A stretch of DNA of 64,000 nucleotides from Xylaria sp. FL1777 (Eukaryota > Ascomycota > Sordariomycetes > Xylariales > Xylariaceae), in contig MU400517.1 of assembly GCA_022578965.1 (NCBI GenBank), positions 310,001 through 374,000 of the forward strand, in the 5' to 3' direction. This document shows positions 1-64,000 of this stretch, piece after piece. Numbering within the stretch: the first letter of the stretch is position 1; each line of letters starts with the position of its first letter. The notes under the pieces were generated by a model, which was not told where the DNA came from, did not search any database, and saw only the letters and a list, made by a program, of their open reading frames with translations. The position numbers and the translations under genes were made by a program.

Positions 1-3000
1 TCAGCAAACTTCCGAGATACTATCCGTAGGTCTAAACTACGACAATATGCACAATATCGCAAATGTCACCGTGATATTGCACGTGTGGTCAAGACTATCT
101 ATAGGCTGCGGACTCTCGCTCTCAATTACCCACCGTATCATCATTCATTATCACTTACTCAAAGATTATTACCATTACTCCTTACTCTTATCCATTATCA
201 CTGTTATTAATAATAATAATACGTCCAACGTGACATGCAAATTCTTGTCCGTACTAGACACCCGTACTCGTTCCCTTCACCGTACATTAGATCACACTGA
301 CATGAGCCAAGGAATTCGGGATTCGGCCGCAGGAACGTACAGCTGTGCAAGAAAATTTTAAGAGATTTTTCAAATTATAGAAACGAAGAAAAGACAAGCT
401 GGATGCGCATGACCAACGGATTTCTCGGCTTATTTCGGTTTATTAGGTGCCAGCTAAAGGCTCTTGTCCCACAGGTCTCTCAGACCTACACTACACCATA
501 CTTACATGACACACACGTGTACAGTTGTTTGACGTTCGACAATCAAACTTACCTGAAATGAGCTACACTAACAAGTTCCTAAGCGAAAGCTGATGGCGCT
601 GTCAAATCGAACCCAATCCCATCTAGGGAATGTACTTAAGTAGATAGCTCACTAAGTGGGGCGTAACTAGGGTTTGACCCATGAAGGATCCGTATGTAGA
701 AGCCTTCTAGAAGCCTTCCATGCAGCCGCCACACGAGCATCCATCATCCATCTCCACCAATTATTATTATTATTATTATTATTTTTTTTTTTTGCTCAAG
801 CTACTACTGCGCACACTACGCATAGTCGTTTGGACCCCTGCCATGTCAACCCTCCAGATCCTCCTGCCTGCAATAGTGTAGGCATACATACTTACATCTA
901 AGTCTACTGAGTATAACTATATCAATAATGATGGATTCTATTATAGTTCGAAAATCAAATGCATTTCTTGTTAGTGTACGTACCTCGTCCTCTTAGTTGG
1001 GCCTTGGCGTACTTTTGCTCACTTTTTTCTTTTCCGCCATGGACTTTCCCCTTCAAGCAAGAGAGCCCGTCAGCAAGCATGTTAACAAGAAAAGGACCGC
1101 AACGTTGCCGTAACCATCGCGGGTCCGCAAACCAAACAGTTAGAACAGGGATCGAGGGAGAAAGAAAAGAAAGCTAAGGCAGATGAAGACTGTTGAGGCT
1201 CCTCAGCATTCACCCCACTTACTAATACATACCTCCTTACGCATATGCGTACCCGAGGGACCTACCTAATTATCCCTAGCCACAGCCTTGTTGCGCCCGA
1301 ATTCCAGGAGGACGGAAAAGAGCAAATCCCTCATACTTGGAGAGGATCCTCATAGAAGACTTCCTGTCTTGGTTTTCCCTCCCTTCTGCACATCTGAGTG
1401 AACAGCCCACATTTTAAACAAACGCCAGAAGCGATAGCGGAGCACATGCACGTAACACATTTTACATTTCACATTTCACATTTCTCGCGCTACCTCCAGC
1501 ATCCCGACAATATTGTGTTGCCGAAGCAGCCGTTTCAGCAGGAGATTAGCAATATGGTGGTATCCAAGGCTACTTCGCGTGACGGCTACATATCGGAGAC
1601 ATACAGTATATTGGTACCGTGATTGTATGTGGCTCATCAAATGAAATGAAAACGACACAAATAGAAGACTTCATCACATGTTTCCGAACCGGCCAATTTC
1701 GGCACGTTCTGACGTTGTGGTTCTGACATTTTGTTGCGTTGGACACGGTTAATCGGCCGAACTCATAATGTAAGGGCGTCTTCATCCCAATCGTTCCCGC
1801 GTCGTCAGTCAGAACCAGCCCATCGAGGCTTGGGACAGACCGGATGCTCTCCCGGTCCCCGCTGCGGGAGACGCCTCGTCTGCCTTACACTATCTGTACG
1901 CCTGTGCAGTATAGTGGCATAAGGCGTATACTTCAATATGGGTCTTTTCTATTATAGCCAAACTGTCGGACCCGTCACCATCCGTTCATTTATCAGCGGG
2001 TTGTTATTACTTACCGGCACGCTTTGCACGTTCTTGCTCTAGCCCTCGCTTTCCGGAATACCGTACCGGTCGGTATTGCTACGAAGGCTAATTATCTAGT
2101 TACACATGGGTAAACAGCAGACCAGCAGTTGATGTGTTGTCCATCATACGAGCAAACCGAGACAACAAGATGAGACAAAGTGAGTCCTCATGACCTAGAC
2201 ACAATGTTTCAACCGCACTAAACCGGGCAAGATAATCTCCGTTTCTCTCGCCCTTTCTTCATCTAACTACTCAGTGTATATATTTACGCGGATGCAGGTG
2301 GTACTGCGTATAATTCACCTTACATCCCCTCACGAAACTTGCATATCACGGCATGCTGATCTCCCGTCGACGAATAATGGTGTCAAGAAATATGTCAGAA
2401 AACGTGGCAGCGTTAGGTGAATGCTACGTGCCAAGCTCTAAAGACACAGAGAGCAACCTACCCACCCGCGGAGCGCGGACCAGAGTTGGCCCTTGCATAA
2501 CAGTTATATATAAATGAGTAATTGCTGACGCTCGACCTGTCACGTCCAAGTACGGCTTCGTGTTTGTTACATGGGTATATATTTGTTCGGTAGATATACG
2601 TAGTAAGTCTCCAAGCATGTGATAGAACAAACTACGCTGGTGAGATTGGGTTACGGCGCAGTACGCACAGACACAGCTTCACGTGGTCGGTGAAGAGGTA
2701 AATCCTTGGCGAAGATCTTGAGTAGTAGTAGGACTCTAGGCGAGGATGCGAGAGTGCGTTGAATCTTTCTAAACTAGCTTGTGAGGTGCCGTGGTATCGA
2801 GCAGAATTGGCATGAAAGTGCAACTATACTCACTTACATAAAACACACACTACACCTTAAGTACGTAAGAAGTGCCAACGATCTGTGTGAGTCTAGACCA
2901 CAACACATTAAGCACAGGACTGCAGATACTAAATAAAGACAATGTAAGGCATGATACCAAGTTTCGGTGTAAAGTATCTTCAACCTCGCATTGCTTTTTC

Positions 3001-4816
3001 CCCCTCCCTTGTGCTTACCTTCTACCGGATAGTCACCATGATGTAGCTACCGGAGAACCAGTCTCATGTTCCCGCGGAAATTCACATGGACTAGGCACCG
3101 GTACCACATTGAATCCCACCCACGTAGTATATATCTCATTCGCCCAACCAGGCAATGAACAATCGAGTAAAAGTAAGACGCTATAATGCAAAGCTAGCTG
3201 CTGACAAGTTGATTACGCCGGTAAGGGAAACAAGGCAGCCGCGGGGAAGTAGATCCGTCTACCAATGGACAAGGAGGTAGAATACTTACTTAGTCTTGGA
3301 ATCCAACGCCGCTATATCGTCACCGAAACCAACAACTTCAACGATAGAAAGTGTAGTTAGTGTAGGTACCTGGATAAGAAGAACCCAGCTTTTCCCGCTC
3401 TTCGGCGGTACGCGAGTCTAGCATGAACAAAAACAACGAAGCATTAGCCGGATCTAGCAAAGTCGACGGAAAATGCTAAATAATCCCCGGAGTAGTTAGT
3501 TGGTTAGTTAGCCATCTAGTATGGTTCATGACAAAAAACGCCACTGTGCCGTCATCTAAATGCTAGCAGTGGTAATAAGTAGACAGGTAGGAAAGTAGAC
3601 AGATGACTTTCGCCGACGGAGGCCGGATTAATAAATCCTGGCCTCGAGTCTGTAACAATACTTTCTCCTCGGTCTCTGTCTCGGCGTTTGGCCAAGTACA
3701 CTAGTCCGGGTACTTATGTATGAAGAACAGAACAGAGAATAGAGGGCTAGAGAGGTCATGGTAAAACACAAATGGCATTCACTGCACGGAAGATCCCCTG
3801 TATCTCAGAGAGAGAAAAAAAGAAAACAAAAGAAAAGAATAGCATCCCATCCTATCCCATCTTTCCATGATTTCTCGATCCAACGTAAGACGCCAATGAT
3901 TAGCGGCTAGGGAGCTCTAACCTACATATGTAGTTAGCAGTAGTGAAGTTGATGAAAAACAAAAAAAAGTGCCTGCCTACAGCTCCGGCCTAGCGCCACT
4001 TGACACTCACTAAAGCAGTAGGTATCTCGACAAGAAGTTTCGTGCATAAGGAGTCTTACAGCAAGCAGTAGCATACATACAACATCCCGTGCTACTAGAT
4101 GCACCCTCAAGCCCCCTTTTTTTCTCAAAAAGCAATATGTCGAGATAAGGTGACAAGCTGACATGATGACAGCAAGAGAAGAGAAGATAGTATCTACCTA
4201 GAGGCGGAAACGAACAAGTAAACCAGTTGGGCAAAAAGACGTCTAGGCCAATTGCATGCAGTTCATTCATTATAGCCTACCTGTCTTACATATGTAGTTC
4301 ACACGATATACCTCTCGTTAAGACTTTGATTGCAACCTTAATCCTAATCGCAAGCTGTTACAAGACACATGCAAAATGCGGCATAAAAAACAAGTAAATA
4401 GGTAGAGAATGTGACAAATAGATCACTATTGATTTCTAGTAGAGCTTGAAATTCTTCAACATGCTTGCACTTTCCGTCACAGACGGGAAGTGATTCAATT
4501 CCCAAGATTTCTCGCTTAAATGACAGACACTCAGTGTGCCACCCGTATCTGAACGCCTGCTGCTCTAGGTGGTGTAGGCAGTGTAGGTAAGTCCGTAGCT
4601 AGCTAACTATCTTTCTTCTCTCCCTCTCCACCAGGACGCGCACGCCAGGACGGTCATGTCCTTTTATGACATATCTATCATCATCACCGCATATTTCTAC
4701 TTCGTACTTTCGTGGTTCGTTCGCATCTTGTCCGATCCTTCGATCCCACAAGTGTGTGATAGTCACGACAAGGAGACATTCCCACGAACCAAACGATCCA
4801 ATAAGCCAACTTGAAC
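1..4816. other. 4.8 kb without a recognisable gene
   Basis: The open frames here are all short (at most 104 codons) and none looks like a known protein family; composition shifts from AT-rich to mixed with no long coding stretch. Short simple repeats and many 'tacttac / tagttag' words are the only structure I can see. It may hold the 3' region of cap2 and regulatory sequence of an upstream gene outside the window. I cannot exclude a non-coding RNA. Confidence 0.6.
761..793. repeat. (ATT)n / poly-T microsatellite
   Basis: About seven TTA/ATT units run into twelve T residues. It is an ordinary simple-sequence tract. Confidence 0.85.
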
Positions 4817-6011
4817 TTATCGCCTCATGCTCCCAATAATATCCTTATGTGCCTCTCGGTCTCTGGCCGACTCACTGAGGCTTCCTACGCTCCTCAGATC
4901 GCCCACGACGTCCCTAGCCTTCCCGAAATACACCTCCTGCAAGAGATTCCGCATCTTAAGCTCCATGTCCTCGACGAGCTTTCCGATGTTGGCGATCTGC
5001 TGCTCGTCGCTCTCGGCCGGCAGCTCGATCTCGATCTGCCTCGTCATGTTGCCGGAGAGGTCCATCTCGCCGAGAGAGCTCGAGTTCGTCGCGAGCGAGA
5101 GTATCACCGTGGACGTCAGGTTATACTGCGTGAACCTCGCCCGATCGATGGCCTCGAAAACGTGAATCGAGTCCCAGGTCCCTTCACTACTTGTCCCGGG
5201 CGTAGCCACTGCAACCAGCCGACCATTTAGCCTAGAACTCTATCCATCCATCAATCCATCCCCCTATGAAAGAGAGAGGGAGACAGGAGAAAACTCACCC
5301 TTCTTCAACAGCACGACGCCGGCAAATCCATCGTCCAAGTTCCAGAAATACACACTGCTGACGCCACCCTCGTAGTACAGCTCCCTGTAGACGTCGAAGG
5401 CCTCGTTGGCCCTGATCTCCATGCGCCGGACCTTCTCGCTGGGCAAGCCGGCGGCGTTACTCTGGTCGTCGCCGCCACCGCTGCTTTCCGGGGCGTCCTG
5501 CAGCGGGGGGTCGAACTCGTTGCTCCATGGCGACCGGTAGCTGTCGCCGTCGCGGTTGTAGTCGCAGAGCAGGTAGTCTCGTCCGGACTGGCGACAGCGG
5601 CGCACGGTGAGCGGCTGGTCGACGGATGAGAGGAGGTCCTCGGTGAGGTCGGGCGCAAGTGAGATCAGCGCGTTGAGGTGTGCCGAGGTGTGTTTTGGGT
5701 TCAGGCGGCGGAGGAGGTCGCTGGATGGGAGAGCATCGGGTTAGTTAGCTCGTCCGGCCTTGTGGGAGGTGTGTCTACGTTTATATGGACTCGCAGATGA
5801 AAGTTGAAGAGTGTGAATATATATAGGCTGTAGATAAAGACCACCGGATCATCACAACCACTCATGGGAGCTAGCAGATCTCTCTAGTAGACTGAATACT
5901 AAACAAGTAGACTCTGGGAGATGAGAGAGGAGGAGGTGGAGGAGGTGGAGGAGGTGGAGGGGTATGCATATATACATACAGTGCCGAGTCGAAAGGATCG
6001 ACAGCCGCCAT
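4817..6011 (-). CDS. cap2: F-actin-capping protein subunit beta
   Basis: Beta subunit of the CapZ heterodimer, which caps actin-filament barbed ends in the cytoplasm with the alpha subunit. Three exons: 6011-5980 (starts [11 protein letters not shown]), 5720-5299 and 5208-4817, joined at GT/AG sites (donors GTATGT and GTGAGT, acceptors CCAG and GCAG). They give 281 aa, the usual length for the family. Family-typical stretches are [19 protein letters not shown] near the N-terminus, [37 protein letters not shown], then [13 protein letters not shown] and an LTSTVILSL segment. The small first exon is required to complete the conserved N-terminus; without it the frame has no suitable ATG. The first intron (259 bp) carries a GGAGGTGGA repeat. 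A housekeeping gene with no sign of damage. Confidence 0.95.
5932..5960. repeat. GGAGGTGGA tandem repeat in cap2 intron 1
   Basis: Three copies of a nine-base unit lie just inside the first intron of cap2. On the coding strand this gives a pyrimidine-rich CTCCACCTC tract. Confidence 0.8.
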
Positions 6012-7007
6012 GGTGAAGGGTGGCTGATTCCGAAGGTGGGTGCAGATCTGAGTATGGATTCGCTCAATGCAGTGTAATGGTCAAGTTGAGCCGGACGTAT
6101 GTTGTTTTCTGAAGGCCTGGTAAATACATGTACTGAATGAAGATGATGCAGCATGGTGGGGTTTCAATTAGGCGTAAGGTGTTTGGTCGGAAAGTGGGGC
6201 TGCTGCCAGGTAGGTAGGATGGCCAACAAGGGGGGCAGAAGTTGCTCTTGTAGAGGGAACATGTCAAAATGTACTACGTATAAATATAGAGAAAGTACTA
6301 GCTATAGAATAATTGTTCACTAGAGGAATAGATATTAACAATCTAGAGGTTTATTTCTAAATATATATGTCGTTTTGGTCGCAATTGCGTTGCCAACCTA
6401 CGCAGTAGACTTGGACTTACTTCAGTAAGCCTAGTCCTTTGCTTGTCATGGTTAACTTCAGCGAGCACGTCGCAACGCTAGAAGAGCCAATGTAAGTAGG
6501 TATTCTGTGATAATGCCACGCCGCGCAATGCAACAGCTACTCAGCTATCTCACCATAAGACAAGAAGATGTATGTGAGTGCACATCTGCCTATAAAACAT
6601 AATTCTGAGGGGGCTGTAAACGAGATCTAGCCCCCTCCCAACACATCTCCACTTCTCAGCTAAAGATCGAGCTCCGATGTCACTTATCCAATGGTGCAGT
6701 GACATCCACCACCCCTAAAACACACAGCCAACACTTCTTGAGCACCCGATGCTATGATGCTTCGCAGATTGTCGTTCGACTGCCTAAAACTTATATCCCA
6801 CACCAACTTCGGTAGACGCACATTGGGAACATAGGAAACTAATCTCCCCGCAGCTAAAATGCAAGGTATCATCGTTCCGGAACGCCAGTTCAAAATAAAT
6901 ACCGTAGATGTAAAACCTAAAAGTTGAAGACACGAGACGAGTTGTCTACCCGGCAGAGGAATCAACACCTTGGACTTTCCCTCTGAGCTGGGGACAAGCA
7001 ACGCCTC
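6012..7007. other. Spacer between the BAH-PHD gene and cap2
   Basis: Holds the promoter of cap2 and the 3' end of the BAH-PHD gene. A 105-codon minus frame at 6684-7001 follows the BAH-PHD stop, but its composition and lack of any motif make it look accidental. I see nothing else. Confidence 0.6.
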
Positions 7008-8440
7008 TCAATGGATGTCGGCGCCGCAGAGGAGGCAACGGAGGGGCTCAGTCCATGATTTCTCGCCGCCTGTGACGCTCTCACGGAGATCCTGGATCTC
7101 CACTACAGGGGGTGATGTGTCTTTGATGATGGCGGAAAACAGGCCCTCGTACGGTTTGGTATTGACTACCTCGATTATTTCGGACTTGCGAGGGCGTCCT
7201 TTACGTTTCGACTCCGCGCCCGTAACAACTGTTAGGGTGCGATTCTCGGCATTTGTCGACGGCCCGGCGCCCTCAACATCTGCGAGCTTGATGGTTTGTT
7301 GATCCTCCGGCTTGACATCGATGGACTGCTGAGCGGTCTGGGCCGCTCCTGACTCGCTGGGGCTAAGTGGGCGCTGTCCGCCCTCCGGTTCTTCTGCCTT
7401 CACGCGGGCTGGTTTATGAGGTTTGTCGGTTCCTAGTCGCGAAAAGGTTTTCGTCAGGGCCTCATGAATTAGGCAGTCATCGTGTAACCACTTCCTGCAC
7501 TCTATATTGGTGCAGTTTATCAATTGCTTGTCAGGGTTTTCGGGCCGGTTGCATTTGCATCGTGGTAATGCAGACTGTTGTTTTGTTAGAGTCTTGTCAA
7601 TCTTTGATCTCGACGAGGGTCCCATCTTACCGAAAGCTCCATACTACGGACATCAAACGCCTGACGCCAATACAGGGCCTGTTGCACCTCGTCCTCGTTC
7701 GTTTCATCCCATTGGTTCACCGTAGCTTGCGCCGTGACGCTGACAACGTTGATGACATCCACTGCGGAAATGTTAGTGTGCCTCCTTGGTGCGGTATGAT
7801 TCACGGACCACACATACTGTGATTAGAGGCAATCAACTCGTTCTGGCCATGATATACCTGTCGCCCTTGAATAGACTTCTTCCCCTCCTGGGTGCCGTGG
7901 GGCAACTCGTCAGGCCAGTACATCCAATATACACGGGCATAAACATGGTGCTCGTCACTCGCGCGGATCTCAAGGATTCTAGCTACCCAATCATCGTCTG
8001 ACTTTTGCCTGGATGGTCGTGGCTCGCCGGGGTTCTTCTGGCGCTCAATCGTTGAACTGTTCGCGACAAAAATGAATCCTTCGCTATAGTACTTGACCCC
8101 ATTTACTAGAAAAGGCTTGTCAGTTGGGGCGCGGTAACCGGAGGCATGCCGATGATGTCTACGTACGGACAAAGCTATTGTACCGAGTCATATCCATCCA
8201 TTTCTGGTGGGGGTGGACCTGGTAATATCGATCCATAGTATTGTTGGGATCCTTGAACTTGCCCATGGGAGAGAAGGGGGAAGCCTGAAGGGGTATCTTG
8301 GGGACTGGCTGGTCTTCGGACTCCTGTCGTCTGCGCTTCGCCTTTTTATCCTGTGTGCTAGGATCAGGGTGGGTCACCGTGAAGGGACATTCGGCCTGCG
8401 TGTCCTCATCGGGTCGGGGGCGTTTGCGAGAGGTCGCCAT
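7008..8440 (-). CDS. BAH-PHD chromatin reader, EPR-1-like
   Basis: Likely nuclear reader of repressive histone marks. Four exons: 8440-8167, 8105-7818, 7761-7631 and 7574-7008, giving 419 aa; the last intron is 56 bp with a CTAAC branch site. Residues 1-90 are a basic, low-complexity tail (RKRPRP, KKAKRRR). A BAH domain spans about 92-205 (NGVKYYSEGFIFVANSS, DDWVARILEIR, aromatic VYWMYWPDELP, NELIASNHMDVINV). Zinc ligands of a PHD finger follow: C237, C239, C252, C257, H262, C265, then only at the C-terminus C411 and C414. About 145 disordered residues (AT-hook-like KRKGRPRK) therefore sit inside the finger. Neurospora EPR-1 has the same BAH-PHD pair and binds H3K27me3; I infer a similar role. 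Start ATG at 8440 is chosen over an upstream in-frame non-ATG extension. Confidence 0.85.
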
Positions 8441-10130
8441 CGTGAGCGGGGACAGAAAGAGGAAAAGCTTGCTAAGACGTCGAAACTGGCTATGAGACGG
8501 GGGGCTAAGATGGAGGAGCAATGCGACAGATGGCGGTTAACGATATATAAGAAATAAAATGGGAAACAAGATCAGACAACGTGGAGACAGAAGAGACAAG
8601 ATGCTAGGCTAACTAAAGTAGATCCTTTTCGACTGTGCGTTGCGTTGCGTTGCGTTCGTGGCGGCGGCGGCGTCGGCGTCGTCTCCCTCTCCGGCGCACA
8701 ATGGGATATCAAGGGCCAAGCAGCCACAGCTCGTCGCACAACCGCCGGCCAGTGCCGATGACGTCGCGTGTCGGTGCGCTCTATTACGCTGGCCCAATGT
8801 TGAATTGAGTTTGAAGCTTCGGGGTGGATGAAGCTTCGTGGGTGAGGGAGGGAGAGGGCGGCAGGAGGTGGGAGACGGACGTGTTTGCGAAAAGAGGCAA
8901 AATGGCACAGCACCTACTTACTAAGTAGGTATGGGAGCTAACCACCTGCACCTAGGTACTTGGGTACAGAGGTAGGTCCCCAGCATCAGAAATATAATTG
9001 GCCTGCCGTTCACTTATTAAGGTGGCGGGGGAATGAGTCTTGGGGGGAAAGCGCGGCTTCTTGTTCCCATGTCCCATGTCCCATGTCCCGCCCCGTACTG
9101 TACCTGTCTAGTACTTTATACGTACTCGGTATAACCTATCCCTTGGATCCTCAATGCCTATTCCAGCCAGTACCGTCGAATCCAGCAGCCAGCCTTGGCT
9201 CTTGGCACGCTTAATTACCCACACTCTCTCCTTACTTCTTACTTGCCTAGGCCCGAGTGGACGCACTAAGGTAATGTAACACTTTTGCAACACCGTATTG
9301 GCTGGTTCTCTCGTCCAATGGATGGCAAGAACAGTTGGGGTTATTAAGAGTTGCACTAATTAATTGTGATTTCACTCAGTTGAGTCGTTAGGAAAATGAT
9401 CTTTTTTGCAAAGTTGTTGTTTGGCTTAAATGCGAACAGAATGCAAAAGTGTTGTTCTATCAAGCATAATCCTATCTACGATACATTTCATCTCGAGGCA
9501 TTCGTTGGTAGATATTCAAGGTTATTACATAATGATATAGGTACGTGGTGATAGACTTGTGGCATGCCGTTGGTTACACCATTTGCCATATATCTGAGTG
9601 CAGATCCGCAACAGGATCTCGTTGTTGGACAGCCCTGCGGCCGAACAAGAAGATTGCTAGGAAGATTTTACTTCACAACGTACCTTTAAAAATGGTGAAG
9701 ATAGCTTGGCTTTATGGGTTATCGAATAGAGCTTTATGATGTGAATATTCTCTCGTACGCAGAGCATACATAGAAGAGGACATTCTTTCAGCCGTACTAC
9801 TCGTACCGCTGCTTATTCCGTCTTATGCGAACGAACACGACAATTATTCTCAGAGGTCTTGGATATGGATAAAATACTGGAATTAGAGGCACAAATACCA
9901 ATTGTATGTACCGTTGGTCTGCTCATTCTCACTGGTATCTATCGTCAATATTACTAACAACGGGAAAGCCGGCACGGCGGCCATATTAATCCCTCCTCGA
10001 TTGCCACCAGTCGCATGCTGTTAAAACCGGCCCTGGTTCTTCAGTCAAAGAATAGCCAACGCCATCGCTATGCAGAATCGAAGCAAAAACAAGAAAACCT
10101 CACTGCCCCTATTCACGAGTCAAGGAAGCG
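8441..10130. other. Spacer between Atg22-like gene and BAH-PHD gene
   Basis: Holds the promoter of the BAH-PHD gene, with a GC-rich segment (8640-8880, including GGC/GTC triplet runs) followed by AT-rich sequence. Minus-strand frames at 8572-8913 are low-complexity shadows. No gene seen. Confidence 0.6.
9066..9089. repeat. (CCCATGT)3 short tandem repeat
   Basis: Three exact seven-base units followed by CCC. No associated feature. Confidence 0.85.
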
Positions 10131-12333
10131 TCAAGAAATCCTTCCCTCTTCATCTCCTTCGTAAGCGGCTAGCATCCCTTGACGTTCTTCCCCGTTAATC
10201 CGGCTACCGTTGGTGATGCCTTCGTCACTTTTGAAGCCTTCGATTACCTCTGAGAGCTTCTCCCCTTCCGATTTACCGCGCTCGACGTTGATGAAGTAAA
10301 TGATTGGAGCAGGAAGTCCGACCAGTAATGCCAAAAACCAGAACGCTGGCCGAATTTCGCCATAGGCGTCAATGATGGCACCTACGATGACAGGCCCAAA
10401 GATGCTAGATCCCTTGTCTGTAATGGCGTACAGAGCGTAAAACGCGGCCTCAGACCCTGGGGGGATGAGTTCACCAAAAAGGGATCGACAGTATGAGCTA
10501 AGACCTCCCAAGACCAGGCCGTAGACTGCAGCCAAGGGATACATTTCCCACGGCTGCTGAAGACCAAACACTCCCCATTTCTGAACGAATGGCAAGTAGC
10601 CCAGTAATCCATAGATGGGAATCACCTCGAAAAGCGCAATACACCCAAGGATGGTCTGATGGGGTTTGAGGTTGAAATGTGTAGAGATAAATGACCAACT
10701 CAAGGCGCCGATGACGCCGGTTGAAGTAGAGATGACGTTGATTAACCCCAACGCCCAGGGCTTCATGCCGAGTTGGGTCTTGGCGAAGAGAATAGCGGTG
10801 GACGAGGTCGTCGCGATTGCGTCGGAGAGAAGGAACCAGCTAGCTAAGAACAGAACAATATCGAGGAGACGCCGAGCAAGCATAACCGTGCGAAACAAAT
10901 TCTTCCAAGAGAAGGCGATGTAAGATACCCACGCTTTTGACCCCTGATGACCAGTTACCGCCAGAGGAGGGCCGGGTCGAGGTCTCAACCACATAGCCGC
11001 GGGTATCGTGAAGACGGCCCACCATGATCCAATGAACAACAACACAACGCGCTGTGACCATGTGGAGCTCCCCAGGGCAACAAGCAACATGATAGAAACA
11101 CACTGAACAAACAGCGCGGCGCTATAGCCGATACCGATGCCCTTCGCCGATATTTCGGTTGATAGCTTGAGCTCGATGGAGGTAAGTTCTTCGTGGGTGG
11201 GAACGCGCCGTAAATTATAATATTCTGAGTTAGCATCACTCGGCCGGAGCAAGGCGGTTGTAGAACTGGCAAGTGGATGTTCCGTGAGGGTAGGCGACGT
11301 CGCGAGAGACTGGGAATCGGGCACCGGCTCCTCATTCCCGTCCTCGATCGGGAATCCCGAGGCTGATTCTTGAACGAGAGGATGGTGGCGAACGAGAAGA
11401 GGCAGGAAGGAGTTTAGCAGGACAAAAGAGGCTCCAAAGGAGGTGTTGGATATGATGGCGAGAAGGGCGCCGAGCAGATAGATCTCCTTGAAGATGAAGA
11501 TGTAGCACATGACGCAGAGGCTGCCCGTCCAAGCAAATATGAGCAGGAGACGTTTTCGGTAATTTCCATGGTCGGCGGCACAACTGATGCTGACTACCAG
11601 CAGCGCTTGTAGGAGCACGCTTATACTGAACGTGTACATGGCAAAGCTCGCGGTGTTGATGTCGACTCCCAAAAGAGAGACAATGCACTGGCTCTCGTGG
11701 GCGCCGCGGTGTTTCTGCGTACTGTCGCCACATGGTGTCGTACGATCAGAGAGAAGAACGCCATTTTCTCTAGCTAAACTCTCCAAGAGGATGGGTATAA
11801 AGGAAGCTTTCGCAACGTCTGTCAGCTTCTGGGAGACGGAAATATCCTCGTCAAGGACATCGGGGACGGTTACAGCTAGACGAACTCGGGATCACTACTT
11901 ACAGATGGCTGCACATAACATTAGCGACAATCGTCCTATATAGCAGGCAGTTTAACGGATATGAGAAGATGACGAACTTACCGCAGATCACATAGGTTTC
12001 GGCGGCAAAGGAATACATATACCAGCCAGACAGCTCTTTGGTGCTGGTAGGACGGGTATCCTCACCAGGATAGCGCTGATGGGATGGTGAGGAATCACCG
12101 GTGTCGATGCTCGGGCGTGGACTCATCCTCAAAGACTCGGCCGTGGTGGTGGATCGCTCATCGTCGGCTTCGAATGAGGAAGAATGCGAACGGACCGAGT
12201 ACTTGGAAGCGATGGACTGAACCGAGAGCAGGCGAGGGTTTGGTGGCGGACGCTGGAGCTGGAGCTGCTGCTGCTGGAGCTGCTGCTGGAGCTGCTGCTG
12301 GTGCTGTTCCTGCTGCTCATGCCGAGGAACCAT
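10131..12333 (-). CDS. Atg22-like vacuolar amino-acid effluxer
   Basis: Multi-pass permease of the Atg22 subgroup of the major facilitator fold, which in yeast exports amino acids from the vacuole after autophagic breakdown. Two exons: 12333-11982 and 11818-10131 (donor GTAAGT, acceptor GACAG), 679 aa. Residues 1-40 are glutamine-rich, residues 40-95 serine-rich; then the family start of helix 1, [18 protein letters not shown], continues across the intron into [20 protein letters not shown]. Later signatures are [39 protein letters not shown], and a cytoplasmic loop at about 245-330. The last helices carry [18 protein letters not shown] and [17 protein letters not shown], typical of Atg22. 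Some fungi carry several Atg22 paralogues, so I give no numbered symbol. Confidence 0.9.
12252..12319 (-). repeat. CTG/CAG-type repeat coding for poly-glutamine
   Basis: Imperfect CAG/CTC triplets on the minus strand encode the Gln-rich N-terminus ([16 protein letters not shown]) of the Atg22-like protein. Likely length-variable between strains. Confidence 0.85.
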
Positions 12334-14552
12334 TGCTGCCTCCGGGCCTATAGCAAGGCTAGGGAAGGCTCAGTGGTTTCTATGGGCTGTATGATTGGCT
12401 GAGCGAGACGGGGGTGCTTGAGCTAGCACCGACGGACAGCTGGAGGAGGGTGCAGAGCAGAGAGATGGCGTCACCTGTGCTGCTGTAATTCAGTACCTGT
12501 GTTTCATTTCAGTGGGAAAATCATCAGAGGACCAGAGGTGCTGCTGTACACAGTACCTCACTTGGACCAGGATTCCTGATGTGGACATCACGCATCTCGT
12601 ACTGTACTTACAAGAATTTGGTAGGAAGGCCCTCGACTGCACCTTGTTATCATCTCGCAATACCCGCGTATTGAGTGTCGCCCAAGAGATGCAGAAAATA
12701 CTCTCTTCTCCACTTTCCGCGTTGATATCAATCCGTCATGGCGCGACCTCGTCGGCTTTCCTCACTCTCGCACTGCCTGGCCAATCCCTTGCCAGATGTA
12801 TCGCGTGTGAGCCGTGGCGCAAGACAGACCTCGTACACTTCACTTCCTGCGAACTAGCCGGCTGGCTCGATGATGGTATGTAATGTAGAATGCTAGGCAT
12901 GGGCGACGTCGAAGGGAAGAAAGACCTCCGGACAGTCCACCACCAACAAAGAAAGCAAGACGGAGAGAAAGAAAGGCCTGGGCAGGCAGACCAACAGGCC
13001 AGCGGCTCGGAAGTCATGCCATAGATCAATGGCTCTATGCCTGCTCTGTCTGTAACCTCCTCGTATGGTCTCCAGCAGACCTGCCTCAGAGAAGCAGCAC
13101 CGCTTGACAAGAGAATCCGCCCAGGAACCGCTCCAACCCCTCGTTCTGCTGCCAAGAGGGGGTCAGGCGGGCCCGTCCATGGCCATCTAGCTCTCCATCC
13201 ATCTCTCTTTTGGGATGGCCGCCAGTCAATCACTGCCTAGCAAAGCCGCTATCAGGGTCGGTCTTCATGCTGGCCTACACTAGTCCACCCCCGCCAGCCT
13301 CTGCAAATGCACTACCAACAAGGCCCCTATGTTCTCCGTGGGGAAAATCAGGGAAAACAGGCATGATTGCCGATGCATCATGCCAGTCACCACACCCTCA
13401 CGCGAAGAAACCCTCACCACAAGCACACCTCACCACGATGTCAGGGCTCTGGCCTGGGCAGGGCGCCAGGGGTCCGAAACCTCCTGATAGGCACACTGCC
13501 TATGCGTGGTTATCTAGCCAGTCGCTTTTGATACACTGACTCTCTAAGTATCTACGTGTGTTACAGTATTATCTTTGGATATATCTCGGTAACCTTTGAG
13601 ATTGCAGCTTTTAGCAATATTGCCATGTTGCGAGCCGAGTACCGACTACCGTTTCACAAAATCTAGGGCAAATTCGCACATGAGTGCAGCCACGCCTACA
13701 TGTATAGGTAGAGTGTTGGTTCTAAGTGGTCCTTCGCAACCTGCTACAGACTGGGTCCGCCATGTGACTATCTTAATATACTAGGCTTACAGTACTCACA
13801 TAACGAATTAATCATTATTTCATGAGAAACGTCACCCAGATGCTGCTCGTGGTCTTAACATCACCCGAGGCTACCCACTAATAACCCTGGATCCTAAAAC
13901 GTCAGCATGCCGCTATCTGTACGCAGTATGTAGGCATGCAGTAGCTGGAGCTGAGTCCACAGGGCTTCTTGTTCACGAACCAAGGCGAACAACTTCCAGC
14001 TACCGGGTTAACAGATATTCCATCATGTCTCCAACCCCTCTATTCTCTTCCAATGCAGTCAAACTACTAGCCTTTCTCCAATGGCAATTATATAATTGCC
14101 GAGCGACCCAGCCAACCATAAAATCCCTTGATACAATTGGTTCCATTGGCCCCATTTTAGCCGATATTGATAGTGCGTTATCCTCTTCAGTCCAGGTCCC
14201 GCGATATCAACTGTCATGAAGGTTAGCTGAGATAGAGGTGAAAATAAACCATGATTTCTTTTCACCCTTTTGCGCTATATACTAATCGCACACCTCACCT
14301 CATGCTGCATAGGAGGCGGGCGTGTACCTAATCAAGTTTGTTCTGCTTGATCCTTCTCCAACGGTTCATATATCTCCAAGTCCGCACAGCTGTGTTCCTT
14401 GTTTCATATGGAGAATCATAGCATGCCATGGACGAGAAGATGAGAGGACGCCAAAAGCATGGGCTAGCCCGGTTCTCCTCAGCTCAGCGCTACTTGGCTA
14501 TTCGTTATTCGAGGAGTGTCTTGCCCCGTGTACACTAGTTTAAAAGACTTCA

Positions 14553-14567
14553 GGCTATATATTAGCC
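14553..14567. promoter_or_regulatory. Candidate XlnR/Xyr1 site (GGCTAT..TTAGCC)
   Basis: A near-palindrome GGCTATATATTAGCC lies about 480 bp upstream of the xylanase ATG. The xylanase activator XlnR/Xyr1 recognises GGCTAA and inverted pairs of it; one arm (TTAGCC) matches exactly and the other differs at the last base. Position upstream of a GH10 gene makes it plausible, but short motifs occur by chance. Confidence 0.4.
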
Positions 14568-14943
14568 GCCATTCACCTTACCTAATACTCCACATGTCTA
14601 TAGGTCTCTGATACTCAGTTTACAAGTTTACTCTAATCGTGAGCTCAGTTTCTATCGGCTTCCCTTTCGTATGACTTTCGCTGAATTTCACGATTCATCA
14701 TGTCTTCTATCGCAGACGAGGTTGTCCTGATGGCGTCGACAAATAATGTTATATATATCTGGAATGCCGCCCAAGCTGTATTATACAGTTTAACTTGAGT
14801 GGATTATGAAACATGCTAGATCCAAGAAATCTCATAAGAGGAAGGAGTCGCCTACGAGCATTTAATATACAAGCCCCAAATATAGGACGGATGATAGCAC
14901 TTTTACCCCTCGGGCGATATACTCCGCTTCTTATATGGTGGTC

Positions 14944-14950
14944 TATATAA
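14944..14950 (+). promoter_or_regulatory. TATA box of the GH10 gene
   Basis: TATATAA about 100 bp before the ATG at 15047, a normal spacing for a strongly expressed secreted enzyme. Confidence 0.5.
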
Positions 14951-15046
14951 CACAATGCCTCGCCTCCCTGAACTAGTAATGAAAGAAAGGCTATAGTCAG
15001 ATCATAGCCGAGTCATTCAACAAATCTTGACAAAAGACCGATCATC

Positions 15047-16626
15047 ATGAAGTCAACGCTCCTGCTCCTGCTTGCGCCGATCGTGGCCCTGGCCGCTCCC
15101 GCCGAGCTATCTGAAAGACAAGCGGCGGATAGCATCAACACTCTCATCCAGGCCAAGGGAAAGAAATACTACGGCTCCTGTGCCGACCAGGTCAGTACGC
15201 TGGGGAAACCAAGGGTTTGCTACTGGTGTTCCTCCTGCAAGCCCCTGAAAGCCACAATATTGCCCCCTATAAACAACAATTACTGACTCCATCCGTAAAT
15301 AGAACCGACTATCGACGGGCAAGTCGGCGGCCGTAATCCAGGCCGACTTCGGACAAGTCACGCCGGAGAACAGCATGAAGGTAACACCACCCGGCAGGGA
15401 GGACGGGGAGACCGCGGATCTGCGCGATCCAACGAACCAAAGTGTTAACGGGACGGGCTTTCTTTCTATCTAGTGGGACTCGACCGAGCCGAGCCGCGGC
15501 AACTTCAACTTCGCGGGGGCCGACTACCTCGTCGACTGGGCGACCAAGAACAACAAGACGATCCGCGGCCACACTCTGGCCTGGCACTCGCAGCTGCCGG
15601 GCTGGGTCAGCCAGATCCGGGACAAGGCGACGCTGACGACCGTGCTCCAGAACCACGTCACGACGCTCGTGTCGCGGTACAAGGGCAAGATCTACGCCTG
15701 GGTTCGTCTCTCCATTCCCCCTTTCCCCCTTTCCCCTAATACCCCGCACCCCGCGCGGGCTCGTACAGTATATCGCACCATACTATGCATATAATGCACA
15801 CCAAACCTTTGCTTACTTGCCCCTGCCCACAGGACGTCGTGAACGAGATCTTCAACGAGGACGGATCCCTGCGCAGCTCGGTGTTCTCGAGTGTGCTGGG
15901 CGAGGACTTCGTGCGCATCGCCTTCGAGGCCGCGCGCGCGGCCGACCCCGACGTCAAGCTCTACATCAACGACTATAACCTCGATCAGCCCAACTACGCC
16001 AAGCTGACGACGGGCATGGTCGCGCACGTCAAGAAGTGGATCGCCGCCGGCGTCCCCATCGACGGCATCGGATCCCAGGCTCATCTGACATCCGGCCGTA
16101 AGTGGATTTCTATTTGATTTCCGCAGTTGTTTCTCTTTTTTCTCCTTTCTTATTTTTGTTCCATGATGGTGGAATCTGGACAAGATAGATATCGACGCTT
16201 CCCCGACCTTTTTTCTTCGAGTCAGAATCACGCCCTAATTCTCAAAACGCGCTGGAAATGGCGATATATAGCTAACCGAGTTATGATTATCCAGTGGCAT
16301 CCCAGGCCGCAGCCAGCATCAAGGCCCTAGCCGCCAGTGGTGTCAGCGAAGTGGCTTTCACCGAGGTGGACATTGTCGGCGCGCCCGCCAACGACTACGT
16401 CGCCGTGACGCAGGCCTGTCTCAACGAGCCCAAGTGCGTCGGTATCACTGTCTGGGGTGTCCGAGACCCTGTAAGTAACCCGTTCCCGAAGGAATCGAGA
16501 AAAGCAAGGAATACACGCTGACGTTCGTCACAGGACTCGTGGAGAGCGAGCTCGAGCCCCCTGCTCTTCGACTCCAACTTCAACCCCAAGGCCGCATACA
16601 CGGCCATTGCCAACGCCTTGAAATAG
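15047..16626 (+). CDS. Secreted endo-1,4-beta-xylanase, family GH10
   Basis: Cleaves internal beta-1,4 bonds of xylan outside the cell. Six exons: 15047-15190, 15303-15380, 15474-15701, 15833-16097, 16295-16470 and 16534-16626, all with GT..AG introns and matching phases; 327 aa, the normal size for a single-domain GH10 enzyme. Residues 1-17 are a signal peptide ([17 protein letters not shown]) followed by a short pro-segment. The TIM-barrel shows [30 protein letters not shown], then [11 protein letters not shown] with the acid/base Glu155, and [11 protein letters not shown] with the nucleophile Glu262. A Cys pair (CLNEPKC) and [14 protein letters not shown] close the fold. There is no carbohydrate-binding module. 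A possible XlnR/Xyr1 site and a TATA box lie upstream. Confidence 0.97.
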
Positions 16627-17233
16627 GCGTATGGGGAAGGGAATGCTGGGAAGCTTTGTTCGGCTGAGGCGTAGTACGGACTGGTAGACCTGCCATACCT
16701 ACCTACATGTTCGGGATTGTTCTTAGCATCATATCTTCCCGTGCTTGGTGACACGTCCTGTACATATCCACCCTAAGCAGAGAAAATACGAAAATGCGCA
16801 TTGCGCTCGCTCTCATAGAAATTCAGCACTGACGCAGTATTTCTCGAGACAACGGCGTTGAAAAGGGGGGTGGATCATATAGAACTGCTGCCGCCTTACT
16901 TCTGGATAATCAATTAATTGTTTAAATTGTAGGTTTTATCTTGCGGCAACGCAAGTGGATATCATTGCAAAGAACAAAAACAAACAAAAACAACTCTCTG
17001 CCTAAGGCAAATTAAGAGAAGATGATCGAGGAGACCGCGCCCGGTCCCCAGAAATGGGATGAAATGAACAGAATAATGCCCTCTCCATAACCACGAAGCT
17101 CCCACTACCGCGCATTAGATTATGCACATCCACCCACTCTTTTCACCACCTGAACTGTGTCCATCTCCGACAAACATCACCGCCGCGCTATAGCCATGTC
17201 CTTCATTTTTTTTAAAGAAAAAGGAACAGCCGG
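16627..17233. other. Convergent 3' spacer
   Basis: Between the stop codons of the GH10 gene and the DUF3602 gene. AT-rich with short A-runs; only 3' UTRs are expected. Confidence 0.7.
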
Positions 17234-17746
17234 TCACTTCTTGAATATGTTGAAGATCTTGTGCTTCAGCTTATCAGCGAGACCCTGATTCGGCGGGGGC
17301 TTGGAAGCAGCGGCGGCCCCGTCCTTTTCCGGGGCGTGCACGACGTTGGCGGCGCCGCCTCGGCCGGTGTGGAAGTCGCCGTCGAGCGAGGGACGGATGG
17401 CCTCAGCGGGCACGACATCCTTGTCAGTGCGCGGGGCCGCTGGGGTTTCCTTGTCGGCTATATTTGCTGCACCTATTTGGCGGGGACGAGGGGGAGTAGG
17501 TTAGCTATCTGGTCTGCGCTTCAATATACTGAGAGGAGGGGGAAAGGGGCTTTCGGGGAGATGGATAAATGGCTATGCTAGATGAATAGAGATGGATTGC
17601 TTACCTCCGCGTCCTGTGCTGTACGCGCCGTCGCCGTGGGTGCCAATATCGCCCTGGCGCACGATCTCGCCATCGACGTACTCGGTGCTGTCAGGGTTGA
17701 TGTTGCCTGCGCCGCCGCGACCGTGGGATACCTCAGGGCTCGACAT
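17234..17746 (-). CDS. DUF3602 small protein with GRGGAGN repeats
   Basis: Two exons, 17746-17605 and 17472-17234 (donor GTAAGC, acceptor AATAG), give 126 aa. The protein has three Gly-rich repeats of the type GRGGAGN/GRGGAAN (residues about 9-15, 46-52 and near 86-92), the mark of the fungal DUF3602 family. It ends in a short basic amphipathic tail (LADKLKHKIFNIFKK). Function is unknown to me; the protein is soluble, probably disordered, with no signal peptide. The first exon carries the ATG and the second is needed to extend the repeat pattern, which supports the join. Confidence 0.85.
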
Positions 17747-20228
17747 TGTGGTGATTTCCTATACACCGGGATGGGGGACTGAGGCGTGTTAGATAAGCCC
17801 TTGCGTCTAGGTATGGGGAGGACCGAGGTGAGTAGATTTCGATATAGCGAAGGGCAGATTAGGGATGCGTTGAAGTGGGAAATAAATAACAGAGTTTAAC
17901 CATGTCTACTGGGTCGTACCACGCAGGCCTGGGATTACAAGTACCTACCTACCTAAGTACATAGGATACGGGTACACTAGGTAGATACAGAGGTAGGGAT
18001 ATGGATGCTGCAATATGGGAGGGATGTCACACGTGGCTGGGGTACGATAAGTATGCGTGACGGGACGGTACCTGCTTTTGATCCTCTGATTTGAAATCGG
18101 TGGTATAACAACGAAGGGCTGTAGTATTAGGTATTCGAAAGATAGGTATTGTTTACAGGACTGGGAGGAGGACGAGGTCTGGCCTGGGAAGAGCCTTCTT
18201 GTTCCCCTCGCTCAGCTGACGCCTCGGTAAGCATGCATATATGTACTTATATACCGTATATAAGTGAGACATGAGGCTAGATACCTTCTCTGTGTTGTTT
18301 TGTGGCTTGCTACACTGCTCGATTCAATGGACTGCCTTCCGCCCCAGTTCTAATCCCATTCTCGCCCATGATCTATGATTCTCATATGGTAAATGTTACC
18401 GACGTACATGTATGAGTAGCGGCTAAAGAGACAGATAAAGGACGGCAGTGACAGCAACTCTGACGTAATTAGAGCTTTGATAAGATGCTTTACCACCATT
18501 GGTTGCTGGGATAAGCTGGATTAATAGGTGCTGGATAGAAACGAACCATTGTTCGCGCCAAGGCCAACCGCCCCCACTAATAGATCGAGAGCTGATACCA
18601 GTTGTAGTGCTGCATACTGTAAACGAGGATAGGTACTTACGTTGGTAGATTCCTTCATCTTTTCTGTTCCAGCTCTGGCTCAGTTCTGCAATGGTCTAAG
18701 CTCTAGCTAAGCTTCCCGGAGCTAGTGTAGCTTTCTGGAGCTTTCCGTTAATTCTAAAGTGCTGTGCATGTTGTCGAGTCTTAATGTTGAAAAGACGTGA
18801 TGAATGATTGTGTTACCTGCTAACTCACAGGTAATCCCAAAGCCAAGCGCTGCTTGGAGCCGGGCAACTAAATCGGGTGACAACCTCCCCTAGCTCAGTT
18901 AGCTTTAATATAAGCATGCCTCTTTTCTCGATGTCGTCATGGCCAACCCTCTGTGGGAGTTGTCATTTTGCAAGGATCCGAGTCTTCGTGCCGCGTCGCT
19001 AATACACTGTTAGAAAACTTTTCTTTATTTTTTTCCTTTTCATTTCAGAGGCGATACATGGCATGCTAAAGTAAGGGAAAGAATAGTTAGTCTTACTTAC
19101 AGGAAAATCCCAGATCTATCCTCACCTGATAATTAATAGGTAAACCGGAGAATGATGTGCCCGAGACATAGGCGTCTAGTATGGGCAATGCGCGGAGATA
19201 ATGCATAAGATCTCCCTCGCTCTACACCTTGAAGCGTTTTTATGCTATGATCGTCCGACCCGAAATCCCAGAGAGGCAATGAGTAGTTGACCTAGAACAC
19301 AACAATTCTTGTTTCTGTCAGGGACTGTTGAGGTTGTGGTCCCCCAGGCGCCAATCGCGACAACCGATCGACACGCTCACTTGCATGCTGGGATTGCTCG
19401 GTAGCATCATGGGACTCCAATAGGTGACGGTTTTAGGCAAGCGACGTAAAATGCTGTCATAGTACTTACATCCACAAAGCACAACCCCTCTATCCAAATG
19501 TCGGTCTCGTCGAAAACGAACGGGCACCCTATCCAGTATAGGCAGGGTAAGGCAACGATCAGGCTCACACCTCGCACCTCACCCCTCACCAGAACGGAAC
19601 GGCTCTTCGAATAGAGATTTAGCGCCTATCGCCTATCGTCGCGTCATCTCGGGAGAGGAGACGGACTAGATGCGCCGACTCCGCAACGTGGTGCGTGTAG
19701 CACTGCGACAGTGTCATTTGACCGTTGTAGATTGAGGGGAAGACAGGGCACGCGTCGCAGTTGAGATGACATTGAAGCGGGGGGACGATGCGGCCTTGCC
19801 TTCTCATTCCGCATACATATGCATGTTACACGGCTTAAGCCTAATCGCCGGCCAAATCAGATGGCAGCAGCAAGCTGATGTGCTGGCAGAGGGACACCGG
19901 GGATAATGCCGGGAGCAATGTCGATGGAGCTTATATTAAGCTTTATGCCTGCATTCTAGATCCGATCGGCTCCTTACACATTATATGCGTCTAGATGCCT
20001 GCCAAATTGGTATCTGGCTCTGATATCTTATAACTGCCCCATTCCGTGGGTAGGACTTCTGGAACGGTTCTATTAGAGGTTGTATCACTCCGGACATCAT
20101 CTGAGTGAGAACCAGATGAGCCTCCGATAGCATTACTCTTTTTTTAACCTTATAGGTGTCTCGCCTAGAAGTCTGCATTTAATATGCTACTTCCCATCTA
20201 AGATTTTTGGAATATCACTACACTACAA
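17747..20228. other. 2.5 kb spacer without a gene
   Basis: Divergent promoters of the DUF3602 gene and the GH127-type gene. Short frames only (at most 69 codons) with no motif. An AT-rich near-palindromic patch lies at about 18230-18265. Confidence 0.6.
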
Positions 20229-23006
20229 ATGACTACCACAATCAGTGTGAAAAGAGCCCTTGCGGCTGTGCTCGCTCTCCTAGGCGCGAATACCGTAGCT
20301 CACCCCCAAGCCAGACAATCTGTGAAGATTAGGGATAGCAATGAGCGTACGTGATGTCATAGACCAAGTCATGAAATCTAACTAATAAGACATCAGTCGT
20401 ACAGCCAGTATATCAAGCCTTCCCACTTGGATCAGTTAAGCCTCAAGGATGGCTTAGAGACCAGTTAGAGAAGTCAGCTACCGGACTTGCCGGTAATCTA
20501 TTTAATTTCTATCGTTTTGTAAAAGATTCACAATGGCTTGGTGGAAATTCTGAGTACTCTGACCTCCATGAATCTGCTGGCTATTGGTTCAATGGTCTTG
20601 TTCCCCTCGCCTTCGGTCTCGATGATTCCACGTTGAAGGGCCAGGTCAAATCATTTCTCGACTATATCCTCACTCACCAACAAGACGATGGTTGGCTCGG
20701 CCCAGAAACAACGCCGCAGACTCGAGGGCTATGGGGACGTTGCTATATTATGCTTGGACTCATGGTATGTCAGCTCTCATCTTGTTACACTCTTTGAAAA
20801 TTTGGCGCTATTTTCTCTAGAGAGACATCCTAGGCTTTCTAAAACTCCTACTTCCAATGCATCTAACTTCCCTCAGCTGTGCGGAGGTACCATGAGTAAG
20901 GACTGACAGCATTCCCTAGCAATATGCTCAAGCGGATTCTTCTGAGACGGATAGAATCGTTGATGCTATGCACCAATACATCGAGCTCGTTCACAGTATG
21001 CTTCAAGATAATTTCACAGGTCTAGTTCCAAAGACAGGCGATGTTTTTGACGGAGATGGGTGGGGCCCAGCAAGGGCTCATGAATGTAAGTACTTAGACT
21101 TTTTTTTTTCTTCTTGTTCTAGCTACTTGAAGAGTATGAAGTCTCCTTTTCAAGTCACATTAGTGTCGGCAGTTTTCAACACATATGAAAGACTGGTACA
21201 TTACACTTAAAATGGATATGATTGACACAAAGTATTATTTTAGTGCATATTCCGTTACAATGGCTCTACGAGAACCACCCCAAAAACAATTCTGATTTAA
21301 TCTGGGAAACCATGGATCTTATGATTGAGGGTAATACAGTAGTATGTTACTCTGCTTTGACACCTCTACACTTTACAATGAAGACAATCGAAGGCAAGAG
21401 TGATCGTTGAAGGCCAACACAAGACGTCTGCCGTCATCGAATCACCGTTAATTCCTTCGCTAATTTTTCTCCTATAGTTTGGCGTTGATTGGAGAAATTT
21501 CTTCGTGAAGGGGACCTTTCCAGAGGTGGTGTACGCGCCTAGAGACCAAGCATACTCGTGGCTATTCACCCATGGCGTGAATTTGGCAGAGGGTAAGAGC
21601 AATCATGAGGGAGACCTCGACAGTATCTTCGAACATATGTTAATTCGATATAGCTATTCGATTCCCTTTGGCTATATATCGCACATCTCATGATGAGGCA
21701 TTAAAGGCTCAGACTAGAACGGCCGTCGACCTCGTGGCGCAATACCATAAGTCTCTTGCTGGAACTATAATCGGCGATGAGTTGGTCACCGATCTTAATC
21801 CGAACAAGGGCGCTGAGCTTTGCACCTCGGCGGAACTGATGTTTTCCCTTTCTTGGGTATATCAATACTTAGCTGATAATGATATTGCGGATTGGGTAGA
21901 ACTGACTGCGTTTAACGCCTACCCGGGGCAAATCTGGCCTGACTGGTGGTCACACCAGTACGTGCAGCAAGAAAATCAGGTAAGCTATCCGGCAAATGAG
22001 ATAAGATCAGCCACTCACACTTCTCAGCCGTGGGCAAGAAACCTCACAGAGCATCCCGAAATGTGGGTGAATGTAGGAAGTTATGGGAATGTGTTTGGCT
22101 TAGAACCAGATTATGTTAGTATTATACCACATTGGCTAGTTGGCGAGTTTGCTAAAAGAGTAATAGCCCTGCTGTACTGTGAATCATCCACAAGGCTACT
22201 CGAAGTTCCTTGCCAATTCCTTTGTTAGTACAGAAGACGGAGGCATTGCCCATGTTTTCCTCGCACCGGGAAGCATTTCTACCACACTAGGCGACAACAA
22301 AGTCACTATCTCCGCTGATACTACTTATCCTTTCAGCATGGACTTAAGTTACTCAATATCGGCTGATGATGACTTTACATTTTACGTCCGAATTCCAACC
22401 TGGGCTAACCCGTCGAGCACTGCAACAGCGCCTTCCGGTGACAGTGCTAATATCTCTCCAACCGAGGCTGGACTCCAGAGATTTGATATTCCTAAAGGAC
22501 AGAGCAAGATTTCTGTCAATCTCCAGACCGAACCCCGTGTCGTAGAACGCGCCAATAATACCGCGGCCGTGTACTATGGACCATTGCTATATAGTCTCGC
22601 TCTTGACTTCAATGAAACGACGCGACAGCCGGTGGCATACGATGGAGGATTTATCGATCCCTCAAGCACGACAGCACAGACTCGCGACCATATCGTTGAG
22701 ACCACTGACCTTTGGAACATTGCTATCGACCCATCACAGATCAAGGTTATTAAATCCGACATCTCACAACTCTCAAGTCCAGTTTGGGCCTTTGGTGCGC
22801 CGCCCGTCGAGCTGCGCGTTGCCGCCACTGAAATCGACTGGCCGATCGAGTGGGACACACCAGCAGATCCTCCCCTAAATCCCCAGGCCAAGGGTCAGCC
22901 ATTTAGTGCGCGCTTCGTCCCCTTCGCTAGTGCTCATGTTCACATGGCGCATCTGCCGAAGCTCGAGCTTGAAACAGTTGATCTCAATAAGAGAGGTAGC
23001 TCCTAG
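20229..23006 (+). CDS. Secreted GH127-type glycosidase (DUF1680)
   Basis: Probable exo-acting beta-L-arabinofuranosidase-like enzyme acting on plant wall glycans. Eight exons: 20229-20346, 20397-20764, 20920-21085, 21244-21341, 21478-21592, 21654-21979, 22028-22114 and 22167-23006; 705 aa. An Ala/Leu-rich N-terminus (about residues 8-24) looks like a signal peptide. Family marks are LGSVKPQGWLRDQL, DDGWLGPETTP, HIPLQWLYENHP and QTRTAVDLV. GH127 enzymes use a zinc-bound cysteine nucleophile. Here the Glu-x-Cys pair is E343-L-C345 (GAELCTSAE) and the Cys-Cys pair is C428-C429 (PCCTVNHPQGY), so the active site looks complete. The PCC motif appears only after the 52-bp intron 22115-22166 is removed; unspliced reading would look broken. 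The 155-bp intron before exon 3 might hide a further small exon. Substrate is inferred. Confidence 0.88.
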
Positions 23007-24739
23007 GAAGCGATATGATATAGGGATCAGTGGGTGGTTTCCTAAGCCCCTTTTTCTCCGGGTGCAATTACCCTGATCTATTTTTACACAGCTACTTAGC
23101 TTCATACAGCCAGTACTGTGTTAACACAATTTGGGGTCGGAAGAGGTATTGTTACTGTATGGACAAAGGAACGAGATAGATGATAAAATCAAGCTATCCC
23201 TTTATGAATGCAATGACGAATTGAAAATATAAGATCAAATGGAACACGTTGCTCATCGGGGCTTCTTTCATACTCTACTTGCTGTGAACACAAGTTAGGG
23301 GAGATTGACTATGCTACTTATATGGATATAAAATAGATCGCCATGTCAAAGTCAGGAGGCCAACCACACACATCTTGTTTTTGTACACTCTCATCTAGCA
23401 GTATGACTAAGCTGGACTTAGCCCCTGAGAATTAGGCCCAATCACCAATTCTACCCTACTTCAATACGAACACAGCGCAACAGCCAGCATGATCAAGACA
23501 GCGTGCTAAGGCAAAGGAATATAGCTCGGTCGGGCAAGGACAACGATGCCTTCGATAAGGGTCGCGATAGAAAAATTGGTCGTTATGCTTATAGCTTGCC
23601 AAGCTAACGTCGTGAGCTAGGCTGTCAGGTACGAGAGGAAGTTGGCGCATGATTTGGGTGCCATTAAGATTACCTAATGATCTAAAAGGTGTAAAAAGGC
23701 TTAGTATCTTGCCACATTCTCGTCTCACGCATATAATTTAGAAGAAGGAAAACTTTCTTACACTGTCCTCTAGCAGTTGGCGCAGCCGATCAGAAACGCC
23801 TATATGACACCCCCAGAGTCGACGTGGACAAATGTTGGGGTCGACGTGAACAGAATACCCTCCTAGGATATCAAGACTGAGGAAGCTAGCCCGAGACTCG
23901 ACATGAACCCCAAACTACGTTCGATAATGGGGCGCTTGCCTAGTCGCATAAGGAGGTTGTCATCGTGCAAAGTCCCGTCATTTTTTACAGGCCTTGTTGA
24001 CTCAATGGCTTCCGCATTTGCGTGAGTTGTACTGAACTCAAATGGTGTCGGCCATCATGGGACTGGAATAAGATGCTGGTCAGCTGGGCTGGGCTTACGA
24101 AGCAGATGATTAGGAAGTATATATGCACTCAGGAGAAGATCATTAGCAAGTCAACTCTCTGAGCTGGAAGCTCCGCTTGTGCATAGTGACGACCTTCGAG
24201 AGGGGCTTATCACTATACCTGAGGTTTCCTCCGAAGTTGACAGGGTCTCTTTGACAGCATCAGAAGCAACTATTGACAGGCGAAGTTGAGTAGGGCGAGG
24301 GCAAAGACGAAGCCTGCATCTGTTTACATTGGCACAGACCGTCTTCCTCAGCCAATGCGACTCTCTGGCTTATTGAGGAAAAGCAGCCGGATACACTGCA
24401 GCCAACTACCGGTATAGTATACCAATATACTACATGCTGATTTCGAATACTACCCATGCATCACGCGTCCTGATCCGATTCGATGAGAATAGTCAATTGA
24501 TAAGGGGCCTGTGGTCAGGCAGTGTAGGCATTGTAGGATGCACATAGGCACCCTTGTAACCAACTGGCATATTGTATCCTTATTTCCTATGCTACTGCTA
24601 CCATACTATACGTGCCGTACATTTATGGTACCCTTGCCAGCATTGATAAAATCATGCAATAAGACGGTCACTTCTCAAACCAACAACCCTCGGCTTCTAG
24701 GCGGGCTTTGATGCGCCATTTGAACTTTGGTTAGTTCTC
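23007..24739. other. 1.7 kb spacer at the edge of the accessory block
   Basis: No coding frame longer than about 90 codons and no motif. It separates the glycosidase from the peptide-precursor gene. Confidence 0.6.
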
Positions 24740-25299
24740 CTATTCGTTGGCCTCTGAAACGACATCAGCATAGGCTGCGATGGCCGGGTCAGCCCTTCGA
24801 GATTTCTCATTTTCATCAGCCTCTGCAACAACATTGGCATAGGTTGCGATTGCTGGGTCGACCCTTCGAAGTTTCTTCTTCTCATCAGCCTCTGAAATAA
24901 CATCAGCATAGGCTGCGATAGCTGGGTCAACCCTTCGCAATTTCTTCTTCTCATCAGCTTCTGCGATAACATCGGCATAAGCTGCGATGGCCGGGTCAGC
25001 CCTTCGAAATTTCTCCCTTTCGTCGGCCTCTGTAACTACATCTGCATAAGTCGCGATAGCTGGGTCAACCCTTCGAAATTTCTTCTCATCAGTCTCTGCA
25101 ACGACATCGGCATAAGTTGCGATGGCCGGGTCAACCGTTACAAGCTGGCTTCGGCCATTGTTTCCTATATCCTGGCGTGAGCACAACCTTCAGTACGAAG
25201 GCGAGTAGTCGTCAAAGAAAGGTATTTAGTACCTAGCGGTATAGCATGACATGTCATACTGAGCCCTAGGAGGCCTGACAGAAGTGCTTTGTAGAACAT
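24740..25299 (-). CDS. Secreted repeat peptide precursor, candidate RiPP/Kex2-processed
   Basis: Two exons, 25299-25233 and 25164-24740, joined across a 68-bp intron (donor GTACTA, acceptor ATATAG); 163 aa. The first exon is needed for the start: it encodes a signal peptide of about 19 residues (MFYKALLSGLLGLSMTCHA). After a 13-residue linker come six tandem repeats: residues 33-54, 55-77, 78-100, 101-123, 124-146 and a shorter last one, 147-163. Each repeat starts [V/A]DPAIA[T/A]YA[D/N]V[V/I], continues with an acidic/Lys-rich spacer, and the first five end in Arg-Arg, a Kex2 site. The single Tyr is invariant. Precursors of fungal cyclic RiPPs such as the ustiloxin type have this plan, and a UstYa-type oxidase lies 0.8 kb away on the other strand. 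The mature product is unknown. An unmodified repeat peptide or cell-wall protein is the alternative. Confidence 0.8.
24743..25135 (-). repeat. Six tandem 66-69 bp coding repeats
   Basis: Repeat units on the minus strand: 25135-25070 (66 bp), 25069-25001, 25000-24932, 24931-24863, 24862-24794 (69 bp each) and 24793-24743 (truncated). Each boundary is the Arg-Arg pair encoded CGA AGG. Changes between units are concentrated in the spacer and in Thr/Ala before the Tyr, while DPAIA and Tyr are kept. Confidence 0.93.
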
Positions 25300-26099
25300 A
25301 TTGGGACGTAGTCTTTTAGCGGTGATTTTGCGAGTAGATATTTAAAGGCTTGGAGGTGCATAGACTGAGGACAAGAAGGAGAAAATAGAAGATGTGTCAT
25401 AGCAAAATAGTCACCCTTTATATACCCTGGAACTGCTAGGTTGGTCTTGAGAATCGTATTCCCTATTACCATAGCATTCAACTCCCATAAGCCTGTATGT
25501 GGCTAGACATCATGAGCATGCAGGCTTATCTTTGTCCTTCCAAACAAGCCTAGAACATGTACTGAAATGGAGTAAAGAAACCTTGGAATCATTGTTTATA
25601 TTGGTAGGTCTAGCCGCTCTAGCCGTTACCTCCTGTATGTATCGTAACACTCATCGAATTGGTAGGTTGTCAGGTCAGGTCAGGTCAGGTCAAACGGGGT
25701 ACCTATCCACCCACACGTAAACGCAGATTACCAATCCATTTAATGGCATGGCGAGATGAGCCGTAGAGAAAGAGTCAATACCGACCATCTTCCACTAATG
25801 CATATGTACGGCACCAGACTAGAGCGCTTCTCGCTTCTCACGGTTTTCGCGATTGGAGGATGAGAGAGGGGATAGACGTCCTGTCTTGACCGCCTTTAGT
25901 GCTTTGCATGAACTTGCTAAGGTGTTGTCGTGAGGTTGCCGATGATCCGCCCTCACTATTCCCTAGCTCACCATAGATGAGATCATGTCCATATGAAATT
26001 GCCACTTGCCACTTACTCAAGTATCCTGATCTCGCTGCTTTCTGAATCTAATTACTGCAAACTTCTTCCTTTTGCCGATCTTTGTTATTTGCAAACGCC
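25300..26099. other. Divergent promoter between precursor and UstYa gene
   Basis: An 800-bp shared spacer between two genes transcribed away from each other. The only striking motif is the TCAGG repeat listed separately. The arrangement would allow co-regulation. Confidence 0.6.
25670..25692. promoter_or_regulatory. TCAGG x4 repeat in the divergent promoter
   Basis: Four exact head-to-tail copies of TCAGG followed by TCA, about midway between the precursor ATG (25299) and the UstYa ATG (26100). It is either a small microsatellite or a cluster of binding sites for a regulator; the sequence alone cannot tell. Confidence 0.4.
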
Positions 26100-27098
26100 A
26101 TGGAGAAAATCACCTCAGAGTCTTGTGACTCTTTGATTCCTCAATGCGACTGCGCAAGTCCAACCAGCTGGAGCAGACCTCCTAAACAAACTGTATGGAA
26201 GCCATTAAGTTCATGGGGAAGAACAAATATTCTCTTATCATTGCTACTGCTCTTGCTTTTCTACATCGCGGTGGCGGTGACGATTGGCCTTGCAGTAAAC
26301 GGGTGCGACATACCATCAAGTCAGATTGACAACGACCATCCTGGTAAATTTCCTTCTTCATTTTACGCCCACGCGTGAGAATTTACCTTAACAACAAATA
26401 GCTCTACTAGGTTATGATTTGGAATATGAGAGAAGAACGGAATGGTACCCAACTGAGGCGCCATTTGACCTTGAACCCTCGGATGAGCTCGATACCGCGT
26501 GGGATGATTTACTCTATGGTGAGCATTTGACCTTCAACATGCCGTGAATCATTTAAACTAAGCTATTCCCAAGCTATCAACGTCAGGCTTACAGCAGATG
26601 AGCTACGCCGTGTTGGCGTGAATATGACGAATCGAGTTCAAGTCAACGGTGGTGACTATTTAGGTTCCATGGGCGTCTACCATCACCTACACTGTCTAAA
26701 CAATCTGCGTATGGTTGTGCACTGGGATTACTATAAGTCCAAATGGGAGAACTATTCTCACCCTGAACAATTCGCTACAGAGCACACAGGTCGTTCTCTC
26801 CTTGACCCCGTTCTAGTCTTAATGTATAGCAACTGATGATGCGTTAGATCACTGTATAAATAGCCTGCGCCAGGCTGTCATGTGTCGTCCCAACACGGCG
26901 ATTACAACTTTTGAGTGGATTGATGAGGTCAACGCCCTAGAGGGTAAAGTACAGAGACTAGATGAAATGGCAAACTGTGCGAAATGGGATAGTTTCGATG
27001 ACTGGGCTCGTAAGAAGGCACTTGTAAAAGGGAAATTCACCTATCGACCGGGCCCCTTCGCGAATCGCCAAGAAGTCACTGGAAGCCCAAGTGAATGA
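26100..27098 (+). CDS. UstYa-family oxidase (DUF3328), copy A
   Basis: Membrane-anchored oxidase family that in ustiloxin-type pathways makes the oxidative side-chain ring of RiPP core peptides. Four exons: 26100-26343, 26402-26518, 26574-26789 and 26848-27098; phases match and give 275 aa. A single transmembrane segment lies at about residues 43-66 (NILLSLLLLLLFYIAVAV). The two family motifs are present: H157-x-x-H160-C161 within GVYHHLHCLNNLR, and H191-x-x-H194-C195 within HTDHCINSLRQ. The rest fits the family, with an acidic stretch followed by TAWDDLLY, and CRPNTAITTFEW. Neighbours: the repeat precursor is divergent and 0.8 kb away. ATG at 26100 is chosen because the upstream extension has no ATG. 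Donor GTCGTT at 26790 is weak but fixes the second motif. Confidence 0.92.
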
Positions 27099-28622
27099 AA
27101 GTATAAATCGTGGTGATAGAGATATCCATGGACCGATAGGTATATTATGATTTGTTTAGACATGATGGGAAGATTCTAGTATACGTAGCTCGAGACGGGC
27201 ACTGAAGCACCTTACTATGAATGTTCAATGTTACAAAGCCGTTTCATTTGCGTTACTGATACTGTTCATGATTATTTGCGTCTAGTATCTTACCCTCTCT
27301 ATATGTATGAATTCTGATGATTTCAGCATTATGAAAAGGAACGTCTGGTAACAAGTCCAGAATGATCCCGTAACGTAACAATGTATAAAGCCTCTACAGT
27401 TTTGGTCCTGTCGACCCTAGGTATGTTTATGCAAATTTCTAGACGTTTCAAGCCTCGGACAAGGAGTCGCCGCACAGACTCAAGAATCGTAGTTGGTCCT
27501 CCTAGATGAGAGTGTTGTCAGCTTTCTCTAGAGCCACCCACTTGACCTTCCTGATCGTCGTGAACCATGGTTCCATGACGAAGTCCATCACCTCATCATA
27601 TCTCCCATTTAAGAGTAGTGTTTCCGCCCCAATTTTATGTCTATCTTTCTAACCTCTCTAGGTCTTGAGAGTGCCAATGGTATCGAATTCCGAGTCACCT
27701 TGCCTGCTTGGAAAGAATGTAAGGTTCATGGTCGGCAAGTTGTAGTGCACTTAGAGAGATCCATGTTTCTTTGCTGTGTAGCTAGTCATGAAGCTGCATC
27801 AAACGAAGGATGAATATTCCATGCAGCCAACTGCAATCCTTCTATACTAAAACCTCTCGGCTCACGCCGGGGAAATCTGAGGAAGTCCAGGGGAATTAAC
27901 GGTGACCAATCTTGTTTACCTGCTGTGGTGCCGGCCAGTGGAGTCTTGCAAAGTTCACCGCAGATTTTGCGTCATACGGGCTGTGGGGACGTTAAAGCAT
28001 AATATGCCGGTATGTGGCAGATCGTCTTACTTGCAGCCGTCGATCGGCCTAAGTGGAGAGTACCACAAGTTCATTACGGAGCATATGGATTTCTCCGCTA
28101 CATTATTCATCACTTGATAGGGGTAAAGCAGCCAGTTCTACATTACATCCAATTCAATTAGGGCACAGCTAGCTATGTCAAATGTAACATAAGAGTAGGT
28201 AAACTAAATTCAAAAGATCGCATCACCCATTTGACTTGACAACTTTATCTTGGCGTACCTTACGCACCAATTGGGGTACTTACACTTACTTTAAATAACT
28301 TCACCCAAAAAAATCGGATAAACTTCAGGTTTGAAATTTCGGAAGATAGTTATAGTATATAATAATAAATTGGAGTGAGCGAACTATAAAGGGCTCATCC
28401 CCACTCCGAATACAAGGGGATAGGCTATAACCTACGCATCCAAGTATATAAATTAATTATAACATGGGGAATAAAACGATCAAAAAGAACGCAATCAATT
28501 GAAGTAAAACTAGTTACTGCTAATTGTCATCATCGCTTCTTTTCCGTCGTAAGAAAGTTCTTCGCAATAGAGGGTTGTATTGATAGGCCCCTGACGCACG
28601 TGACTGAGCTTGATCAAACCTC
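27099..28622. other. 1.5 kb spacer with a coding-like relic
   Basis: Mostly without a gene. A possible relic at 27388-27815 (plus) is listed separately. A 71-codon frame at 27902-28117 has no motif. Confidence 0.5.
27388..27815 (+). pseudogene. Possible relic of a small secreted protein gene
   Basis: An ATG at 27388 opens a hydrophobic leader (MYKASTVLVLSTL). Coding-like stretches then appear in shifting frames (LVLLDESVVSF, EPWFHDEVHHLIIS, GIEFRVTLPAWKEC), broken by stops. No intron model I tried restores one frame. I do not recognise the family with confidence. It could be chance. Confidence 0.25.
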
Positions 28623-29350
28623 TCATCTGCAACTTTGTGAGGCTGTAGATGTTAGGGTGAAAAGGATATGGGATGGGTATGACCGTAAAGAAGCCCATAC
28701 GTGGTACCACTTTGTGAATTGCAGCGCCAGTTGTTCACAGGTTAAGACAAACCCCCAACCGCCTTCGGTGTTATACTCAATACATTGTTTCGCGAATGCC
28801 GGGCTCGTGGTTGCTGTTCCGTTACTCAATAATAGACAATCCCAGCCTTTCGTGTGTGCATCTTGAAGGCTGCCACCAACGCACTGATCCGTGTTACATC
28901 CGGCAAACACCAGAGTTCTGATTCCACGGGAATTCAGAGCAGCCTCGATTCCAGTCTCGCCCCAGAATCCACTCAAGCCATTTTTGTAGATGTGAATGTC
29001 TTCCTGCTGGGACTCTTTTCTGAGTGGGTACCAGAACCTTGAATTCCATTGGTTTCTCATCAGAACCTTACTGCCGTCGATCAAGGTACCATCTTCTAGG
29101 TTAACGGGACCGATGCTTGGTCCTAATCGACCTATCCTCTTGCCCCTAACAAAATTAGTGTCGGCGGCAAATCCTTTAATGATAGTTGGGGGCATTTCGT
29201 CAATATCCTCCTCCGTGACGCCCCAGCCAAGCCAAACGATAGGAATGCTAGCTTTTCTGCAGGCAGGGATGGCATGTTGCAGGAGCTTATTTACTACCTG
29301 TATGCCGACGCTGTTAGAAGGTCGACTAAGTTCTGGGGCCAGAAAGTAGT

Positions 29351-29417
29351 TGTCGCGCAAAACGACGCCGTTGTTGCGGAATTGACAACAACGGTATTTA
29401 TAGCCACCAACTCGACA
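29351..29417 (-). repeat. LTR, downstream copy
   Basis: 67 bp, TGTCG..CGACA. It contains a perfect 9-bp inverted repeat CCGTTGTTG / CAACAACGG (29368-29376, 29386-29394) that could form a hairpin. Confidence 0.9.
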
Positions 29418-29570
29418 CACCCCCCAGATTAGCTAGGCTAACTAAGGACAAGCTGATCTGATTCGCACGCGGCCAATGCCCTACGTGAGCCTACTCCTGG
29501 TGGCCTATTCGTCCAACCAGTACCAGCGTAGCGCTATACAGCTGCATGTTTGTGATCGATCCTCTACACG

Positions 29571-29683
29571 GGATCGAACCCCTTAGCTCTTAGTCCTGGT
29601 GGTGGTGGACCGGTGTTACTTTTCGCCGGAACCAGAACAGAAGATCATGAAGGTAGTGTGCATTGGCGTTAACCGTTGAGCTA
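29571..29683 (-). other. tRNA-like box A / box B inside the element
   Basis: On the minus strand TAGCTCAACGGTT (29683-29671) resembles Pol III box A and GGTTCGATCC (29580-29571) matches box B. The spacing (about 90 bp) is too long for a normal tRNA and the T-stem does not pair well, so I call it tRNA-like, not a tRNA gene. Confidence 0.45.
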
Positions 29684-29713
29684 GCTAGCAAGAGCGAACC
29701 AAGGGCTCATAAC

Positions 29714-29780
29714 TGTCGCGCAAAACGACGCCGTTGTTGCGGAATTGACAACAACGGTATTTATAGCCACCAACTCGACA
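29714..29780 (-). repeat. LTR, upstream copy
   Basis: 67 bp, identical to the copy at 29351-29417. Read on the minus strand it is the 5' LTR with a TATA-like CTATAAATA. Confidence 0.9.
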
Positions 29781-29978
29781 GTAGTTTTGTAGATCGAAGA
29801 TGACTAGTGCTGTCTTGGAAGGGTCAATAGTAACTGGGCCACTTGTTGTCTCTAATGGGATACGAGGGAAGATGAGCGGTGAGGTCGGCGAAAGAGGATG
29901 AGTAAGGTCATATCCCTTGTCTTGTGAATAAAGCCAAAATTTCTTTCCGCCGATAACCTCAGTGTTGTCCAAAGACAT

Positions 29979-30484
29979 CTCAAAAATTGTTCATCAACGT
30001 CAACCTACGTAAACCACAGAAACGGAAAGACAGCAATTGTATTAAATAATAGGGATGAGGTTTTGAGAAGTCGACTAGTATTACAGTTTGAGGGTTAGGT
30101 AGGTATTCAGCCTCGCTTATCTGAGACATATTGGCGCGGAGCCGAACCAATTGTATATAGACTCAAGGACAGCCACCAAGTCCAGCGCAAGCCCGGATGG
30201 GAGGTATGGACCTTGGCAGCGATCACAGATTATTATATTGTGAATAGAGTCAAGTTCTCAATTCTAAGCCCTGAAACAGGAGCCCTTGTTGTAATGATAG
30301 TCATCCTGTGGCACCTAGATCACAATATATACCCTGCAATAATTATTAAGCAGCAACCTAAATAAAATATAATGTTAAAGATGTCTGGGGGCTTAGAAAT
30401 GAGACATGACTGTATGTATGCTTTTGATCCCAAGCTGTAGCGTTATATGGCCTATGCCTTTTTCGTCGTGTATGTGTTCAAATC
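29979..30484. other. Spacer, no gene seen
   Basis: AT-rich 0.5 kb between the isochorismatase-like gene start and the MFS gene stop. Nothing recognised. Confidence 0.7.
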
Positions 30485-32087
30485 TTATTCAACAGTTTTA
30501 TGCCAATTCTTTCCCTTCCACTGAAGCAGGATTGTGGGCAAGAAACTCCCTCCGACAATTAACGAGGTGAGGACACCCACAGTTCCCACGAGCCCTACTC
30601 TCGCAACCAGGGGCGGAAACCAGAATGGCCCAATGAAACCCCATATTTGACGGGCACATGTGATGAACACCCCAATAGCGGTAGCCTCCTCGTGATGGCA
30701 ATCCACGGCGTAGGTTATCAAAACGGTAGTAACGATCTGGTTTCCTGCAGACACAACTCCTACACCCACGGTAGGAGTAACATTCCATGTGTTACCGGCC
30801 TTTGCCAGCTGAACCAGAAACACAGCGTTCCCAGCAATTGCTAAGGCGTAGCCGAAGTATGACAGCCAAAGTCGGAATTCCCGAGTTGTTGCCCGCTTCT
30901 GCCTCATCCATCGGTCAGACAAGTGGCCACCAACTTGCTCACCGAGAAGTGTCCCGATAATGACAGCTGCGCTTTGTAGTCCCACCTCTTGCGTGTTTTG
31001 ATGGAACTTTTCGACGTATAGTTGAGGTATCTCAAAAGTGGGAAATACACTCCCAAGGGTGAAAATCATTGCGTGTGAGAGGGCGGGGATGGCGACGCAG
31101 GGGAACGAGCCAACACGAAAGGGATGGGTGAAGTCCCAGATCGTTAGTGGTGTAGGGTCGATACGTCTGAAGTGGACCAAACGTTGAGCATAGCTGGTGG
31201 GTACTTCGTTGTCTTGACCACGGATGTATCGAGTTTCTGAGCCGAGGAAGAAATATAATATTAATTGTACCGCGTTGGTCTTTCGAAAAATAGTTAGCCC
31301 CCTGAACCCAGACCAACGATACGTATAATACGGTTTGGCGAAGAATGCATAGACTCACGATTGCTAGCGTCCAATATATCCAACGGTATCCCACTCGCAA
31401 GGCGACAAATCCAAAAATAAATGGAGCAACTGGGACCCCCAGCGTTACAAATACTGTCCAGATTCCGATATAGCGTCCTCTTTGGTGCTTGAAGAACATC
31501 TCCTGGACCATGCCAGACCCGATAGCTGCTGCGGGACTAATGCCGACTGCCACGATCGCTCGGCATAAAGCCATGGTGGCGTACGAAGGGCTCTTGGCAC
31601 ATCCAACATTGGCAACTAGACTGATAATGAGAGATGCCAGTAGTATGGGCCGTCGGCCAAACCGGTTGGCCAAAGGCATCCAGAATATCGGCGAGACACC
31701 CAGGATCGCAATTACGAGAGACACCAGATAACTAGTCTGCTGTATGCTGACGTTGAGATCTATGGAGATGTTCTCGAACGCTGATTGGATGGCCGCTGCG
31801 GTGAACGTCGCCATGAAACCGTGAAACGCAACGAAGGCGAGATTAAGCCATTTCTTAGACCGTGGCCAGTTGTATGGATCCGCATCGTTGAAGTCGGGAA
31901 AGGGATCGAGTTTGTCAGTTCCATGACGGTTGATGGTATACTGGCGATGCGCTTCCGAGATGGAAGTTTGAGGCTGTATTCACGTGAGCACGAGTAATAG
32001 CCAGCAAGGATCATAGTGTCGAACCTCCACGTAATCCTCAAAATGCTGCGACTCCAATTTTTTCTCAGGTATTACTGAGTCAGACAT
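30485..32087 (-). CDS. MFS transporter, DHA1-like drug:H+ antiporter
   Basis: Plasma-membrane transporter of the major facilitator superfamily. Three exons: 32087-32025, 31973-31359 and 31279-30485 (introns 51 and 79 bp); 490 aa, the usual size for 12 transmembrane helices. A hydrophilic N-terminus ends in DPYNWPRSKKWLNL, typical of fungal DHA1-type exporters. Helix 2-3 loop carries the MFS signature ANRFGRRPILL; helix 4 region has CRAIVAVGISPAAAIGSG; the central loop is ETRYIRGQDNEVPTSYAQ. The second half is complete and ends ILLQWKGKNWHKTVE. The first exon codes only 21 residues and its donor (GTTCGA) is not canonical beyond GT, so the N-terminus is the least certain part. It lies between the candidate RiPP genes and could export their product; that is inference. 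Confidence 0.9.
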
Positions 32088-33664
32088 TTTTCCGTATTGA
32101 ATTGGCGTTTTAAAAAAGAAAGCCAACAGACATCGAATGATATCGAACGTTAGTACGAAGTAAACACCAGCCAGTCGTGAGATCTCTGCTTGCTAGATCG
32201 ATCGGTTTTATCTATTCGAATATTAGCGTACCTTTCGCCTCCATATTAATGTCATTCTAGTCCACTTTTTCCCTGGACGATTAATAACTGCCGCTGTATT
32301 TGCCGTGTGAAACAGATCAACCATCTTATCATGAGTGTGCTGATGCTAGCCACCCAGCGTACCTCGTCTTCCGGATGGCCGTTCAACACCTATAGAATAC
32401 ATGATATTCTAGAGAATGCATGTTTATATTTGAAATAGGTACAAAGAAACCTCACAATCGCTTATAGAGAGAAAAGGAACACCCGAGACGGGTAGTATGA
32501 TAATCAATGCTTACCCCAACAAAAAGTGGCGAAGACTGGTGTCGTAGTTACGCGGTACTACACTACTATTATTTTGTAGCCTTGTTCTTGGCTAGACTAG
32601 ACTAGATCAGTAGACTACTACTACTGTACATTATGTACATACGTGTGCGTATAGTACTGAGATGCAGCGTGTAAGAATCCTGGTATTTGGTGTGGGAAAG
32701 ACTCCAAATATGGCTTAGCACCGGCCAGAGACCCGGTAAGAGAACCGGTATTTCCATGTGGGTTCCCGGGAGCGGGGCTTCCTTGCTAGGGCATGCGGGG
32801 ATCGAACTGGGGGCGGGGCCGGGGCTTGGCCCAATAACAGGTTAGCTTCCCGAAGGCCAGCTATCGCTGTACGCGTCAAGTTTGCGGGCTGTGCTCAACG
32901 GTCGGCCTTTATTTTTTCCCCGAGTCAGAGCTCGTCTCCCCCCGTCGGCTCACAGGAAGGATAGAGGACAACTTAACAAGCCAGAAACACGCTAAGCGAA
33001 TCACTCGTGCTCGAGTTCTGTTTCAGTGAAGCTTGGTTCATGATACTAATAAGCTGACTCTCGATTAGTAACACTTTTGTGGTAGGGATGTAAGCATACG
33101 AGGTGTCAAAGCGGTTAATGCTACTTCGTTGATACTAAACACAAGCACGAAAGGTCGCGATAAATGAAATACTGTGTTTTACATGCGTCGTGTTCTCACG
33201 CACACACTCTCGAACTTCACATTTCAATTGCGTGGAATTCAAGAATCATACCAACGGGCCTGGTAGGTGAAGATAGATCTATCGAATTATCCGCACTAAA
33301 AGCATAACAACAAAAGCTAATAACGAGTTAGCAGTGTATGGTATGTGGTCATATCAATGGAAATCATGTGGCGAGTTAGTGAGTCTATGAACTCTATCTG
33401 AGGTTATTGGATTATGGTATACGTCGTACGGCACCGGTCATACCTTTTCAATCCACACCCATCCGCTTCGTCCGAGCCTTCTATTTCCATTTTAACTCCA
33501 GACTCAAATTTAAATTATTAAGATTTTCGGACTTCCCCCGGGACAAATATCTTCCACACACACAACTCTCCAACTGAAGGTCTGGCAATAGTGTCTCTTC
33601 TTGGGAACCGCATATCGAGGGTGTCGAGTGCCCACAATGATTACAAACCGACACGTCTGATCGA
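32088..33664. other. 1.6 kb spacer with a GC-rich island
   Basis: No gene seen. A GC-rich patch at about 32735-32960 stands out in AT-rich surroundings; a TTCGATC motif there does not fold as a tRNA T-arm. Confidence 0.6.
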
Positions 33665-34297
33665 TTACCAATAATACCAGGCGCATTCGCACTGATTGGG
33701 AGCCTCAGAGGCATTGAAGCGGAAGTAGTCCTTGTGCCAGTGGCGCAGGCAGACGTGGCAGCCGACCTTACCCCCGGCGCATTCACGGTCGGCGGCGCCC
33801 ATTGCGAGGCTGAGCTCGTGGGTGCAGGTCTTCAGCCTGTGCTTCTTGTAGATGCATGCGCCGACAACGATGTCGTTGGACTTGGCCATCCTTACCTCCC
33901 CGCGGTTGAGCCAGCCGCTCTCGGCCCCTGTCGATACCCATTCCATGAACATGGCGAGCGTCAGCGGGTAGTTGGTCATGTTCATCATCGCATGTCCCAT
34001 AATGAACCGGTTGTAATGGTGCGGGTAATGCCAGTGGCAGTGGCCATGGTGATGCTCTTGGAGCTCATCCTCATTTTCGTCGGTGTCGTGCAAGCCTGCA
34101 GGCCCTAAACTGTTCAAGGTTGGACCTTCTGATGGTGCTTTGAGATACGTCATGTTCAGGTTTACGGCGTTAGCGTACTCGATTATTCCGGTGTCCGAGA
34201 TCGGGATTTTGTATATGCCGTTAACAAGGTGGGATACGTCATATGCGGTAGCCATGGCGACGTTGGCCATGGAGACTAGGTGAGTAGTGAATTTCAT
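33665..34297 (-). CDS. Secreted cysteine-rich protein of unknown function
   Basis: A single exon of 210 aa. The ATG at 34297 is preferred over the longer frame because it gives a signal peptide (MKFTTHLVSMANVAMATA) and the extension has no ATG. The mature protein has a His-rich patch near its middle (HHHGHCHWHYPHHYNRF) and at least seven Cys in the C-terminal half (GACIYKKHRLKTC, RECAGGKVGCHVCLRHWH, NQCECAWYYW). The His cluster could bind metal. I do not recognise the family. Size, secretion and cysteines fit an effector-like extracellular protein, but nothing in the sequence proves that. Confidence 0.75.
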   Translation of the reverse strand: MKFTTHLVSMANVAMATAYDVSHLVNGIYKIPISDTGIIEYANAVNLNMTYLKAPSEGPTLNSLGPAGLHDTDENEDELQEHHHGHCHWHYPHHYNRFIMGHAMMNMTNYPLTLAMFMEWVSTGAESGWLNRGEVRMAKSNDIVVGACIYKKHRLKTCTHELSLAMGAADRECAGGKVGCHVCLRHWHKDYFRFNASEAPNQCECAWYYW

Positions 34298-35915
34298 CCT
34301 GGCTGATAATTTCAACGAGTTAAGAGGCAAGAGTCGCTTTCAGGTGGTTAGTCAAATGATTGAGAAACGATAATAATAAAGAAGTGAAAGAAATGGTATT
34401 AAGAAGGCAGCGAGTGAAAGGACATCCGGATGAGTTTAAACTCAGTCCAGTGCTATCTATAATGGAATCTCCAATACCAACTCTGGTCAGGTGTACATCG
34501 GGATCTTGTCACGATTTTAAGCGAACTCTTCATCGAATCTAGTAGGATTTCTTCAAGCTCTGCGCCATCCTCGACCGGCCCTAACTAGCTACTAGACCAG
34601 TCGCAAACTCAAAAGGTCAGCGGAGTTGTATCATGATGCGCCTGTCTAACCAAGTATCATACTTCACAAAACTCAGGCCGCAGGAGAAGAAAAGAAAAAG
34701 AATCCAAGCACTCATCACCGACATGTCTGAGCTGTTTTTGAATAAATATCGTTTGAGTTATTTTTAAGCCTTTCGTAGCCGCCATCCTGTTCCTTGCTGC
34801 CCATATATAGTATGGTTATGGTATATGGACAAGTCATCTGCAAGCCCCCTTTGCCGCAATGTTTCGCCATTACAGCATCTTCCAGAGTTATCTGGCTAGC
34901 TTAAATGTGGTGGAATCAAACCTCCATCCTTTAATCGATTAATAATGGTTCCCGAACTTGTACCTCAGTACCCGGTTATACATCCTCTTCCTCTTCCTGT
35001 GGATGTTAATATCAGCCATAACACTGTCAACCGAGTTCTTCGTACTACGTCTAGCCTGGTCATTTGGACAATGGTTAGGGAAAGCTTGCTTAGCACGAGG
35101 TCCTGGCGTTGAATTTCGCCACAACTATACGATATAGAGTGAGAAATAATGGGGCGTGGAGATCTAAGTGATATTGAGTAAGTCTCTATTACAATGTTCG
35201 CCCTCACGTGCGACTGACAAAGGACTTCCAAGCGTGTACGGTCGAATGTACGAGATTGCCCACAAATGTCCGCAGATCGCAAAGGTTGTCATTCTTGGTA
35301 AGGTGTAATTACATTAGGATGAAACATGCCGTCTTGAACACTCGAAGAAGAGGAAACTCCCCGAATGGCTTATGGAGAGCTCCATAATCTCCCGCAAACC
35401 AGCTAGCTCCTCTTCATCTCCCGATTTCCGTACCCCTTTTCCAGTTATTAAAAGGCAAAATGAACCAGTCGCGTGATTATTATTAAAGACTGATGTGGGT
35501 ATTGTTTCTGGAGCAGAAAGTTTTCTAACCAAATTTAATAGTTCCTATGGTTTATTATACTTTGCCATATGGAGTTCTCGAGAGTTATCATACGCCTTTT
35601 TGGGTGACCATATAAGCTCGAGAAAGTTTGATAAAGTTTATGAATGAACCTTGTCAAGCCTAATTTTCAACAATCGAAAGTAAATTTGTGGCATTGGATC
35701 ACGTGGAGATTAATTTTTCGTAACGAGATATTGTCGCAAAACGACGCCGTTGTTGCGGAATTGACAACAACGGTATATATATCACACCCAACGTGACAGA
35801 TATGAATTTATGTGATAAACTAGATAAACAAATTTTGAGCTTGTCTTCTAGAGACTTCGGTTAAGTGGGTGATAATGCATATCTTCTTGCGCGAAGATGT
35901 GAAGAGATATTTCGA
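34298..35915. other. 1.6 kb spacer containing a solo LTR
   Basis: No gene seen. The solo LTR at 35732-35798 is the only recognised feature. Confidence 0.65.
35732..35798 (-). mobile_element. Solo LTR of the TRIM-like family
   Basis: 67 bp with the same TGTCG start and the same internal CCGTTGTTG / CAACAACGG hairpin arms as the full element. It diverges in its last third (TATATATATCACACCCAACG) and ends GTGACA. A perfect 5-bp target duplication GATAT flanks it (35727-35731 and 35799-35803). This is the expected product of LTR-LTR recombination. Confidence 0.88.
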
Positions 35916-37855
35916 CTAAGCCTTATCTCCGCTCGGTAGGCCTTTATCCTGCCAGACGTCACCGAAGCGTTGATAGATTTCCTCGATCTCTTTCGAAAAT
36001 TTACGCTCCGATTTCTTTTTCGATATAGTACCCTTTGGTGTTCTCAGAAGTCCATCTGCAGGGACAACCAACATGTGAGTGCTGGCAATACGTGCGTGAG
36101 ACTGCGCCTTGGCATTCAGGGGTTCAAGTACAGATTTCCAAATCTCATGAACTGCTTCCACTGGCGTGCCAGGGGCAAGCTCGAGTACCACTAGAGGTTG
36201 AAGGCGTTTGTTCCCTAGTACTATTGCAGCTTTCACCTGAGAGTGTGCTAATAACGCTTGCTCAATCCCACCTGTACGAAGATTGATGCCGGCTGCGAGG
36301 GTAATAAGGTCGTCCATACGACCAGCGAACCGCCACGCATACCGAGACTTCTTCAGATCGGGGTGCGGAGTCCAGAGATCACCAACATGGAACTCTGGAT
36401 ACGGTGGTCCTGATCCGATTGTGGCGCTTTGGCGAGCATAATGGGCTGAATATTTTGCTGTCTCGGGCGTCCAAGTGAGTACCATCTCATAGAGTTTTAC
36501 CGGATCGACCCCATCTATATTGTCATCAATTTTCACTTCCCGGAACTCGAGGCCGCTGTGTTCCAGATCGAAATACACATACTATTTAGAACGCCTGAGT
36601 CAGTAAATTCTGCATGTAGTAAAAATTATTCAGAGTTTTGAAGCTCGAAGAAGTAATAGGAGCAGGATATCCCAGATCCGGAGATTCGTAACTCTAAGAC
36701 ATTTTGAAAGGGGTATTAAAATGCTCCAGCGACTAACCTCATGATCTTCAGGGTCAGACTCAAGTTGAGGGGTAAATCCCAGCTCACTAGAGCCCCAGCT
36801 GTTATAAATCCGTGTGTATTTTGCCCAGGTCGATCGAGTCAATGGAGTGAGATCTCCTATGTTATGTGATGCATAATTAGATCTAATGTGCGAGATATTT
36901 GGTGACAACGACTGGGCTTACCACCACCAAAATAGATCTTCTCGAAATTTTGAATATAATCCCCTGGATTAGGCCTTCTAGCAACCGCATCCATGTAATG
37001 TGGCATCATGATGGCTACTTTCGTGTTCGAATACTTAAATACGTCGAGGATTGGGTCATTAACAGACATGCCGCGGTTTCGATATGGCATGACAAGCACA
37101 CCACCACGTATAACACTTAAATACAGCCCGCAAAGTGACGATATGACGTGAAATGGGGATGTCGGCAGAAGAACGCGAGTATGAAAACCCGGGTTGTTGA
37201 TAATAGAGATATGCGAGCGTCCTTCGACATCAGGTAGTGAGTTTTGCATGTAAAGGCTCTTGATAATTGCATGATTGAAAATTAGCGGCTTGGGGTCTCC
37301 CGTTGTACCGCTGGTATGAAGTACTGCGTAGGAGTCAAGGGCAGCCTCCTCGTAGGTCTTCGTATAAGGATACCACTTCGCGCGATCATTGACATCTAGT
37401 AGATCATCTAGATCTGGCACTAGTATACTCTTCAAGGGACGCGAAGCAAGTATGTCGTCCACTTGCGTACCCTCACTATAGAACAACGACCTACAATCCA
37501 ATTGCTCCATGAGTGATAGATGCACGTGTAGACTGTTCAGATGGGAAGAGAAAAGGACTTGATAGCCAGTCTTACAAGCAGCCATTTGTATCATGTGATA
37601 TCTAAGATCTGAGCTCCCGAGATAGGCTATAGTTTCCCCTGTGGTTGATTGTCCCACGGTCGAGTCTATAAGCCAGGCCAGTTTGTTGATTGCGTTGGCC
37701 AAGGCCTCACAACTGATGTCTTCATAACCTCGAGATAAGTCCCCATCGTCAATGGGAATAGAAGCCCAGGGACGCTTAGGATCATTGCGTGCAAGCTCAT
37801 CAATCACAGCGGGAAGAAGAGGGCCCTGGTCTTCCGAAGAGGAGGTAGGAGCCAT
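35916..37855 (-). CDS. Stand-alone adenylation (AMP-binding) enzyme, NRPS-like
   Basis: ANL-superfamily enzyme that activates a carboxylic acid with ATP. Three exons: 37855-36922, 36856-36738 and 36581-35916; 572 aa. Core motifs in order: phosphate-binding LHTSGTTGDPKPLIFNH, the motif A4 region NNPGFHTR, FGGGDL, NSWGSSELG (usual Thr-Glu replaced by Ser-Glu), GDLWTPHPD, GRMDDLITLAAGINL (A8 hinge) and PKGTISKKK with the catalytic lysine (A10). The N-terminal half resembles A-domains of fungal NRPS-like A-T-reductase proteins (LFSSHLNSLHVHLSLMEQLDCRSLFYSEG). No thiolation, reductase or thioesterase domain follows; the frame ends about 45 residues after A10. It may be a true free-standing enzyme or a truncated NRPS-like gene. 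Substrate unknown. Confidence 0.88.
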
Positions 37856-40317
37856 GACTTCGGATTGTTTAAGTTGTGAATAAACGCAATTGGTTAACGG
37901 TGAGAAAACAAGACCTGCTACGAGAAGGTTGAGGGGTGATAGTAAAGAATAAATATCTAACACCACTTTCGTGAGAATAAGATTTACGACAAGTGAGTTG
38001 GCACCATCACACGTAATTGCCTACATGATGCAGGCTAGTGGCACCAATGCCCTCGTTCGCTTGTTAATATTACGTATTATAAACTGCAGAAAGACAAATA
38101 AGTAAGCAATTATCTCCACATCTCATTCGCGAGCCCGAAACGGACTAGGAGATGTGGGCCAATTAATAGGGTGTCTGTACAATACTTGGACAAGAGTGAC
38201 TCTACGAAATGCTTTACTGAGGAGTGGCTATAGAAAGCACAGATCGACAATACATACACTATATTCTGCAGGGTAGGCTACGTTTAATGTAAGATCTAAC
38301 TTCGCTTTTTAAGGGTAATTCTTCTAAGAAAATGTTTTTTTTTTTTTGAAAATGGGTATGTAGGTATATATGTATTAACTAGTTCTAACAACAAGTATGA
38401 GCAATATCTTTTGCAAAACTACATATATTATTTAGGGCTTTTGGTATTGTATTACAAACGCAGTCCTTTTCGTTATTTTAGGTACCCAGTTAGGTTTATA
38501 ACAAACTTAACTTCAAAGTATTATACAATAGTGTCTTTCAACAATTACCTCAAATTATCAATTATCAGAACTAAGCTTAGAAATAGTCTCTTATAGGTGC
38601 TAGGAGACCACGAGTTGAAGTGAAGCAGCATCGAGAACCCTGAGTCCTTTATCGCCTTAACATCTCACCTTAATGCTAAGTACGGCCATTAGGATGGCAA
38701 TTCTAACCTACTTAGAACATGGATTAGCAAAGAAACAGTCTGACGATGTAGAGTAAGGTTATAAGAGGCTCTTCTAGCTAGGCAAGAGATGCAACCACTG
38801 GTCGGAAGAAGTCCGGAAGTTAGTCAGCAGTTGGCACATTTATATACTCAAATAAGTAAAGCCCCTTGTCTGCAATGATTAGGGAGTATTATGTACCTGC
38901 GCATGTATAAGTACCCTGTTCAATCGTGCCATGACTTCTATGAATGATATCTTTGATTTGGGCGCCGGTCAAGACTTTCTGCTGGGGCATTTCGTTACTA
39001 ACGGTGAATTATTGCAATATTTTTGTCTTCCGAAACTCCCGGGCACGCTTGCACACCGCCACGATACCTCAGGGACTAGGGTCGCAGGGGGCTACACTAG
39101 ACGGAGCCCCTGGGGTGGAGATAGTCTAGTATTTTATATGACGGCCTGGTTTCCCCCAGCATCTCTTAGAAGCTTAAGAATCCATAACTACGACCTAGCA
39201 GCTACCGTCTAGTGACTCAGGTTCACTTTGGAGACAGGGACCACTAACATATATCGACTTGTCTAAGAAGTTAGACTTATGACCGGGATGACGGCAATAT
39301 TTCTCGACTGGATGAAGGCATAGTGATCAGCATCGCTAGCTAGGGCACAGAATCTGGATCACCCTACAAGCTCACGTACCTAGAGTAAGAGGGACATGAC
39401 CCTAAGTTAGTTAGCTAGGTAGCGTCGAAGTGCCTGCAGAGTAGAGTGCCTTAAAGTCTGATGAAGCTGTTAAGGCACTTCTCCCCCAATTCAACACGTC
39501 AATCGCTGAGTTCATAAGCTCTTGTCTGAATACTTACTCGCAAGGAAGTGAAGGCGGAGTCCTTCAATGCAGACAACTTGGGTGCGTTAGCACATTGTGT
39601 AATTCTAAAATAGATATAGTTTTACATACCTTAACTTACTCCAGAAACACTGAGCTCTTGTAATATGTACTCATGTCCAACGGTAGAGACCGTGAAGAGC
39701 CAGAGTGACCTCAACACAGCGGCGGTTAATACACCTAGGCAGCAGCGTAGTTTGGTAACCTCAATCAACCAGAGCACGCCGATCGTGGGCAGCTTGGAGT
39801 AACCTAGCTATTCGTAAGCTAGAACTTAACTCGTATTCTTAACAATCTCATAGAATGTACCAACTTCAACCGCAATGTTACCCGATTATCAGCATCAGCC
39901 CTGCGGTACCTCGGTCTACGGCTACCTAGTCGTACGTCATATCATCTCAAGATATTTTAAAAGCAAACCTGAGCAAAAAGCGCACTTCAAGGATGTGAAT
40001 TGAAGTTCATGAGCCTGAGTACCTAACCTAATAATCGAGAGTCGGGGAAAACAAGACTTATCCACGATAGCTTGTCTATGACTGCGGAGGAATTTCATCT
40101 TTTCTTTCGCCATCAGGGTATATGTTCATAACCAACTGCATTTACAAACGCCAGCCTCAAATCAATGCTCTACGCACTCTCATAATACCTCGCTTAGTCT
40201 TTAAGCGATAAGCCCAAGGGTAGTCGTTGATATAGGTAGGCATACATGCCTCCCAGGTATATATGCCCTCCTCTTTCCGAGTATTTGCTCAGGCAGTGAG
40301 TACAGTTGCATGTCTGT
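37856..40317. other. 2.5 kb spacer, no intact gene
   Basis: AT-rich (for example 38320-38600) with a poly-T run near 38335-38347. Frames are short and without motifs. It looks like decayed or non-coding sequence. Confidence 0.6.
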
Positions 40318-40960
40318 TTAGATAGCCACGACACCAACAGCAACGACAGCGCCTAAGAAACCCCAAAGGGCGACGGCCCGGGTGTTGACGCTTGAGGGCG
40401 CTGCACGTGCCGGTCGGGTTGATAAGCTTCTCGTTACCGCCTGTGATGCTGACATCGTAACGTAGCGAGGCAGCATCCGTGTAGGCAGTGACGCGTGAAG
40501 TTGAGACATCTCGGCCCTGAACTGAGACCACAGCCGTTATCGTACAAGTCGCGGCGGTCGTGCCGTCCAGCTCGCAATTCTCTATGCCGGTAGCTTTGCC
40601 TTCGACTCCGTCTGCTGTTACTGTGGCGGCATCCGAGAGAATATACTGGCTCGCATTCTCCGTGATGGTCCCGACCTATTAGCACGTGTTGGTCCGCTAC
40701 TGTCATCACTTCCTATGTGCGTATAAGTTGTTTTTGGGAGGACGTATAGGGGCAGTTTCTTCGCAAAAATCCGCTCCCGCGGTACACCGCAAGGCATAGA
40801 TAGTGTGGGAGGCGCAGGCCTCAACAACAGAGGCAGCATACGGGTACTGGGCGACGGCGGCATCTGTGGCATCGACAAAAAGGTTCACAGTTGAAGGGCC
40901 GTCTCTTGCCTCTAGTACGGTCTTACTAGCACTGAAATCGACTACATCCCGGCGAGCAAA
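40318..40960 (-). pseudogene. Decayed GPI-anchored-type surface protein
   Basis: Pieces of one protein occur in changing frames on the minus strand: FSASKTVLEARDGPSTVNLFVDATDAAVAQYPYAASVVEACASHTIYAL in three overlapping stretches upstream, then ITENASQYILSDAATVTADG with ENCELDGTTAATCTITA, then SSVNTRAVALWGFLGAVVAVGVVAI as a hydrophobic GPI-type tail. The tail is one base out of frame with the middle part (near 40395-40410). The first and middle parts do not join by any phase-matched intron I could find (about 40680-40760). Two lesions make a pseudogene likely, though an odd intron remains possible for one. Families of this layout are common fungal wall proteins. Confidence 0.6.
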
Positions 40961-42138
40961 TGGAAAATTACCCCCAAACCTAGGTTATTGACGGCATGTC
41001 CGGCAACAAATTCAAAGGCCATTTCGATGATTATTTAAGGAAAATGATGGCGACTAAGATGAAGCGTGCAGTAGATGGGCTTGTGGTATACTTGAAGTTC
41101 CCTTCGAGTCAGTCGTGCGTTGAGCCAACTTCTTATGCGGCGTTCTTCAACTGTGGCAGTTAGGTTTTCTTACCAGCATTTTTTTAAAAAAAGAAAATTT
41201 GGTTTTGTTCCAGGGTTGGTCTCGTGTTGCCTAGTCAAGCTGATATTATTTAGTCAGGTATGCCTTTTTATAATACCCTACTACTACCTACAATACGAAT
41301 GAGATGTTCAGGCAGGCTCGCTTGGCAAAGAGATTCCGGCTGGGAAACTCTAAGTATGTGGTCCCTAGACAGCATACCTACAGTAGGTTAGGTATTCTAC
41401 TGCTAGTCTCAGCCAGTAAAGCATACGATACGCCGTATCCATGTGCTATATACTACCTATGTTATTGGATACAGCACACACTAGACGGCGGGAACCAAGG
41501 GTCCAGAGTGTAATAGTTGCTTGGCGAGAAGGGTTGGAGGGTAGGCGAGCCAATGTATGTAGGGATTAGTTCATACTCTACTCATGGTCTAGCCCCCGCG
41601 GACCTGTTTCAGTTAGGAACATCAATTTCTTATTTTAACTTCATTGGGGCTAAAAAATTCAGGCATATTATAGAATAGGAAACGTACCTAGAGTTCCAGT
41701 ATGTTGCATTGCTATAGCTCAAGAGCTCTTATATCCCCGATGATACCTCCATATTTTCTTAGCGATGAGTTATGCTAATTCTAGGTTGTCACGTTTCCCC
41801 TTCATTCTCGGGCTTAGAACTAACTAATACGTATACGACTAGCCAAATTAAGCGCCTCATCAGTGCGTCGGCGCCCAATCCAAATTTGGAGTAGCCGTTT
41901 TTACATGCCGACATCTACAGACAGAAACCCGCCATCAACAGCCAACAGCGGTGTCACGATGATCTGATTTTATTAGCGAATCCAAGTATCAGTGTCACAA
42001 ATAACGTTCTCAACTTCCATGAGTATACCATGGCTACGTAGGAACTATGCACCGGTAATTTGAATTTAATTTCTGTGATATGTTTTGGGAAGACGTCAGA
42101 AAACAACATAAACACAGTAAGGAATACGCTTTCTAGAG
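40961..42138. other. 1.2 kb spacer, no gene seen
   Basis: AT-rich, short frames only. No signal peptide or start codon could be tied to the decayed surface-protein gene with confidence. Confidence 0.6.
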
Positions 42139-43896
42139 TTAAGTCCTTTGTGCTTCTTCGATCCAAGGGTGCTGATACCGAAAGCTCTCATTCCTGTTGT
42201 CGGCAACAAAACTCTGGGTAGTAGTTAATTGCGTCGTGCGGAGGATACCCGCTTCAACTTTTGCAGTAAGATCTGGTTGTGGCGCATGACTACTTGGGAA
42301 TGAGTCCTCACTCCCCGGAGATCTGAGCTTCCCGAGCTTGACGACAAGCCTCTGCTCACTGTTTACACGCTGAGTTAGCAATTACTGAAAAGAGAAAGAT
42401 TCCAGTTTATGTTTCGGGAGCATGCAGGGGCAATGAGGCCCAAAACCTGCCATAAGGGGGAAATAATGACTCCAGGGGACTAACTCAACAGGCTGTTCAA
42501 AGCTCGCATGCGATTTTTTACGGTTCGACAAGAAACGACCGCTCTCCTTACTACTACTTCCACTGCCTGTATTACTACGTTTTGATCCCACCAGCCTCTC
42601 CATTGAGGAACCGGCCCGCTGCATCACATATTTCAGTGGTTTCGGCATAGCGGGTATAGTAAAGATAAGAATCCCCGCCGTCATCTCGGCCGTCTGCAAG
42701 AGCGCCTTATTGAGCTGGAGTCAGTAATGTTCGCTGATGGTACAAAGTTTTCAGGCCTTTAGGAACTTGCAAAAGCCGCAGGAGTAGCGTCTCCCCGCCT
42801 AGACAAATTGGGTTTCTGGGATATGCAAAAAGGGGAAGTGAAAGATTCCAGTGACTAACCTGGGGAGCTAGGTTATAGGTGTAATCAGCCTCCCTGATAT
42901 ACGTGACAGCGGATGAGAGCCTAACAGCCGCGAGCACGACAGCACTATGGTCCAACAAACAGATTAGATTCCAGTCAATTGACGGGCTTGGGAAGCCAAA
43001 GGAGAGTAGAAGCGAAATGGGCCATACAGAACTCCGATTACGAAGACAAAAGACACCCCAAGCCTCCGCGGTGTAGACATATTCAGTGACCAGATAACCC
43101 TCTGCGGTAAGATTAAGATGACGGTGTCAAATGCTAGGTTGACCGTCGCCGAAGTCAAGGCTAGAACGGTGCCGTTCAAGCAATGCCCCGTGAGAGACTT
43201 GTCCCACCAATAGGCCTTTGGTTTGCAGGATACGTTCTCGACGATGATATTCGCTGTATAGTACAAAGCATTGAGGATCGCCACAGCGTGACATGTCCAG
43301 AAGAAGGCGTTCCGAGTCTTTCCAGGGACGAACAACCGGATCCATTCTAGTAGGATGGCCGATTTCAGAAAGATCATTGTTGCGAGATAAAAATTAGTCA
43401 CGTAAAAGAAATTCTGCACAAATCGAATCAGGAATGTGAAGTAAAGAGCGAAGAATACATCAGGCCTACATGGTAAAACTCGGCGAGGTCACCGAACCTA
43501 ATATCCCAAGCGTGTACGAAAAAGCCAGTCTCTGCGGCAATTCGGTATATGTAGACGCTAAATGCGACGAAGAAAACCTATGTGGACATAGTTAGAAACA
43601 GACAATTCGAGATCATGTGCATTAGATAATGCCTTACATATGCCGGTACAATCACAACTAGATGAGATGAGATTAGGACGCCTCCTAGAGTAATGTCTGC
43701 GAGCGTGCTTACCATCTTCTACTTGGAATCTCTTCAAATAGGCACCTTTCGCCAGAGCACGGATGAGAAGGCATATTGACGATAGCGCCAAGGATACACT
43801 GAGAACTGTGATCACCAGAGTATTGCCATTCGGCGGGTCATCGAAGTTAGATGTAACGCCCTTCGGAGGATCGAGGGCCGGACTATTAGGGTCCAT
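42139..43896 (-). CDS. Seven-helix rhodopsin-domain membrane protein (SAT4/Pth11-like)
   Basis: Seven exons: 43896-43713, 43657-43638, 43577-43470, 43413-43028, 42944-42860, 42705-42485 and 42358-42139; phases agree throughout and give 407 aa. The second exon is only 20 nt, yet it is needed to turn VED into VVIVPAYVFFVAFSVYIYRI across helix 2. Other family marks are FFVHAWDIRFGDL, FLKSAILLEWIRLFVPGKTRN (helix 3-4), FFWTCHAVAILNALYY, ENVSCKPKAYWWDKSLTGHC (extracellular Cys pair) and ILPQRVIWSLNMSTPRRLGVSFVF. The C-terminal 150 residues are cytoplasmic and Ser-rich. Such proteins are often called integral membrane or Pth11-like receptors; ligand unknown. The last intron's acceptor (GTAAACAG) was chosen for its TGCTAAC branch site and phase. 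Confidence 0.88.
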
Positions 43897-45124
43897 TGTC
43901 TCAACAGTTGGCGAAACAAGACAAAATGATTCGCAGATCAGTTGAGTGGTCTTGACATGTCAAGCAGACGAAGTGATTAGAAGCTGAACACGATCATAAC
44001 CGCATCTTCAATTGACAACAGGCTTTGGTATGTTGTTATTGTGCCAGATAGTACAGTGACGTAACGACTAGGATGCTAAGTATTTTTTAATAGACTGCAA
44101 AGATACCTAGCATATCACCTACGCACGATCAGCTCAACGTCTCATTAGGTTACAACTCCGGTCAAATGTCCTTGTCAGCTTATCGCGCTACAGTAGGACG
44201 TAACAAGAGGGCATAAGCGCGACGAATTGAATGCCGTCTTATAGTGTAGCGGGTGAAGAAAGATGTAACCTTCGTAAGCGGCCTGCATATTCTGGGTGGT
44301 ATTGGGATTTAGAAACCGTGGAGGATTTAACTCATAAACTATATAACCGTAATCCTCTAACTCTAACAAGCATCGTTCACCCATGAGCCTAATGATAGCC
44401 AGGAGAGTGCATAGTAGGGGCTGAATCCCATCGCTACCCTCTTCCCCGCACCCCGTTCTAATTTAGAACCTGAAGTGATGATCACGGACGAATCCCATGC
44501 CACCGTGCTTACTACAGTAAGCAATGTCCCAAGACAGCTTATATTGGCCTAGTTAGGGGTATAAGTCTTGGCTCATCGAATGCTTAAGCATATATCTTTC
44601 AGATACAACGCTTTATCATTTTTGAACTGTTAAAAAGCGTATTATTTCCAGTCCGATTCAGAGGTTGAACTGGAGAGAGTAGTTTCTGCTTGGGCTAACT
44701 ACTGAAAACGTATATGTAGCAATGTTTGTAGAGGTTATACTCATCTACATTCTTTTAGGGGGCTATCTTGTGTACACGCTGGCCGGCTTAACTCCGGCCA
44801 CACTCATTTCCTTAAGGAAGGTCAGCTGGTATATATCAACTCTCTAAACTACTACTTTCACAGACATGGGTTCGGGGTACGCAATCACTCTTCTGGGTTA
44901 TAGCAATATGCAGTGGAGCTTAATGGTCTTTCTGGGAATAGACATCCCGCTCTAGAGTTTCCAGGTAGTATACTAGTTTTCTTGGGGAGACAACTGTGAC
45001 GCTCGCTATTCTTTGCCATCTGCGTTAATCCAATTAGCCGACTTAATCGTCGTAAGCAGATAGGTTTCGATATTGTGGTCGTAGTCCATTCTCTCATCCC
45101 GATTTTAGCCATTCTGTCCAGATA
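43897..45124. other. 1.2 kb spacer, no gene seen
   Basis: Promoter of the rhodopsin-like gene and 3' region of the second UstYa gene. Frames at 44175-44384 and 44885-45112 have no motif. Confidence 0.6.
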
Positions 45125-46321
45125 CTAGGTGTCGTGGTTCTGTGACGGCCATCGCACGGGTGGAACATAGGAGACTTTCCTCGAATAGCTCCAGTCTTCA
45201 ATCGAGCTCCACTTTACACAAACGGAACTAGAATTAGATTTTGTGAGAGGCTTATCAATTGTCTCGGTGTCCCATCTGTATGAGTTAATGGCCGTGTTGC
45301 CGTGGCACATGGTGCTGATACGCAAGACCTCTAGGCAATGATCTGCCTTTTGGTTAGCGCTTCGGGTTTATGGTGAACATATCAGTGAAATCAAGATAAA
45401 CAGACAAGACAAATGCCATAAAACGGACAAGAGAGAGCTTAGTACGAACCAAGATGTGTTTTTAAATAGTGGTGTTGCGATTCTGTGAGGTTCGGATAAT
45501 ATCGGTCCCGGAAAACATATAGTCTGAGATTCCGCTGCCAAGTCATTAGTCATTCATGTTATCACTTTTATTTCCTTCTGCTCCTTCAGCTGAAAACAAT
45601 AAGATGACAACAAACTTTAGGGGTTCAAACGTCACGACAGTGGTATGTCCCCCTATTTCCCCATTCTTTTGTTGTGTTGAGGTGAGTTGTAACAGAACGC
45701 TTACTAGACAATGAAGCTCATGATACACCGCTACAGAGGCAATATATCCGCCTTCGGTGAGCTCAATTATATGCTCGAACGACTCGCCGGCTCTTGACAG
45801 CTCATCTCGGCTGATGTTGAAATAGACAGCTGCGACTGAATTAGTTCGTAGCCGACAAAAGTTCTAGCCTATTATTTCTGAGTTACGTACGCGTGATCAA
45901 GCGATCCCAAGCTTCTTCCTGTTCCTCTGAGGGAGGGCCGGCATATACACTGTAATGACCAGGATCGGTCGCGTGCTCAGTACTCACTTCATACTCGACA
46001 ACGTCCTGGAGAGGAGCTATGAACTCATCAGCATTAGAATGAGAAAAGACCTAGTTTACTTATAAACTTACACCAAGAATGTTGTAGCTGAGCTGGGGGA
46101 TCGTTGCTGTTAAAGAAGCCAGAGCTTAGTAGCACGCCACCAAGTGTCAAAATTATAATGTGAAGTATCGTAACATAGAAGTATTTGAAAAGGGAGATAA
46201 GTTTCTTCTTTGCCTCCTTTTCTGGCGTTTCTTCATAGGTTTTGAACTTCTCTTCGAGAAATATTGGCTCGGCGTCATCCACGAGCCTACTAGCTTCAGC
46301 CACACGCTCAGAAAAATCCAT
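45125..46321 (-). CDS. UstYa-family oxidase (DUF3328), copy B
   Basis: Five exons: 46321-46072, 46016-45891, 45835-45705, 45534-45450 and 45342-45125; 269 aa. One transmembrane helix at about 47-67 (YFYVTILHIIILTLGGVLL) follows a charged N-terminus. The family core is complete: VVEYEVSTEHA, AWDRLI, then H164-x-x-H167-C168 in YHELHCLRNLR and H196-x-x-H199-C200 in THLDHCLEVLR, followed by CHGNTAINSYRWD. The fourth exon has no Met and is easy to miss; it supplies YVFRDRYYPNLTES, a typical UstYa stretch between the two motifs, and is preceded by a 170-bp intron. True ATG is 46321, not the earlier in-frame GTG. Distance to copy A is about 18 kb. Pathways of this kind often use two UstYa proteins; whether these two act together is inference. 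Confidence 0.9.
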
Positions 46322-47102
46322 AGTAAATTTCACGAATTAACCCCTTCTTGTAAAGGAATTTAGTAATAGATGTTGATTGCCAAGAATGGTGATGGATATT
46401 CTACTCTCACTCATGTAGCAGTGTTTTATACAATCTTGCTATATGACTAAGCGAGCACATGTCCCCAATGCCCGGATTCCCCCTGCAGATCCCCCAACTT
46501 ATAGCATCCAGTGATATGCGATTTAGGATAACACAAGCATGAATCCCAAAGATAACCGATCCCTGATGTTGCGTCATTGAGCTACGTTCTGTTGATCTGC
46601 TTGAGGTAGTATCACATTTGTCATCGGTGCATCCTTCATGCATGCAAGCAGGCGGCTTCTAACAATGCAGATGAGAACTGAGGTGCTCTTCAGGATTGGT
46701 CTTGCTTTTCAACGTTTCCAATCACGTCGATGTTACGCTGCAGCTCCCCCTCCTAGGACATGTAAAAGTACGCAGCCTCCGGCATTGCTAGAAACCACTT
46801 GACAAGGGGACGAGGCGTAATGATACACGTCGACTTTCCAGTACCCCCCACACACCCAGGTATATTCACGTTGATTTTAAGTGCCATATTCCGACTTGTT
46901 GCTTATACGGCGTATTATAACAATATCATCTAGCCCAAGAGCGGCGTCTTCTGGGCCTTTACTTGTTTCAGCCCTTACATCTCCTTGAAGTCGCAGATAG
47001 CAAAATCCTGAAGACTCTCATCAGGCTCTCACTAGCACCCATTCTGCTCAAGCATTCTCGCCTCCCATTTACTTTCTACCTGGTTTCTTTGACAACTTCA
47101 AG
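46322..47102. other. 0.8 kb spacer, no gene seen
   Basis: Shared promoter region between copy B of UstYa and the small secreted-protein relic. Nothing recognised. Confidence 0.6.
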
Positions 47103-47416
47103 ATGAGGACCTCCTACGCTTTCTTCTGCGTCCTAGTCCTAGTCATAGGCTCTGTTGTAGCGAATGCTCCGCCCAAAGGTAAGATATCTTCTTCTCTTGA
47201 GCTTTTGTATTTAATATGTCTGACTGGCTGGAGAAAGGCGATGATGAACCGTATCCTGAACACGTCAGGGTTGTTCCTGATTTCTTCTAGGGGGATCTTG
47301 AGGTAGAACCTCATTTCAATGTTGTCGGTGCTTCTGGAGACGGTATTTCGGACGTCGAACGAGCGGGGAGACGAACATGGCATTGCTTTCCGAATGGGAA
47401 AGGATTCACGAAGTGA
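47103..47416 (+). pseudogene. Small secreted protein with an in-frame TAG
   Basis: ATG at 47103 opens a strong signal peptide (MRTSYAFFCVLVLVIGSVVANA). A 59-bp intron (47179-47237, GTAAGA..AAAG) leads into DDEPYPEHVRVVPDFF and then a TAG at 47288-47290. The same frame continues without interruption for 41 more residues (GDLEVEPHFNVVGASGDGI, RTWHCFPNGKGF) to TGA at 47414-47416. Either the protein ends at the TAG (about 42 aa) or a longer secreted protein has lost its end by one nonsense change. An alternative acceptor at the TAG itself gives the wrong phase. No family recognised. Confidence 0.5.
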
Positions 47417-48893
47417 AGGGAAAACAAGTCCTTCTCGGGATTGAACTCACTTCAATATTCGGGGGCTTCTGTTATTATACAATATCACCGATATCATTCA
47501 CCGGGAGGGTGCCATGACGGGAATATGGGCTCCGTGAACTATATTTCCAAGAAAACCCTAACCCTTCGAAGGCCGCGGCGGGCCTTTCAGCTCCTAGTAG
47601 GACGCAACTGATATAAAAAACTTCAGTTTCAGATTTTATATTTGACTCTTGTCCTAGACTAATTGCTTTCATACCAATGATACACCGAATAGGCGAACGC
47701 TGCCGATAACCTTAACCTCCCCCAATCATAAGAAGCCTTCAGTGTATTAGTCACAGCCCCTCAACGGCGTGGTAAAAACATTCTTCTGTCAGATAATATA
47801 GAAAACTCTCCAGTTTCCAGACTTATGACAGCTTGATCAAGTTGGTATTCAATGAAATACTTAAACTTAAGTAGACAAATCAACACCAGGCCGGCTAGAG
47901 GACGTTCTATTCACATGACATCTTTACTTTTTCAAACACAGAAATATATGCAAGTTGTCTAAGTAGTCAGTCCATTAAGAACTCTATAGGTGATTCGGCT
48001 AATGGTCTTCCAAAACTCAACGTCTTATTGGAGTGCAAACTAACTCGAGAATCAGCTAAGGAGACTTAATATCCTTCAATTCAGAGGGGTATGACCTGGG
48101 GTATTATGACCAAGCTTAATAAACCACGTAGGAAGTTAGGAGCTGGTGTGTCCTAGCCACTGACGCCACTCTGCTTTAACACATGCGTACGAAAGCTCTG
48201 CGCAACCTATCTAGGCGGTTTACGAGGAGTCGTACGCAGTGAATATGGTAGTCGTACTTGCCGAATCCGAAGTCGCGCAAATTAACTACTGTGGATTATA
48301 AGTCTCAGTGTCAAATATAGACCAGGTATCTCAATCAAGCTTTCTAGCCTTCACTTACATAAGACATTGACGGCCTGCCTAGATGCTGAAGGCCAAAGAG
48401 CTCTCAATTGGCTATACGAACACTTGTGCCCCAGACGATTGTTTGAATTTGAGGTTATTCTTCAATGAGTTTTTTGTAAAAGGCTAACGACTATCACGAA
48501 GAAGAAGGCGTAGAGCTTACGGTCGCAATCTACACAGAAGAGGACTTAGGTTAGGACTAACTAGTAGCATGAATTCTAGAAGGGAAGAAGTAAAGGGCCC
48601 TAAGTGCAGAGGAGGAGGAGCGCTAATATAAAGCTATGTGGGTCCACATAACGGTCACGTGATATGTCACCTTTCAGGGGTTTGATTTAAAAGGGGTCAT
48701 CATAGGGCAGAATAGGGGTTCGCTTGGGAATGTGATAATCGTCAAGCGCAAAACAGATGAAACCCACTACAGAAAAATCACGGTACTCGAGTTACAAAAT
48801 GTACCTCGTTCGCCTACTACATACTCCAGATTCTCTTATTTATTAGCGTCTTCTCCAGAAGCATGAGAGTCAGTAAACACTTCCTCATCATCA
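47417..48893. other. 1.5 kb spacer, no gene seen
   Basis: Irregular, AT-rich sequence with many stops on all frames, possibly an old decayed repeat (for example 48480-48640), but I cannot assign it. Confidence 0.55.
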
Positions 48894-51800
48894 TCAACCC
48901 TCGTCTTCAGTCCACATTGTGGACTCCACAATATCCGAGTCCTGGAGCAGCTTCCCACCCAGCATGCTGCCTACGTGTGTCTTCGAAATATCTTGACCAC
49001 TTCGCCGAATTGTGGACGTGAGAACTTGTAGAAACTTAACAGGACTTCTGTCAAATTTGGGCTTGGTGTTGCGATCGTCTAGAATATACCCATCCATCGC
49101 GACAACTTGACCTTCACTCGGCACACTATCAGCGAGACCCAAGAATTTACAGGTTTCCAGGTAGTCCTCATATACGCTGAAGTAGAGCTGCCCAGCGAAG
49201 AGATTCAGCTCTACCAGAAGAGCGCAGGGGACCTCCAGTTTCATCTGCGGATCTGGGATGTTGAAGAAGTCTAGGCGGTCGAAGGAGCGGTGAACTGTGT
49301 GACAACGTGGCTTGTAAAGATGTAATGTCACGCTGCCCGGTTCCATTGACTGGAGCTTTGGCATCAGTTCCTCGGCTTCGTATGGGCTAATGATCATGAG
49401 AATATCGACAACGTTGCTGCGTTCGGCGTGGTTTGAGAGAATCCACTGTACAGGACGCTGGAATGAATCCGAGACGTGACCATTCTCTGAGGCCTCGACT
49501 GTTTTCGCAAATTCAGCTGTTACAAAGAGGTTCCCGCTGCTAAGCTGCGATGCCTCGAAACTTTGGGCTGCGCTTGTGTCTTGCAGTGCATCAAACGCTC
49601 TCATATAGGCATGTGAGGTTACCATCAAACGACCTGTGCTGACGAACATCTTGATATCCTCATGTAGAGAGTGATTTAGTGGCTGCGCAGGAGGTGGTGG
49701 TTGTACCTGACGCTCCTGTTCGATCTCGGGGGATAATTCGCGTTCCTGTTCCTCCTCTAGTATGCTTGAGGTAAATTGCAAGTCCTCAAATTCGCTACAA
49801 CGCTCTATTATGTCTTTAGTTATCCGCGTCTCTGAGCGTAGCATGTTGGCTATGGACGTCTGTTCTGCTGGGCGAGGGCTGTATCTAGTCTCTATCGACT
49901 GTGCCTCATCCTCAAGGAACCGTTCGGCATGGGGATTCGACATGGACGTAACTCCGTCGGTCTGGACAATCTTCCACAGCTCTTCTTGACGTGAAAAGCG
50001 ATCACCTTGAGCAGCCCAAAGTGGTATGTTTCTCTTGGTCTCTGTGAAGGTTTCTGATATAGCCCAATGAAGTACATCTCTTACTCCAATAGCAGCGCCT
50101 GCCGGTATGGCAGTGCATTCCTCAATTTTGGTCTGGATCTCTGCGCTTACGCAGAAAACGACAGATTGTCCTTTGCCAAGTTTTCTCATTCTCATGCATA
50201 CTGAGAGATATTAGTACACTGGACAAGAAAAGATATGGTGAACAGCTCTGGACTTACCTTGTACTAATCTGTCCTTACTCAGACCTGCTCCTAGAGTAAC
50301 GGCGGCTCTATAGTCGTCCGGCAGCTTCAGATCAGTACCCCGCGTATGGGCTTCATCTAAGAATATTAGACACGAATAGAGCTGAGTTGCGTACGAAGAT
50401 GTCTGGAGGAGCTCTAAACGTCCGTGACGGTCAATTACGGACAGCTCATCGTTGTCATTCACAAATACCACAGCGTGTGTCATTGTGTCTGTAACCATCC
50501 TCAACCAAGTCTGTGCAACTTCCTGATTATCCAGCTCCAGTATCTGAGCGCCTACATCAAGGATCACTCGTGTGGGTGTTTCAAGTTTGGCCACCATATT
50601 GATAAAGTGCTCGGCATCTATCATAGACGCATCGGACCAGGTAGGTAGTAAAACGACCGAGTTTTCTGGTTGAAGGAGATACTCTAGTACTAGTGCATTG
50701 GCATGTGTCTGTGATGGAAGATCGAGATGCTTTACATCAATCGGAAGCAGTTTGCGAGAGTCGTTGGTGCCGCTGAACCCGGTGATATAATGGGGTCTAG
50801 TCTTTCCGATATCCCATCCAGAGGCAGAGAGCTTGTGTGGAAATTCTTTTACCTGATGTGGGAAGACGATACAACCCAAGAAATAGTCTATAACGCTTTT
50901 TCCATACTTGAGGTACGGAAAGACGTCATTGATGCACTGAGGGCGGTCCTTTAGATTGATACCATCTAACTGGCGAAAGGATGCTGGCATGTTGGGAGCA
51001 TCTTTTATCCAAATATCATATTCAATGTCCGCTTGGTCAGAGTCCGCAAGGTGCCCAAGTGCAACAAATAGATCTTCATTTTCAAGGCCACCGTAGTAAT
51101 AACTCAAGCATGTGAGGGCGATCACCACATCGGGATGACTAAATTCCGAACGAGGTGTTGGGTTGTCCTTCGCTCGGTACGGTACTGCTAGCCTGGTTGG
51201 GGGTGTACGAGCTGTAGCGAGTCCGAAGTTGACGCGCCAGCGCTTACTGAGCACAAATGTGAGGAGCCCTCCGGCCAGGATACCGCGGATAAGAAGCAGC
51301 AGAGACTTTGTACTCTCTGTCCAAAGCGGCCCATTACCGGCTTCTTCTGCGGCGTTGATGTCTTCTTGGCTCAGGCTGTATTGCGTGATGTACTTGAAGA
51401 CAGCTTCTCTGACCTGTTTTCGCTGTCTTGCTATCGGGAAGCCATCGAACCCTTTGTCGCAGATATGGCTTGCGACTCTCTCCACGAGGAGTTTGCCAGC
51501 GTCTGCCTTTAGAATGCGCACTTTGGGAAACCCGCCATCGCTTCGATGATCGATATATATGGACTGTGGGAGGTGATCTGCTATGTTGGCAGCCAATAAA
51601 CGAACCAGGTCAAGTATCTGCTGCGTGCATACCCAGCGGGTTGGGCTCATTTCAATCGGTCGTTGGGATCCCATAGTATATACGAGCTCGAACTTGGGGC
51701 TGAAGTTCTCGTCGCTCTCGTCAACGATGTCCCGAGCGTTATTACTGAAAAAGTCCTGAATCTGGATAAGTAGCTTGCCGATGGCTTGCTTGTTAGTGCT

Positions 51801-54800
51801 TCTGCTACAATAGCATTCAATTCCTAACAGCTGGAAGGAGAGAAGATGCTCTGGCTGCACCAATAGGACACCACCACTGTCTTTGCAGTCCCTTATAATT
51901 TTCTCAATGGTAGTAGCGATCATTGTTGAGTCAATCTTCAAAGCCCGCGAGAACGGCATATGGTAGACCCTCCTACCTACAAGTCCGCCGAGCTTTGAAG
52001 TGAGCATCTGTGCCATCTGTTTTGACTGCGGCTTCGCAACGATTACGCGAGCAACTTGAAACCCGTTTGCTATTTCCGTAGCTACCATTGGTACGATCAC
52101 GGAGCTTTTCCCCTCGCCCATGTTCAACTGCATGACGGCATTACGATGGGAGCTTGGATTTATCATCTCGGACGCTATCCGACCTTGTATGTCGCGAATC
52201 ATAATGCCACTTTCAACCTCGAGTAGCAACCATTCCGGGTGTTCAATTGGATCCCAATTTTCATGTCCCACGTTATCCAATTCCTTGATCAGATCTTCGT
52301 CATTTTGTTCACCAGCAGCTCTTACCAGTCTTCCTGCCCTCTGAAGCGCTGTTAGAGCAAGGCCGTAACGGCAGATACACTCTCCAATCTGCTTTGAGGA
52401 ATTTCCATGCGCCATTGCTTAACTGTTGTAAAAGGAGCGATGGAGAGTATCGCGGCCCGTGACCAACCTCTAACAATCCGCTATAAGCAATACCCGTATC
52501 CGAGGTGAGCAGAGAATATAGATCGTCTACACTCTCCTTGCAATCATACAAGTGCTGACGCAAGCATGTGATAGACCACTTATGACGCAAACCTAGATCT
52601 TGCTGTCCTTGTAGCGATTGCATGCTGGCGAAAAGACTTTCGACATAGGAATGTTCGTACCGAGATCCTGAGGCTGTATTTCTTAGAGCGTTGATTAATT
52701 CAACGAGTCGAAGTGTTTTGGGTTCGCATTTGTCAAGTGAACCTGGTAGTGTGGGTGCGGGACCAGCAAAGAGGTCCCCGATAGGTACAAACCCGGGGGC
52801 CCTTGATGGTGACCTCAATGTAGCTGGTTCAGGCTGATAGAAGGCGAGAGGATCACACTCTACTCGAGATAGGGCATTTTCGATGCGCTGCAGATATTCG
52901 AAGAGGAGGAGATTTCCAAACCATTTTTTGAAACGGTCTTTCGCCTCAAGCTCCATCTTCATTAGTTCTACGTAGTTGGATATATTCCGGTCTACGGGAC
53001 TCAACGGGACTAAAGTTTCTCTTGGCCACTGATTCTGAAGCTGTGATACGAGCGTGCGAATAACGTCGTTTTGGTTGATATTGAAAGTCAGCCGGCACAA
53101 AGCGTCCATTAAACCGTGCTGGTCCTCTCCTCGGTTTGCTCTCATCCTTCCTTCCGGCGAGCGAGAGAATCGTACGAGGTTGGAGCGGACGATTCCTTCC
53201 AAGAGTTCAGGACTAGCTTCATACCCTTCGGCTGGATCACAAGATTGGATCGAAGGTAGATTTATATCCATAAGTTCGTCAATGCTATAAAAGAGCGCCA
53301 ATACTTGCAAATATTTTATGTCCGCCTCATCATGAGCGGATATAGCCGACAGCCAGATCATTATGCTGAACTTATTTGCAATGGTGCGCTGTGTCGACAG
53401 CACTTTGTGTAAAGCTGGCCAATTAGAGAGATTCAAACCAGAGTTAGCTGCGTCGGCACTATATTTCAACTGCGAAATATGTAAGCTTTGATCTGGACCA
53501 AGCACAGTTCGTGCACTTGAGATAAACCTCCAAAGCTCGCCTCCACATGGTGCATATGTGTGTAGCGTCTTGCGCTCATTATATATAATACTTGACAAAA
53601 TATATGCCTTAGTTCCGATATCTGATGACTGATTGCGATCACGACTAGCATACGTGACATCATAAGCTGTAGTATGCTCCTCAGCGCCGAAACCCGATAT
53701 GCGGAAAGTAGACGAGCGGATGCGATCTCGTTCCATTAGATACTCGTTGGTGTCGATATGGATGTGAATATCTAGTTGCTTACTGTCACTATTAGGATAG
53801 AAGAGACTGTTCTGCCTTGCCTGTTGAAATATGGATGCGACGACTTGGTAGAACCCATCGTGCTGTGACAAATAACTAAGATCAGAGTCCCATGACACGG
53901 TCTGCATAACGCGTTCGTGTTGAGGATAGTACTGTCTTCCTGGAGTTAACTGTGCAATTTGGACAAGGACGTTGATATTGCTGGGCGATAGCAGGTGAAA
54001 GGACCGTACACTGGCCGAGTTTAATGTCCATAGTGATTGTTCGACCCCAGTTCTCTTCGTCAGAGGATCAGGTAGACAGTAAGATGTCAACGCATGCAAA
54101 TATGATAGAAAAAGCTTGCCTTGCAAGTCGCCGTTGTCGAGTAACCGACCAAGCAGGCCATCTACATGGAGTGTATGCACTTTGGTGACAGATGATTTTG
54201 TAACCGTGACCCGTATATGGTCGTTATCAGACTCCCATGACACCTTGCCTTCTGGCACAAGCACAAGGCGGCGGTCTTCATGTTTCAATATTAGCTTATT
54301 TTTGAATCCAATCAGAGTCCCGAGAGACTGGTCGTCATCTAGTGACATGCCTCGAAATTCCCTTGATCGGAGATTCGACTCCCCTAAAGTAAGAAGGAAA
54401 CCTAGCCGAAGCGCAGGAATTTCTACCTCAAGCGAAAAGTCATTCAAGTGCTTAAGGAACAAATGTATGTTGGATCGCTCCGCAAGTGGAGATAATAGAT
54501 TTGCAATAGTAGTAGACGTTGTACTCTTCACACCAAGGACAGCATTACCTTTCCTCATCAACCTCCAACCTTTGGACGACCTAGACAGGAAATAGGCAGA
54601 ATCATCCGAGCTCCATGGCGTCACCACGGGCCGAAATTCCAATTCATTACTCATGTCATTGTACCAATGTACAAAGTCACGGATGAAGTGGTCTGGAAAC
54701 GTACCATGAAGTAAACGAGCTGGGATTGTCTCATATTTTATGGCGGATTTGGATGCTTGGACGAGCAAGTCTGAGCCTCCAGAAGATATTCTATTCAGCC

Positions 54801-57800
54801 CAAAGCAAACATTGTAATCTTTATGTTTCCTTTTAGCCGAAAATTGCATACCAGCAGCAGATGTGGGCATGACCTCTACAGCAACGCGACCGAAAAGAGT
54901 TGGCCACATCGGGTGAGCTTCGTACTCTGCCGGAGGACGATTTAAAGGAAGGCCATTAACAAGAAGCTCCCCGCTCAGCAAGTCGTAGTGGACCTGTAGA
55001 CGAATCCCTTCTGTGTCCGAAGCTGTTTCGGTGACAAGCCAGTGCGTTGTGTTACTAGCCACTCTCCAACCACTCCCCGGGCGGTATGCCGACCACGATT
55101 TCTCCACGGCATCTGAAATCCCTGAATGGGTTGTAGAGAGGATTGAAGAACTGCGGTATAATAGCCTATGGAACCGGAGATGAAGACAAGCGAGCACAAG
55201 CTCTGAAGTATGATCATGTACGCGCTTTCCTTCTTGGATGATGATGGAGCACTGGACAAATATTGAAGCATCGGAGTCCGACTCTAAGATGCTTAAAAGA
55301 TGCCTATCCTCGACGTCAAAACAGGATACACATATAAGAGCTATATCAACGCTCTTAGACCTTAAGTATGTGCGATCGTCTTGAGATGCCTTGTGCGACT
55401 TATCTCGAAGCAGCTCAACCCAAGCGAAAGCTCCTCTACGGAGAGTACTGAGAAGTTCAAAGCAGCTCCGCTGTACCGTCTCTGACGAAGTCAGCGACAG
55501 CACACGTGTAGTGATCGCCGCAAATACAGCTAGAGCCTGAGCAGACTCCCAATTCTCCCTAACCCTATGCCAATCCCTTGCCACATTCTCGAGGAGACAG
55601 GAAGTAAACCTCTGATCGTCTACGAGGACATGGCTGACCCGTAGTGGTGTTTCCCCAGGTGGCCCTGATTGGTATAGGCACTGGAGTATGAAGATCGCAG
55701 TCTCTTCCTTCTTAAAATCAAGCGACGGAGCGGCTAACTGCACTAGGATGTTGTGCAATTGAATGTGGTGGCCGAGTGGCAATGTGGCCAAATCCCTCAT
55801 TTCTTCGATACTCATGTAGATCGGAGTCTCGGATTGGCTCGCAAGGACAACATTCGGAGCGGGGCCATTTGGTGAACTGGAAGGACGCAACAAATACTTT
55901 TGTAGACCCTTGGACTGTTGTGGGAGACGGTATGTGCACGTCTTAAGGACATTTTCGGTGGGGAGAAATAGCTCTACGAATTGGTCTGCTTTGGAGTCGA
56001 AATATCGGTAGTTCAAACCGTTATTCACATAGATACTACTCTCCGTAGCTGTCGAAACCCGCTGTTCTCTCCGATGCGTGTAGATTTGAGGCTTTTCCTC
56101 TGATAACAGCCCGATATGCGATGGAAAACGTATATTATTAGAGAGATGCGGGTCCTGATCCAAGGCGTTGCGAGCGCGCGGAGAGCTCTTTGCTGCGTAT
56201 TGCAACCCGATGATATCTCGAAGAAGGCAGAACGTCGCTTGGCGCCATGATTGGAAGGATTTGGGGATGAATAGCTCAAAAATTATGGCTTTTGTTTTCG
56301 TGATACTTAGAGGAAGTGGCCATTCGTGGATGTCAATACGAAGATTATTGGCTTGGTCCACGTATCCGCACCTTTCACAGTTTGACTTATAACGCCGCTC
56401 ATAAAAGCTATTAACATAGTCGACGCATATTTCTTCGCATTCACAGTTACTCTGGTCAGCGAGTGCGTTGAGATTACTATATTTCATTTTTAAGTCGTGT
56501 AGTTCCGTTAACTTCGCTTCCCTTTTCTTCTCTGCACTCGTGATGATCTTCCGGTACTCTTCCTGTAGCTTTGCAGAGTCGTCGGAGTCGTCGAACCATC
56601 TTGCCGGGAAACATTGTGGACTCTCAAGATCATAGAGTTTTTCAACTGGAAAGAGAGAAGAGGAAGAACGATAAGCCATGTATTGCTCGACTTGACGTGC
56701 GGTCCGCATCTGGGACACAAATGGCAGAAGGAGATTTTGAAGAATGTCGGAGGGGATACCAGGGGCATATTCTCTAAGCAAGGGGAACAGATTAACAGCA
56801 GCGATATCGCAAGCGATCCACAACTCAAAGATAGTGAGCAACATAATCGAGCGTGCTTCTGGATTATCCACGTAGTAGGGTAGAGCTAGATCATAATATG
56901 TGACCATGAGAGAGCTAAGCTTATCGCATGAGGTACGGGGGTTGTCTCGGCTCCATTGTCTACAGTGATGTACTACCCACATCTCGAAGGCCTGAAGGTT
57001 CGCGATGGCGCTACCATTGTTCTCGTCCGGAAATGTTTTCGGGAGTTGAGGCAAGTTATGAGATGGGAAAGCCATGAGTGCTGAAGACGGCCGAAAACTG
57101 CCTGAAAGCTGCTCTCGTTGCCGGCTACCCATCCAGGAAATATAGTCGTCCAATTGTGGAATGGAAACATAGGTGTCGTTGAGGAAGTCAAGCTCAGATA
57201 ATTTTGGAAGCTCTATCAGTGGAACATCGTTCTGTTGAATTGTCAACCAGCGTCGGGAAACGACCGCATAAGCATCTTTCATGGCTTTCTCAACGTAACT
57301 AAGAGCCCCGGCATCGATAGCGGTACCTATCTTGTGCAGGCGCCTAGCTATTTTGGCGCTCATCGAGAAGATTATTTCACTTGGGAGGGACTGTTCCTCT
57401 GCAAGTCTCAAGACATAACACAATATACATATCATGGCCTCCTTATAGAGGGTATCTGCTTCTGGTGGCGTTGTTGTTCGGTTAAAACCAAGCTGCAGAG
57501 AAACGCGGATAAGCAGCCATGATGGTGAGCGACGCCATGGCGAGTGAGCAGTGTCCCAAATCACATCATCGCGCATATTTTTTATAATAGTTGGACACTC
57601 CACAGGCTGGCCTATTGATCTGAGCACGCCGTTCAGAAGCTCGGACACCATACCAGGGTGGTTTGTGTCTTGATCTTCGTGGAGCAGGCTGTGTGCTTTC
57701 TTCACTTTTGGTTGCATTGCCTTGACGGCGTTCTTGCTCATGTCTGCAAGGGCTTGGGCGATTGCCACTTGAAATTCAGGTTGCTGGAACTCAGATTTGC

Positions 57801-58294
57801 CGAGAACTACAGCTGCTCCTGGGAACGAGCGCCGGAGTCTGCCTTTTGTTGACATTGTGGCTTCGTTCTTTGGAGAGAGCTCAAAGACTTCAAAAAAGAC
57901 ACGGTTATTGGATCTGCTGATAAGAACCCCCGTGTTTTGCTCTCTAATAAGAAGCGGTATAGCTGCGTCTACTATTTATTAGCAGGTACTAACAGTCAGT
58001 ATTACAATACTCACCCTCTGTCAGCTTTGATAATAAGCTGAGGACCTCAAGCTCGTTAAGAGAGCCATCTGTTGCTGAATACGCCCGTCGCATGCTCTCG
58101 ATCGCAGAAATAGCTGCGTTGGCTTGCTCGTGGTGCGTTGAATTCGTACATTCTTTCCACGCGTGTAGCCCACGGATAGTAGTCGAAAGGAGGGCGTCGT
58201 CCCATTCGGCGTCGTAGTCTCCATCATGCGGCAGCTTTGGTGGTAGGAAGAGATTGTTAAAAACGTATAACAACTTGTCTTGTATCATGGTCAT
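48894..58294 (-). CDS. Giant DUF6606/DUF3638/DUF3645 protein, possible frameshift
   Basis: Four exons: 58294-58015, 57968-52464, 52417-50258 and 50200-48894, about 3,083 aa if every intron is real. The N-terminus (MTMIQDKLLYVFNNLFLPPKLP) matches DUF6606. DUF3638 holds a Walker-A-like QLNMGEGKSSVIVP with VIVAKPQSKQMAQML and YHMPFSRAL; DUF3645 holds FLDEAHTRGTDLKLP and ends across an intron in DRLVQ..CMRMRKLGKGQSVVF. Such proteins are sometimes labelled ubiquitinyl hydrolase in databases, but here an ATPase/helicase-like core is what I see; the function is not known to me. The third junction is doubtful. The 46-bp 'intron' 52463-52418 has a weak GTCACG donor, and reading through it gives plausible protein (PSLLLQQLSNGAWKFLKADW) before the frame must shift near 52385. 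So the gene may carry a frameshift, by mutation or sequencing error. Confidence 0.85.
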
Positions 58295-59669
58295 TTTGAA
58301 ACCGAGGTATTGTTGCTGTTTAAAAAGTGGCATATAACACAAGGGGCGAGAGAAAATATTTAGAAGGCGTCAAAGTAAGAAGGGGAGGACATCCAGAAAA
58401 GGTATGCGTGCGGAGGGAAAAAGAGAAAACTAACCTTTAGGAAATCCCGCACCTAACTAGTCTCTAAAACGAATAAAATGAGTCCACGTCAGGTGTTCTG
58501 TGCTCTAGCCATGTACCACTGCCATAACCACCCTCACTCGTTTGTGTCACGTTGAAGTGGATACCGACTCGGCTAAACCATAAGCCGGATGAGCCTATAT
58601 ATAACGATCTTTTCCTTTGTTATTTACTAGCTAGCTTCTAAGAACTTAGATCTTCTAGAGACTGTTTAACTGACCCCTTCTGGAGAGTGCAATGGTCAAG
58701 CAAAACCAACAACGGATCCAAGCAGAAGTGTTGTCCGTGGGGCCTGGGAATGTTTGACTTCCTATAATACATACTATAGTAGCGAGGTAGATAAATGTTA
58801 AAATAGAGAATTATTCTGGTGTATAGAGTTGGGATTAAGCAGGGCTTTGAGTTATGAGCTATGTCTATCTGGGTAGCCTGACGTTGAATATATTGGTATG
58901 CTTATGTAAGACAGAATATACACAGAAAAAGGGGTATTTCCCCAACAAGACTAGCCTGCCTCCGCTGCGTACACGCGTCCAAGTCCCCCCTCCGTCACTT
59001 CACTTTTCCACCTCTCACGAAGGGGGTGGTTTTCCAGTGGTGGTCGAGAGGTTTTTGAATCCACCCACCATCCCTCGAAGCCAATAGGTGGCCGGCCTCA
59101 CAGGCGTATCAACGGGTCAATATGGCAAGTGGTGCCTATAGGGGGAGGAGAAGGAAAGGAGGTTCGTTTGGGGCGTAGAGATGGTGTGTCTTCCGTCTAT
59201 TGAATAAGTGGCATTCTATCTAGGGCTCGGGCTAATATCGACTACAAACGCCGTCAAGTAGCTTAGCGGCTACACACATAACATTATATTAAGTACACAT
59301 TTTCGAATTAATAACACGTTAATATATAGGCTACCTAGGTCCGTTTGCTGAGCATGTTCTAGATTCAACAAAGTGAATGCCTGTGACGGATCAAATGCAT
59401 CTTGCCCTATAGCGGGTGGCGGCGGTGTGGCACTTGAAGTGACAGATGTTGAATATACCGGTCGCCTAAAATAGCTCGATGATACATGATCAATAGCCCA
59501 TGATGTCTCCGCGTCCGTTGGTGACCAGGTCACTAGTTTCAAAGACCACCAGCTGTTAGATACAACACCGACTGCTAAGCCGACGGCTACTTGCAGGACT
59601 TGTTGTGCTCTATAACCTACGTGGACCCCAGCCAGTCGAGACGCATGCTTCGTGAAGCTAGGGTGACGG
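58295..59669. other. 1.4 kb spacer
   Basis: Promoter of the giant gene and the flank of the decayed gene downstream. A minus frame at 59270-59707 (145 codons, with a hydrophobic VLQVAVGLAVGVVSNSWW) might be a fragment of something real, but I cannot place it in a gene. Confidence 0.5.
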
Positions 59670-62572
59670 ATGCCTCTGCTGGCGCCGGGGGCGTCTCCCG
59701 GGTTCACTCTTAGCTATTCGTCCGAGATGATGGAGAATTATGCTCAAGGGCAGATTGTTTCCCCCACGGAAAGGTTCGAGGCTCTCCAGGCTTCCAACGG
59801 CCTTGCCATTCTCTTCGCTATCGACACTTCGGGTGTCTTGCACGCCATCAAAGAACAGAGTGGTAAAGCGAACACTGGCTGGGTCGTGAACAACCTATCT
59901 TCGTCCCTTATCGCGTCTCAGTTCCCCGGTGCTAATGTTATAATCGATACATTCGATGCCGGACAGAGCGCGTTGGACGGAACCATCGGCCTTGCTCTGT
60001 CCGTGCATGATAGTAGTATGGACTGGCTATTCATCTCGCTAGGTAACAGTAGTTCTGATACTTCGTGGACCTCTAACTCATCGCGGATGCGTGTCAACTT
60101 CGATGCTGTTGCAGAGAATCCCTCCGGCATCTCGATTGTCAGTGTCATGTTCACCGAGACTATACCAGGCCTGCAGTATCTTATAGTGGATATTGACAGG
60201 CTTGGAGGGTCGAGTAAGAACATTGCTCGATACCACGTTGACCCGGCGAAAGTCGACTGGGCGCTACTGGGTCAAGGCGGATGTTCCAGTGGACATCGAA
60301 GGGGGAAATTATCAAAGCCACGTTGGCCAGGTCAAGAACGGCTATGTTGATGGCGTCTATACATCGGGGAAGACCGCTGGAGAAGCTCAATTAGTCTACA
60401 CGCCCATCGAGAACGCCTTCGGTGACGGTCCGCCTCTACCAAGACGCCTGGGCTTACCTGGAGGGGCACTGCCATCCGCAATCGCAACCGCTCGTTATTC
60501 AGACCCTGCGTCCGAGTTCTACACGTCTACCGATCTTTTTGCTATCAGTGGCACAACGCTCTATCGCTTCGCTCCCGATGCGCAAGTGCTAGACACGGTG
60601 GATGCCATCGTCGGCACACTCGAGTGGATTTTCAATGTCATTAAGACAGCCATTGAGGACCTAATTGAGTTTGTCAAGTTCCTCTTCGCCTGGGATGACA
60701 TCACGAGAACCAAGGACGTCCTGTATAACATCTCCAAGCTGTACTTGCAGAACCAAGTTGATGGGCTAGGAGCGGTCAAGACCCTCTTCGACAACCGAGA
60801 TCCTGGAAGTTGAGAAGACACTAAGCCAATGGGCAGGTCTTGGAGACTGGTCACCGCTTGGAGATGTAGCTTCAAACCCCCCATATGGAGGGCCACTACC
60901 ACATTCAACCGACAATAAGAATTTAGCGGGGTAAACGAACTAAATTACCGTTTATTTCCCAATAATTAATGTTCTAATTTAATCTATTTAATTAAATTAA
61001 CTTATATTTAATTGGATAATTTTTTTTTATTTAATTCTAGCATTTTTAATGCAGTTAATACTTTGACTCTTTAGTTGAAATTCTGGATCCAGTGGGCCAC
61101 TACCACACCCCTCCGACAAACAGAATTTCAAGCTTTATTTATAAAAAAAAAGGCAGTATTATTATTATCATTGCTATAATACCCTTTATTTCCTTATAGT
61201 GAAATAGAAGGTTGTGATTGTGGTGTATTAAGTGTAATTAAGTGTAATTGTTGTAAAATAAATGGGAATTTACCCCACCTCTGGTCTAATTTTTTATTGT
61301 CGGAAGTATGTGGTAATGGCCCACCGTCCCCCCAGCCACCAGCGCGACCAGTGCAGTCAAAGATCAGACGGCGTCCTCAATGTCCTTTGCGAATTATTTT
61401 AAGAACAACTTTGGCCAATTAACCGTAACAGGGACCAGCACCACGGTCGATATTGTCCAGGACACTGTCGATGCGCTGCTCAATGCCGTCTCCAACGAAG
61501 GTGCAGTGCTCTCGGCGGTATACACCAAGCTCTAGGAGGTGGCAACAAACATCACTTCGATGAGCGTCACGGACGCCATCAAAAAGGTTGCAGTTATCTT
61601 AGGAGAAGGCCTGCTCTCGTCTGTCCAGGTCGTCGTAGACGCGCTCTTCGATGCTCTCTCCGCCGTAGCAAACACCGTCATTGGCCTTCTCGACACGACA
61701 ATCTACATCCCCATCATCTCCGATATCCTCGAGCTGATTGGAGTTCCCAGCATTTCCTTTTTCGACCCGTTCGCGTGGATTGCCGCAGTAGGCTTCACTG
61801 TTGTCTACAAGATTGCGAACGGGGATGCCCCATTCCCCGACAGCAGTGACGTGAATGCACTGAAATCAGCTTCTACCTGGGAAGACCTCACGGGATTGTT
61901 TGGGCAATCGGCCGATGGCACGTCCGCGCCTAAATCAGAAGCAATCACGACTCCTCGCGAGCTGGCAAGGATCGTCCATATCGCTGGGCATGCCGGCGCG
62001 GGCTTCACCACTTTGATAGGCTGCTTCCTATCCGGTTTTGAAGCAGAGGCCCTATCGGGTGATAACCCCTTCTCGCTACCTGTGGCGATTTTGGACGGCG
62101 TGGCCGCAGCTCTGTCTGGAGCAGCCATATTCCTGGTGCCATCCGCCCCTATAGAGAACACAGTAGTGAGTTCCATATCCAAGGCTTGCACGGCGGCCGG
62201 CTTAGTCCCGCGATCGTTTTCTGTGGTCCCGTTCAGGGTAAGCTAGCGACCGCCGGCAGCGGTTTCTCGTCTCTGGCCGTGAATGATGGACGTGCCACAA
62301 AGGCGATTATTGATTCAATCCTCGTCATTCCGGAGCTGTTCGTCACTGGCTGGCATTTCTATGAACTGGGCCAGAAGCCAGCCAGCACCGGTCAAGCAGC
62401 GGCCATCTTAGGCGAGGTGGCGAATCTGACCTCCGATGCATCCAGGATCTCGTATGCCATCGCAGTCAATATTCAAGAACCCCTTACAAAGCAAAGAGCA
62501 ATTGTTGTTATGTTGGCTTGCAGGGTGATTACTACAGGGTTGCATACCGCGGAAGCATTCTTGGTGGATTAA
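59670..62572 (+). pseudogene. Decayed long gene of unknown function
   Basis: Coding-quality sequence continues for about 2.9 kb but is broken several times. It runs from about 59670 (YSSEMMENYAQGQIVSPTERF) and changes frame near 60270 (DIDRLGG..YHVDPAK to YWVKADVPVDIEGGNYQSH). It then stops at 60811-60813 (FDNRDPGS), is interrupted by the AT-rich insertion 60884-61327, and resumes (MSFANYFKNNFGQLTVTGTS). A TAG follows at about 61533-61535 (YTKL, then EVATNITSM), and another frame change near 62235 (FRV to KLATAGSGFSSL) leads to the end at 62572. The N-terminal part is beta-rich; the C-terminal part has long hydrophobic Ala/Val/Ile helices (LGEGLLSSVQVVVDALFDAL, AALSGAAIFLVPSAP). I do not recognise the family. 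No start codon is obvious. Confidence 0.7.
60884..61327. mobile_element. AT-rich MITE-like insertion with terminal inverted repeats
   Basis: Left end GGGCCACTACCACATTCAAC (from 60890) and right end (reverse complement from 61322) GGGCCATTACCACATACTTC are inverted copies; both continue with CGACAATAA. CCCCCCA occurs immediately outside each end (60877-60883, 61328-61334), a possible 7-8 bp target duplication as in hAT-type elements. A third copy of the end motif (GGGCCACTACCACA.. at 61094) lies inside, suggesting a nested or tandem pair. No reading frame. Confidence 0.65.
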
Positions 62573-63571
62573 GTGTGAACTGTAATCTTTTCTCGAGTCA
62601 AAATGAATAGCAGGGTTTACGGACGGGCAACAGCGCGTAATACTAAATGACAAAAAAGTCGCAGGACACTCATTCACAGAATTGAGTTATTATTCAGCAT
62701 AGGTCCCTCGTTTTGTTTTAAGTTCTTCCATTAACCAAGCTTATCGTTATTCATTTAGACCCTGGAGCTTAGATGTGCAGATTAGTTAGGGCTGCGGCAG
62801 ATTCCGAGTTCTAATCAGTTCTTACCCTTGTTTCATGCTCAGTAAAACTTTTAGCACGGAATGAGGCGGATGAGGGAAATGAAGATTTACGGGATCTCAT
62901 CAATGGAATCAATGACGCACGCAAGAAGAGGCAAAGTTTCACTACAGCGAATTTCATTGAGTGGGAGCTCCATGCACACTGGCAGCCGCCTGACGGCTTA
63001 TCCGTGGTCCTCGCTTAAGCAGCTTAATGGGCTATGTCGCATGCTTAGGAAAATACATGAGGCAGTCAGTGATATACCCAGTCTATTGTATCGTAGACAC
63101 TGTAGAAAGAAGATCTCCTTGATCCAGTTGTCGACGACAAGCACCCTTTAAGGTTGACAAGAAAGCCGATAGCCACGTCTTCGGAATATGTTGGAAACCC
63201 CCTACCGAGTGGCTCTATTTTGTCTCGCCCAGCGTGGCTCGCAGGCTTTGAACCATAGAAGTTGCGAATGAAAGATGAGATATCTTTAAATACAAGTCCG
63301 CGATGTATAAACGAAAACAAGGCAGTTAGTGGTGAACTGTTATGTCGTGCGGAAATAATAGTAAAACGCTTTATTACGGGCTAACATTTGTAATTACGGC
63401 ATGAAGGTATTACGACATTATAAAAAAACATTCGCGTGAAACCAGACCCTCAAAACGAAGTTGTCAGTTTTCCAAGAAACGCATCAAGCTTTATCCTGCC
63501 CCGACCTAGACGCCCCATAACCAGCCTACCAGCCTACCACTTTTTGTCACCCAAAATATAGAAGCCTATAC
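62573..63571. other. 1 kb spacer with a coding-like fragment
   Basis: AT-rich, no intact gene. It includes the fragment at 62849-63150. Confidence 0.6.
62849..63150 (+). pseudogene. Coding-like fragment, unknown family
   Basis: After a possible acceptor (TTTTAG) the plus strand reads RNEADEGNEDLRDLINGI, then DARKKRQSFTTANFIEWELH, which look like real charged helical protein. The frame then breaks and NGLCRMLRKIHEAVSDIPSLL appears in another frame. It may be a decayed exon. Low certainty. Confidence 0.3.
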
Positions 63572-64000
63572 CTATAGGCTTGGTGTGCTCTCACGACTAG
63601 CTCTAGGCTCCCTTTTGCTCAAAAAACTCCGCCTTATACCTCCGGATGTTCCTGGGCGTGGGGTCTCTTGGGCGGCGGCCTCGAAAGTGCTCTTCAAGTT
63701 CACGGTACAGCTTCCTACATTAATTTCCTTTTCGCCGCCGCCACTCTCATCCACAAAATACAATGCTTCGCCAAAATCATCATCGCTACCAAAAGTATGA
63801 TGACCTTTTACTTCGATACGGAACTGGGTGTCTGGTGTACATTTATGTTTGAAGGTCTCGTCAAACCGAACTGTACCGGGCGCCTCATGGTGCTTTGTCT
63901 TCGCAATAACTTTCTCTTTCGGGTTCAACTGCTTAATGAGAACGTAGACATCTGAGGAAGGAGGATAACCAGAGACCGATACAACGGTGAATGTGGCTGT
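63572..64000 (-). CDS. C2-domain-like protein, C-terminal part (truncated by window end)
   Basis: The reading frame enters from beyond base 64000 and ends at a stop at 63572. About 142 residues are visible. They begin TFTVVSVSGYPPSSDVYVLI, continue KTKHHEAPGTVRFDETFKHK and RIEVKGHHTFGSDDDFGEALYFVD, and end in a Ser/Arg-rich tail. The alternating strands with Asp-rich loops (SSDVYVLI, DDDFGEA) resemble a C2 domain, usually a calcium or lipid-binding beta-sandwich. The N-terminus and any introns lie outside the window, so length and identity are open. Confidence 0.6.
   Translation of the reverse strand, partial: TATFTVVSVSGYPPSSDVYVLIKQLNPKEKVIAKTKHHEAPGTVRFDETFKHKCTPDTQFRIEVKGHHTFGSDDDFGEALYFVDESGGGEKEINVGSCTVNLKSTFEAAAQETPRPGTSGGIRRSFLSKREPRASRESTPSL

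Follow-up and report, generated by a model that had tools for sequence, protein, structure and literature searches.

The window analyzed here, a stretch of 64,000 nucleotides from Xylaria sp. FL1777, lies on a contig of 568,080 bases within an assembly of 58.7 Mb and harbors the gene of a candidate peptide precursor with six tandem repeats, which lies head-to-head with an intact gene of the UstYa (DUF3328) family. The features referred to below are the following:

25299-24740, minus strand: precursor gene, two exons, 163 aa
25233..25299, minus strand: precursor exon 1, encoding the leader MFYKALLSGLLGLSMTCHA, then IPL and the first base of a Gly codon
25165..25232, minus strand: predicted 68-bp GT-AG intron (GT...AG), from a comparison of candidate introns
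25164-24743, minus strand: precursor exon 2, six DPAIA[T/A]YA[D/N]V[V/I] units with Arg-Arg after units 1-5
24742-24740, minus strand: precursor stop codon
25300..26099, no strand: region between the divergent start codons of the precursor and UstYa genes, 800 bp
26100-27098, plus strand: UstYa (DUF3328, PF11807) gene, exons 26100-26343, 26402-26518, 26574-26789 and 26848-27098, 275 aa
30488..31979, minus strand: MFS transporter ORFs (Pfam), 3.4 kb beyond the first UstYa gene
45125..46321, minus strand: second UstYa gene, predicted 269 aa, with HELHC and HLDHC, 19.9 kb from the precursor

If the intron of the precursor gene is retained, the reading frame runs into a stop codon within it. Nine GT-AG candidate introns give a product of more than 140 aa; five of them preserve the whole leader of 19 residues, and the 68-bp candidate alone preserves all six repeats as well. 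In our judgement the 5' splice site, GTACTA, has no strong match to the consensus. The leader is hydrophobic with an AxA-like end, as judged by eye, and its hydropathy peak is modest (1.56 over 15 residues). An earlier note on this DNA had proposed the coordinates, the 68-bp intron, the 19-residue leader and six repeats separated by Arg-Arg; all of these are borne out, with the gene on the minus strand and Arg-Arg present after units 1-5.

The six units measure 22, 23, 23, 23, 23 and 17 aa, which leaves 20-21 residues once Arg-Arg is removed, and 17 in the last unit. Arg-Arg ends the first five units with identical codons in all five, unit 6 continues to the stop codon, and unit 1 is not preceded by a dibasic site. 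Columns D2, P3, A4, I5, A6, Y8, A9 and V11 are identical in 6/6 units, and the core varies only at positions 7 (T/A), 10 (D/N) and 12 (V/I). Secreted Kex2-processed repeat precursors (KEPs) have been defined by a signal peptide (SignalP) and three or more tandem repeats, each 8 aa or longer and none above 100 aa, that are flanked by KR, KK, RK or RR sites (PMC7329392). In this precursor, units 2-5 stand between RR sites with 21 residues each, and all units fall within 17-23 aa.

The array exceeds chance, Tandem Repeats Finder scoring it 459 at period 69, 511 at period 138 and 548 at period 207, and the gene looks coding and constrained. Over six gapless 60-base copies of the repeat, pN/pS is 0.23 in the coding frame versus 0.41, 1.65, 0.85, 1.31 and 0.75 in the other five frames; the single stop in the coding frame of these copies is the gene's own, and the variable sites number 8, 3 and 13 at codon positions 1, 2 and 3. 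Over the whole unit, with the missing spacer end of unit 6 and the one-codon gap of unit 1 (placed by hand) left out, pN/pS is 0.27, and codons 2-12, the core, give 0.13 versus 0.48 for the rest of the unit. The difference in pN between core and rest is equalled in 3.6% of 20,000 codon-column shuffles, a contrast that lends modest support, because the limits of the core came from the earlier claim itself. That claim, of spacers drifting while the core is kept, holds in relative terms, although the spacer residues E14, E17, K20, R22 and R23 are invariant.

The product of the neighboring UstYa gene matches an NCBI entry of Xylaria sp. FL1777 with 100% identity across 275 residues, and PF11807 is found above the Pfam cut-off in two of its exons. 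It has a strongly hydrophobic stretch at residue 44 and two HxxHC motifs, HHLHC at 157 and HTDHC at 191, the latter spanning a splice site. Both motifs are kept in 20/20 aligned proteins (itself and 19 relatives, drawn from 54 listed matches), and a search of the protein set finds relatives annotated in many Xylariales, such as Ustulina deusta (77% identity) and Xylariales sp. No.14919 (70%). The 800-bp region between the two start codons could be a shared promoter. Four head-to-tail copies of GGTCA occupy 25673-25692 in this region and form a possible regulator site.

Farther along the window, the MFS transporter is a possible exporter, and the second UstYa gene is a candidate member of a cluster with the precursor. 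No repeat precursor was found near this second gene with an exact-repeat detector, whose rows in the window lie at 24.7-25.2 kb only, and comparison of its protein with solved structures gave a lowest E of 0.073. Pfam further identifies, among the neighbors, enzymes of the GH10 and GH127 families, an isochorismatase-like gene, a protein with a fungal rhodopsin domain and, spread over two stretches, an adenylating enzyme. The isochorismatase-like gene (28626-29990, minus strand) has its N- and C-terminal parts split by a stop-containing stretch and bears a 67-nt exact direct repeat at 29351-29417 and 29714-29780, 363 apart; it looks either interrupted by an insertion or endowed with a long unusual intron. 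ARAGORN found no tRNA in the window.

Tyrosinase, methyltransferase and S41 peptidase gave no match at E <= 0.001 in the 102 stop-to-stop stretches of at least 75 aa that start at 12-50 kb, a scan that left out 43 stretches of 66-74 aa and shorter exons. In the broad sense of the term, as told in PMC12048977, the enzyme that defines a dikaritin is a DUF3328 protein with two HxxHC motifs, and one is encoded 800 bp from the repeat precursor. The strict, five-gene definition (PMC12048977) includes a tyrosinase, a methyltransferase, multiple DUF3328 proteins and a transporter or peptidase. The locus has the N-terminal leader and repeated core of a strict dikaritin precursor and, toward the multiple DUF3328 proteins and the transporter, the second UstYa gene 19.9 kb off and the MFS gene 3.4 kb beyond the first; it is not established as a strict dikaritin, since the tyrosinase and methyltransferase were sought and not found in those 102 stretches. 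It probably works like a dikaritin.

No relative of the precursor was found at E <= 0.001 among the 7999 candidates with the best word-sharing that were scored from about 5.8 billion proteins, a search that drifted relatives could escape, and the gene is apparently unannotated in the protein set, which includes many Xylariales proteins. Within its own genome the precursor recovers just its two exons and one match at E 1.7. AIATYAD and AIAAYAD are absent from the open full texts searched, in which DPAIA occurs in five papers, all on unrelated subjects to judge by their titles and the openings of their abstracts. The text of the KEP survey (PMC7329392) yielded no occurrence of the core DPAIAxYADV; its supplementary tables, outside the search, may list it. 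The earlier note set this core apart from YAIG and YVIPID, and it was found nowhere else in the 7999 candidates, the own genome or the open full texts searched. Among Pfam profiles, DUF7552 is matched at E 1.5e-6 and 28.7 bits (cut-off 27); no single stretch passes, the best covering 20/76 profile positions, and we take this to be a composition match of the repeats over 20 residues, although DUF7552 keeps its formal standing. Turandot and three other profiles, all below cut-off, we likewise take to be composition matches of the repeats.

An unmatched core is common for KEPs, because 2560 of the 7878 in the survey, 1758 of which lie near DUF3328 genes, have no homologue, and most KEP types are confined to one genus (Umemura 2020, PMC7329392). 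A study of Hypoxylaceae and Xylaria hypoxylon describes ustiloxin-like clusters in some species and states that such cluster mining depends on similarity to known precursors (PMC8403587). The kind of precursor found here is well known, and its peptide sequence looks new as far as searched.

With the surveyed KEPs that accompany DUF3328 genes, the locus shares a leader, three or more tandem repeats that span at least 8 residues each and are delimited by dibasic sites, a DUF3328 gene next door, and Tyr and Asp in the repeat (Umemura 2020, PMC7329392). The ustiloxin (UstA, UstYa/Yb, UstQ) and phomopsin systems likewise combine a leader, a repeated Tyr core, dibasic sites and a DUF3328 protein (PMC6514808). 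The YA common to the ustiloxin-type YAIG and to YADV may be chance. Unlike these systems, the precursor has no tyrosinase, methyltransferase or S41 peptidase near it in the 102 stretches scanned at 12-50 kb, and its cut sites are RR with units of 20-21 residues, whereas those of UstA are KR with 13-14 residues, the size of the pieces into which UstA is thought to be cut before ring closure (PMC6514808). Of the ustiloxin/phomopsin-type reading put forward in the earlier note, the plan of a Kex2 precursor beside a UstYa gene is supported, and the ring, the Tyr link and close kinship to these systems are conjectural.

Asperipin-2a is made by a four-gene cluster, AprA, AprY, AprT and AprR, which cannot do without its UstYa homologue AprY and which resembles our locus in its repeat precursor, its single close UstYa homologue, the lack of a tyrosinase among the four genes and its transporter (PMC6514808). 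Its core, FYYTGY, has three Tyr whereas the Xylaria unit has one, and its cluster contains an isoflavone-reductase-like gene, none of which was identified in the scanned stretches of the window (12-50 kb). CctR, which the neighboring UstYa resembles in family, membrane segment and the copper motif HxxHC(x)nHxxHC, is an O2-dependent dinuclear copper enzyme that is membrane-bound and dimeric and has its site in the HxxHC pair, and AprY and ApnU are reported to behave like it (PMC12435403). It differs in being a cyclochlorotine hydroxylase, whose substrate is a non-ribosomal cyclic peptide (PMC12435403).

The genome holds 31 exon matches to PF11807, about 20 genes by our own grouping. At 10 UstYa loci other than that of the precursor, we examined the surrounding 20 kb with a detector that needs three exact 4-residue repeats, which weaker arrays escape. 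KEP-like repeat ORFs appear at four of the ten, 1.6-5.7 kb from the UstYa match, and none were detected with it at the other six:

L018:2794-3534, plus strand: repeat ORF, PHHAGKKTKGN..KR (repeat detector)
L024:5464-6246, plus strand: repeat ORF, VIASD..EKR (repeat detector)
L032:2542-2874 (G000:C58:222966-223298), plus strand: KEP-like ORF with the repeat HDQDEIYNTGKREA (repeat detector)
L033:6966-8282 (G000:C24:237396-238712), minus strand: fused repeat protein with 11 units of the DTNWYTDSASGVAGSL type

The cores at these four loci are unlike each other and unlike DPAIA. The di-His of the L018 repeats resembles types in the survey (PMC7329392). The L032 ORF has five HDQDEIYNTG units parted by KR and a hydrophobic leader ending in AVPLG, with a UstYa match 2.6 kb off, and is a candidate for a second Tyr-containing precursor in this genome. 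Detector ORFs at L017, on the minus strand of L024 and at 24700-25035 of the window were dropped as low-complexity or wrong-frame. Several UstYa matches also fall within about 10 kb at G000:C19:412106-422511 and resemble a multi-DUF3328 cluster.

In the L033 protein, 11 Trp-Tyr units run in frame into a domain that bears HQYHC and HTIHC, and a public entry of the same organism, P0055, combines this domain with 10 Trp-Tyr units. Counting the domain itself, 25 matches to it are listed at E <= 0.001, among them proteins of Xylaria, Biscogniauxia, Zopfia, Nemania, Periconia, Paraconiothyrium, Trypethelium and Botrytis; all 16 that were aligned of these 25 have between 1 and 10 WY..SA units and a pair of HxxHC motifs spaced 26 residues apart. 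Homology of this C-terminal domain to UstYa is not supported, at a profile-comparison probability of 1.6% and a Pfam E of 0.017, below cut-off. The fusion is possibly a precursor that brings along a copper-type domain, and it may be odder than the pair in the window. Plant BURP peptide cyclases may be fused to their own cores, and a precursor that carried its own copper-type domain would resemble them. At the level of titles and the openings of abstracts, no published report of such a fusion of repeats and a double-HxxHC domain was found.

At the sequence level, the gene model of the precursor, the constraint on its core, the intact head-to-head UstYa gene and the conserved copper motif are established. 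From these, we consider it likely that the gene encodes a secreted KEP whose units are oxidized by the adjoining UstYa, probably at the invariant Tyr. This reading is favored because six units with RR after five of them, a low pN/pS in the coding frame and a UstYa gene 800 bp away occur together, and because the count of DUF3328 genes peaks at the gene adjoining KEP genes, with Tyr in 65.6% of the repeats near DUF3328 versus 38.2% elsewhere (PMC7329392). Asperipin-2a, which is made with one UstYa homologue and no listed tyrosinase (PMC6514808), also speaks for it, as do the KEP-like repeats within 20 kb at four of ten other UstYa loci; the six loci where none was detected mean that UstYa need not imply a repeat precursor. 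Against this reading, the UstYa family also includes hydroxylases, halogenases and enzymes that work on other scaffolds (PMC12048977, PMC12435403), and the 102 scanned stretches contain none of the three further enzymes sought. UstYa orthologues are annotated in other Xylariales and no relative of the precursor was found among the 7999 scored candidates, so that conservation of the precursor-UstYa pair would be conjecture.

The model proposes that the leader carries the precursor into the ER, that Kex2 cuts after Arg-Arg and that a Kex1-type carboxypeptidase trims the arginines, which would release as many as six peptides, nearly alike and about 17-21 residues long, the first of which, with no dibasic site before it, would retain part of the leader region. 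The masses computed for units 2-5 after loss of Arg-Arg are 2338.13, 2201.16, 2245.18 and 2205.04 Da, and oxidation would shift them, or those of shorter trimmed forms, by minus 2.016 or plus 15.995. The acidic and basic spacer may serve recognition and trimming. By comparison with CctR and AprY (PMC12435403), the adjoining UstYa would be a dinuclear copper oxidase, dimeric and anchored in the membrane so that its domain faces the lumen, and would oxidize the units, most likely by linking the invariant Tyr8 to a nearby side chain; the invariant Val11 would be a first guess for the ring partner and Asp/Asn10 a second. The particular outcome of a single UstYa acting on a long one-Tyr unit, in which an ether would join Tyr to Val or Asp within a peptide about 20 residues long, is a tentative and rather doubtful proposal.

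It could be argued that the gene instead encodes a precursor of secreted linear peptides, signaling, surface-active or antimicrobial, like pheromone-type KEPs, and that UstYa acts elsewhere. KEPs of the mating-factor type are indeed linear and 6120 of the 7878 surveyed have no DUF3328 gene near (PMC7329392), the units are long and charged, and UstYa has relatives in many Xylariales while the precursor has none found; the head-to-head UstYa gene at 800 bp, the Tyr kept in every unit and the peak of DUF3328 genes beside KEP genes (PMC7329392) make this unlikely. That UstYa modifies the units without a Tyr ring, for example by hydroxylation or a Tyr-free link, would agree with the hydroxylation, halogenation and cyclization known from DUF3328 members (PMC12048977, PMC12435403) and with the L018 and L024 repeats, which lie near UstYa genes and lack Tyr in their conserved words, but Tyr8 is invariant in 6/6 units and ustiloxin, phomopsin and asperipin are Tyr ethers (PMC6514808), so that we hold it to be quite improbable. 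That the product is a secreted repeat protein that stays whole, or that the gene has fallen silent, is hardly credible: the lack of an identical entry in the protein set (the neighboring UstYa has one) would point to it, but RR with identical codons after 5/5 internal units, the low coding-frame pN/pS, the open frame and the intact partner gene speak against it.

The apparently unannotated precursor, the adjoining oxidase and the predicted masses permit a direct search for the product, and one UstYa beside a unit with one Tyr would offer a simple way of testing DUF3328 enzymes acting alone. The presence of several UstYa-linked candidate precursors with unlike cores in one Xylaria genome bears on the turnover of cores against a steady enzyme family. 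A Tyr-Val or Tyr-Asp ether, if true, would make the product a fungal ring peptide that exceeds ustiloxin, phomopsin and asperipin in size and differs from them in its linkage, perhaps confined to the Xylariaceae.
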